From Pseudomonadota bacterium (lineage in GTDB: Bacteria; Pseudomonadota; Alphaproteobacteria; Sphingomonadales; Sphingomonadaceae): a stretch of DNA of 42,452 nt. This document shows, one piece after another, positions 1 through 42,452 of this stretch. The stretch spans positions 1-42,452 of the forward strand of contig JAFEEX010000016.1 of NCBI GenBank assembly GCA_018240895.1, given 5' to 3'. Below the pieces are notes generated by a model that was not told where the DNA came from, ran no database searches, and saw only the letters and a list, made by a program, of their open reading frames with translations. A program made the position numbers and the translations under genes. How positions within the stretch are numbered: the first letter of the stretch is position 1; each line of letters begins with the position of its first letter.

Positions 1-46
1 CGCATGATTCACCCGCTGCCACGGCTCCGCCCAGCGGGATCATGCG
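1..46. other. Hairpin at the left edge
   Basis: Arms CGCATGAT (1-8) and ATCATGCG (39-46) are perfect inverted repeats, with inner arms CCCGCT (12-17) and AGCGGG (33-38). Together they make a two-part stem of 14 pairs with a 3-nt bulge. No T-tract follows on either strand, so this is terminator-like only in shape. It could be the 3' end of a gene lying left of the window. Confidence 0.35.
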
Positions 47-81
47 CCGGCGTGATCGCGTTCATGAAATATCGTTAAGCA

Positions 82-169
82 GGAGAAATCCCAAAATTAG
101 TGCATTCCGTTATGGCGAGAGTCTGCTACGATCCGCGTCCGCGAGAATGAACGGATTTTGGGATTCTCC
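82..169. repeat. Long-arm inverted repeat upstream of the EAL gene
   Basis: GGAGAAATCCCAAAAT (82-97) and ATTTTGGGATTCTCC (155-169) are inverted copies, 15 of 16 positions with one base missing, separated by 57 bases. The right arm ends 36 bases before the EAL start. It could form a large leader hairpin, mark the ends of a lost small element, or serve as paired operator half sites. Confidence 0.55.
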
Positions 170-205
170 GCTTGACCGCCGCTCCCCCCGGCGACCAGGA
201 GGTGC

Positions 206-1396
206 ATGGAGCCGACGACTGCCACGGACCGCGCCGATCCATCGCTGACCCCGGGTGTGCCCGTCGTGGCCCCCTCGCTGCTGCTCGTCTGCTCTGATCC
301 CGGCTGGTCGCAGGCCGTACACGGCGCCGCCAGCGCGGGCACCGTCCAGGACTGCGACGCCCGCGCCGCCCTGGTGCGCCTCGCCCGGACCGTGCCGTCG
401 TACTCGCACCTGCTGCTGCAGGACCGTTGTGACGACGGCCTGTTCGATGCCCTGTTCCAATTGTCGTCCGAGGCTGCCGGTTCCGAGACCGAAATGCTCT
501 TGCTGGGAGGGAGCGATGTACGGCAGCGTCCGTTGAACGTGATCCGGATCGCCGACAGCAGGTCGGTGCAAGAGGCACTCATGGTGGGTCCACGACAACG
601 CGGCGCCCCTGGCGTCGAGCTGAATCTGGCCGAACTGCGCGACGCTCTGGATCGCGGTATGATCAGCGCGCGCTACCAGCCGATCGTGCGGATCACCGAT
701 CGCCAGCCCGTCGCGCTGGAAGTGCTGGCGCGTCTCGACCATCCCGTCCAGGGCACCGTCCTGCCCGACCGTTTCATTCCCCAGATCGAGGATGGCGGGC
801 TGGCCGCGCGCCTGACCGAGATCGTGGTCGCCCGGGCCTTCGCCGACATCGTCAGCGCCGGGCTGACCCGGCACGGGCTGCTGATCACCGTCAATTTCCC
901 GCTGGACGTGCTGCTGAAGACCGAGGCGATCAAGCGCCTGGACACGCAGCGCACCGCGGCGGGCATACCGGCCAGCATGATCGTCGTGGAACTGACCGAA
1001 AGCATCCCGGTCAAGGATTTCGACGCGCTGCGGACTGTGCTGGAACGGATACGCGCGCGCGGCTACCGGGTCGCCATCGATGATGTCGGACCCGCCGTCC
1101 CTGCCCTGTCGGAACTGCTGGAACTGCCGTTCACCAGCCTGAAGCTGGACAAGGACCTGGTGGTCCGCTCCGCCGATGAGCCGGCGATCCTGGATTTCCT
1201 GCGCGACACGACCATGCGCGCCCATGCCAAGGGGATGCAGGTGGTCGCGGAAGGCGTCGAAACCGTCGAGACCTGGGACCGCATGGACAGCATCGGCGTC
1301 GACGGGGCACAGGGCTATCTGGTGGCCCGTCCGCTGCCGGCGGCGGCGGTCGATGTCTGGCTGGATGCCTGGCGGGCCTCGCCGACCTTCGAGTGA
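206..1396 (+). CDS. EAL-domain protein, probable c-di-GMP phosphodiesterase with degenerate N-terminal domain
   Basis: 396 aa. Residues 139-390 are an EAL domain, the family that hydrolyses c-di-GMP to pGpG. The signature is EVL (E172) in place of EAL. The other metal and substrate positions look kept: N230, E262 in ELTES, D292-D293, K313/K316, AEGVET with E349, and Q369 in QGY. Loop 6, normally DDFGTG, is DDVGPA here, so activity may be reduced or lost. Residues 24-125 look like a degenerate receiver-type alpha/beta domain without a clear phospho-acceptor setting; this is inference. The ATG at 206 follows AGGAGG (197-202) with a short spacer. The stop codon lies inside the first unit of a 14-bp tandem repeat. 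The gene stands alone, convergent with DUF1150. Its codon use matches def rather than the genes after 3.5 kb. Confidence 0.85.
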   Translation: MEPTTATDRADPSLTPGVPVVAPSLLLVCSDPGWSQAVHGAASAGTVQDCDARAALVRLARTVPSYSHLLLQDRCDDGLFDALFQLSSEAAGSETEMLLLGGSDVRQRPLNVIRIADSRSVQEALMVGPRQRGAPGVELNLAELRDALDRGMISARYQPIVRITDRQPVALEVLARLDHPVQGTVLPDRFIPQIEDGGLAARLTEIVVARAFADIVSAGLTRHGLLITVNFPLDVLLKTEAIKRLDTQRTAAGIPASMIVVELTESIPVKDFDALRTVLERIRARGYRVAIDDVGPAVPALSELLELPFTSLKLDKDLVVRSADEPAILDFLRDTTMRAHAKGMQVVAEGVETVETWDRMDSIGVDGAQGYLVARPLPAAAVDVWLDAWRASPTFE

Positions 1397-1460
1397 TCGC
1401 GGCCGAGTGATCGCGGCCGAGTGATCGCGGCCGAGTGATCGCGGCCGAGTGATCGCGGCG
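1391..1460. repeat. 14-bp tandem repeat, five copies
   Basis: Unit GAGTGATCGCGGCC repeats head to tail from 1391, 1405, 1419, 1433 and 1447; only the last base of the fifth copy differs. The first unit supplies the TGA stop of the EAL gene. The near-perfect identity suggests recent slippage, and copy number may vary between strains. Confidence 0.9.
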
Positions 1461-1477
1461 CCCGTCGCGGGCGCCGC
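1455..1477. terminator. Strong hairpin between convergent genes, terminator-like
   Basis: GCGGCGCCCG (1455-1464), loop TCG, CGGGCGCCGC (1468-1477): a perfect 10-bp G+C stem between the convergent EAL and DUF1150 genes. It lacks a T-run on both sides, so it would be a non-canonical or bidirectional terminator. The left arm overlaps the end of the 14-bp repeat. Confidence 0.5.
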
Positions 1478-1505
1478 TGCCGTCAGTCACCCATCCGGCA
1501 AATGG

Positions 1506-1760
1506 TCAGTGTACCGAAACCGGGTACATCTCGTGCTGCAGGATGGCGGCGATGGCGATCTCGCGATCCTGCGCCATGGCCATCGGCGTGCCGTCGGCGG
1601 CATGGATGGCGAAGCCGTGCGCACCGTTCATCTCCACCGGCTTGACATAGGCGATCTGGGACACGCCCAGCTTGGCGAGCTGCTCGACCGTCAGGCTGCG
1701 GACATTCACCGCGATGGCGGGTGCTTCGGAAATGTTGTTCTCATGATTGGTCATGGTCAT
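1506..1760 (-). CDS. DUF1150 family protein
   Basis: 84 aa, the usual size for this short alphaproteobacterial family of unknown function. It is commonly encoded next to a small heat-shock protein, as here, where it lies 95 bases downstream of hsp20 in the same direction. The pattern VRSLTVEQLAKLG...IAYVKPV...HAADGTPMA...A is visible, with a C-terminal helix ending in YPVSVH. No signal peptide or membrane segment is present. The start at 1760 has GGGGAG just upstream on the minus strand; an in-frame ATG two codons on (1754) is an alternative. Co-expression with Hsp20 under heat stress is inferred from position. Confidence 0.8.
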   Translation of the reverse strand: MTMTNHENNISEAPAIAVNVRSLTVEQLAKLGVSQIAYVKPVEMNGAHGFAIHAADGTPMAMAQDREIAIAAILQHEMYPVSVH

Positions 1761-1855
1761 ACTCCCCGTCCTGGTCGACGGCCCTGCTCAGGCACCGCGA
1801 CTGTTGGCTGGATCGGCGGGACCCCTCGGCGCCCGCCATGCGTTGGAAAATGTCT

Positions 1856-2332
1856 TCACGCGTCGTCGCCGTCGACGACCCTGGGCCCTGTCTGCATCGG
1901 CGTGCGCTGCGCGAGGCCGTTGGCCGGGCGGCTGATCGGGATCGACCGCACGCGGGGTTCGGGCTGCGGGCGGGCCAGGTCGATGTGCAGCAGCCCGCTG
2001 TCGAGCCAGGCGCCCTTCACCTCGATCCCCTCGGCCAGCACGAAGGCGCGCTGGAACTGGCGTGCCGCGATGCCGCGATGCAGGAAGATCCGGCCCTGGG
2101 TATCATCGGTCTGCCGGCCGCGGATCACCAGCTGGTTGTCCTCCTGCGTGATCTGCAGGTCGTCCATTGTGAAGCCGGCGACGGCCAGGGTGATGCGCAG
2201 CCCGGTCGGGCTGATCTGCTCGATATTATAAGGTGGATAGCCGTCGGACGATGTCTTCGAGGCGCGTTCGAGCATCTGTTCGAGATGGTCGAAGCCGAGA
2301 AACAGTGGCGATGTGAACATGCGGGCGGACAT
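1856..2332 (-). CDS. Small heat-shock protein, Hsp20/IbpA type
   Basis: 158 aa. ATP-independent holdase chaperone that binds unfolding proteins in the cytoplasm. The alpha-crystallin domain spans about residues 35-120, with GLRITLAVAGF near the start and the conserved GLLHIDL strand near its end. The C-terminal I-x-I anchor is IPI (131-133). The N-terminus, FDHLEQMLERASK...YPPYNIE, is typical of the bacterial class A (IbpA-like) group. The reading frame is open further upstream, but the start at 2332 is chosen because AGGAGG lies just ahead and the domain arrangement fits. Hsp20 is followed by DUF1150 and is divergent from def. A possible heat-shock promoter lies at 2391-2421. Confidence 0.92.
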   Translation of the reverse strand: MSARMFTSPLFLGFDHLEQMLERASKTSSDGYPPYNIEQISPTGLRITLAVAGFTMDDLQITQEDNQLVIRGRQTDDTQGRIFLHRGIAARQFQRAFVLAEGIEVKGAWLDSGLLHIDLARPQPEPRVRSIPISRPANGLAQRTPMQTGPRVVDGDDA

Positions 2333-2390
2333 GGCCCCCTCCTGAGAGCGAAGCGTTTCCGGGACCCGTGGCGGCATCCCGGACGAAACA

Positions 2391-2421
2391 ACATCTTGGC
2401 ACCACGGGTCCGGCTTGCAAG
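2391..2421 (-). promoter_or_regulatory. Candidate sigma-32 promoter of hsp20 with inverted repeat
   Basis: Reading the minus strand, CTTGCAA (2421-2415) is followed after 15 bases by CCAAGATGT (2399-2391), resembling the sigma-32 pattern CTTGAAA / CCCCATnT. An inverted repeat, GACCCGTGG / CCACGGGTC (plus-strand arms 2363-2371 and 2402-2410), brackets the -10, with one arm between the boxes and the other downstream of the expected start. This could be an operator. Pattern match by eye only. Confidence 0.4.
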
Positions 2422-2499
2422 GGCCGGCATGCGCCGGCGGGACGAAACAAAGATGGCGCATCCGTTGATCCGGCGGCACCGGACCGCTACATCCGGGCC

Positions 2500-3069
2500 A
2501 TGTCCGATATCGCCCCCCCGGCCAGCGTGCCGGCCAACGTGATCGAAACGCTGCCGATCGTGATCGCCCCCAGCCCGATCCTGAAGGCGCATGCCCGCGC
2601 CGTCGGGTCGGCCGACCAGGATGCCGTCCGCGCCCTGATCCCCCGCATGTTCGAAACGATGTACAAGGCCCCCGGCATCGGGCTGGCCGCGCCGCAGGTC
2701 GCGTCCGGGCTGCGGGTGATCGTGATCGACCTGCAACCCAAGGACCAGCGCGCGCCCTACGCGCTGATCAACCCCGAGGTGGTCGCGCTCAGCACCGACC
2801 TCGCCACCCGCGAGGAGGGGTGCCTGTCGCTGCCCAACCAATACGCCGACGTCACCCGCCCCGCCCGCGTCAAGGTCCGCTACCTGGACCAGACCGGCGC
2901 TCGTCTGGAAATCGAGGCCGAGGGGCTGATGTCGGCCTGCCTGCAGCACGAGATCGACCATCTGGACGGCATCCTGTTCGTGGACCACATCTCGGCGCTG
3001 AAGCGGAACATGCTGATGCGCCGGCTGGCCAAGGAGCAGAAGCTCAAGAAGCCGGACGCGCGCCGCTGA
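2500..3069 (+). CDS. def: Peptide deformylase
   Basis: 189 aa. Removes the N-formyl group from nascent proteins; metal-dependent. All three family motifs are present: GIGLAAPQ (59-66), EGCLS (106-110, metal ligand C108) and HEIDH (H150 and H154 metal ligands, E151 catalytic). Start at 2500 (MSDIAPP) gives the usual length; the frame is open upstream to 2368, but that part would run into the hsp20 promoter region. No clear Shine-Dalgarno is seen. def is followed 8 bases later by fmt, the classic def-fmt pair. The sequence lacks the acidic/His-rich insertion I recall in many sphingomonad Def proteins and looks closer to Acetobacteraceae Def (recollection, not a search). Confidence 0.95.
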
Positions 3070-3077
3070 CCGCGCCG

Positions 3078-3986
3078 ATGCGCCTGGCGTTCATGGGCAG
3101 CCCGGATTTCGCGGTTCCGGCGCTGCACGCGCTGCGGCTGGCCGGCCACGACATCGTGGCGGTGTATTGCCAGCAACCCCGTCCGGCCGGGCGCGGACAG
3201 GCGGTGCGGCGCTGCCCGGTCCATGTCGCCGCCGACGCCATGGGGATCGCAGTGCGCACGCCGTCGCGGCTGCGCGGCGATGCCGCGGCACAGGCGGCGT
3301 TCGCCGCGCTGGACCTGGATGCGGCCGTCGTGGCGGCGTATGGGCTGATCCTGCCGCAGGCGATGCTGGACGCGCCGCGGCGCGGCTGCCTGAACATCCA
3401 TGCCAGCCTGCTGCCGCGCTGGCGCGGGGCGGCACCGATCCAGCGGGCGATTCTGGCGGGCGATGCGGTGACGGGGGTGACGATCATGCGGATGGAAGCC
3501 GGGCTCGATACCGGACCGATGCTCGCCGCTGCGCCCACACCGACCGGCGACAAGACCGCGGGTGAGCTGACGGCTGAACTGGCCGAAATCGGTGCCCGGT
3601 TGATGGTGGAAGTGCTGGCCGATCTGCCCGCGCGCCATGCCCAGCCGCAGCCGGAACTTGGCGTTACCTATGCCAGGAAGATCGACAAGGCCGAAAGCCG
3701 GATCGATTTCTCCGGTCCCGCTGAACAGGTCGAACGCCAGGTTCGGGCCTTTGCGCCGGCGCCGGGGGCGTGGTTTGAACTGGATGGTGAGCGTTACCGG
3801 GTGCTCAAGGCCGAATTGATTGACCGCCAGGGAGCGGCGGGGACCACGCTGGACGACCGGCTGACCGTGGGATGCGGACAGGGCGCGATCCGCCCGGCAC
3901 TGATCCAGCGCGCGGGGCGTCCGGTGATGAGCGTGGATGACCTGCTGCGCGGGCGAGTGGTGCCGGCGGGCAGTCACCTTGGCTAA
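3078..3986 (+). CDS. fmt: Methionyl-tRNA formyltransferase (possible hybrid gene)
   Basis: 302 aa. Transfers formyl from 10-formyl-THF to Met-tRNAfMet. Formyltransferase domain about 1-200 with the catalytic set N106, H108 and D144 in [17 protein letters not shown] and GLDTGP; C-terminal OB-like domain with [10 protein letters not shown]...[15 protein letters not shown]. It starts 8 bases after def, so the two are probably co-transcribed. The first ~430 bases share codon style with def and the EAL gene. After D144 the DNA changes to the style of truA and everything to the right. The frame is intact across the change, so the product should be functional, but the gene may be a join of two lineages. 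Confidence 0.93.
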
Positions 3987-4004
3987 CCCCGATCCAATTC
4001 CCGT

Positions 4005-4024
4005 AACCCCGGATCAAGTCCGGG
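4005..4024. repeat. Short intergenic palindrome of a common alphaproteobacterial type
   Basis: ACCCCGGATCAAGTCCGGGT lies between fmt and truA. Arms ACCC(C)GGA and TCCGGGT pair around TCAAG. From memory, near-identical motifs recur between genes in many sphingomonads and rhizobia, so this is probably one copy of a dispersed element. It is the first clearly sphingomonad-flavoured intergenic sequence met from the left. Confidence 0.5.
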
Positions 4025-4049
4025 TGACAGGGAAATATGAAAAAGCACT

Positions 4050-4796
4050 ATGACCCGCTTCGCCCTCACCCTTGAATTTGACGGCACACCGTTCTTCGGC
4101 CTGCAGCGCCAGGCCCATGGGCCAAGCGTGCAGCGGGCGGTGGAGGAGGCTGTGGCGCGGGTGACGGGTGAGGCGGTAACGCTTCACGCTGCCGGGCGCA
4201 CCGATGCCGGGGTCCATGCCCTGGCCATGCCCGCCCATGTCGATGTGGCCAAGCCCATCGCGCCATTTCGGCTGATGGAAGCGCTCAACTTTCATCTGCG
4301 TCCAGCCCCCATCGCGGTGACCGCCTGCGTGGAAAAGCCCGGGGACTGGCACGCGCGCTTTTCCTGCGTGGGGCGGTCATACCTTTACCGGGTCGCCAAT
4401 CGCCGCGCGCCGCTGACGCTTGAGGCCAATCGCGCCTGGCAAGTGCCGCAGCCGCTTGATGCCGCGGCGATGCACCGCGCGGCGCGGGCGCTGGTCGGAC
4501 AGCACGATTTCACCACCTTCCGCTCGGTCCATTGCCAGGCGCAAAGCCCGGTAAAAACGCTTGACCGGCTGGACGTTGAACGTGTGAACGACGAGGTACG
4601 GATTCACACCGCGGCGCGGTCATTCCTGCATCATCAGGTCCGTTCGATGGTTGGCTGCCTGGCGCTGGTCGGCATGGGCCGCTGGCAAGAGGAACAGGTG
4701 GCAGAGGCGCTGGCCGCGCGGGACCGGCAGGCATTGGGCCTCAACGCACCCAGCCAGGGGCTTTATTTTGTTCAGGCGCTTTACCCGGATGAATGA
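4050..4796 (+). CDS. truA: tRNA pseudouridine(38-40) synthase
   Basis: 248 aa, full length for the family. Isomerises uridines 38-40 of the tRNA anticodon arm to pseudouridine. The catalytic aspartate is D52 in the invariant GRTDAGVHA motif. [10 protein letters not shown], the QHDFTTFRS stretch and [11 protein letters not shown] are further family signatures. It lies 63 bases after fmt, matching the widespread fmt-truA order. An earlier ATG (4037) is out of frame. The downstream oxidoreductase starts about 40 bases later and could be on the same transcript. Confidence 0.95.
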
Positions 4797-4838
4797 GGCC
4801 TTAGGTTGCATTCTGAAACAGGATTCGGGAGAATGACC

Positions 4839-5945
4839 ATGACCTTCACCGGCAAACAGCTTACCACCCAGCTTGACGCAGACGGCACGCTGACCGTTCA
4901 GCTTAACGACAAGACCTGGGAAGACCCCAAACCCGGTCAGGTATTGATCAAGGTTGAGGCGAGCCCGATCAATCCATCTGACCTGGGCCTGCTGTTTGCC
5001 AGCGCCGATACGGACAATGCGGCCTATTCCCCCGGCAAGGTGGTGGCAAAGATGCCCGACAACGCCACCCGGGCGATGAAGGCGCGGCACGGCCTGGCCA
5101 TGCCGGCCGGGAACGAGGCGGCCGGCACCGTGATTGCTGCCGGCGCAGGTGCGGAACACCTGCTGGGCAAACGCGTCGCCTGCGTGCCGGGCACAGCCTA
5201 TGGCAGCTATGCCATTGCCGAGGCGCAGATGGCCTTTCCGGTGCATGACGGCGTCAGCGCCGAACAGGCGGCCAGTTCCTTCGTCAACCCCATGACCGCG
5301 CTGGGCTTTACCGAAACGATGAAGCTGGAAGACTTCACGGGAATCGTCCACGCCGCCGCCGCCAGCAATCTGGGGCAGATGCTGGTGAAGATCTGCAAGG
5401 AAGACGGCATTCCGCTGGTCAACATCGTCCGCAGTGATGAGCAGGTGAAGATCCTGAAGGATCTGGGCGCCACCCATGTCCTCAACATGACCGATGCCGA
5501 TTTCATGCCCAAGCTGATCGATGCAATTGCCGAGACCAAGGCGATGATCGGGTTCGATCCGATCGGCGGCGGAACCCTGGCCGGACAGATCCTCACCGCG
5601 ATGGAAGCCGCCGCCAGCTACGGTGCGGCCTTCAGCCGCTATGGATCAAGCGAGCCGAAAAAGGTCTATATCTATGGCGCACTGGACCTTGGCCCGACGA
5701 TCCTCAACCGCGCCTTTGGCCTGACGTGGGATCTGGGCGGCTGGCTGCTCACCCCGTTCATGGTGAAGGCCGGAATGGAAACCGTCGGCCGGATGCGCGC
5801 GCGGGTGATGAAGGATCTGACCACCACCTTCGCCAGCCACTATGCGGCGCGGGTCAGCCTGGAGGAAATGCTGACGAAGGAAGCGGTGAGCGAATACAAC
5901 GCCCGGCGCACGGGGGAAAAGTATCTGGTGGTGCCGGGCGATTGA
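4839..5945 (+). CDS. Zinc-type alcohol dehydrogenase-like quinone oxidoreductase (MDR superfamily)
   Basis: 368 aa. The GroES-like N-terminal half shows PGQVLIKVEASPINPSDLGLL and GNEAAGTVIAAGAGAEHLLGKRVA. The Rossmann half has GIVHAAAASNLGQMLVKICKEDG, then DLGATHVLN. The structural-zinc cysteine cluster of true alcohol dehydrogenases is absent, so this belongs to the quinone-reductase/enoyl-reductase-like branch, probably NADPH-dependent; the substrate cannot be told. GGGAG (4827-4831) is 7 bases before ATG 4839, which therefore beats the ATG at 4833. Its end faces the end of the PEP-CTERM gene with a 12-base gap. Confidence 0.82.
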   Translation: MTFTGKQLTTQLDADGTLTVQLNDKTWEDPKPGQVLIKVEASPINPSDLGLLFASADTDNAAYSPGKVVAKMPDNATRAMKARHGLAMPAGNEAAGTVIAAGAGAEHLLGKRVACVPGTAYGSYAIAEAQMAFPVHDGVSAEQAASSFVNPMTALGFTETMKLEDFTGIVHAAAASNLGQMLVKICKEDGIPLVNIVRSDEQVKILKDLGATHVLNMTDADFMPKLIDAIAETKAMIGFDPIGGGTLAGQILTAMEAAASYGAAFSRYGSSEPKKVYIYGALDLGPTILNRAFGLTWDLGGWLLTPFMVKAGMETVGRMRARVMKDLTTTFASHYAARVSLEEMLTKEAVSEYNARRTGEKYLVVPGD

Positions 5946-5957
5946 GTCCGGTTCAGG

Positions 5958-6614
5958 TCATGCGGCGGCCAGGCGCGTTCTGCGAACGCGCGTGGCAGCG
6001 CCCACGGCAAACATCCCCAGAACCAGCGTAATCCACGTGACCGGCTCCGGCACGGCCGAGGTGACCTCGGCAAAAGCCTGAATTTCCGATACCGCGTAGT
6101 AATTGTCACCACCGGTCGCGGTGAAGCGCAGCTTGCTCGCCGTGAAAGGCCCAAGCAGGCCTGAATCGCGGGTTACCAAACCATAAGTGTAAACCGCCGG
6201 GACGGCGAAGGCGTTGTTCCAGCTCGAACCGTTCCAGTATTCCAGAAGGTAGCTGTCGTTGTCATCGGCCTGAACCACGAAGCGTTGCAAGTTATAGGCA
6301 TGGTCGAAATCGTAGGTCACCGAAACAGGTCCGGTATTCACGCTGGGATCCTGATCCCACCACAGGCTGCCGTTGTTCCACTGGGTGTTTTCGGGCATGA
6401 ACGCGCCATCGAATGAGGCGGACAGGCTGGACGGTGTGGAACCGGCGCCCCACGGCGATCCCGCGCGCAGTATGCCTGTGGTGCCGGCGATGCTGCTGCT
6501 GATAACGGCGCTAGGCATGATGTTGACCACCCCGGCCGATGCCGCCGGAATGCTCGCCGCCACAACCACAGTTGCTGTCAACGCTGCTTTGAACCATTTG
6601 GATGAAACAGGCAT
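5958..6614 (-). CDS. Secreted PEPxxWA-CTERM protein with discoidin-like domain
   Basis: 218 aa. N-terminal signal peptide (residues 1-27, cleavage after ASA). The central region has a discoidin/F5-F8-type beta-sandwich look: VSVTYDFDHAYNLQRFVVQADDND...LLEYWNGSSWNNA...LRFTATGGDNYYAVSEIQAF. The C-terminus is a sorting signal: PEPVTW (189-194), a hydrophobic helix, then RVRRTR. In this system the protein is exported, recognised by an exosortase (EpsH type) and linked to extracellular polymer; no exosortase gene is in the window. AGGAGG sits just ahead of the start. A promoter with a perfect TTGACA box is at 6696-6724. Carbohydrate or surface-polymer binding is inferred from the fold. Confidence 0.85.
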   Translation of the reverse strand: MPVSSKWFKAALTATVVVAASIPAASAGVVNIMPSAVISSSIAGTTGILRAGSPWGAGSTPSSLSASFDGAFMPENTQWNNGSLWWDQDPSVNTGPVSVTYDFDHAYNLQRFVVQADDNDSYLLEYWNGSSWNNAFAVPAVYTYGLVTRDSGLLGPFTASKLRFTATGGDNYYAVSEIQAFAEVTSAVPEPVTWITLVLGMFAVGAATRVRRTRLAAA

Positions 6615-6695
6615 GATATCCTCCTACAGAGCGAGTCATGCGACCATTGTTCTATAGAGTCGGCATAGCACCGCCGCAGCTGGACGCCGAGTCAA

Positions 6696-6724
6696 ATCAT
6701 TAAATTTTTGTTAGAAATTGTCAA
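6696..6724 (-). promoter_or_regulatory. Promoter of the PEP-CTERM gene
   Basis: On the minus strand TTGACA (6724-6719), a 17-base spacer, then AATGAT (6701-6696), about 80 bases ahead of the start codon. The surroundings are AT-rich against a G+C-rich background. A small inverted repeat, GAATTG-GAA-CAATTC (6734-6748), lies just upstream of the -35 and could bind a regulator. The rest of the 6615-6886 gap shows nothing else I can name. Confidence 0.55.
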
Positions 6725-6886
6725 ATCCGTCTCGAATTGGAACAATTCCTCTTCGCCCCATCACACTTTCCAGCCCTTCCATCTTGGGAGATGCCGATCC
6801 TGGACGCAACGAGCGGCGACAAGGCACCGGACGGGAGGAGAACTACCCGAGCTACCCAGAGAAGCGTTTCCTGCCCTCGCCCTGTT

Positions 6887-7435
6887 TCAGTCGGCCTTCA
6901 GGTCGCGGAAATAGCGGATGATTTCCAAAACCGGGCGGTCGCCCGCGTTGCGCCAGCCATGCGCGTCGGCGATGGAGTTGATCGGCTTGCCCGCCCGGCC
7001 GATGATCAGCACTTCAGGCGTGCCGGTCATCGCTTCGATCCCGAACTTGCGGATCACATCCTGGTTGCGGCCCTGCCCCTTGGTCGGACGATTCACGTCG
7101 ATGAAGGTGACGGAATAGCGATTGCCGAGATAAGCACGGAAAAAGTCCGAACTAAGCACTGCGGCCAGCGAGGTGCTGTCACTGCACCAGTCCGCGCCGA
7201 ACACCAGAATTGCCAGGCGTCCGCCAACCTTGGCCTCTGCCACTGCGCCTTCCACTTCCGCCGCGGCATTGGCATCGCTGCGGTAATAGTGAGTCAACAC
7301 CGGCGGCGGCACGTGCAGGTCAGGCGGCAATGGTGCCGGGGCAGCCTCCGGCTTGGGCGCATCCGCCGCCAGTACCGGCGCGGCACCGATTGCGGCCAGG
7401 CCCAGCACCAGCACCGCGAAGCGGCCGCGCCTCAT
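6887..7435 (-). CDS. Exported thioredoxin-like protein with CxxS site
   Basis: 182 aa. Signal peptide (1-24, cleavage after LAA), a Pro/Ala-rich linker, then a thioredoxin fold: [14 protein letters not shown], ...[20 protein letters not shown] with the cis-proline at P140. The active-site motif is W83-C84-S85-D86-S87, i.e. C-x-x-S rather than C-x-x-C. It therefore has only the attacking cysteine, as in monothiol or glutathione-linked forms. Its ATG overlaps the cobS stop (ATGA at 7432-7435), so translation is coupled to cobS. Periplasmic location is predicted; the link to CobS is by position only. Confidence 0.8.
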
Positions 7436-8424
7436 CCCTTGCCCACCACGCTTTCGGGCAGATCAGTACCAAACACCCGCTGATAGTATTCGGCCACCAG
7501 CATCCGCTCTGTCTCATCACACTTGTTGAGGAAGCTGAGCCGGAAGGCGAAGCCGGGATCCTTGAAGATCGCGGTGTTCTGCGCCCAGGTGATCACGGTG
7601 CGCGGGCTCATCACCGTGGAAATGTCTCCATTGATGAAGCCCTGGCGGGTCAGGTCAGCCACCTTGACCATGTTGGCAACCAGGTCCGGCGCGGCATCGC
7701 TGACCTTGGCCAGCACGATCTCGCTTTCAACCTGCGCCGGCAGGTAATTGAGCGCGACGACGATGTTCCACCGATCCATCTGCGCCTGATTGATCGCCTG
7801 GGTGCCGTGATAAAGCCCGCTGGTATCGCCCAGCCCCACCGTATTGGCGGTGGCGAACAGGCGGAAGAACGGATTGGGGCGAATCACCCGGTTCTGGTCA
7901 AGCAGGGTCAGCTTGCCTTCGGTTTCCAGCACGCGCTGGATAACGAACATCACGTCGGGCCGGCCGGCGTCATATTCATCAAACACCAGCGCGACCGGAT
8001 GCTGCAAGGCCCAGGGCAGCAGCCCTTCGCGAAATTCGGTGATCTGCAGCCCGTCACGCAGCACGATCGCATCGCGGCCGATCAGGTCAATCCGGCTGAT
8101 GTGCGCGTCAAGGTTGATCCGCGCGCAGGGCCAGTTGAGCCGCGCCGCAACCTGTTCGATATGCGTTGACTTGCCGGTGCCGTGGTATCCCTGAACGATC
8201 ACCCGGCGGTTGAAGGCAAAGCCTGCCAGAATCGCCAGCGTGGTATCGGGATCGAACACATAGGCTTCATCGATGTCGGGGGTGCGCTCATCGGCGATGC
8301 TGAAGGCGGGAACCTTCATGTCGATATCGATGCCAAACACCTCGCGCACGCTGACTTCGCGGTCAGGCGCGGGAAGGACGGTGTTGTTGCGGGTGTCGGT
8401 CTGGACGTCTGGAATCTGGGTCAT
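7432..8424 (-). CDS. cobS: Cobaltochelatase subunit CobS-like AAA+ ATPase
   Basis: 330 aa, matching the ~330 aa of CobS, the AAA+ motor that works with CobT and CobN to insert cobalt in aerobic cobalamin synthesis. Walker [10 protein letters not shown] (79-87), Walker B ALVFDEYD (145-152), sensor-1 ATANT (191-195). Start at 8424 (MTQIPDVQ) is chosen over longer readings because it gives the family N-terminus. No cobT follows within the window; the next gene is the coupled thioredoxin-like protein, and no other cobalamin gene is present. Many alphaproteobacteria keep bolA, dnaJ-like, cobS and cobT together. Here a 6.7-kb block separates dnaJ-like from cobS. Confidence 0.85.
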
Positions 8425-8527
8425 TGCGCCAATCCGCCTATACGCGCCCGCGCGGTGCTGCAATAAGGATTGCGTTGCATTTTGCGACTCAAGATCGCTG
8501 ATCGGGATCACCGGGGGAAGAAAAAGC

Positions 8528-9181
8528 ATGATCAAGATTTTCGGGTTCCCGCTTTCACCCTTTGTCCGCAAAGTCCATGTGGTGGCCGCAGAAAAGGGCA
8601 TCGCGGTGGAGATGGTGCTGAACCGCCTGAGCGACCCCTCGCCCGAATTTCTTGTCGCCAGCCCGTTCCGCAAGATCCCCGCGCTGCAGGACGGTGATTT
8701 CAACCTGGCCGATTCGACCGCGATCGTCACCTACCTTGATGCCCTGACACCCACGCCGCCGATCGCGCCGGGCGATGCCCGCCAGCGCGCCAAAGCGATC
8801 TGGTGGGAGGAATTTGCCGACACCATCCTGGTCGCCGCCGGGGGCAAGGTGCTGTTCAACCGTTTCGTCGGCCCCACCTTCCTGGGCATTCCGGGTGACG
8901 AGGCGGTAGCCGGGCAAGGCCTGAAGGAATTCGGCCCGGTGATGGATTACCTTGAAGGCGAATGCGGCCCGGGCTGGCTGGCCGGGGGCGATTTCAGCAT
9001 CGGCGACATCGCGGTTGCAGTAGGCTTGCGGTCAATGGGTTATGTCGGGCTTGAACCCGATCCCGCCACGCACCCCAGGACCGCCGCGTGGTACGAACGG
9101 GTCAAGGCGCGGGCATCGTGGCAGAAAGTCGCCGCGATCGAGGCCAAGGTCATGGACCGCGCGCTTCCACCCAAGGATTGA
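8528..9181 (+). CDS. Glutathione S-transferase family protein (first of three)
   Basis: 217 aa. Thioredoxin-like N-terminal GST domain about 1-78: [24 protein letters not shown], then [27 protein letters not shown] with the cis-Pro and the glutathione gamma-Glu-binding D-S pair. All-helical C-terminal domain contains [18 protein letters not shown], the usual N-capping box. GGGGGAAG lies ahead of the ATG at 8528. It is divergent from cobS, and its end lies 89 bases before the TetR gene. It may have its own promoter, outside the TetR-headed operon. Substrate unknown. Confidence 0.85.
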
Positions 9182-9234
9182 CCGGAATACCTGTAATCTG
9201 ACGCAAAGCCGAAACGGCTGCTAGCGTGGCTGGC

Positions 9235-9264
9235 TTGACCGACATACCAACCGGTTGGTATGGT
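9235..9264 (+). promoter_or_regulatory. TetR gene promoter with built-in operator
   Basis: TTGACC (9235-9240), an 18-base spacer, and TATGGT (9259-9264) form a promoter. The perfect 20-bp palindrome CATACCAACCGGTTGGTATG (9243-9262) fills the spacer and overlaps the -10. Binding by the TetR protein would block RNA polymerase, giving autorepression and control of the whole downstream run. The expected transcription start is about 9271, the A of the ATG, so the mRNA is probably leaderless. Confidence 0.75.
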
Positions 9265-9270
9265 TTCGTC

Positions 9271-9912
9271 ATGATCCCGAATCGTCCCTTTCGCCAACCC
9301 TCGCAGGGCGCACGCGGCAAGCTGCTGGAAGCGGGGGTGAGGCTGGTGCGCGAACAGGGATTTTCCGCCACCTCGGTTGACCAGCTCTGCGCCGCCGCCG
9401 GAGTGACAAAGGGCGCGTTTTTCCACCACTTCGCCTCAAAGGAGGCGCTGGGCGTCGCGCTGGCGGGCTATTGGTCAGACAGCACCGGGGGCTTTTTCGC
9501 GGAGGCACCTTATCATCACCATGCCCGCGCCCTTGACCGTGTGCTCGGCTATCTCGACCTGCGCATCGCGCTTATCGGCGGCGCGCCGGAACAGTTCAGT
9601 TGCGTTGCGGGAACGATGCTGCAGGAAAGTTTCCGGACCAGCGCGGCCATCCGCCGTGCCTGCGAAACCAGCATCATGAGCAACGCCAGCGCGCTTGAGG
9701 CCGACATTGCCGAGGCACTGGCCGATCACGGTCTGCCCGCTGCCATGGCGCCCGGCCTGGCCCGCCATATCCAGACGGTGATCCAGGGTGCCTTCATCCT
9801 CGCCAAGTCGCAGGAGCCGGACGAATCCGCCGCCATGGCCCGTGAGGCGATCGGCCACCTGCGCCGCTATTTCGAACTGCTGTTCGGCCCAGCAACTCAA
9901 GGAGAAGCGTGA
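9271..9912 (+). CDS. TetR/AcrR-family transcriptional regulator
   Basis: 213 aa. N-terminal helix-turn-helix about 15-60: GKLLEAGVRLVREQGFSATSVDQLCAAAGVTKGAFFHHFASKEAL, the standard TetR DNA-binding domain. The C-terminal ligand domain includes CVAGTMLQESFRTSAAIRRACE. The start is set at ATG 9271 because the 20-bp palindromic operator and promoter end just before it; an earlier in-frame ATG (9226) would lie upstream of that promoter. No Shine-Dalgarno precedes 9271, in keeping with a leaderless message. The stop overlaps the next ATG by one base (TGATG). It most likely represses itself and the 10 genes behind it until a small electrophilic ligand binds; the ligand is unknown. Confidence 0.9.
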   Translation: MIPNRPFRQPSQGARGKLLEAGVRLVREQGFSATSVDQLCAAAGVTKGAFFHHFASKEALGVALAGYWSDSTGGFFAEAPYHHHARALDRVLGYLDLRIALIGGAPEQFSCVAGTMLQESFRTSAAIRRACETSIMSNASALEADIAEALADHGLPAAMAPGLARHIQTVIQGAFILAKSQEPDESAAMAREAIGHLRRYFELLFGPATQGEA

Positions 9913-10313
9913 TGCGGGTAATGGTCATCGTCAAGGCGACGGCGGACAGCGAAGCCGGAATGAAGCCATCCCCGGAAACCACGCGGATGTTCGCGGAGAT
10001 GGGCGCTTTCAATGAACAGCTGGTCAAGGCCGGGATCATGGAAATGGGCGATGGGCTGAAGCCGTCTTCAGCGGGCAAACGGATCGCCTTTGACGGCGCG
10101 AGCCGCACGGTGATCGACGGCCCTTTTGCCCATCCCGATGAGCTGGTGGCTGGCTTCTGGATCTGGAAAGTCCGCGACATGGACGAAGCGGTTGAATGGG
10201 CCAGGCGCTGCCCCAATCCGATGCCCGGGCCAAGCAAGCTTGAAATCCGCCCATTTTATGAAGCCGAAGACCTGGCCGAGGTTTTGAGCGCGGAGCAGGC
10301 TGCAAAGGTGTGA
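9912..10313 (+). CDS. YciI-like (DGPF-motif) protein
   Basis: 133 aa. Belongs to the YCII-related superfamily, small dimeric alpha/beta-barrel proteins of mostly unknown chemistry. MRVMVIVKATADSE, the region around EMGDGLKPSS and the DGPF motif (69-72) are the family marks, followed by GFWIWKVRDMDEAVEWARRCP. AAGGAGA (9898-9904) is a good ribosome site, and the ATG overlaps the TetR stop by one base. A start at GTG 9909 is possible but lacks support. Members are often encoded beside VOC and SRPBCC proteins, as here. Confidence 0.85.
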   Translation: MRVMVIVKATADSEAGMKPSPETTRMFAEMGAFNEQLVKAGIMEMGDGLKPSSAGKRIAFDGASRTVIDGPFAHPDELVAGFWIWKVRDMDEAVEWARRCPNPMPGPSKLEIRPFYEAEDLAEVLSAEQAAKV

Positions 10314-10369
10314 GCCCAGCGCAAACCGAATGAAACAGTCCGTGCAACCGGGCCAAAGGAGAGCCTGCC

Positions 10370-10801
10370 ATGACCAAGATGATCTTCATCAGCCTGCCGG
10401 TGGCCGATCTGCCCAGAGCGATGGCGTTCTACACCGCGCTGGGCTTTGAAAACCAGCCGCGCTTCACTGACGAGACCGCGGCGGCGATGCAATGGAGCGA
10501 GACGATCTTCGTCATGCTGCTGACTCACGCCAAGTGGCAAGGCTTCACCACCCGGCCGATCTGCCCGCCCGGATCAAGCGAGGTATCGCTGGCCCTGACC
10601 TGTGACAGCAAGGCAGAGGTTGACCGGCTGATCGTGGCGGGCGGCGCTGCGGGCGGCACGGTTGACGTCAATCCGCCCGAGGACCACGGCTTCATGTACC
10701 AGCGCAGTGTGGCCGATCCCGATGGCCACATCCTTGAACCGTTCTGGATGGACCCGGTGGTGGCCAGCGGAGACCAGCCGGTTCCGGAAACAGCGTCATG
10801 A
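10370..10801 (+). CDS. VOC-family (glyoxalase/bleomycin-resistance fold) protein
   Basis: 143 aa, one vicinal-oxygen-chelate unit. ISLPVADLPRAMAFYTALGF opens the first beta-alpha-beta module, and DPDGHILEPFW with its metal-ligand Glu closes the second. The fold covers glyoxalase I, extradiol dioxygenases and antibiotic-binding proteins, and the exact reaction cannot be told. AAAGGAG precedes the ATG at 10370. The TGA overlaps the next ATG (ATGA at 10798-10801), so translation is coupled to the DUF1428 gene. Confidence 0.85.
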   Translation: MTKMIFISLPVADLPRAMAFYTALGFENQPRFTDETAAAMQWSETIFVMLLTHAKWQGFTTRPICPPGSSEVSLALTCDSKAEVDRLIVAGGAAGGTVDVNPPEDHGFMYQRSVADPDGHILEPFWMDPVVASGDQPVPETAS

Positions 10802-11169
10802 CTTACATCGACGGTTTCGTGATCGCCTGCCCGCGGGCCAACCGCGAAAAGTTTGTCGATCACGCCGCAACGATTGACGCGATGTTTCTGGAAATGGGCG
10901 CGCTGCGGGTGGTCGAATGCTGGGCCGATGACGTGCCCGATGGCAAGGTCACCGATTTTCGCCGGGCCGTTCGGGCCGCGGATGATGAGGATGTGGCGTT
11001 CAGCTGGATCGAATGGCCCGACAAGGCAACGCGTGATGCGGCCTTTGCCAAAATGATGGACCCGGCCAACACCGACCCACGAATGGACCCGGCCAAAAAC
11101 CCGGTGCCGTTTGATGGCAAGCGCATGATCTTCGGCGGCTTCGTGCCGGTCGTTGATCTGGCAGTATAG
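10798..11169 (+). CDS. DUF1428 family protein (YbaA-like)
   Basis: 123 aa, the usual family length. The marks are YIDGFVIACPRANREKF, ALRVVECWADDVPDGKVTDF and the C-terminal MIFGGFVPVVDL. It has a dimeric alpha/beta-barrel fold, function unknown (E. coli relative YbaA). No signal or membrane segment is present. It starts within the stop of the VOC gene and ends 10 bases before the double-VOC gene, so it is a middle member of the operon. Confidence 0.88.
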   Translation: MTYIDGFVIACPRANREKFVDHAATIDAMFLEMGALRVVECWADDVPDGKVTDFRRAVRAADDEDVAFSWIEWPDKATRDAAFAKMMDPANTDPRMDPAKNPVPFDGKRMIFGGFVPVVDLAV

Positions 11170-11179
11170 GAGAGAGACG

Positions 11180-11965
11180 ATGACAACCCTGCAAGGAAGC
11201 TGGATCTGGTACGAACTGATGACCCCTGATCCCGAGGGGGCCAAGGCGTTCTACGAAGCGGTGGTGGGCTGGTCGATGACCACCGGACACGGCGACAGCA
11301 ACGACTATGGCTTCCTTACCGCGCCTGACGGGGCGATGGTCGGCGGGCTGCTGCGCCTGAATGATGACATGACCAGTCACGGCGCGCGGCCGATCTGGAT
11401 CGGCTATGTCGGGGTCGATGATGTCGATGCCGAACTTAAGGCGATTGAGGCGGCCGGCGGGCGCACCCTGATGCCCGCGACGGACATCGCCATGGCCGGA
11501 CGCGTGGCGATGGTGGCCGATTGCTGCGGCGCGGCGTTCTACGTCATGACGCCAACCCCGCCGCCGGGCGGGGGTGAAAGCACCGCCTTTGCCCCCCGCC
11601 CCAACCCGGGGCATTGCGGCTGGAACGAGCTTTACGCTGGCAACCAGGCCAATGCCGAGCGGTTCTATACCAGCCGGTTCGGCTGGACCCTGCCCGATCC
11701 GATGGACATGGGACCGATGGGCAAATACCAGTTCATCGCCCATGACGGCGTGACGACGGGCGCGATCATGACCAAACCCGAAGCGGCCCCCGCCGCAATG
11801 TGGTGCCACTATTTCTGGGTCGATAGCATCGCCAAGGCCAGGGGCCTGGTCGAGGCGAACGGCGGGCAGATCGTCAATGGTCCGCATCAGGTTCCGGGCG
11901 ACCTGTGGATCATTCAGGGGATAGACCCGCAGGGCGCGCTGTTCAGCCTTGTGGGAGGGGCGTGA
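11180..11965 (+). CDS. Double VOC-domain protein
   Basis: 261 aa with two VOC units in tandem: WIWYELMTPDPEGAKAFYEAVVGW (about 8-125) and CGWNELYAGNQANAERFYTSRFGW (about 145-261). Tandem units let one chain form the two-barrel active site. The layout resembles mycobacterial CFP30B/27-kDa antigen proteins and hydroxylase-type relatives. TAGGAGAGAG sits just before ATG 11180. Its TGA overlaps the GTG of the next gene. Substrate unknown; with three GSTs close by, a glutathione adduct is a reasonable guess. Confidence 0.87.
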   Translation: MTTLQGSWIWYELMTPDPEGAKAFYEAVVGWSMTTGHGDSNDYGFLTAPDGAMVGGLLRLNDDMTSHGARPIWIGYVGVDDVDAELKAIEAAGGRTLMPATDIAMAGRVAMVADCCGAAFYVMTPTPPPGGGESTAFAPRPNPGHCGWNELYAGNQANAERFYTSRFGWTLPDPMDMGPMGKYQFIAHDGVTTGAIMTKPEAAPAAMWCHYFWVDSIAKARGLVEANGGQIVNGPHQVPGDLWIIQGIDPQGALFSLVGGA

Positions 11966-12465
11966 GCTACCACCGGTCATTGCAATGCGCGTGCGGCGCG
12001 GTTGAATGCGTCATCACCGCGCCGCCGATCGGCACGGCGGTCTGTTATTGCGCTGATTGCCAGAAGGCCGCGCGGGAGATCGAGGCAAATGGGCGCGGAC
12101 CAGCGGTGGCAGACGCGGACGGCGGCACCGCGCTGGCGCTGATCCGCAATGATCACCTTGCCTTCATCCAGGGGGAGGAACACGTCGCCGCGCACAAGCT
12201 GCGCGCGGATTCGCCTACAGCGCGGTTTGTGGCGGGCTGTTGCAATTCGGCGCTGTTCATCGACTTTGACGATTGGCGATTCTGGAAATCGACCATGATC
12301 GATCGCTGGACCGGCGACAAACCGGCGATCGAGATGCGCCTTGAACTGCGTGATCGTACCAGCGACCTGCCCTTCCCCGACGATGCGCCGCGCTATCAGA
12401 CCTTTCCCAAGACGTTCCTGATCCGCATCCTCAGGCAATGGGCCGCCTTCAAACTGGCGCATTGA
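11962..12465 (+). CDS. DUF6151 / GFA-like cysteine-rich protein
   Basis: 167 aa from a GTG start that overlaps the preceding stop (GTGA, 11962-11965), with GGGAGGGG just upstream. Cysteines C9-x-C11, C28-Y-C30-x-x-C33 and C93-C94 are arranged as in the GFA/CENP-V fold. That family holds structural zinc and includes proteins proposed to bind glutathione for formaldehyde activation. The family assignment is by cysteine pattern; catalysis is not established. No signal peptide. It is the one zinc-type protein in a run otherwise made of GST, VOC and SRPBCC folds. Confidence 0.75.
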   Translation: MSYHRSLQCACGAVECVITAPPIGTAVCYCADCQKAAREIEANGRGPAVADADGGTALALIRNDHLAFIQGEEHVAAHKLRADSPTARFVAGCCNSALFIDFDDWRFWKSTMIDRWTGDKPAIEMRLELRDRTSDLPFPDDAPRYQTFPKTFLIRILRQWAAFKLAH

Positions 12466-12510
12466 CCATCGCCCGGTTGGGCTTAGGCTCGTCCCGGCAA
12501 GGAGAGACCG

Positions 12511-13137
12511 ATGGCCGAATATACCTTCTTCACCAATCCGATGAGCCGCGGACAGATTGGACGCTGGGCGCTGCACGAAGCCGGGGTCGGCTATGATCAG
12601 GTATTGGTGCCGTGGGCGGAAAAACCCGCCAGCCTGCTTGCGGCCAACCCCATGGGCAAGGTGCCAACGCTGATTCACCACAGCGCCACCGGCAACAAGG
12701 TGGTGACCGAATGCGCCGCGATCTGCGCCTATCTGGCGGAAGCGCACCCAGAGGCGGGGCTTGGCCCATCGGCTGATGAATGCGCGGACTATTATCGCTG
12801 GATGTTCTTTGCCGCCGGGCCGCTTGAAACCGCAGTGGTTACCCGCGCGCTGGGCTGGCAGGTGCCGCCCGACCGCGAGGCGATGGCCGGCTGGGGCAGT
12901 TTTGATCGCACCATCGCCGCGCTGGATGGGCACTTTGAAGGGAACAACTATGTCTGCGGGAACCGCTTCACCATGGCGGACGTTTATGTTGGCAGCCAGG
13001 TGGATTGGGGGCTGACCTTTGGGTCCATTCCGCCCAGCGAAGCCTTTGTGGCCTATGCCGATCGGCTTCAGGCGCGTGCCGCTTACAAGGCCGCGAAGGC
13101 GATCGATAACGCCTTGATAGAGGAAAGCCGGAAATGA
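12511..13137 (+). CDS. Glutathione S-transferase family protein (second of three)
   Basis: 208 aa. The N-terminal domain has YTFFTNPMSRGQIGRWALHEAG, ANPMGKVPTLIH (cis-Pro) and the acidic glutathione-binding turn at VVTECAAICAYLAE. The C-terminal helical domain carries YVCGNRFTMADVYVGSQVDW. AAGGAGAG precedes the ATG. Its stop overlaps the next ATG (13134-13137). A serine is available near the N-terminus (MSRGQ), as in many bacterial beta/nu-like GSTs. Sequence is clearly different from the other two GSTs here, so this is not a recent duplication. Confidence 0.87.
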   Translation: MAEYTFFTNPMSRGQIGRWALHEAGVGYDQVLVPWAEKPASLLAANPMGKVPTLIHHSATGNKVVTECAAICAYLAEAHPEAGLGPSADECADYYRWMFFAAGPLETAVVTRALGWQVPPDREAMAGWGSFDRTIAALDGHFEGNNYVCGNRFTMADVYVGSQVDWGLTFGSIPPSEAFVAYADRLQARAAYKAAKAIDNALIEESRK

Positions 13138-13613
13138 GCGGAGTAACCCTGTGCCTGTGGTATGATCACACTGCGGAAGAAGCCGCGCGGTTCTATGCCG
13201 AGACCTTTCCGGACAGCCGCGTCAGCGCCGTCCACCGCGCCCCGGCGGATAACCCGTCCACCAGCGCGGGTGATGTTCTCACCGTGGAATTCACCGTGCT
13301 GGGGTTGAACTGCATCGGCCTGAACGGCGGCCCCGCCTTCAAACCGAGCGAGGCCTTTTCATTTCAGGTCGCAACAGACACGCAGGAGGAAACCGATCGG
13401 TACTGGAACGCCATAGTCGGCAATGGCGGTGAAGAGAGCGCCTGCGGCTGGTGCCGCGACAAGTGGGGCTTTTCCTGGCAGATCACCCCGTGCGTCCTGA
13501 CCAATGCCATGGCAAAGGGCGGCGAGACCGCGAAGCGCGCCTTTGAAGCGATGATGACCATGCGCAAGATCGACATCGCCGCCATCGAAGCTGCAATCGG
13601 AGAAACCGCATGA
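13134..13613 (+). CDS. PhnB-like VOC protein (3-demethylubiquinone methyltransferase-like fold)
   Basis: 159 aa. VTLCLWYDHTAEEAARFYAETFPDSRV and the later CGWCRDKWGFSWQITP segment are typical of PhnB/YjdN-type VOC proteins, often mislabelled as 3-demethylubiquinone-9 3-methyltransferases. No AdoMet-binding motif is seen, so methyl transfer is unlikely. The gene is coupled by 4-base overlaps to the GST before it and the SRPBCC gene after it. The cell role is unknown. Confidence 0.85.
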   Translation: MSGVTLCLWYDHTAEEAARFYAETFPDSRVSAVHRAPADNPSTSAGDVLTVEFTVLGLNCIGLNGGPAFKPSEAFSFQVATDTQEETDRYWNAIVGNGGEESACGWCRDKWGFSWQITPCVLTNAMAKGGETAKRAFEAMMTMRKIDIAAIEAAIGETA

Positions 13614-14056
13614 CACCGCAATTCACCGTCTGGATCATAGTGTCACGTCCGCCTGCGGCGGTTTTTGAGGCGGTGGCCGATCCGCTGATCCTGTCGCGCT
13701 ATTTCACCACCGGCGGCGCAGCCGGGCGGATGGAAAGCGGCGCGACCGTGGAGTGGGAATTTCATGATTTTCCCGGGCCCTTCCCGGTTCAGGTGATCGA
13801 GGCCGCGTCGCCCGAACGGATTCGCTTCACCTGGCCGCGCAGCGATGGAACCGGGCAGAACGAGGTGACCTTCCGGTTCGATCCGGTTGATGGCGGCAGC
13901 CGGACCAAGGTTTCGGTCAGCGAAAGCGGCTGGCCAGACAGCGATGCTGGCCGCGCCGCCTCTTACGATAATTGTATGGGCTGGTCGCAAATGATCGCCG
14001 CGCTGAAGATGTGGGCCGAACATGGCATCAACCTGCGCGAGAGTGCCTACAAGTGA
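13610..14056 (+). CDS. SRPBCC/AHSA1-family protein (first)
   Basis: 148 aa. START-like ligand-binding fold: VWIIVSRPPAAVFEAVADPLILSRYFT, then VEWEFHDFPGPFPVQVIEA, ERIRFTWP and the long C-terminal helix MGWSQMIAALKMWAEHG. The family binds hydrophobic small molecules; AHSA1-like members in bacteria are mostly uncharacterised. It starts within the PhnB-like stop and ends within the start of the third GST (GTGA). Cytoplasmic, no signal. Confidence 0.82.
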   Translation: MTPQFTVWIIVSRPPAAVFEAVADPLILSRYFTTGGAAGRMESGATVEWEFHDFPGPFPVQVIEAASPERIRFTWPRSDGTGQNEVTFRFDPVDGGSRTKVSVSESGWPDSDAGRAASYDNCMGWSQMIAALKMWAEHGINLRESAYK

Positions 14057-14706
14057 CGCTGGCGCTTTATGGTCACCCCTTCTCATCCTACACCTGGAAG
14101 GCGCTGATCGCGCTCTATGCGAACGGTACGCCGTTTGCGTTTCGCGTGGTTGGTGAAGGTTCGCCCGAACATGACGCATTCGTCGCCAATGCCGGGCCGG
14201 GCGGTAAGTTTCCGGTGCTGCGCGACGGTGATACCACCGTGTTTGAGGCGACATCGATCATCGAATACCTCCACCGCAATCATCCCGGCCCGGCCCCGCT
14301 GATTCCCGCTGACCCTGATGCGGCGATCAGGACGCGGATGTGGGACCGGGTGTTTGACCTGCACATCATGGACCCGATGCAGGAAATCGTGCTCGATCAT
14401 ATCCGTAACCCCGGCAATCCCGATCCGGCGGTGCGCGAACGGATCGAGGCCCGGCTTGACCGCGCTTACCGCTGGATTGAGGCGTGGCTGGAAACCTATC
14501 CGCAGGCTGGGCAGATATCCCTGGTGGAATGCGCCGCGGCGCCCAGCCTGTTCTATGCCGACTGGGTCCACCCGGTCCCCGCGGATTGCCCGCGCCTGCA
14601 GGCCTTCCGCGCACATTTGCTGGCCCTGCCCCCCGTTGCCCGCTGCGTTGAGGAAGCGCGGCCCTATCGTCATTACTTCCCGCTTGGCGCGCCCGACCGG
14701 GATTGA
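14053..14706 (+). CDS. Glutathione S-transferase family protein (third of three)
   Basis: 217 aa from a GTG that overlaps the previous stop (14053-14056). N-terminal domain LALYGHPFSSYTWKALIALYANGTPF with a serine pair, GGKFPVLRDGDTTVFEATSIIEYL with the cis-Pro and the gamma-Glu-binding E-A-T-S turn. The C-terminal domain has AGQISLVECAAAPSLFYADW at the usual capping-box position. The longer reading to ATG 13972 would overlap the SRPBCC gene by 85 bases and adds residues unlike a GST, so GTG is preferred. Confidence 0.85.
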   Translation: MTLALYGHPFSSYTWKALIALYANGTPFAFRVVGEGSPEHDAFVANAGPGGKFPVLRDGDTTVFEATSIIEYLHRNHPGPAPLIPADPDAAIRTRMWDRVFDLHIMDPMQEIVLDHIRNPGNPDPAVRERIEARLDRAYRWIEAWLETYPQAGQISLVECAAAPSLFYADWVHPVPADCPRLQAFRAHLLALPPVARCVEEARPYRHYFPLGAPDRD

Positions 14707-14719
14707 AAGGAACCCCACG

Positions 14720-15157
14720 ATGTATGAACTGTCCGTCACCCGCCTGATCAAGGCCGATCCCGCCAAGGTGTGGGAGGTGATGACCAACCGCACCAACGAA
14801 TGGTGGTGCCCCAAGCCGTGGCGGGCCGAGGTTGATTGGGGATCGCGCACGCCCGGCGGCTATACCAATACCGTGATGTACGGGCCCGATGGCGAAACCA
14901 ACCAACACCCCGGCTTTATCCTGGCCTGGGATGAAGGGCGGCGGATTGCCACGACCGACGCCATCGAGCGTGATCTGCAACCGGGCGGACCGTTCATGCT
15001 GGGCATCTGGGAAATCACGCCCGAAGACGGCGGCACCCGCTATACCGGCCGCGCCCGGCACTGGACGCCCGAAAGCATGGCGCATCACCGGGAAATGGGA
15101 TTTGACGAAGGCTGGGGTGTGATGGCCGATCAGCTCAAGGAACTGTGCGAAGCCTGA
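14720..15157 (+). CDS. SRPBCC/AHSA1-family protein (second)
   Basis: 145 aa. LSVTRLIKADPAKVWEVMTNRTNEWWCPKPW opens the fold and HREMGFDEGWGVMADQLKELCEA forms the C-terminal helix. It is a different subgroup from the SRPBCC protein at 13610, with little identity. GAAAGGAACC is the ribosome site for ATG 14720. It is the last gene of the TetR-headed run. Its stop TGA directly abuts the stop of the convergent dnaJ-like gene (TGATCA, 15155-15160), with no room for a terminator between them. Confidence 0.82.
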   Translation: MYELSVTRLIKADPAKVWEVMTNRTNEWWCPKPWRAEVDWGSRTPGGYTNTVMYGPDGETNQHPGFILAWDEGRRIATTDAIERDLQPGGPFMLGIWEITPEDGGTRYTGRARHWTPESMAHHREMGFDEGWGVMADQLKELCEA

Positions 15158-15745
15158 TCAGCGGAACGCCGCAGCCTTGCGCAGCAATTGATAAGCCTCA
15201 ACCACCTGTTGCAGGCGCTGTTCATGGCTGCGGTCGCCGCCGTTGCGATCAGGGTGATAGCGGCGCACCAGCTGCGAATAGCGGCTGCGCAGCGCCGCCC
15301 GGTCCGCATCGAGCGGCAGGGCCAGCACGTCCAGCGCGCGGCGTTCAGCGGGCGTCATCACCCGGCCGTCACTGCGTTCAGCGGGGCGGCGCGCACGGGC
15401 GCGCTGGCTGATTGCCTCCAGCGGGTCGGGGAAATCCGCCCAGCGCGGCGCCGAATCGATTCCCGCCGTCGGGCTGAAAGCACGCGTCTGGCGGTCCCAG
15501 CCGTGGATCGGCGATTGCGCGCGCAGGATCTCTTCCGCGCTCATCCCTTCGAACCAGTCATACCCGGCATTGAATTCCCGCACATGATCAAGGCAGAACC
15601 AGCGGTAATCGCCCGGCCCGTCAAAACCCGGGCCGCGTCCGCCGGGCGCGCGGAATTCCCCCGGCTGGGTGCAGCCCGGCCATTCGCAGATTTGCTGGCT
15701 TGAAGTAACGCGGCCATGAAAACGATCGTGCTTCACATCTTCCAC
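15158..15745 (-). CDS. DnaJ-like protein with N-terminal zinc-ribbon-like module
   Basis: 195 aa. The J domain is at the C-terminus (about 135-190): ALDVLALPLDADRAALRSRYSQLVRRYHPDRNGGDR with the essential HPD at 164-166. Upstream, C20-x4-C25 ... C51-x2-H54 resembles a small zinc site. This inverted layout is usual for the alphaproteobacterial J protein found beside bolA and cobS. It should stimulate a DnaK ATPase. GTG at 15736 with GGAAG ahead is a rival start, giving MKHDRFHGRV. Divergent from bolA with 29 bases between. Confidence 0.85.
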   Translation of the reverse strand: MEDVKHDRFHGRVTSSQQICEWPGCTQPGEFRAPGGRGPGFDGPGDYRWFCLDHVREFNAGYDWFEGMSAEEILRAQSPIHGWDRQTRAFSPTAGIDSAPRWADFPDPLEAISQRARARRPAERSDGRVMTPAERRALDVLALPLDADRAALRSRYSQLVRRYHPDRNGGDRSHEQRLQQVVEAYQLLRKAAAFR

Positions 15746-15774
15746 ATGGCGATTGAACGGCTAGAAGGAAAGAC

Positions 15775-16047
15775 ATGACAGGAACTCTTGCCGCCGAAAT
15801 CGAACGCCTGCTGAACGCCGCCTTCGCCCCCACCCGCCTTGCCGTGATCAACGACAGCGCCCGCCACCATGGCCATGCCGGCGATGACGGATCGGGCGAA
15901 AGCCATTTTACCGTCGAAATAGAAAGCGCCGCCTTTGCCGGGAAATCCCGGCTGGAACGGCAGCGCATGATCAACCGCGCGCTGGGGGACATTCCCGGCC
16001 AGCGGGTCCATGCACTGGCGATCCGGGCGCAGGCCCCGGGCGAATGA
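15775..16047 (+). CDS. BolA family protein
   Basis: 90 aa. Class II KH-like fold: EIERLLNAAFAPTRLAVINDSARHHGH, ESHFTVEIESAAFAGKSRLERQRMINRALGD, RVHALAIRAQAP. The conserved RHHGH histidines and the FAGKSRLERQRMI helix are as in BolA/IbaG proteins that pair with monothiol glutaredoxins to handle [2Fe-2S] clusters. AAGGAAAG lies ahead of the ATG. Its stop overlaps the Nudix start (16044-16047). Confidence 0.93.
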   Translation: MTGTLAAEIERLLNAAFAPTRLAVINDSARHHGHAGDDGSGESHFTVEIESAAFAGKSRLERQRMINRALGDIPGQRVHALAIRAQAPGE

Positions 16048-16499
16048 CGGTTCTGGACAAACCGCCAAGGATCAGGCGCGCCGCGCGCATCCTGCTGCTT
16101 GATCCGGCGGCCAGGGTATTGCTGTTTCGCTTCACCCCCGATGATCGTCCGCCGCTGTGGGCAACGCCGGGCGGAGAATGCGATGAAGGCGAGGATTTTT
16201 GCGCGGCAGCACGCCGCGAACTGATGGAGGAAACCGGCATCGATTGCGATCCCGGCCCCGCCATAGCCCGCCGGTCAAGCCGGTTTCGCACCTTTGCCGG
16301 AGAGGACGTTGTTGCGGACGAACGCTATTTCTGGGTGAATACCCAGGCCTGTTCGATTGAAACCAGCGGTCACACCGCAACTGAACGGGCAGTAATGAAG
16401 GAACATCGGTGGTTTGCCCTGGCGGAAATAGATAACTGGCATGAACCGATCTATCCTGAAAACCTGGCAGACCTGCTGCGAAAGGGCATGACACCATGA
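16044..16499 (+). CDS. Nudix hydrolase
   Basis: 151 aa. A complete Nudix box GX5EX7REUXEEXGU runs 44-66: G-ECDEG-E, then RELMEETGI. It hydrolyses a nucleoside diphosphate linked to another group; substrate not deducible. IRRAARILLLDPAARVLLFRF and the following LWATPGGE are typical. Coupled by ATGA overlaps to bolA upstream and pirin downstream, so it is the middle gene of a three-gene unit. Confidence 0.92.
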   Translation: MTVLDKPPRIRRAARILLLDPAARVLLFRFTPDDRPPLWATPGGECDEGEDFCAAARRELMEETGIDCDPGPAIARRSSRFRTFAGEDVVADERYFWVNTQACSIETSGHTATERAVMKEHRWFALAEIDNWHEPIYPENLADLLRKGMTP

Positions 16500-17377
16500 C
16501 CATCCTGACCACCATAGAACCCGTCACTCATAATCTTGGAGCGTTTCAGGTCCGCCGGGTGCTGCCATCGCCCCGGCAGGTGATGGTCGGGCCGTTCATC
16601 TTCGTCGATCAGTTCGGCCCGGCAGTGATCCCGCCGGGTCAGGCCATGGATGTGCGCCCGCACCCGCACATCGGCCTGGCCACGGTGACCTGGCTGTTTG
16701 AAGGGGCGATCAACCACCGTGACAGTCTGGGCAATTTTGCCACGATCCGCCCCGGGCAGGTCAACCTGATGACCGCCGGCTCGGGGATCGTCCATTCAGA
16801 ACGCGGCCTGCCCGAAGAGCTTGATCAGCCCAAACCGATGTACGGAATGCAAACCTGGCTGGCCCTGCCCGACGGGCAGGAGGATTGCGCCCCGGCCTTC
16901 GAATCGCTGGCCGGTCTGCCGCTGGTGGAAGATAATTGCGCAACCGCACGGGTGATCATGGGAACCCTGTGGGGCCAGACCGCGGCAACCACCCAGCACG
17001 CCGCGACAATCTATGCCGAAATCGTACTGGCCCCCGGCGGCGCGATCCCGATTGACAGCGATGCGGATGAACGCGCCGTGATGCTGGTGGGCGGAGAGGC
17101 CAGCCTGGATGGTGTGACGCTGGAACCGTACCAACTGGCGGTGCTTGCCCCCGGCGCGACACTGCGCCTTTCCTCGCAAACCGGCGGACGGGTGATGCTG
17201 ATGGGCGGTGAGGCATTTCGCACACCGCGTCATGTCTGGTGGAATTTCGTGGGATCATCGCGGGACCGGATCAATCAGGCCAAGCATGATTGGGAAGATG
17301 GCCGCTTCCCCAAGGTGCCGGGTGACGAGGAGGAATTCATTCCCCTTCCGCAAACGCCATTGACCCGCAGCGAATAG
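16496..17377 (+). CDS. Pirin family protein
   Basis: 293 aa, full length. Bicupin fold with metal ligands at H56, H58, H100 and E102 (RPHPHIGLATVTWLFEG and GSGIVHSERG). Bacterial pirins have been tied to quercetin dioxygenase activity and to regulation of pyruvate metabolism; which applies cannot be said. The C-terminal GRVMLMGGEAFRTPRHVWWNFVGSSRDRI is a strong family mark. Starts within the Nudix stop and ends 23 bases before the SDR gene. Confidence 0.93.
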   Translation: MTILTTIEPVTHNLGAFQVRRVLPSPRQVMVGPFIFVDQFGPAVIPPGQAMDVRPHPHIGLATVTWLFEGAINHRDSLGNFATIRPGQVNLMTAGSGIVHSERGLPEELDQPKPMYGMQTWLALPDGQEDCAPAFESLAGLPLVEDNCATARVIMGTLWGQTAATTQHAATIYAEIVLAPGGAIPIDSDADERAVMLVGGEASLDGVTLEPYQLAVLAPGATLRLSSQTGGRVMLMGGEAFRTPRHVWWNFVGSSRDRINQAKHDWEDGRFPKVPGDEEEFIPLPQTPLTRSE

Positions 17378-17400
17378 AACGATTTTCAAGGGAGGATAAC

Positions 17401-18240
17401 ATGGGATTTTCCGGACAAGCCGCGTGGATAACCGGGGCATCATCGGGGATTGGCGCTGCGCTGGCGCGGGCGCTGGCCGCAGACGGGGCCAGGCTGGTCC
17501 TGTCTGGTCGCAATGTCGCCGCGCTGGAAGCCGTGGCTACGCAATGCGGCGGCGACCACCTGATCCTGCCGTTTGAAACCACTGACATCGCCGCGATCCA
17601 GCCGGCGGTTGACAAGGCCTGGGCATGGTCAGGTGGGACGGAGTCTGGCGGGATAGATCTGCTGGTCAACAACGCCGGCATTTCCCAGCGTTCGCTGGCG
17701 GTTGATACCGCCTATGCCGTCTATGACCGGATCATCGCGGTTGATCTGCTGGCTCCGATCGCGCTGACCCAGGCGCTGCTGCCGCACATGGCGGCGCGGG
17801 GCAGCGGGCGGATCGCGATGATCAGCTCGGTCGCGGGCAAGGTCGGGGTGCCGATGCGCACCGCCTATTGCGCGGCGAAGTTCGGGATCGCCGGTTATGC
17901 CGACGCCTTGCGGGCAGAAGTCGCCCATCTTGGGCTTCAGGTTCACACCATCTATCCCGGCTCAGTCCGCACCGAAGTTTCGCGCAATGCCCTTACCGCC
18001 GATGGATCGACCCGCGGCGCTTCCGACAAGGCGATCGACAACGGGATCGATCCCGATCTGGCGGTCCGGACCATGATCGACGCCATGCTGGCGGGGCAGC
18101 GTGAAATCATCGTTGCCGTGGGCGTGGAACAGCAAATGGGTGAGGCCCGCCGCACCCCCGATGCCCTGCTCGATCAGATCGGCGCTTTCATGGCCGCCGG
18201 CTATGCCGAGTGGATGAAGGCGGAAGGAACCGAATCATGA
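17401..18240 (+). CDS. Short-chain dehydrogenase/reductase (SDR)
   Basis: 279 aa. Cofactor motif TGASSGIG (11-18), NNAG (90-93), catalytic serine in ISS (142-143) and YCAAK with Y156 and K160: all SDR residues are present. Classical SDR, NAD(P)-dependent, working on an unknown alcohol or ketone. GGGAGG precedes the ATG. The C-terminal ~40 residues (GVEQQMGEARRTPDALLDQIGAFMAAGYAEW) resemble lipid-droplet/DHRS7-type SDRs. Its stop overlaps the ATG of the hydrolase (18237-18240). Confidence 0.92.
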   Translation: MGFSGQAAWITGASSGIGAALARALAADGARLVLSGRNVAALEAVATQCGGDHLILPFETTDIAAIQPAVDKAWAWSGGTESGGIDLLVNNAGISQRSLAVDTAYAVYDRIIAVDLLAPIALTQALLPHMAARGSGRIAMISSVAGKVGVPMRTAYCAAKFGIAGYADALRAEVAHLGLQVHTIYPGSVRTEVSRNALTADGSTRGASDKAIDNGIDPDLAVRTMIDAMLAGQREIIVAVGVEQQMGEARRTPDALLDQIGAFMAAGYAEWMKAEGTES

Positions 18241-19136
18241 AGCGGGTCACCCTGGCCAGCGGGATTGAACTTGACGTGGTTGACGATGGACCGCGCGATG
18301 CCCCGGCGCTGATTTTTCTGCATGGCTTTCCGGAAAGTCACCGCACCTGGCGTCACCAGATCGCTCACCTGTCAGACCGTTATCGCTGCATCGCCGCCGA
18401 TCAGCGCGGCTATCGCGGATCATCCAAACCGCAAGAGGTTGAAGCCTATACCCCGGACAAGCTGATCGGCGACGTGTTCCAGCTTGCCGATGCGCTGGGG
18501 GTGGAACGTTTCACTGTGATTGGCCACGATTGGGGCGGTGCAATCGCCTGGGGCGTGGCCCTGATGGGGCAGATGAACGGACGGGTGCCGCGCGCGGTAA
18601 TCGCCAATGCCCCTCACCCGGCGGCATTTGGGCGACTGGTGTGGGAGAACCGGCATCAGCGCGAATCGAGCCAATATATGCGTACCTTTCGCGATTCCGC
18701 CAACGATACACTGGTGCGCGAACACGGCCTTGCCGGGATGCTGATGAAGGCGTTTGAAGGCCGTTTCGAAACCGAGGACAAGATGGAGCCGGAGGAACGC
18801 GCCGCGCTGCTGACGGACTGGGGAAACCGCGAGGCCGCCTTTGGAATGCTCAACTGGTATCGCGCCAGCCCGCTTTATGTGCCGGCGTTGGATGAACCTT
18901 ACGCAATGCCGGCTGACAAGGCCCCACCGCCAATCCCCGCGCTGACCATCCCTGCCCTGGTGATCTGGGCGCTGGATGATCTGGCCCTGCCCCCTGAAAA
19001 CCTTGACGGGCTGGAGGAAATGGTGACCGACATGACCCTGGTGCGCGTGCCCGATTGCGGCCATTTCGTGCCGTGGGAAGCCCCCAATATCGTCAACGCA
19101 GCTATGGATGTGTTTCTTGACCGAACCGAATCGTAA
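18237..19136 (+). CDS. Alpha/beta hydrolase, epoxide hydrolase-like
   Basis: 299 aa. Oxyanion motif HGFPES (29-34). The nucleophile elbow GHDWGG has an aspartate (D98) where lipases have serine, which marks the epoxide hydrolase / haloalkane and haloacetate dehalogenase branch. NWYRAS in the cap domain could supply an epoxide-ring tyrosine. DDLALPPENL is the acid region and CGHFVPWEAP holds the catalytic His. Epoxide hydrolysis is favoured over dehalogenation, but untested. Coupled to the SDR by ATGA. Confidence 0.88.
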   Translation: MKRVTLASGIELDVVDDGPRDAPALIFLHGFPESHRTWRHQIAHLSDRYRCIAADQRGYRGSSKPQEVEAYTPDKLIGDVFQLADALGVERFTVIGHDWGGAIAWGVALMGQMNGRVPRAVIANAPHPAAFGRLVWENRHQRESSQYMRTFRDSANDTLVREHGLAGMLMKAFEGRFETEDKMEPEERAALLTDWGNREAAFGMLNWYRASPLYVPALDEPYAMPADKAPPPIPALTIPALVIWALDDLALPPENLDGLEEMVTDMTLVRVPDCGHFVPWEAPNIVNAAMDVFLDRTES

Positions 19137-20451
19137 ACCCGTTCCCGCCGGCGGCATCGGCGCGGCGGTTGCAGCCGCCACCGAGCGCGCGCGCAGTTCG
19201 CTGCTGCGCAATCACGGCGGCGGCCATGCACCTGTCAGCAATCTCGAGCTGTTTTTCGATCTGGTCTATGTCTTCGCGATCACCCAGCTATCGCATTTCA
19301 TCGGCCACCATTTCGGATGGATCGGCGTGATTGAGGGACTGATCCTGTTCCTGGCGGTGTGGTGGGTGTGGATCTTCACCGCATGGGTCACCAACTGGGC
19401 CAATCCTGATCGCGTTCCGATCAGGGTCCTGTTGCTGACGCTGATGTTTTTCAGCCTGGTGCTGGCAATTGCCCTGCCCGGTGCCTTTGCCGACCAGGCC
19501 AAGCTGTTTGCCTGCTGTTACATCGCGCTGCAGCTTGGCCGGACGCTGGCGATGGTGGTGATCTTCCGCAACGAGGGGCGCGGGCCACAACTCAACATGG
19601 TTCGGATTGCGATCTATTTCGCGACTTCCGCCCCGTTCTGGCTGGCCGGGGCGTGGCTTGGCGGTGGCGCGCAGATTGGCCTGTGGCTTGCCGCGCTGGC
19701 GATTGAATGTATCGGACCGCTGGCCATGTTCAAGGTGCCTGGTCTCAGCCAGTCCACAACGCAGGACTGGAACATTTCGGGCAGTCATATGGCGGAGCGG
19801 TGCGCGCTGTTCATCATCATCGCGCTGGGCGAAGGTATCGTCGTCAGCGCCGCAACCTTTTCCGAAGGCCCCGCCGATGCCGGCCGGATCGCGGCGTTGG
19901 TCACCGCTTTCACCGGATCCGCCCTGGTCTGGTGGCTCTATTTCGACATTGGTGCTGAACGGGGCGCGCAGTTGATTTCAGGGCACGAACAGGCCGGCCG
20001 GATCGCGCGCAATGCCTATACCTACCTGCATATGCCGATCGTGTTGGGTATCGTCATTTTCGCTGTCGGTGACGCGTTGCTGCTGGAGGACTGGTCAGGC
20101 ATCGCCGGGCGGCCGCTGATCCTGACCCAGCTTGGCGGGGCGGTGCTGTTCCTGGCCGGCCTGGCCTATTTCAAGCGATATTCCACCAAGACCAACAACC
20201 TGCCATTTTCGCATGGTCTGGCAATCATGCTCAACCTGGTGCTTGCACTGGTCGCCTGGTTTCGCCCCATGCCGGCGCTGCTTTATGCAGAGCTGTGTGT
20301 GGTGATCCTGCTGATCGCGGCGGTGTGGGAATGGGGCAGCTATCACGGCGGCTGGATGGAACGAATGGAAGCGCGCGGCTGGAAGCTGGGCGGCGTCCTG
20401 CGCCAACGCACCAACGCGCGCCGCGAAAGGCTGGGGATACCGATCGACTAA
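19108..20451 (+). CDS. ltrA: Low-temperature-requirement protein A family membrane protein
   Basis: 447 aa. The LtrA signature NLELFFDLVYVFAITQLSHF comes after a short hydrophilic N-terminus, followed by roughly 10-12 hydrophobic helices. MAERCALFIIIALGEGIVVSA and WWLYFDIGAERG are the other conserved stretches. Function is poorly known; the name comes from a Listeria locus needed for growth at low temperature. The ATG at 19108 lies 29 bases inside the preceding hydrolase gene and has no Shine-Dalgarno; TTG at 19117 is equally possible. Ends 6 bases from the convergent DUF2332 gene. Confidence 0.88.
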   Translation: MCFLTEPNRKPVPAGGIGAAVAAATERARSSLLRNHGGGHAPVSNLELFFDLVYVFAITQLSHFIGHHFGWIGVIEGLILFLAVWWVWIFTAWVTNWANPDRVPIRVLLLTLMFFSLVLAIALPGAFADQAKLFACCYIALQLGRTLAMVVIFRNEGRGPQLNMVRIAIYFATSAPFWLAGAWLGGGAQIGLWLAALAIECIGPLAMFKVPGLSQSTTQDWNISGSHMAERCALFIIIALGEGIVVSAATFSEGPADAGRIAALVTAFTGSALVWWLYFDIGAERGAQLISGHEQAGRIARNAYTYLHMPIVLGIVIFAVGDALLLEDWSGIAGRPLILTQLGGAVLFLAGLAYFKRYSTKTNNLPFSHGLAIMLNLVLALVAWFRPMPALLYAELCVVILLIAAVWEWGSYHGGWMERMEARGWKLGGVLRQRTNARRERLGIPID

Positions 20452-20457
20452 GCGGGA

Positions 20458-21555
20458 TTAAACCAGTCGCTCGCTTCCGCCCCAGCCAATCCAGGCACCA
20501 TGCGGATGGGCGCGGGTGACCACCACCGGCTCTTCGCCGCCTGGCCAATAGCGCACGGTCATCTCGTGGATGTGAAGCACCCGGTTCGCTTCAAGCGATA
20601 CCCAGGCGAGCGGACGGTCCGCCGTGGCCCGCGCGCCTGCCGCCTCCATCGCCGCAGTGACCCGGGCCTGCTGATCGGCCGGAACATATTGCCAGACGAT
20701 CGAATGCATCAGCATCCGGGTGGTGCCGGCCGCCTGAGGCCGGGCCAGTTCCGCCTCAACAAAATCGGCGGCGTTCATCGCCACAAGGTCCGGCGCGCGC
20801 TTCCCTGCCTCGGCAATCGCCGCCTCCATCCGCTCAAACCGCACGGTATGTTCGGGCCAGATATAGGCCTTCAGCCGCAAGGCCTGCGCCGGATCGGTCA
20901 GATCAACCGGGGCAACATCGCAGCCCTTGGTCGAAACAATTTCGATTTCCCGCGCCGGCGGCGGATCGCCCTGCCACTCCGGCGCAAACCGCATCGCCCC
21001 CGGTTCCGGCCCAACCTGCACCCCGCCCAGATCATAGTGATAGCGGTCAAGCAACAGGTTGATCCCCGCGCTCGATCCGATTTCCAGACATTCGAAACGT
21101 GGCGGCAGCCCATGATCGGCAAGCCACAACATTGCCGCGATGAAATTCGATGATCGCCCGGCCTCGTTGGTCTGTGGCGGACCGTCCAGCCATGGCAGCA
21201 GCTCACCCTCATGAGCGCTGATCGCGCGGGCGACGATTGCGGCATCGTCAATGCCCTGTTGGTCCGTGTAAATTGCCTTGAGCGCCGGTTCAGTGCCTTT
21301 CAGATGCAGCGCGTGAATCCCGCCAGCGATCCGCAGCGGCAGGGCATCGGCCAGCGGCGCCCCCGGCCAGGCGCGGATCCTGTCAAACAGCGCGCCGGGC
21401 TCTCCGCGCTCGATCAGATCGCGCATGGCCGCAACAATCCGCGCCGTCACGCCTGCGCCCGATGCCCGGCAATAGGCCACCTGATTATCGAAGGCGGCAG
21501 CAACGATCCCCTCGCCAGAAGCGTTGATATCGATAAACTGGTATTGCTCCGCCAT
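20458..21555 (-). CDS. DUF2332 family protein
   Basis: 365 aa. Members are found across alphaproteobacteria and actinobacteria with no known activity. AITDPAQALRLKAYIWPEHTVRFERMEAAI, LEIGSSAGINLLLDRYHYDLGG and LMHSIVWQYV are visible. The EIGSSAGINL run looks like the glycine loop of a Rossmann-type methyltransferase fold, so an AdoMet-linked role is possible; this is inference. The start at 21555 has GGGAGGA upstream; the frame continues to 21783 but would overlap hisG. Divergent from hisG. Confidence 0.82.
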   Translation of the reverse strand: MAEQYQFIDINASGEGIVAAAFDNQVAYCRASGAGVTARIVAAMRDLIERGEPGALFDRIRAWPGAPLADALPLRIAGGIHALHLKGTEPALKAIYTDQQGIDDAAIVARAISAHEGELLPWLDGPPQTNEAGRSSNFIAAMLWLADHGLPPRFECLEIGSSAGINLLLDRYHYDLGGVQVGPEPGAMRFAPEWQGDPPPAREIEIVSTKGCDVAPVDLTDPAQALRLKAYIWPEHTVRFERMEAAIAEAGKRAPDLVAMNAADFVEAELARPQAAGTTRMLMHSIVWQYVPADQQARVTAAMEAAGARATADRPLAWVSLEANRVLHIHEMTVRYWPGGEEPVVVTRAHPHGAWIGWGGSERLV

Positions 21556-21681
21556 CGCCCGATCCTCCCTTGCCGGAATTGCTGCATCTGCGAGCAAACT
21601 GCGCCGATTTGCCGCAGCGCACAAGGAAAAACCGCGCTGATCCTTGCCCTTTGCCGCTTCGCACCGTAAGGGCACCGCGCT

Positions 21682-22338
21682 ATGGCCAGCACCCTGACAT
21701 TCGCCGTGCCCAAGGGCCGCATTCTTGACGAGGCGCTGCCCCTGATGGCGCAGGCCGGCGTGGTGCCCGAGGCCGGCTTTCATGACAAGGGCAACCGCGC
21801 CTTGTCCTTCGCCTGTCAGGGGTCAAGTATCCGGATCATCCGCGTCCGCGCCTTTGACGTGGCGACCTTTGTTGCCCACGGCGCAGCGCAGCTTGGCATC
21901 GTTGGTTCCGACGTGGTTGAGGAATTCGCCTATCCTGATCTTTACGCCCCGGTCGATCTCGACATTGGCCACTGCCGCCTGTCAGTCGCCGAACCGGTGG
22001 GCCAGCAGGCCGCGTCCGCGCGGGTCAGCCACTTGCGGGTTGCCAGCAAGTATCCCAACCTTACCCGCCGTCACTTTGAAGGACTGGGCATCCAGGCCGA
22101 GGTGGTGAAGCTTAACGGCGCGATGGAACTGGCGCCGGGTCTGGGCCTTGCCAGCCGGATCGTCGATCTGGTTTCCACCGGGCGCACGTTGAAGGACAAT
22201 GGCCTGGTTGAAACCAGCCGCATTCTTGATGTTTCGGCCCGATTGATCGTCAACCGTGCCGCGCTCAAAACCGATGAGCGGGTCGGCGCGCTGGTTGACG
22301 CTTTTCGCGCCATGGTCAGCAAAGCGAAGGCCGCCTGA
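21682..22338 (+). CDS. hisG: ATP phosphoribosyltransferase catalytic subunit, short form
   Basis: 218 aa. First step of histidine synthesis: ATP plus PRPP to [31 protein letters not shown] and the PRPP-site [20 protein letters not shown] are clear. At this length it is the short form (HisGS), which lacks the C-terminal regulatory domain and normally needs HisZ; no hisZ is in the window. AAGGG (21668-21672) is a fair ribosome site. First gene of the overlapping hisG-hisD-nusB-thiL run. Confidence 0.95.
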
Positions 22339-23630
22339 TGCTGCGTCTCAGCACCCGCGATCCAGGCTTTGAACAGGCGTTCCGGCGGCTGGTTGCCGAC
22401 CGCCGCGAAGGCGGAGAGAACCTGGCCCGCGACGTGTCGGTAATCCTGTCGGACGTGAAAAACCGCGGTGCGCAATCGGTGGCGGAGTTGACCGCGCGGC
22501 ATGACGGTTACGGCCTGTCCGCCGATGCCGACTGGACGATTGACCGCGACACTTGCCGCACCGCCTTTGACGAATTGAAGCCGGACCTGCGCGCCGCGCT
22601 GGAATTTGCCGCCAAACGCATTAGCACCTTTCATGAGGCTCAGCGCCCGGCTGACCGGGATGAGACTGACAAGCATGGCGTGCGGATGGGTGCGCGGTGG
22701 CTGCCGGTTGATGCCGCCGGGCTTTACGTTCCGGGTGGCCGCGCCGCCTATCCCTCATCACTGCTGATGAACGCCATCCCCGCCAAGGTTGCCGGGGTGG
22801 AGCGGCTGGTGGTGACCACCCCCACGCCCAAGGGGCAGATCAACCCGCTGGTCCTGGCCGCCGCGCATCTGGCCGGGGTGGACGAAGTGTGGCGGATCGG
22901 CGGGGCACAGGCGATTGGCGCGCTGGCCTATGGCATTGACCGGATCGCGCCGGTGGATGTGATCGTCGGCCCCGGCAATGCCTGGGTGGCAGAGGCAAAG
23001 CGCCAGCTCTATGGCGTGGTCGGGATCGACATGGTCGCCGGGCCAAGCGAAATCCTGCTGATCGCCGATGGCAAGAACGATCCGGAATGGGCCGCCGCAG
23101 ACTTGCTGAGCCAGGCCGAGCATGATCCCGCCGCGCAGTCGATCCTGATCACCGACGATCCGCTGTTCGCCGATACCGTGGCAGACCGCATCGGCGTGGA
23201 ACTGGCGATGCTGCCCACCGCCCGGGTGGCTGCGGAAAGCTGGAACACGCACGGCACGATCATCGAGGTTGCCAGTCTGGACGAGGCCCCCGCCCTGGCC
23301 AACGCGCTCGCCGCCGAACACGTCCAGATCGCCACCGACGATCCCGAGGCATTGTTCCGCCAGATCCGCCATGCCGGTTCGGTATTCCTGGGCCGGATGA
23401 CCCCCGAGGCGGTTGGCGATTACGTTGCCGGCCCCAACCACGTCCTTCCCACCGGACGCCGCGCGCGGTTTTCCTCGGGCCTGTCAGTGCTCGATTTCAT
23501 GAAGCGCACCAGCTTCATCCAGCTTGACGAGAAGGCGCTGAAGGCCGTCGGCCCGGCCGCAATCGAGCTGGCCGATGCTGAAGGGCTGACCGCACACGCC
23601 CGTTCAATCGAAGTAAGGTTAGGCATATGA
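22338..23630 (+). CDS. hisD: Histidinol dehydrogenase
   Basis: 430 aa. Oxidises L-histidinol to L-histidine in two NAD-linked steps; zinc enzyme. Marks: YVPGGRAAYPSSLLMNAIPAKVAGV, the long GPGNAWVAEAKRQLYG...DMVAGPSEIL block, and LLSQAEHDPAAQSILIT with the Q and H zinc ligands. Near the end LTAHARSIEVR holds the last ligand. Its ATG overlaps the hisG stop by one base (TGATG), and its own stop overlaps the nusB start. Confidence 0.97.
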   Translation: MLRLSTRDPGFEQAFRRLVADRREGGENLARDVSVILSDVKNRGAQSVAELTARHDGYGLSADADWTIDRDTCRTAFDELKPDLRAALEFAAKRISTFHEAQRPADRDETDKHGVRMGARWLPVDAAGLYVPGGRAAYPSSLLMNAIPAKVAGVERLVVTTPTPKGQINPLVLAAAHLAGVDEVWRIGGAQAIGALAYGIDRIAPVDVIVGPGNAWVAEAKRQLYGVVGIDMVAGPSEILLIADGKNDPEWAAADLLSQAEHDPAAQSILITDDPLFADTVADRIGVELAMLPTARVAAESWNTHGTIIEVASLDEAPALANALAAEHVQIATDDPEALFRQIRHAGSVFLGRMTPEAVGDYVAGPNHVLPTGRRARFSSGLSVLDFMKRTSFIQLDEKALKAVGPAAIELADAEGLTAHARSIEVRLGI

Positions 23631-24070
23631 AGGCCGCTTCCCAGGCCCGCGCGGCAGCGCGCCTTGCCGCCGTCCAGGCGCTTTATCAGCTTGAGATGGA
23701 AGGCACCCCGCTCGCCCAATTGCTTGACGAGTTTCACCGTCACCGTCTGGGCGCGGAGATTGAGGGCGATCAATATGCCGAGGCTGAGGTCGCCTTTTTC
23801 GATGACGTGGTGAATGGCGTTTCCGCCCGCCGCGATGAAATCGACGCGCTGCTGGCCAGCCGGCTGGCCGATGGCTGGAAGCTGGAACGGCTCGACAAGA
23901 CCATGCTTCAGGTGCTGCGCGCCGGTGTGTGGGAATTGATGGCCCGCGCCGACGTGCCCACCGCCAGCGCGATCAGCGAATATGTCGATGTGGCGCACGC
24001 CTTTTTCGAACCGCGTGAGGCAAAGTTCGTCAACGGCGTGCTGGACGGCGTGGCAAAGGCCGTGCGCTGA
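23627..24070 (+). CDS. nusB: Transcription antitermination factor NusB
   Basis: 147 aa. All-helical RNA-binding protein that binds boxA RNA with NusE (S10) and is needed for rRNA antitermination. ARLAAVQALYQLEM at the N-terminus, WKLERLDKTMLQVLRAGVWEL and the closing AKFVNGVLDGVAK are diagnostic. The ATG overlaps the hisD stop by 4 bases. Its last codon pair, CGC TGA, overlaps the likely CTG start of thiL. Confidence 0.96.
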   Translation: MKAASQARAAARLAAVQALYQLEMEGTPLAQLLDEFHRHRLGAEIEGDQYAEAEVAFFDDVVNGVSARRDEIDALLASRLADGWKLERLDKTMLQVLRAGVWELMARADVPTASAISEYVDVAHAFFEPREAKFVNGVLDGVAKAVR

Positions 24071-24945
24071 GCGGCGAGGCCGCCTTCATTGCCGGATTGC
24101 GGGCCTTGGCTACGCACCCTGCCGCGCGCGGCCTGAACGATGATGCGGCCGTGCTCGATCTGGGCGACGAGACCCTGATCCTTACCCATGATGCGCTGGT
24201 TGAAGGACTGCATTTCCTGCCGGGGCAGGATCCCGCCGATGTGGCGTGGAAGCTGGTTGCAACCAGCCTGTCTGATCTGGCCGCAAAAGGGGCGGAGCCG
24301 CTGGGGGTGCTGCTCGGCTATCAGTTGGGCGGCGATGATGCCCGGTTTGTGGCCGGGCTGGACGATGTGCTCAGCCACTATGGCGTACCCCTGCTGGGCG
24401 GCGACACGGTAGGCAATGTGGCGGACAAGGCCGGGTCGCAAGTGCTGGGGCTGACCGCGATTGGCCGGGCCACGCACCGTCCGGTGCCCTCACGCGGCGG
24501 CGCACAGGTTGGTGACGCGCTGTGGCTTACCGGGGCGCTGGGTCAGGCCATGCTGGGGTTGGAAGCGCTGCGGTCCGACCAGGGTGACAGTCTGGCCTAT
24601 CGCCGCCCGATGGCCCTGCTCGCCGAAGGATGGACGATCGCGCCCATGGCAACCGCGATGATGGACGTTTCGGACGGCCTGCTGCTGGATGCCGCCCGCA
24701 TGGCCGCAGCCAGCGGCGTAACCATCGCGCTGGATCGCAGCGCCGTGCCCATAGCCGCCCCGGAAGCGCGCCGGGACGAGGCGCTGCGCTGGGGCGATGA
24801 CTATCAATTGCTGTTCACCCTGCCCGCCTCCACCCCCAGCCCCGTACCGGCCAGCCGCATCGGGCAAGTTATCGCAGCCGGGAGTGCACCGCTGCTGCTG
24901 GATGGAGTTCCTCCTGCCGGTCCACTTGGTTTCGAGCACGGTTAG
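24067..24945 (+). CDS. thiL: Thiamine-monophosphate kinase, probable CTG start
   Basis: 292 aa if begun at CTG 24067. Phosphorylates TMP to the active cofactor TPP. Motifs: LNDDAAVL (23-30), THDALVEGLHF with the Asp and Glu ligands (40-50), TSLSDLAAKGAEP, LLGGDT, MMDVSDGLLLDAAR and WGDDYQLLFTLP. In the frame, codons from 24067 read LSGEAAFIAGLRALA, the expected N-terminus of the family. There is no ATG or GTG there; the first TTG (24097) would cut off ten residues and has no ribosome site. AAAGG (24055-24059) is 7 bases ahead of CTG 24067, which overlaps the nusB stop as CTGA. ThiL reads through to its usual C-terminus. Confidence 0.9.
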   Translation: MSGEAAFIAGLRALATHPAARGLNDDAAVLDLGDETLILTHDALVEGLHFLPGQDPADVAWKLVATSLSDLAAKGAEPLGVLLGYQLGGDDARFVAGLDDVLSHYGVPLLGGDTVGNVADKAGSQVLGLTAIGRATHRPVPSRGGAQVGDALWLTGALGQAMLGLEALRSDQGDSLAYRRPMALLAEGWTIAPMATAMMDVSDGLLLDAARMAAASGVTIALDRSAVPIAAPEARRDEALRWGDDYQLLFTLPASTPSPVPASRIGQVIAAGSAPLLLDGVPPAGPLGFEHG

Positions 24946-25086
24946 AACCCGCGCCGTACATTGTGACAAATGGCGGCAATCCGCCCTTCCCCCGTTGCAA
25001 AGCCGCTGCGCACCGATTAGCGTGGCCGGCGCAGCCCTTCCGTCCGGTGGGGTTTCCACTATGAACAACAAAGGGGGAGCGTGTCC

Positions 25087-27273
25087 GTGAATGCTATCAC
25101 GATCGCTATAGTCCTGGGGCTTCTGGCCGTGGTTTACGGCTTCGTCACCAGTCGCCAGGTGCTGGGGGCACCGGCCGGCAATGCCAAAATGCAGGAAATC
25201 GCCGCAGCAATCCAGGAAGGCGCCCAAGCCTATCTGAAGCGGCAATACAGCACCATTGCCGTGGTCGGCGTAGTTGTCGCGATCGTCATTGCGCTGACGC
25301 TGGGCAAGGTTTCCGCGACCGGTTTCGTTATCGGCGCGGTGCTTTCGGGCGCAGCGGGCTTCATCGGGATGAACATCTCGGTTCGCTCCAACGTCCGCAC
25401 CGCAGCTGCGGCGCAAAGCGGGCTGCAGCAGGGCCTCACCCTGGCATTTCGCGCCGGTGCAATCACCGGGATGCTGGTTGCCGGGCTGGCGCTGCTCGCC
25501 ATTGCGGTGTTCTACTGGTATCTGACCGGACCAGCGGGCTACACCGTTGGCGGCACTGACCGCACGGTGGTTGACGGGCTGGTTGCCCTGGCCTTCGGTG
25601 CATCGCTGATCTCCATCTTCGCGCGTCTTGGCGGCGGCATCTTCACCAAGGCGGCCGACGTCGGCGCCGATCTGGTGGGCAAGGTCGAAGCCGGCATCCC
25701 AGAGGATGATCCACGCAACCCCGCCGTTATCGCGGACAACGTGGGTGACAACGTGGGTGACTGCGCCGGCATGGCCGCTGACCTGTTTGAAACCTATGTC
25801 GTCACGGTTGGCGCAACCATGGTGCTGACCGTGCTGCTGCTGAAGGGGATCAGCGTTCTGGCGCTTGGCCCGCTCATGACCCTGCCGCTGCTGATCGGCG
25901 GTGTCTGCATCGTCACCTCGATCATCGGCACCTATTTCGTCAAGCTGGGCAGCTCGAACAATGTCATGGGCGCGATGTACAGGGGCTTTTTCGTGTCCGC
26001 CGCGCTTTCGGTTCCGGCAATCTATGGCGCGATCCATTATGTGTTCCGTGGCCACATGAATGTCCCGATCAACGGCGATGCCTTCGCCGCGGCTTTCGCC
26101 GTTACCGCTGGCGGCCACGTGGTGGGAGCCGAACGGGTAGTCGGCGTAATTGGCGGCTTTACCGGCATGGACCTGTTCTGGTGCTGTATGCTGGGTCTCG
26201 CCATCACCGCGCTGATCGTCTGGATCACCGAATATTACACCGGCACCAATTATCGCCCGGTGAAATCGATCGCCAAGGCTTCCGAAACGGGGCACGGCAC
26301 CAACGTGATCCAGGGTCTGGCGGTTTCGCTGGAGGCGACCGCCCTGCCCACCATCGTCATCGTTTCGGGGATCATCATCGCCTATCAGCTCGCCGGGCTG
26401 ATCGGCATCGCCTACAGCGCCACCGCAATGCTCGCTCTGGCCGGCATGGTGGTTGCCCTCGACGCTTATGGTCCCGTCACTGACAACGCCGGCGGGATCG
26501 CCGAAATGGCCGGTCTGGACGATAGCGTCCGCGAAAAGACCGACCTGCTCGATGCCGTGGGCAACACCACCAAGGCCGTGACCAAGGGTTATGCCATCGG
26601 TTCGGCGGGGCTTGCCGCGCTGGTACTGTTCGCCGCCTATACCACTGACCTTCGGGAATTCTTCCCCAACCTTCAGGTCAGCTTCAGCCTTGAAAACCCC
26701 TACGTCATCGTCGGGCTGCTGCTGGGCGCGCTTTTGCCGTACCTGTTTGGCGCGATGGGCATGACAGCGGTGGGCCGCGCCGCAGGTGACGTGGTTGTGG
26801 ACGTGCGTGACCAGTTCAGGAACAATCCTGGCATCATGACCTATGCCTCAAAGCCGGACTATGCCCGCACGGTTGATCTGGTGACCAAGGCCGCGATCAA
26901 GGAAATGATCCTGCCGTCGTTGCTGCCGGTGCTGGCCCCGATCGTGGTCTATTTCGTGATCACCTGGGTTGCAGGACCGGCCAACGGCTTTGCCGCGCTG
27001 GGCGCTCTGCTGCTGGGTGTGATCGTCAGCGGGCTGTTCGTTGCCCTGTCGATGACATCGGGCGGCGGCGCCTGGGACAATGCCAAGAAGTATATCGAAG
27101 ACGGCAATCACGGCGGCAAGGGCAGCGATGCCCACAAGGCCGCGGTGACCGGCGATACCGTTGGCGATCCTTACAAGGATACCGCCGGACCGGCCGTCAA
27201 TCCGATGATCAAGATCACCAATATCGTGGCACTGCTGCTGCTCGCGGCATTGGCAAGCCACACCGTCGGGTAA
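25087..27273 (+). CDS. hppA: K+-independent H+-translocating membrane pyrophosphatase
   Basis: 728 aa with about 16 membrane helices. Splits pyrophosphate and pumps protons across the inner membrane. The PPi/Mg site [45 protein letters not shown] is intact, as is the C-terminal [37 protein letters not shown] has Lys and Thr at the positions that separate the K+-independent class. GTG 25087 is preferred to GTG 25081 because GGAG (25076-25079) is then 7 bases away and the protein begins MNAITIAI as in relatives. A weak promoter, TTGCAA (24995) / TAGCGT (25018), may lie ahead. A GNRA-loop terminator follows. Confidence 0.96.
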
Positions 27274-27296
27274 CCCGGCAATTCAAGTGCAACAGG

Positions 27297-27326
27297 CCCC
27301 GTCCGGAGCGATCCGGGCGGGGTTTT
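27297..27326 (+). terminator. Intrinsic terminator of hppA
   Basis: CCCCGTCCGGA (27297-27307), tetraloop GCGA, TCCGGGCGGGG (27312-27322): an 11-pair stem with one T-G wobble, a GNRA loop, then TTTT. It starts 24 bases after the hppA stop. Confidence 0.9.
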
Positions 27327-27412
27327 GCATGATGTGTTAGGTCTTCCTTGGCACTTGATGGATAAGGCCTTGTTCACACCCGAAACGAGGGAACTTCTGG
27401 CGCTTGGCAGCT

Positions 27413-28570
27413 ATGGCCGATCCACTGATTCCGGTTCCGGACCTGCACTCCGCTGCGCAGCCTGCTGCAGCGGCAACCATATCGGTGCGCGCCGCGCCAT
27501 GGACCGGGTTTGACAATTCCGCTTTCCATGCCCGCTGGCAATCACTGGCGGCGCGGGCAAGCGAGCCCAATCCGTTTCACGAGGAATGGTACCTTCTTCC
27601 CGCCCTGCGCGCGCTCGATCCTGAAGGAACGGTGCAGCTTTTGACGGTTGAGCAAGATGGCAAACTGGTCGGGCTGCTGCCCCTGCGCCACGAATCCCGC
27701 TATTACGGGCGTCCGATCCCCCAGCTGCGCGCCTGGGTCCACGGCAACTGCTTCCTTGCCGCGCCGCTGGTTGCTGCCGGGCAGGAGCCGGCATTCTGGC
27801 GGGCACTGCTGGACTGGGCAGATCGCCACGCGCGCGCGGCGCTGTTCCTGCACCTTGGCCCGGTGGCGCTTGACGGCGCGCTTCACACCGCGCTCAGCGC
27901 CGTGCTTGATCAAGACAGCCGCCACGCCGCGCTGGTCATGCGTGAGGACCGCGCCATGTTGGCCGCGAATGAAACCCCTGCGGCCTATTTCGAAGCCAGC
28001 CTGTCCGGCAAGAAGCGCAAGGAACTGCGCCGACAGCACGCCCGGCTTTCAGAGCTTGGCAATCTGCGTTTCGAACGCCAGACCGACGCGGAAGGGCTGG
28101 CCGACTGGACCGAGAAGTTCCTAACCCTTGAACATTCCGGCTGGAAAGGCACCGCGGGTTCCGCCCTGGCATCGCATCACGGCACCGCCACCCTGTTCCG
28201 TCAGGCGCTGGCCGGGGCCGCCGCGCAAGGCAAGCTCGAGCGGATGACCTTGTGGCTCGATGATGAACCCGTCGCCATGCTGGTCCAGTTCATCACCCAG
28301 CCGGGCGCCTATTCGTTCAAGACCGCCTTTGATGAACGCTTTGCCCGCTTTTCCCCCGGGGTGCTGCTCCAGCGCGAAAATCTTGATCTGCTGGCGCGCC
28401 CCGATGTGCAGTGGTGCGACAGCTGCGCCGCGGCGGATCACCCGATGATCGACCACCTTTGGCGAGAGCGGCGCGCGACCGGGCGGCTCTCAATCGCCAT
28501 CGGCGGACCGCTTCGCCGCGCGCTGTTCGGCCTGCTCGCCCGGATCGAGACGCGGCGGCGGCGCGGTTGA
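27413..28570 (+). CDS. GNAT-family N-acetyltransferase, CelD/BcsL type
   Basis: 385 aa. LLTVEQDGKLVGLLPLRHES begins the first half. SGKKRKELRRQHARLSELGNLRFER and the later MTLWLDDEPVAMLVQFITQPGAYSFKTAFDERFARFSPGVLLQRENL form the acetyl-CoA-binding GNAT domain of the CelD/BcsL group, proteins linked to polysaccharide or cellulose production. ATG 27413 is chosen; TTG 27404 is possible but unsupported. The extreme C-terminus is Arg-rich. No partner polysaccharide genes lie nearby, so the substrate is unknown. Confidence 0.82.
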   Translation: MADPLIPVPDLHSAAQPAAAATISVRAAPWTGFDNSAFHARWQSLAARASEPNPFHEEWYLLPALRALDPEGTVQLLTVEQDGKLVGLLPLRHESRYYGRPIPQLRAWVHGNCFLAAPLVAAGQEPAFWRALLDWADRHARAALFLHLGPVALDGALHTALSAVLDQDSRHAALVMREDRAMLAANETPAAYFEASLSGKKRKELRRQHARLSELGNLRFERQTDAEGLADWTEKFLTLEHSGWKGTAGSALASHHGTATLFRQALAGAAAQGKLERMTLWLDDEPVAMLVQFITQPGAYSFKTAFDERFARFSPGVLLQRENLDLLARPDVQWCDSCAAADHPMIDHLWRERRATGRLSIAIGGPLRRALFGLLARIETRRRRG

Positions 28571-28639
28571 TGGCCCGCCGGCATAGGTTGCGTTTGGCGA
28601 CCCATTGACGCGCCGGGCCGCAGCCCGCAAAGCGGGCGC

Positions 28640-29530
28640 ATGGACGCCGACTATTCCCCCGAACAACTCGTTGCCGGCCTGATCAGGCTGCTGGAGGTCA
28701 AGCCCCAGGGCGATGACCAGTTTATCGGACGCAAGAAGCGCGGCGGGGTTGGCCGGGTGTTTGGCGGACAGGTTATCGCCCAGGCGCTGCTTTCCGCCGA
28801 GGCCACTGTCGATCCGGCCCGTCCGGCCCACTCGCTCCACGCCTATTTCCTGCGCGGCGGCAGCGAGGATTTTGAAACCGACTATGCCGTGGCGCGCGAT
28901 TTTGACGGCGGATCGTTTTCCAACCGCCGGGTCGTCGCCAGCCAGCAGGGCCGCCCGATCCTGAACCTTACCGCCAGCTTCCAGAAGCATGAGCAAGGGC
29001 TTCATCACGTTGAAGCACCAATGCCCGATGTGCCGCCGCCAGAGGATCTGGAAAGCGAAACCGTGGTGCGCCGCCGTTTTGCCGAAACGGCCCGGCCAGA
29101 GGCGCGCCACCATTTCCTTGCCCCCCGCCCGATAGAAATGCGCGCGGTGGAAGGGCGGCATTGGATGAACCCGGCTGCGGCTCCGCCCTTTTCGCACTCA
29201 TGGTTCAGGGCCGTTGCCCCGCTGCCAGACGACCCGCGCATTCACCGTGCCGTGCTGGCCTTCGCCAGCGACATGACGCTGCTGGGCACCTGCGCCCTGC
29301 CCCATGGCCTGTCATGGGCGCGGGGCGAGGTGATGAGCGCCAGCCTTGACCACGCGGTGTGGTTCCACGAACCATTTCGCGCCGATGAATGGCTGCTCTA
29401 TGCCACGGATTCGCCGTGGAGCGGCGGTGGGCGCGGCTTCAATCGCGGACGGATATTCACGCGTGACGGGCGGCTGGTGGCCAGCGTTGCGCAGGAAGGC
29501 GTGATCCGCAAGGTTACGCCAAAGTCATAG
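28640..29530 (+). CDS. tesB: Acyl-CoA thioesterase II
   Basis: 296 aa, double-hotdog enzyme releasing free fatty acids from acyl-CoA. N-terminal hotdog: RVFGGQVIAQALLSAEATVD...HSLHAYFLRGG. C-terminal hotdog with catalytic residues in FASDMTLLGT (Asp), SLDHAVWFHEPF and SVAQEGVIR (Gln). No Shine-Dalgarno is visible: a perfect GCCCGC-AAA-GCGGGC hairpin (28623-28637) ends 2 bases before the ATG. There is no better start in frame upstream. It may be co-transcribed with the GNAT gene 69 bases ahead. Confidence 0.93.
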   Translation: MDADYSPEQLVAGLIRLLEVKPQGDDQFIGRKKRGGVGRVFGGQVIAQALLSAEATVDPARPAHSLHAYFLRGGSEDFETDYAVARDFDGGSFSNRRVVASQQGRPILNLTASFQKHEQGLHHVEAPMPDVPPPEDLESETVVRRRFAETARPEARHHFLAPRPIEMRAVEGRHWMNPAAAPPFSHSWFRAVAPLPDDPRIHRAVLAFASDMTLLGTCALPHGLSWARGEVMSASLDHAVWFHEPFRADEWLLYATDSPWSGGGRGFNRGRIFTRDGRLVASVAQEGVIRKVTPKS

Positions 29531-29559
29531 CTACTGCCATTTGGATGGAGGAGAACAGG

Positions 29560-30759
29560 ATGCGCAAACGGACCGTTGTATTCACAGCGCTGGCCGCGAT
29601 CATTCTTGCCGGCGGCGGCTGGTATGCCAGCCTCGACAAGGAAACGCGCGGCCTGATCGCCGAAATGCCGACCAATGCCGACGTGCTGTCCTGGTCCCAG
29701 AGTCAACGCGATGCAGCCTTTCGCGCGCTGGACCGGCTGCCCATTCTGGCAAAGGCGCGCGAAATTGCCCCAGCCGCCACCCCGCTGCAACTGCCTGCGG
29801 GCAAGCCGCTGACCATTCCGGGCTTCGATGCCTATGCCAAGGGGCAACACCTTGCCGGAATCGTCATCCTGCAGGACGGCAAGGTGCGGTTTGAACAGTA
29901 CGGGCTGGGGTTTGACGCGCATGGGCGCTGGACCAGCTTCTCGGTCGCCAAGTCATTCACCTCCACCCTGGTCGGCGCGGCGATCAAGGACGGCCATATC
30001 AAGAGCCTGGATGACAAGGTCAGCAGCTATATCCCTGATCTGCGCGGCTCCGCTTACGACGATGTCACGGTGCGTCAGCTTCTGACCATGAGTTCTGGCG
30101 TCAAATGGAACGAGGATTACGAAGATCCCAAGGCCGACGTGGCCATGTTCAACAATGCCAAGCCCGATCCGGGCGTTGACGCCACGGTCAGTTATATGCG
30201 CAAGCTGCCCCGCGCTCACCCGCCCGGCGAGGTATGGCACTATAACACCGGTGAAACCAACCTGATCGGGGTGCTGGTATCCTCGGCAACGAAGAAGCCT
30301 CTGTCGCAATACATGCAGGAAAAGATCTGGCAGCCGGGCGGAATGGAGGCCCAGGCGACCTGGTTGCTTGGCAAGACCGGACACGAAATCAGCGGGTGCT
30401 GCCTTCAGGCGGAAACCCGCGATTTTGCGCGGTTCGGGTTGTTCGTGCTGGCCAACGGCCATGTCGGCGGCCAGCAGATCGTTCCCGACGACTGGTTTGC
30501 CCAGGCAACTCACAAGCAGAAGGACATCGGCCAGCCCGGTCGCGGCTATGGTTTCCAGTGGTGGACCTATGACGATGGCTCGGTTTCCGCGCAGGGCATC
30601 TTTGGCCAGGGCATCTTCATCGATCCCAAGCGGCATCTGGTGATCGCCAGCAATGCCGACTGGAGCCGCGCGACACAGGGCCCGGAACCTGAAGCACGCG
30701 AAGCGTTTTACAAGCAGATCCAGGCGCTGATCGACGCGGAAAATCACCCCCCGGAATGA
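29560..30759 (+). CDS. Beta-lactamase-fold serine hydrolase (class C family)
   Basis: 399 aa. A single N-terminal hydrophobic segment (5-22) serves as signal anchor or uncleaved signal. SVAKSF is the S-x-x-K catalytic motif and WHYNTGE is the Y-x-N motif of class C beta-lactamases/DD-peptidases/esterases. GFQWWTYDDGSVSAQGIFGQGIFIDPK holds the third conserved region with GQG in place of KTG. True beta-lactamase activity is unlikely; an esterase or amide hydrolase such as a 6-aminohexanoate-dimer-hydrolase relative is more probable. GGAGGAG precedes ATG 29560. Its 3' end overlaps the convergent uvrC gene by 16 bases. Confidence 0.88.
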   Translation: MRKRTVVFTALAAIILAGGGWYASLDKETRGLIAEMPTNADVLSWSQSQRDAAFRALDRLPILAKAREIAPAATPLQLPAGKPLTIPGFDAYAKGQHLAGIVILQDGKVRFEQYGLGFDAHGRWTSFSVAKSFTSTLVGAAIKDGHIKSLDDKVSSYIPDLRGSAYDDVTVRQLLTMSSGVKWNEDYEDPKADVAMFNNAKPDPGVDATVSYMRKLPRAHPPGEVWHYNTGETNLIGVLVSSATKKPLSQYMQEKIWQPGGMEAQATWLLGKTGHEISGCCLQAETRDFARFGLFVLANGHVGGQQIVPDDWFAQATHKQKDIGQPGRGYGFQWWTYDDGSVSAQGIFGQGIFIDPKRHLVIASNADWSRATQGPEPEAREAFYKQIQALIDAENHPPE

Positions 30760-32684
30760 TAGTAATCGTACACTGTCTGCGCCACGGCGGCTGATACGCC
30801 CGGCGCGCGTTGCAGATCTTCCAGCGCCGCCGCGCGGACCTTGCTCGCGGTGCCGAAGTGCAGCAGCAGCGCGCGCTTTCGGGCCGGGCCGATTCCGGGG
30901 ATTTCATCCAGCGGTGACGCGGTAATCGCGCGGCTGCGCTTTTCGCGGTGCGCGCCGATGGCGAAACGGTGGACCTCATCGCGCAGACGCTGAAGGTGGA
31001 ACAGCAAGGGCGCGCCCACCGGCAGCATCCTTTCGCGCCCATCGGGGAAGTGAAACACCTCGCGCCCTTCGCGGCCGTGATGCGGCCCCTTGGCAATCGC
31101 GATCAGGGGAACATCCTCAATCCCCAGTTCCTCCAGCGTGTCGCGCGCGGCGCTCATCTGGCCCTTGCCTCCGTCGATCAGGACCAGATCGGGCCACATC
31201 CCGCCATCGCGGTCCGGGTCTTCATCGGCGGCGCGGGCAAAGCGGCGCTGGAACACTTCGCGCATCATCGCAAAATCATCATTGCTCTGTGCGGTCCTGA
31301 TGTTCCACTTGCGGTACTGGTTCTTGATGAACCCGTCCGGCCCGGCAACCACCATCGCACCAAGGGCGTGGGCACCCTGAACATGGCTGTTGTCATAGAC
31401 CTCGATCCGCTGCGGCGGTTCCGCCAGTTCCAGAAATTCGGCCAGTTCGCGGTTGAGGCGTGCCTTGGTCCCGCTTTCAGCCATGCGCCGGTCCAGCGCC
31501 TCAACCGCGTTGCGGCTGGCCTGATCGATCAGCCGGCGGCGGTCACCGCGCTGGGGGACCGATATTTCAACCTTGCCGCCCGCCCCTTCGCGAAAGGCTT
31601 CGGCCAGCAGATCCGCTTCGGGCAGCGCGCGGTCGACCAGAACGGTGCGCGGCGGGGGAACCTCTTCATAGAACTGGGCAAGGAAGCTGGTCAGCACCTC
31701 CTCCGCCGCCAGCCCCTCTGTATGGCTGGGGAAGAAGGCGCGGTGCCCCCAATTCTGTCCGCCGCGGATAAAGAAGGCCTGGATACCGACCTGGCCGCCC
31801 TTCTCCGCCATGGCGAAGATGTCCGCATTGCCCAGCCCCTCGGCATTGATTGCCTGGCTGCCCTGAATGAAGGTTGCGGCGCGCAGCCGGTCACGCAGCA
31901 TTGCGGCCCGTTCGAAATCAAGCGCTTCGGCCGCACCGGCCATCTGTTCCTCGATCTTGCGCTGCACCGCGCTTGATTTGCCGCCCAGAAAATCCCTGGC
32001 CTCGCCCACCAGCTCAGCATAACCCGCCGCATCGATCCGCCCGACGCAGGGGGCGGAGCAGCGTTTGATCTGGTAAAGCAGGCAGGGCCGATCACGCCGC
32101 GCAAAAAAGCTGTCAGTGCAGCTTCGCAGCAGGAACAGCTTCTGCAGCGCATTGATCGTGGTGTTGACCGATCCCGCGCTGGCGAAGGGGCCATAATAAT
32201 TGCCCTTCGCCTTGCGCGCGCCGCGATGCTTCATGATCCTGGGAAAATCGTGATCGGCGCGCAGCAGGATGAAGGGAAAGCTTTTGTCATCGCGCAGCAG
32301 CACGTTGTAAGGCGGGCGATAACGCTTGATAAGCTGCGCTTCAAGCAGCAGCGCCTCAGCCTCGCTGTTGGTGGTGACGATCACCATGGCCCGGGTCTGG
32401 CTGACCATCCGCTTGAGCCGCAGCGGCAAACGCTCGACCTGGACGTAGTTCGCCACCCGGTTCTTGAGCGCGCGCGCCTTGCCCACATACAGCACATCAC
32501 CGCGCGCATCGAGCATCCGGTAAACGCCCGGCTTGGGTTTCAGCGTGGCGTGAACCTCGCGGATCGCGGCAATCCCCGCCTCTATGTCCGGCTGGCTGCC
32601 CTTGATCGTATAGGTCGCCCGCTCCTCATTGAAGCGTTCCGCGCCCTGTGGATTGGGCGGAGTTCCGGCGGGGGTGTGGGCCAT
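30744..32684 (-). CDS. uvrC: Excinuclease ABC subunit C
   Basis: 646 aa. Makes the two incisions in nucleotide-excision repair. GIY-YIG endonuclease domain with GVY (53-55) and LYVGK (65-69), zinc-binding-type CLLYQIKRCSAPC, UvrBC coiled segment IEEQMAGAAEALDFERAAMLRDRL, RNase H-like second nuclease (IEVYDNSHVQGAHALGAMVV and VLIDGGKGQ), and helix-hairpin-helix IPGIGPARKRALLLHFG at the C-terminus. ATG 32684 (MAHTPAG) is chosen, with ATG 32690 as rival; the frame runs further up but would cross the promoter region of the divergent acyltransferase. Confidence 0.96.
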   Translation of the reverse strand: MAHTPAGTPPNPQGAERFNEERATYTIKGSQPDIEAGIAAIREVHATLKPKPGVYRMLDARGDVLYVGKARALKNRVANYVQVERLPLRLKRMVSQTRAMVIVTTNSEAEALLLEAQLIKRYRPPYNVLLRDDKSFPFILLRADHDFPRIMKHRGARKAKGNYYGPFASAGSVNTTINALQKLFLLRSCTDSFFARRDRPCLLYQIKRCSAPCVGRIDAAGYAELVGEARDFLGGKSSAVQRKIEEQMAGAAEALDFERAAMLRDRLRAATFIQGSQAINAEGLGNADIFAMAEKGGQVGIQAFFIRGGQNWGHRAFFPSHTEGLAAEEVLTSFLAQFYEEVPPPRTVLVDRALPEADLLAEAFREGAGGKVEISVPQRGDRRRLIDQASRNAVEALDRRMAESGTKARLNRELAEFLELAEPPQRIEVYDNSHVQGAHALGAMVVAGPDGFIKNQYRKWNIRTAQSNDDFAMMREVFQRRFARAADEDPDRDGGMWPDLVLIDGGKGQMSAARDTLEELGIEDVPLIAIAKGPHHGREGREVFHFPDGRERMLPVGAPLLFHLQRLRDEVHRFAIGAHREKRSRAITASPLDEIPGIGPARKRALLLHFGTASKVRAAALEDLQRAPGVSAAVAQTVYDYYHSGG

Positions 32685-32803
32685 GTTCATGAGATAGGCA
32701 CTGCGATGGCTGCGCGAAAGCAGGATATTGACGGCTTTCCCCCGTGTGTTACGTTCGCGTTGCACAGTCTCCAAGAAGGAGGCGACATCAGGAGAGACAG
32801 CGC

Positions 32804-34438
32804 TTGCGGCAATTGCAAGGCATGGACGCCTCATTCGTTGCGCTTGAAACGCGTAATTCGCCGATGCACATCGGCTCGCTTCTGATTTACAATCCGGAAA
32901 CGGCACCGGGCGGTTTTGTCCGCTACAAGGACATTCTGCGCTTCTTCGAAAGCAGGATGCAGCTTTCCAAGACGATGCGCCAGCGGCTGGTGCGGGTGCC
33001 GTTCGATCTCGACTATCCCTATTGGGTCGAGGACAAGGATTTTGACCTTGAATATCACGTCCGCCATGTCGCCCTGCCCAAGCCGGGGGACTGGCGGCAA
33101 TTGTGCATCCAGGCGGCGCGGATATTTGCGCGCCCGCTCGATCTCAATCGCCCGCCGTGGGAATTCACGATTATCGAGGGGCTGGACAATATCCCGGGCG
33201 TAACCCCCGGATCATACGGCATGGTGACCAAGGTTCATCACGCGGCGATCGACGGGATGAGCGGGATTGACCTGATGGAGGCGCTTCACACGCTCGCCCC
33301 CGATGCTCCCGCCCCGGAAGTGCCGGACACCTGGAAGGGTGAGGATGTACCCAACTTTGCGGAGCTGCTGGCGAAAAGCTGGATCAACAATCTGGCCAAT
33401 CCGATGCGCCAGCTTGATGTCGCGGCAAAGGCGGCCCCCGGCTTCGCCAAGGCGATCAAGGGTTTGATCGCCAAGGATTTCAAGCTGCATGGCGAAATGA
33501 TTGCGCCGCGCACCCGGTTCAACGCAACGATTTCGCCCAACCGCGTGGTCGAAGGACGCTCAATCCCCCTGGCCGACATCAAGGCCATCCGCGAGGCCGT
33601 GCCGGGCGCCAAAGTGAACGACGTGTTCCTGACCGTGATCGGCGGGGCAATGCGCAAATATCTTGAGGCTCATGGCGAGTTGCCCGACAAAACGCTTACC
33701 GCCATGGCCCCCATCTCCGTCCGCTCTTCCGGTGAGAAAGGCGACATGGGCAATCAGGTGGCGGCAATGGTCGCCCCGCTGGGCAGCCATATCGCCGATC
33801 CGCTGGAACGGCTGGTCTATGTCCATTCGCAAACGGTCAATTCCAAGGCGATGACCGATGCGATCGGCGCGCGCAACATGACCGAGATGAGCAAGGTCAG
33901 CCCGGCGCTGTACATGGCGCTGGGCGCGCAGCTTTTCACCCGGCTGCGCCTGGCCAATCGGGTCGGCCCGCCGTTTACCACCGTTGTCACCAATGTTCCC
34001 GGGCCGCCGGTGCCGATCTATTCATCGGGGGCGCGGCTGGAAAGCATGATGGGCCTGCTCTGCCTGACTGATGGCATGGGGCTGGGCCATGTGGTGCAAA
34101 GCTATGTCAAAGAGGCGACGATCGCTTTCACCGCCTGCCGCAACCTGATGCCCGATCCGGAATTCTATGCCACCTGCATAGAGGACAGCTTCAACGAACT
34201 GCGCGATGCCGCCGCCAGCGGTGCCCGGCCAAAACCCGCCGCTGCCAAGCCGAAAGCTGCTGCAAAACCGGCACCGGGAAAAGACGCCAAGCCCAAACCA
34301 GCGGCAGCAAAGCCCAAAGGCACAGGCAAGGCTGCCACGAAATCCAAGGCCGCAGCTTCCCCCAAAAGCCCGGCGAAAACGCAAACCAGCACGGCGGCGA
34401 AAAAGGGCGCCGCCAAGCCCCGAAAGGTCGCAAAATAA
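32804..34438 (+). CDS. Wax ester synthase/diacylglycerol acyltransferase with Ala/Lys/Pro-rich tail
   Basis: 544 aa. Makes wax esters or triacylglycerol from acyl-CoA at the membrane or lipid-body surface. Catalytic HHAAIDG (145-151) inside TKVHHAAIDGMSGIDLMEAL, and the later NVPGPPVPIYSSGARL. TTG 32804 is taken as start: AGGAGA (32790-32795) is 8 bases ahead and the product then begins MRQLQGMDASFVALE, the family N-terminus. ATG 32822 would lack a ribosome site and lose RQLQG. Residues 472-544 form a low-complexity tail with about 19 Lys, many AAAKPK units and one acidic residue, like histone H1 or PhaF phasin tails. Its TAA overlaps the next ATG (TAATG). Confidence 0.93.
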   Translation: MRQLQGMDASFVALETRNSPMHIGSLLIYNPETAPGGFVRYKDILRFFESRMQLSKTMRQRLVRVPFDLDYPYWVEDKDFDLEYHVRHVALPKPGDWRQLCIQAARIFARPLDLNRPPWEFTIIEGLDNIPGVTPGSYGMVTKVHHAAIDGMSGIDLMEALHTLAPDAPAPEVPDTWKGEDVPNFAELLAKSWINNLANPMRQLDVAAKAAPGFAKAIKGLIAKDFKLHGEMIAPRTRFNATISPNRVVEGRSIPLADIKAIREAVPGAKVNDVFLTVIGGAMRKYLEAHGELPDKTLTAMAPISVRSSGEKGDMGNQVAAMVAPLGSHIADPLERLVYVHSQTVNSKAMTDAIGARNMTEMSKVSPALYMALGAQLFTRLRLANRVGPPFTTVVTNVPGPPVPIYSSGARLESMMGLLCLTDGMGLGHVVQSYVKEATIAFTACRNLMPDPEFYATCIEDSFNELRDAAASGARPKPAAAKPKAAAKPAPGKDAKPKPAAAKPKGTGKAATKSKAAASPKSPAKTQTSTAAKKGAAKPRKVAK

Positions 34439-35241
34439 TGCCCGCAACCACAGCCACCCGCAAAACGCCGGAAGCCGAAGCGCGTCCGCCATACCGCTTT
34501 CTGGCCCTGGCCGAAGGCCGCGCGGTTTTTGAACTGGCGGCCTTTTACGCCAGCCGCCCATTGCTGAGCCAGTTGCCCCACGGCGATGGCCATCCGGTGC
34601 TGGTCCTGCCCGGTTTTCTGGCGTCGGACACGTCAACCGGGCCGATGCGCCGGCTGCTGAATGACCTTGGCTATGATGCCTATGGCTGGGGTCTGGGCCG
34701 GAACGTCCGCGTCGATCTGGAGCGGGTCCATGCCATGGAGGGCCTGTTGCTTGACATTCATCGCAAGACTGGCCGCAAGGTTTCGATCGTCGGTTGGAGT
34801 CTGGGCGGCGTCTTCGCGCGCGAACTGGCCAAATTGCACCCCGGAATTGTGCGCCAGGTCATAACGCTGGGCAGCCCGATCAGCGATGATCGCCGCCACA
34901 CCAACGCCTCACGCCTGTTCGAATTCCTCAACGGCAAGGAACCCGAACCGGTTAAACATGGCCGCTTTGCCGGCCTGCATGAAGCCCCGCCGGTCCCGAC
35001 CACATCGATCCTGACCAGAACCGATGGCGTGGTCCACTGGCGCGGATCGGTGCAGCACCCTCAGGCCGGAAACGAACGGACCGAAAATATCGAGGTTCAC
35101 GCCAGCCACTGCGGCTTGGGCGTCAATCCCAGTGTGATGATCGCCGTGGCAGACCGGCTTGCCCAGCCGGAGGACGAGTGGAAGCCGTTCTCTGCCAAGC
35201 TGTGGCAGCGCTGGATGTTTCCCGAATGCGCGCTGCACTAA
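34438..35241 (+). CDS. Alpha/beta hydrolase, lipase/PGAP1-like
   Basis: 267 aa. GHPVLVLPGFLASDTSTGPMRRLLNDLGYDAYGWGLGRN, then the nucleophile elbow GWSLGG with S121, ITLGSPISDD, an acid in TRTDGVVHW and His in ASHCGLGVNP: a full Ser-Asp-His triad in the layout of triacylglycerol lipases. No signal peptide, so it should act inside the cell. It is coupled to the wax ester/TAG synthase (one-base overlap), suggesting turnover or remodelling of the same storage lipid. Confidence 0.87.
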   Translation: MPATTATRKTPEAEARPPYRFLALAEGRAVFELAAFYASRPLLSQLPHGDGHPVLVLPGFLASDTSTGPMRRLLNDLGYDAYGWGLGRNVRVDLERVHAMEGLLLDIHRKTGRKVSIVGWSLGGVFARELAKLHPGIVRQVITLGSPISDDRRHTNASRLFEFLNGKEPEPVKHGRFAGLHEAPPVPTTSILTRTDGVVHWRGSVQHPQAGNERTENIEVHASHCGLGVNPSVMIAVADRLAQPEDEWKPFSAKLWQRWMFPECALH

Positions 35242-35316
35242 GGGCGGTCGCGACCTAGCTCCCTGTTGATCGGGAAAGGGTAAGTCCGCGCCATTCCTGC
35301 TGAATGAGGGGCATTG

Positions 35317-36090
35317 ATGTTGCCAGCCATTCTTTTGTGCCGGATTCGCACCGCGATCCGGTTTCGTTTCGCGTCAGTTGCCGCGCTTCTGGGGCTGGTC
35401 CTGATGGCCGCCGGTTGCAGTGCCAAGCCCGCCCTGCCCGACTACCGCTACCGCCTGACGGTGGAAGTCGATACGCCCGAAGGACTGCGGACGGGATCGA
35501 GCGTGATCCAGGTCGCCTCGGCTGTGTCGAGCAAATATGCGCTTGAACCGGGCGACGTCACCACGCAGGTCACCGGCGAAGCCGTGGCGGTGGACCTGCC
35601 CGGCGGCAAGGTGCTGTTCGCGCTGCTGTCCAAGCCGGGTAGCGCCGAAGGGGCCAACACCTATGCCTTCGACGCGTTGATCCCGAAGCCATGGGTGGGA
35701 TGGGAAGAATATGTCCGCGATGTCAACGCGCTGGTTGAGCGGCGCGATATCGGTGTGCTGCCGCGCTGGCTGCCGCACCAGCCCGGTTCGCTCGCACCCA
35801 AATACCCGCAGACACCGGGCTATCCGATGCTGGTGACGTTCGGGAACCTCAACGATCCGACAACCGTGTTAGCGGTCGATCCCGACAATCTCGCCGCCAG
35901 CTTTGGCCCGGGCGTGAAGCTGCGGCGGATTACCGTGCAGATAACTGATGAACCGGTGACCACCGGGATTGAAAATAGGTTTAGATGGTGGGCGAGATAC
36001 GCCAACCTTCAACTTGATGGTCATCGCCTAAATGACTCAACAGGTATGGCAAACAATTTGAACAGATTGAATTTTTCGAGAGGAAAATGA
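35317..36090 (+). CDS. Predicted lipoprotein, unknown function
   Basis: 257 aa. Arg-containing N-region, hydrophobic stretch, then a lipobox-like AAGC with the lipidation cysteine at C34. The body, YRYRLTVEVDTPEGLRTGSSVIQV...GEAVAVDLPGGKVLFALL, a central MLVTFGNLNDPTTVLAVDPDNLAASFGPGVKLRRITVQIT, and DEPVTTGIENRF are shared, as I recall, with unnamed sphingomonad proteins; no function is known. GAGGGG is 5 bases before ATG 35317. The C-terminal ~25 residues and the DNA after 35,960 become more AT-rich. 36091-36261 holds no gene I can support. Confidence 0.72.
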   Translation: MLPAILLCRIRTAIRFRFASVAALLGLVLMAAGCSAKPALPDYRYRLTVEVDTPEGLRTGSSVIQVASAVSSKYALEPGDVTTQVTGEAVAVDLPGGKVLFALLSKPGSAEGANTYAFDALIPKPWVGWEEYVRDVNALVERRDIGVLPRWLPHQPGSLAPKYPQTPGYPMLVTFGNLNDPTTVLAVDPDNLAASFGPGVKLRRITVQITDEPVTTGIENRFRWWARYANLQLDGHRLNDSTGMANNLNRLNFSRGK

Positions 36091-36261
36091 AGCAAACCGC
36101 AACGCGAAGCGCCTCGCTCGATCCTGGCGTTCGACTGACAGACACAAAGATCATAGCCTGCCGCGAGACAAATTATGACTTCAGTGGCAGTTTGGTGAGC
36201 CCAAGCGCCAAGGGCATCGCTGCCGCCTCTTCACCGGCGGCAGTGCACAAACCAAGTGCAA

Positions 36262-36810
36262 TCAGAGCGCGCGGCCGTCGATTGATACCTGGCGGATGCG
36301 TCCCTCTGCATCGACCGAGCATGAGAACGCGCTTCCCCGATCGGCCCGGCCCATCACGCGCCAGCCATCGCCATCGCGTGCAACCGAATCAACGCTGTCC
36401 ACCCGGGTCTTGCCGCGATCGATCTCATCCATGCAGCGGTTGACGGCCGAATTCATCCCGTCACCGCCACGCCAGCCCGCGCTGTCATTGCGGGCATAGT
36501 CGCGGTTGTCATTCTGCCGATAGTCGCGATAATCGCCATTGTCCGGATAGCGCGGCGGTTCCTGCCGCGCGCGACTCTGGCGGCTGGCGCTGCTTGCTGC
36601 GCTGGCGATGGCGGCAATTCCGCCAATGATCAGGATGCCGGCAACGATATCCCCCGCATCGACACGATCATGGTGCCGGCCCCAACCACCGCCGCCCCAG
36701 CCACCACCCCAACCGCCGCCCCAATCACGGGCCATGGCGGGAGAGGCCATCATGGAAAACGCGGCGGCCGACGCCAGAACAGCGGCCCCTTTTGATGCGG
36801 TGCGACTCAT
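36262..36810 (-). CDS. Exported small protein with glycine-rich/hydrophobic segment (paralogue A)
   Basis: 182 aa. Signal peptide ending ASPAMA (about 28), a WGGGWGGGWGGGGWG run, a hydrophobic glycine-zipper-like segment DAGDIVAGILIIGGIAAIASAASSASRQ, an Arg/Asp/Tyr-rich linker, and a C-terminal domain with two cysteines (NRCMDEID ... FSCSVDAEGRIRQVSIDG). It shares the order of parts with the next gene upstream (36944), so the two are diverged tandem copies. AGGAGGG lies ahead of the start. Function unknown; the envelope is the likely place. Confidence 0.75.
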   Translation of the reverse strand: MSRTASKGAAVLASAAAFSMMASPAMARDWGGGWGGGWGGGGWGRHHDRVDAGDIVAGILIIGGIAAIASAASSASRQSRARQEPPRYPDNGDYRDYRQNDNRDYARNDSAGWRGGDGMNSAVNRCMDEIDRGKTRVDSVDSVARDGDGWRVMGRADRGSAFSCSVDAEGRIRQVSIDGRAL

Positions 36811-36885
36811 GGCAGCGAACCCTCCTGAACGCCAAAAATCAGGCAAAATGCCTGAAAATGCAAGGTGCTCTGCCCATGGGGCATA

Positions 36886-36917
36886 GGCGGTTCAGGCTTT
36901 CGGCCACCTGAACCGCC
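36886..36917 (-). terminator. Hairpin after paralogue B, terminator-like
   Basis: GGCGGTTCAGG (36886-36896) and CCTGAACCGCC (36907-36917) form a perfect 11-bp stem with a 10-base loop, 26 bases beyond the stop of the gene at 36944. There is no T-run on the minus strand. A smaller repeat, CAGGCA-AAA-TGCCTG, lies next to it, within the upstream region of paralogue A. Confidence 0.55.
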
Positions 36918-36943
36918 GCTGTCACGCCATCGGCATCAAGGTG

Positions 36944-37558
36944 TCAAAGGCCGCGGATTCCACTGAAGTCTATATCAACCACCCGGCCGCGTTCGACCTT
37001 GCACTTGAACGATCCGCTGTCATAGCCGCGAAGATCGGTGTTCCATCCGCGATAGTCCCCGCCCCAGCCCCGGCCATAGTATCCGTCGCCCGAGCGCCAA
37101 TCGCGGCCCATCTGGTTCACCGCAATACGCCCGCGCACTTCATATCCATAGCGGGTGTCGCGCACTTCGCGAATATCGGTAACGTCGGCCCGGCCATAGC
37201 TGTAGCGCGCGGCTGTCCGCTCCGTGGCGCCAACGCATTGTTCAACCGCCGCGCGCGGGTTGCCCCGCCAATAGGCGTCGCGATTGTAGCCATATCCGTT
37301 GTTCCAATTGCCATAACCGGCGCGGTCATAGCCATAGTCACCGCGGTAATTGCGGTTGTAATCGCGATCATGGCTGCTGGCGGCAGATGCAACCGCCGCG
37401 ATCCCGCCGATGACCAGCGCCCCGGCGATAACGTCGCCCGCGCTGATCCCGCCGCGATCACGGTGACCATAGCTATCCGCCATCGCCGGCGTAGCAGAAG
37501 AGACCGCCACCGCGCCTGCCGCGATGGTCCCGACGAGAGCCCTGGACAGATTCTTCAT
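36944..37558 (-). CDS. Exported small protein with glycine-zipper segment (paralogue B)
   Basis: 204 aa. Signal peptide ending ATPAMA, then SAGDVIAGALVIGGIAAVASAASSHDRDYNRNYRGDYGYDRAGYGNWNNGYGYNRD: a short hydrophobic zipper followed by a Tyr/Asn/Gly/Asp-rich low-complexity stretch. The C-terminal domain has AVEQCVGATERTAARY...VRGRIAVNQ and GSFKCKVERGRVVDIDFSGI with a cysteine pair as in paralogue A. The second Met (37558) is taken as start because GAAGGA is then about 9 bases ahead; ATG 37567 would touch it. A 28-base AT-rich inverted repeat lies 100 bases upstream. Confidence 0.75.
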   Translation of the reverse strand: MKNLSRALVGTIAAGAVAVSSATPAMADSYGHRDRGGISAGDVIAGALVIGGIAAVASAASSHDRDYNRNYRGDYGYDRAGYGNWNNGYGYNRDAYWRGNPRAAVEQCVGATERTAARYSYGRADVTDIREVRDTRYGYEVRGRIAVNQMGRDWRSGDGYYGRGWGGDYRGWNTDLRGYDSGSFKCKVERGRVVDIDFSGIRGL

Positions 37559-37657
37559 GGCATTCATCCTTCACAGCGCGCCGAGCAGATTGCCCGGCGT
37601 TGAGGATGACCTAACCAATCGCCAGTGGCGCAAGACTGAACCCGTCCGACAGACGGC

Positions 37658-37685
37658 GTTCATAATTTTATCAAAAATTATGAAC
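37658..37685. repeat. AT-rich perfect inverted repeat
   Basis: GTTCATAATTTT (37658-37669), spacer ATCA, AAAATTATGAAC (37674-37685): 12-bp arms, no mismatch. It lies 2 bases after the stop of the prolyl oligopeptidase gene and about 100 bases before paralogue B. In this G+C-rich DNA it stands out. It may be a terminator hairpin for the peptidase gene or an operator for the paralogue pair. Confidence 0.8.
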
Positions 37686-37687
37686 AG

Positions 37688-39826
37688 CTATTTCGGCAGG
37701 GTCAGATCGCTCCATTGCGCCAGAAACGCCAGCACATCTGCATTTTCGGCCACAACCTTGTCGATCGGCTTGCCAGAGCCATGTCCGGCGCGGGATTCGA
37801 TCCGGATCAAATGCGGCCTGGCGCCAACCTGCGCGGCCTGCAGCGCTGCAGTATATTTGAAACTGTGCCCCGGAACGACCCGGTCATCGGTATCAGCGGT
37901 GGTCACCAATATGGCCGGATAGTCAGCCCCGGCGTGGATGTTGTGATAGGGCGAATAGGCGCGCAGCACCTTGAAATCCGCCTCCTTGCCGGGGAAGCCA
38001 TAGTCGTCGGTCCAGTACCGCCCGGCGGTGAAGCGATCAAAGCGCAACATATCCATCACCCCGACCGCAGCATTGGCCGCGGCGAACAGGTCCGGCCGCT
38101 GATTGACCACCGCGCCAACCAGCAGGCCGCCGTTCGACCCGCCCTGGATTGTCAGGCCGGCTTTTGGCGTCACCCCTTCGCGGATCAGGTATTCACCGGC
38201 GGAGATGAAATCATCAAACACGTTCTGCTTGTTGGCCAGCCGCCCGCCATCGTGCCACGCCTTGCCATATTCGCCGCCGCCGCGCAGGTTGGCCATGGCA
38301 TAGGCCCCACCCGCTTCAAGCCAGGCCATCCGCGGCGCCGAAAACCCCGGCTTCAGCGAAACATCAAATCCGCCATAACCGTACAGCAGCGTTGGCACCG
38401 CCTTGCCAACCAGTGCCTTCTTGCGGACCAGGAACAGGGGTACGCGCGTGCCGTCCTTTGAGGCGAAAAAGCGCTGCTCCACCGCGTAGTCATCAGGATT
38501 GAAAGTCAGCCTGGGCTGCGCGAAAATGCTGGTCTGGCCGCTGTTCAGGTCAAGCCGGTGAACTGCCGAAGGCTGGTTGAAGCTGGTAAAGGCATAGAAC
38601 GTCTCAGGATCACCGGGCTTGCCGTTGAAGCCGGATGCCGTGCCAATGCCGTTCAGGGTCAAGACCTGCGCATTCTTGCCAGACAGGTCAAACACCTCTG
38701 CCCGGGTCGACGCATCCTTCAGGTAGGACATGATCAGCTTGTTGCCAACGATGCTGGCCTGTTCCAGTGTCTCCTCGCGCTGGGCGACAACCTCGTTCCA
38801 GGTTAGCTTGCCCGGCGTCATGTCCACCGTCACCAATTTGCCGCGCGGCGCATCCTTGTCGGTAACGAACCACAAGCGGTTGCCGATCGCGTCAACCGGT
38901 TGCCATTTGTTATCGAACCCGGACACCAGGGTCCGCGTCTTCCATCCGCCGGCCTTCCTGGCCTTGAGGTCTATCACCCGCACTTCCCAGCGGGCATCGG
39001 TGCCCTTGCCGCTGGTGATCACGGCATAGCGCCCATCGTTGACCACCGTGGCGGAATGACCCAGCTCAGGCTGATCGGGGGTGGCGAACACCAGTTGGTC
39101 AGATGTTTGCGCGGTGCCGATCCGGTGGAAATAGACCGCCTGATTGTAATTGCGCGACTGGAATTCCGCGCCCTCTTCGGGCTTGGGAAAGCGCGAATAG
39201 AGGAAGCCTTCCTCACCGATCCAGGCGATGTCAGTGAATTTTGCCCAGCGGATTTCGTCCGTCAAAATCTTGCCGGTGGCAACGTCCAGCACCCTGATCA
39301 CCCGCCAGTCGCTGCCCCCATCCTGCACGGAATAGGCCAGGAATTTGCCCTTGTCCGACGGCACCCAGGCATCGAGCGCGGTGGCTCCGTCCTTGGCCCA
39401 GCTGTTGGGATCGATCAGCAGGCGCGGCGCACCGTCCAGCCCATCGCGCACGAACAGCGGCGACTGGTTCTGAAGCCCCGAATTGCGGGTGTAGAAATAA
39501 CGCTTGCCGGCCTTCTGAGGCAGACCGAAACGCTCGTAATCGATCAGTTCGCGGATCCGTTTTGCGAACCAGGCCCGCTGCGGCAGCGTTTGCAGATAGG
39601 ATGTGGTCAGCGCGTTCTGCTGCTTGACCCAGTCGGCCACCGCCGGATCAGTGCGGACATCGTTTTCCAGCCAGCGATAGGGATCGGCAATCGCCTCCCC
39701 AAACTGGGTTTCAACCACCGCGTCCTTGCGCGTTTCGGGATAGGTAAGCGGTTTCATCGGTTCAGCCCCGGCAGAGACACTGGCAACAGCAAGAACAGCG
39801 GCAATCGCCGAAGCGGCACGAAACAT
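37688..39826 (-). CDS. Exported prolyl oligopeptidase (S9 family)
   Basis: 712 aa. Signal peptide (1-21), N-terminal beta-propeller beginning YPETRKDAVVETQFGEAIADPYRWLEN, and a C-terminal hydrolase domain. Catalytic serine in GGSNGG, aspartate in TADTDDRVVPGH, histidine in RAGHGSGKP. Cleaves short proline-containing peptides, here probably in the periplasm. The start at 39826 has GGGAGGG ahead and a proper signal peptide; the longer reading to 39901 would cross the rplQ terminator. Length fits the family with a leader added. Confidence 0.93.
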   Translation of the reverse strand: MFRAASAIAAVLAVASVSAGAEPMKPLTYPETRKDAVVETQFGEAIADPYRWLENDVRTDPAVADWVKQQNALTTSYLQTLPQRAWFAKRIRELIDYERFGLPQKAGKRYFYTRNSGLQNQSPLFVRDGLDGAPRLLIDPNSWAKDGATALDAWVPSDKGKFLAYSVQDGGSDWRVIRVLDVATGKILTDEIRWAKFTDIAWIGEEGFLYSRFPKPEEGAEFQSRNYNQAVYFHRIGTAQTSDQLVFATPDQPELGHSATVVNDGRYAVITSGKGTDARWEVRVIDLKARKAGGWKTRTLVSGFDNKWQPVDAIGNRLWFVTDKDAPRGKLVTVDMTPGKLTWNEVVAQREETLEQASIVGNKLIMSYLKDASTRAEVFDLSGKNAQVLTLNGIGTASGFNGKPGDPETFYAFTSFNQPSAVHRLDLNSGQTSIFAQPRLTFNPDDYAVEQRFFASKDGTRVPLFLVRKKALVGKAVPTLLYGYGGFDVSLKPGFSAPRMAWLEAGGAYAMANLRGGGEYGKAWHDGGRLANKQNVFDDFISAGEYLIREGVTPKAGLTIQGGSNGGLLVGAVVNQRPDLFAAANAAVGVMDMLRFDRFTAGRYWTDDYGFPGKEADFKVLRAYSPYHNIHAGADYPAILVTTADTDDRVVPGHSFKYTAALQAAQVGARPHLIRIESRAGHGSGKPIDKVVAENADVLAFLAQWSDLTLPK

Positions 39827-39844
39827 CCGACCCTCCCCAATACG

Positions 39845-39883
39845 AAAAAGCGGCTGCCAGCCTACCGCCCGCAGCCGCCTTTT
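39845..39883 (-). terminator. Terminator of the ribosomal alpha operon
   Basis: On the minus strand GCGGCTGC (39878-39871), a 13-base loop, GCAGCCGC (39857-39850), then TTTTT (39849-39845). It sits about 55 bases after the rplQ stop. The plus strand reads CTTTT after the stem, so it may work both ways. A second small hairpin, AGCGGTC/GACCGCT (39901-39920), lies nearer to rplQ. Confidence 0.75.
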
Positions 39884-39934
39884 CAATGGCGGGATCGACA
39901 AGCGGTCAACGCGGACCGCTGATCATCGTTCCGC

Positions 39935-40345
39935 TTATTCGGCTTCTTCAACCAGAACCGGGCCGCTGTCCTGTCCCTTGGCCGAGGTATCGCGATCAAC
40001 CAGTTCGATCACCGCGAGCGGGGCCGCGTCAGACGCGCGGATGCCAGCCTTGATCACCCGGGTATAGCCGCCAGCGCGGCCGGCATAGCGTTCCGCCAGA
40101 ACGTCAAACAGCTTCACCAGCTGGGCATCATCCAACAGGCGGGCGTGAGCCAGACGGCGATTTGAAAGGCCGCCGTGCTTGGCCAGAGTGATCAGCTTTT
40201 CAACGTAAGGGCGCAGTTCGCGCGCCTTGGGCAGCGTGGTGGTGATCTGCTCGTGCTTGATCAGCGCCGCGGCCATGTTGCGGAACAGGGCGGTGCGGTG
40301 GCTGGAGGTGCGGTTGAGCTTGCGACCGCCGTATTTATGACGCAT
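39935..40345 (-). CDS. rplQ: 50S ribosomal protein L17
   Basis: 136 aa. bL17 of the large subunit. [56 protein letters not shown] is the near-invariant N-terminal core, and the [26 protein letters not shown] end is complete. It has the acidic C-terminal extension usual in alphaproteobacteria. Last gene of rpsM-rpsK-rpoA-rplQ. Confidence 0.98.
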
Positions 40346-40450
40346 TTGATTATCCTTCGTTCGTTAGGGGGCCGTGCAAGGTACCCCTTACCCGGCAGCG
40401 CTTGCGGTGGCTGCCTTCACCGTTTTCCAGCCTTTCGGCCGGTGATGCAA

Positions 40451-40472
40451 GGTCAGGCCGGATGGCCTGACC
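40451..40472 (-). other. Perfect hairpin between rpoA and rplQ
   Basis: GGTCAGGCC (40451-40459), GGAT, GGCCTGACC (40464-40472), in the 142-base gap between rpoA and rplQ. No T-run follows on the minus strand, so it is more likely an mRNA processing or stability element than a stop signal. Confidence 0.55.
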
Positions 40473-40487
40473 CACACATCTTCAAAA

Positions 40488-41549
40488 TCAGCCGAGCAGT
40501 TCCTGCTCCAGCTTCTTGGCCATTTCCTCAATGTTTTCAGGCGGCCAGCCGGGAATATCCATGCCCAGGCGCAGCCCCATCGACGAGAGCACTTCCTTGA
40601 TCTCGTTGAGCGACTTGCGGCCGAAATTCGGCGTGCGGAGCATCTCGGCCTCGGTCTTCTGAACCAGATCGCCGATGTAGATGATGTTGTCGTTCTTGAG
40701 GCAGTTGGCCGAACGCACCGACAGTTCCAGCTCGTCCACCTTCTTGAGCAGATAGCGATTGAGCTGGTTGGTATCGCCCTCTTCGCTCGGCGCGGCCGCG
40801 GCCATGCCGATCATCGGCGACGAACCCATCGGCACCGCGTCCTCGAAGTGGACGAACAGCGAAAGCTGGTCCTGCAGGATGCGCGCGGCATAGGCCACGG
40901 CGTCCTCAGGGGTAACGGTGCCATCGGTTTCGACCGTCAGGTTGAGCTTGTCATAGTCAAGTTCCTGCCCGATCCGGGCATTGTCGACCTTGTAGCTCAC
41001 CTGCCGCACCGGCGAATACAGCGAATCGACCGGGATCAACCCGATCGGTGCATCGACCGGACGGTTGCCAACGGCGGGGACATAGCCCTTGCCGGTGTCA
41101 GCGGTCAGTTCCATGTTAAGCGTCGCGCCTTCGTCGAGATGGCAGATCACCAGATCCTTGTTCATCACCTCGATATCGCCAGACACAGCGATGTCGCCCG
41201 CAGTAACTTCGCCCGGGCCGGTGGCCGAAAGCTGAAGCCGCTTGGGGCCTTCACCCTGCATCTTGAGCGCGATCTGCTTGACGTTGAGAACGATGTCGGT
41301 GACGTCCTCACGCACGCCGGCAAGCGAGCTGAATTCGTGCAACACGTTCTCGATCTTGATCGAGGTGATCGCCGCACCTTGCAGCGAAGACAGCAACACG
41401 CGGCGCAGCGCATTACCCAGCGTCAGGCCGAAACCACGCTCAAGCGGTTCAGCGACGAAAGTTGCGCGACGCTTGGGGTCGTTGCCCGCCTTCACTTCGA
41501 GGGCGTTGGGCTTCTTGAGTTCCTGCCAGTTCTTGATGTTGACAGTCAT
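40488..41549 (-). CDS. rpoA: DNA-directed RNA polymerase subunit alpha
   Basis: 353 aa, full length. Dimerising N-terminal domain with [32 protein letters not shown], a flexible linker around EEGDTNQLN, and the DNA- and activator-binding C-terminal domain [48 protein letters not shown]. The C-terminal tail [19 protein letters not shown] is typical of alphaproteobacteria. Follows rpsK by 107 bases. Confidence 0.98.
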
Positions 41550-41656
41550 AGACTTCCCCTGGGGTTATTCTGGGCGAAACGGTCGCTGCTCCAGCGCTGG
41601 AGCCGCGGCCGATCCGAAACAGCGGCAAGGCGAATGCCCCGCCGCGAAGGACACGA

Positions 41657-42046
41657 TCAGACGCGGCGACGCTTTGACGGGCGCACGCCATTGTGCGGAA
41701 TCGGCGTCACATCGCGGATGGAAGTGATGGTGAAACCAACCGCCTGCAGCGCGCGCAGCGCGCTCTCGCGGCCCGATCCCGGCCCCTTCACTTCAACTTC
41801 CAGCGTGCGCACGCCGTGTTCGGCGGCTTTCTTGCCGGCATCGTCCGCAGCAACCTGGGCGGCATAGGGCGTCGACTTGCGGCTGCCCTTGAAGCCCATC
41901 ATGCCGGCTGACGACCAGGAGATCGCATTGCCCTGGGCATCGGTGATGGTGATCATGGTATTGTTGAAGCTGGCATTCACGTGGGCGATGCCGCTCGTGA
42001 TGTTCTTCCGCTCGCGGCGCTTGATGCGCTGGGGTTCGCGTGCCAT
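41657..42046 (-). CDS. rpsK: 30S ribosomal protein S11
   Basis: 129 aa. uS11 of the platform of the small subunit. [46 protein letters not shown] and the C-terminal [20 protein letters not shown] are the conserved blocks. Lies 57 bases downstream of rpsM and ahead of rpoA in the alpha operon. Confidence 0.98.
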
Positions 42047-42103
42047 TGTTTTGGTATCCTGTCGAGTATCGGGAAGGAATTCGGCGTCCGGAAATCCGGA
42101 TAC

Positions 42104-42452
42104 TTACTTCTTCTTGCCGGCGATGGGCTTGGCCTTGCCCTTGCGGGTACGGGCGTTGGTGTGCGTGCGCTGGCCGCGAACGGGCAGCCCCTTGCGATGG
42201 CGCAGGCCGCGATAGCAGGCCAGATCCATCAGGCGCTTGATGTTCATTGCGGTTTCACGCCGCAGGTCGCCTTCCACAGTGTGTTCGGCGTCGATCGTTT
42301 CGCGGATGTGCAGGACTTCCTGATCGGTCAGGTCCTGAACGCGGCGGGCGTGATCGATACCCAGCTTGTCGACGATCTGGCGGGCCTTGTGCGGGCCGAT
42401 ACCGTGAATATAGGTAAGCGCGACGATAACGCGCTTGTTGGTGGGGATATTG
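42104..42452 (-). CDS. rpsM: 30S ribosomal protein S13, 5' end cut by the window
   Basis: The last 115 residues of uS13, reading [27 protein letters not shown] at the window edge and closing with [28 protein letters not shown]. Only about seven N-terminal residues (usually MARIAGV) fall outside. The head protein that touches tRNA in the P site. It opens the visible part of rpsM-rpsK-rpoA-rplQ. Confidence 0.97.

Follow-up and report, generated by a model that had tools for sequence, protein, structure and literature searches.

Several described systems resemble the locus reported here. In nemRA-gloA of Escherichia coli, a TetR-family repressor comes first and a glyoxalase-fold enzyme lies behind it; Cys106 of NemR is reported to serve bleach (HOCl) sensing (PMC3739934), and the same paper cites another group for whom the residues critical for electrophiles were Cys21 and Cys116. 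The multi-gene allicin tolerance (alt) cluster of Pantoea ananatis, a thiol-stress system, is under AltR, a NemR-like TetR protein with an essential conserved cysteine. The arqI-gloA2 pair of Pseudomonas aeruginosa sets an alpha+beta-barrel protein beside a VOC/glyoxalase protein; the paper identifies no transcription factor for the pair, and ArqI itself conferred no measurable resistance. In acuR-acuI-dddL of Rhodobacter sphaeroides, a TetR repressor heads its own operon, with an operator (TAATAGAC-N6-GTCTATTA) that overlaps the promoter and a leaderless transcript. Finally, genes controlled by PaaR in Burkholderia cenocepacia carry the inverted repeat ACCGACCGGTCGGT between -10 and -35, where PaaR binding was put forward as a hypothesis (PMC2770484). 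We also drew on PMC12274486, PMC7835342, PMC13178969 and PMC3017554.

We analysed a stretch of 42,452 nucleotides of Sphingomonadaceae DNA (the window), in which eleven plus-strand genes, with families named by Pfam, run from a tetR gene to an SRPBCC gene (Table 1). As in nemRA-gloA, the repressor comes first, carries a cysteine at the Cys106 position, has an inverted-repeat operator in its own promoter and is followed by glyoxalase-fold proteins; in contrast to that system, GSTs, DUF1428, PhnB-like and SRPBCC proteins accompany them, and no Pfam family of a NemA-type flavin reductase was found among the eleven proteins. The likeness to alt, a multi-gene set under a TetR protein, is taken from the published description of that cluster. 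As in arqI-gloA2, an alpha+beta-barrel protein adjoins a VOC protein; ArqI, however, belongs to the ABM family, whereas DUF1428 matches PF07237 alone at E ≤ 0.001. Our best reading is a glutathione-linked operon, probably induced by thiol-reactive compounds, that would operate in the manner of nemRA-gloA, alt and arqI-gloA2 but whose set of genes is undescribed.

The initial annotation had described eleven genes of these families with six of ten junctions overlapping, all behind one promoter and without a transporter. Pfam and the gap list bear this out: the gaps from TetR to the last SRPBCC gene are -1, 56, -4, 10, -4, 45, -4, -4, -4 and 13, overlaps being of 1 or 4 bases, and no transporter family occurs among the eleven proteins. 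The single promoter likewise stands, with a dedicated TetR operator found by sequence. The operon start given there is the first base of TTGACC, a likely -35 box, and the TetR ATG is at 9271. A third GST gene does lie ahead, but it ends 89 bases before TetR, upstream of the operator. Two genes start with GTG, those for DUF6151 (11962) and the second operon GST (14053).

Table 1. Features of the operon and its borders in the window; runs are counted among 130 selected loci.
Feature	Coordinates	Strand	Basis	Runs
CobS-like AAA ATPase, left slot border, not operon member	7432..8424	-	PF12556	
GST0, upstream GST, outside TetR operator by position	8528..9181	+		6/130
Promoter: TTGACC (9235-9240), 18-base spacer, TATGGT (9259-9264)	9235..9264	+	sequence	
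TetR operator (predicted), perfect palindrome ATACCAACCGGTTGGTAT	9244..9261	.	sequence, genome scan	
TetR-family regulator	9271..9912	+	PF00440 + PF21993, invariant Cys111	
YciI/DGPF protein, rare member	9912..10313	+	PF03795	3/130
VOC1, single glyoxalase-fold protein, core	10370..10801	+	Pfam	60/130
DUF1428, alpha+beta barrel fold, core	10798..11169	+	PF07237	97/130
VOC2, double glyoxalase-fold protein, core, anchor for locus choice	11180..11965	+	Pfam	
DUF6151/GFA-like protein, seven conserved Cys, rare member	11962..12465	+	PF19648, PF04828	6/130
GST7, glutathione S-transferase-like	12511..13137	+	Pfam	50/130
PhnB-like (3-dmu-9_3-mt) protein, core	13134..13613	+	PF06983	91/130
SRP9, AHSA1-type SRPBCC, window operon only	13610..14056	+	PF08327	1/130
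GST10, glutathione S-transferase-like, core	14053..14706	+	Pfam	63/130
SRP11, AHSA1-type SRPBCC, core	14720..15157	+	PF08327	57/130
J-domain protein, right slot border, not operon member	15158..15745	-	PF00226	

Operator and TetR regulator

Lying downstream of TTGACC, the palindrome partly covers TATGGT, and the TetR ATG follows nine bases past it; the transcript is therefore probably leaderless, starting at the TetR start codon, and self-repressed. Counting by eye over 25 TetR-type loci, the window among them, we found TTG at the -35 position 23 times and TATG at the right-hand end of the operator 21 times. TetR starts 8-14 bases past the operator core in 15 of these loci, its ATG touches the core in five, and the remaining five starts lie further off and may be miscalls. 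A scan of the window's own genome (89% complete, 104 contigs) returned a single operator site at ≤2 mismatches and none in the control, so a multi-site TetR regulon was rejected.

The half-site of alt IR2 (TTACCAAC/GTTGGTAA) shares TACCAAC/GTTGGTA with the window operator; its spacing, however, is N6 as against N2, and IR2 is a putative AltR site. All 12 aligned TetR sequences, that of the window among them, have Cys111, and this residue falls in the column of NemR Cys106 (22% identity between the window TetR and NemR), which makes a thiol-reactive inducer plausible, in keeping with the electrophile sensing first proposed for this operon. Because Val and Phe occupy the columns of NemR Cys21 and Cys116, an oxidant may be a better fit as the signal than an alkylating electrophile. 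Cys111 is also aligned with a cysteine in two uncharacterised TetR structures, 3qbm and 3knw, and may be a subfamily inheritance. The C-terminal domain is LmrA/YxaF-like by Pfam, and TetR proteins with such domains can bind ligands non-covalently.

Non-covalent sensing would suit an auxiliary catabolic operon, in which the gene products help to break down one particular compound, whether aromatic or lignin-derived or an enoate like acrylate, and TetR responds to a pathway intermediate or CoA ester. Aromatic-pathway enzymes do occur among the VOC, GST and YciI folds, and the best NCBIfam matches of the window TetR are AcuR and CurR, both far under cut-off. The leaderless, operator-in-promoter layout resembles acuR-acuI-dddL, although the window start is itself predicted, the palindrome is unlike the acuR operator and the operon holds neither AcuI nor DddL. 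The B. cenocepacia repeat, on which repression of the phenylacetate promoter of paaA depends and which is likewise placed between -10 and -35, fits the operator consensus ACCRACYRGTYGGT used here (PMC2770484); this likeness is one of operators, and the B. cenocepacia genes serve phenylacetate catabolism. Against this, the eleven operon proteins include no oxygenase, CoA ligase, dehydrogenase or transporter family, and the TetR scores 49.4 bits where AcuR membership (NF051457) demands 247. We consider a catabolic role unlikely.

Protein families of the operon

Ten operon proteins (all save the last SRPBCC) were scanned against NCBIfam and none reached a curated cut-off; for zeta GST (maleylacetoacetate isomerase, TIGR01262, 171 bits), GST7 and GST10 score 36 and 38 bits. 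The DUF6151 protein exceeds the PF04828 (GFA) cut-off, with 33.5 over 24.3 bits, but over only 30 of 115 positions; its seven cysteines are invariant in an alignment of four sequences, and it is present in 4 of 149 family genomes. The DUF1428 fold resembles ArqI, a similarity common to many barrel proteins. DUF1428 and VOC2 are immediate neighbours 89 times across the 130 loci, and in six loci are fused in one gene. An ECF-sigma/DGPF system was dropped: the literature search gave just a YCII gene listed beside rpoE10 (PMC6180224), and no sigma-factor family occurs among the proteins scanned.

VOC1 and VOC2 match PF00903 and Ble-like_N, and VOC2 is related to Rv0577 and, under cut-off, resembles KbpA. 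Together with the LmrA/YxaF-like domain of TetR, these matches would fit resistance to a toxic natural product, with VOC and SRPBCC proteins binding or inactivating it in bleomycin-resistance style and TetR or HxlR sensing it. Many runs, however, hold more than one GST gene, which speaks for glutathione chemistry, and no efflux pump is found among the eleven proteins, leaving this reading improbable.

Conserved gene order and exchange of regulators

We assembled 141 loci: the window, the best 80 of 577 confirmed named loci, and 60 family loci (55 of the 71 other VOC2 genomes, mostly better-scoring, plus five with DUF1428 only). VOC2 was callable in 135, and dropping five near-identical loci left 130 non-redundant loci chosen by VOC2, whose frequencies lean to close relatives because the best scores were selected. 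Genes were called by our own codon-score script, some loci are truncated at contig ends, and DUF1428 is slightly undercounted since fused genes were counted as VOC2 only.

In these 130 loci the order VOC1, GST, DUF1428, double VOC, PhnB, (RibD), GST, SRPBCC is almost invariant: DUF1428 precedes VOC2 in 96 of 97 runs holding both, VOC2 precedes PhnB in 87/91 and PhnB precedes GST10 in 59/59. A slot between cobS and the J-domain gene, the layout of the window, houses 56 of the 130 loci, and the order is also kept outside it. The same core thus recurs in conserved order in many related environmental bacteria and not as single scattered homologues, an outcome in favour of the initial annotation; chance or local assembly is rejected by this order among the selected loci. 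The exact eleven-gene set proposed as a pathway did not hold up as a conserved unit, YciI (3/130), DUF6151 (6/130) and the first SRPBCC (1/130, the window) being rare, and for this reason a central step in the chemistry is unlikely for the DUF6151/GFA protein. Accessory genes vary, with a RibD-like reductase, mpaB, DUF1801 or DUF4287 in other loci; the absence of an oxidoreductase is accordingly true of the window operon but not of related runs with a RibD_C reductase-like (27/130) or mpaB-type oxygenase (8/130) gene. Outside Sphingomonadales only pieces of the cluster were seen. Among 240 genomes drawn from the class, DUF1428 (E ≤ 1e-20) occurs in 39 of other families and VOC2 (E ≤ 1e-40) in five, the two lying near each other in only two, of one genus.

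The regulator over the gene set is exchangeable. A divergent HxlR gene accompanies 62 of the 130 loci and a codirectional TetR gene 27, both never occur together, and 41 have neither by the cut-offs used. Each class has its own operator, and each regulator an invariant cysteine, at the HxlR Cys11 or the NemR Cys106 place. Lys13, the formaldehyde partner in HxlR, is replaced by Thr or Met at +2 in all 11 alignment rows, of 14, that reach that position, so on these rows formaldehyde sensing via a Cys-Lys bridge was rejected. On one quick single-gene VOC2 tree, made without a shuffle control, we counted 16 regulator changes and 17 to 36 content changes per gene. These content changes, the varying accessory genes and the many members without known function would fit a collection of small stress proteins that work independently under one regulator and are kept in order by descent and shared control only, but the order outlasts gains and losses and holds outside the slot too, DUF1428 and VOC2 fuse, and two regulators serve the same gene set, which makes it improbable that there is no common pathway.

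Proposed mechanism and meaning

The genes and their order, the operators, the exchange of regulators, the conserved cysteines, the fusion and the folds are computed results, whereas the transcript start, the inducer, its sensing, the substrate and each enzymatic step are inferred. We give about an even chance to a self-repressed, inducible operon that detoxifies compounds reactive towards thiols, be they electrophiles (dicarbonyls, quinones, enals), oxidants of thiols or the glutathione adducts of such compounds. In unstressed cells, a TetR dimer would sit on the palindrome, between the -35 and -10 boxes, and block the transcript; modification of Cys111 by a thiol-reactive compound would lift repression. 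With the help of glutathione, the GSTs might next conjugate this compound or isomerise it, DUF1428 and VOC2 could act as one unit of a barrel protein with its glyoxalase-fold partner, VOC1 and PhnB may join them on carbonyl or thiol-adduct intermediates, and the SRPBCC proteins would bind hydrophobic intermediates. Many relatives have a divergent HxlR instead, which has a conserved cysteine of its own and would take the place of TetR in this role. Points against the thiol-stress reading are the missing NemR Cys21/Cys116 and HxlR Lys13 equivalents, the possible subfamily origin of Cys111, the non-covalent ligand binding of which TetR proteins with LmrA/YxaF-like domains are capable, the PaaR-type operator core, the loci with neither regulator, the rarity of neighbouring DUF1428 and VOC2 genes in other families, the commonness of the ArqI-like fold and ArqI's own lack of measurable resistance.

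More tentatively, the operon could encode an undescribed pathway, dependent on glutathione and conserved throughout Sphingomonadales, that deals with a single class of reactive carbonyls or quinones. DUF1428 and the double VOC would then be one enzyme, PhnB-like and SRPBCC proteins would be real catalysts or carriers in the pathway, and two unrelated repressors, both sensing through cysteine, would have taken over control from each other repeatedly. No paper describing the cluster was found by title and start of abstract in the open-access literature, weak evidence because subscription papers are not covered; under the name DUF1428 that literature offers hardly anything, with 3 papers among 5.39 million. 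If true, the proposed pathway would give a first function to DUF1428 (E. coli YbaA) and to the PhnB-like protein. The conservation of the operon, together with the gene fusion and the dedicated operator, makes the function of DUF1428 a short bench project, and the HxlR/TetR swap over one gene set is a naturally occurring way to test whether two unrelated regulators respond to one and the same chemical.

Operon anatomy and promoter

The eleven-gene plus-strand operon with 6 of its 10 junctions overlapping, proposed in the initial annotation, is real in the window sequence. Together with GST0, the GST gene upstream of it, the operon fills the interval between a cobS gene and a J-domain gene, and its final stop codon touches that of the convergent J-domain gene (15157/15158, 0 bases apart). 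The window sits on contig 12 of a 3.17-Mb assembly of 104 contigs, and among the matches listed for its double-VOC gene (VOC2) the closest from named organisms are Novosphingobium (75% identity over the best segment). A further tight run lies downstream; some relatives likewise have pirin after the J-domain gene.

Features of the operon region (forward-strand positions of the window)
Feature	Position	Strand	Note
cobS	7432-8424	minus	left border of slot
-35-type box TTGACC	9235-9240	plus	sequence
Palindrome ATACCAACCGGTTGGTAT	9244-9261		TetR operator
-10-type box TATGGT	9259-9264	plus	sequence
TetR start codon (ATG)	9271	plus
Operon	9271-15157	plus	TetR, YciI, VOC1, DUF1428, VOC2, DUF6151, GST7, PhnB, SRP9, GST10, SRP11
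J-domain gene	15158-15745	minus	right border of slot
Downstream run	16044-19136	plus	NUDIX, pirin, then SDR and alpha/beta hydrolase (last two by eye)

The palindrome occupies most of the 18-base spacer between the promoter boxes plus the first bases of TATGGT, and the TetR ATG follows nine bases after it. With a start about 7 bases past the -10 box, the transcript would open at this ATG without a ribosome-binding site; we infer that it is leaderless, as for the acuR transcript, for which PMC3017554 describes a RACE-mapped start at the ATG, likewise without a ribosome-binding site. By eye, 23 of the 25 TetR-type loci having the site, the window being one of the 25, show TTG at the -35 position, and 21/25 show TATG where the site ends on the right. 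The site occurs once in its own genome at ≤2 mismatches, and its reversed control not at all.

Conserved gene order and two exchangeable regulators

Among 149 family genomes, DUF1428 was found in 106, VOC2 in 72 and DUF6151 in 4. Sixty fetched family regions and 80 named loci (the best 80 of 577) were compared, leaving 130 loci with VOC2, including the window, once near-duplicates were removed. Because loci were picked by score, counts among these 130 are biased to close relatives: the gene runs around VOC2 contain DUF1428 (97), PhnB (91), GST10 (63), VOC1 (60), SRP11 (57) and GST7 (50), others such as GSTx9, another GST (49), TetR (28), RibD_C (27), DoxX (9) and mpaB (8), and, at low counts, DUF6151 (6), GST0 (6), YciI (3) and SRP9 (1), with unlabelled genes additionally in 56. 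Across the 60 regions, all matches to window proteins share the strand of VOC2 (or DUF1428), the sole exception being GST0 in 1 of 9 regions. VOC2 is preceded by VOC1 in 60/60 runs and by DUF1428 in 96/97, and lies ahead of PhnB in 87/91; PhnB precedes GST10 (59/59), which precedes SRP11 (37/38). GST7 is placed more loosely (ahead of PhnB in 33/43), and DUF6151 follows VOC2 in 3 of 6 runs. Rather than the singly scattered homologues without shared order that the initial annotation had named as the refuting outcome, the set recurs in a kept order. Both slot borders were seen in 36/62 HxlR loci, 13/27 TetR loci and 7/41 others, so many clusters hold this order outside the slot.

Two regulators replace one another: a divergent HxlR gene is present in 62/130 loci, a TetR gene heads the operon in 27/130, both occur in none, and 41/130 have neither by the cut-offs used. 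The TetR operator core is found in 25/27 TetR loci, 0/62 HxlR loci and 5/41 others, and these five may have TetR genes scoring below the cut-off. Conversely, GTTNC-N5-GNAAC is present in the divergent regions of 38/62 HxlR loci versus 12/1240 random stretches, in 21 of the 38 as two copies exactly 21 bp apart, and lies within 3 kb in 1/27 TetR loci. A quick VOC2 tree requires a minimum of 16 changes between HxlR and TetR states, a figure inflated by single-gene tree error; the exchange likely happened more than once.

Fusions and enlarged clusters

Loci L067, L075, L160, L175, L185 and L197 each encode a DUF1428-VOC2 fusion in one open frame of ~380 residues. In L079 (9322-10044) and other loci of ORF cluster 27, one gene encodes two tandem-fused DUF1428 domains, and some loci contain two or three successive DUF1428 copies. 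The L202 cluster is enlarged by DUF4287, DUF6958, DUF899, an extra VOC (Pfam) and a hydrolase-like protein (by eye) among the core genes; unlabelled genes of L179 match these extra genes in approximate length. Outside Sphingomonadales, L182 (Caulobacteraceae; core exact) and L201 (Myxococcales; core variant) carry TetR, VOC2 and PhnB as a unit, perhaps acquired by transfer, whose operator is of the type described above. In L066 (6452-8608), L071 and L180 the run also includes a gene of 718-729 residues just ahead of TetR; its L066 product resembles a TonB-dependent receptor by eye, a possible uptake link.

Candidate sensing and function

TetR Cys111 is present in 12/12 aligned sequences and Cys131 in 11/12. 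The Cys111 column aligns with Cys106 of E. coli NemR, which, according to PMC3739934, is alone enough for the bleach response; Cys21 and Cys116, which that paper relates from another study to be critical for electrophiles, align with Val and Phe in the window TetR. The NemR homologue AltR requires its conserved Cys100 to respond to thiosulfinates, according to PMC13178969. The inducer may therefore be a thiol oxidant or an alkylating electrophile. Two uncharacterised TetR structures likewise have a cysteine in the Cys111 column, so conservation of Cys111 alone is no proof of a sensor. In HxlR, a cysteine twelve residues ahead of LGER is found in 28/28 rows reaching that position, comparable to where Cys11 lies relative to IGGK23 in the peptide that PMC7835342 gives for HxlR.

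DUF6151 has seven conserved cysteines in an alignment of four sequences; as rare members, DUF6151, YciI and SRP9 are not expected to be central to the mechanism. In the literature searched, we found no description of the gene set, the DUF1428-VOC2 unit or the repressor exchange. Operon anatomy, operators, regulator exchange, conservation and fusion are computed results; the inducer, the action of the sensing cysteine, the substrates and the division of roles are what we infer. Judged by the protein families, the likeliest job is to clear reactive carbonyls, quinones or kindred thiol-reactive compounds by glutathione-linked chemistry. The operon, which may work like known thiol-stress operons, is real and worthwhile.
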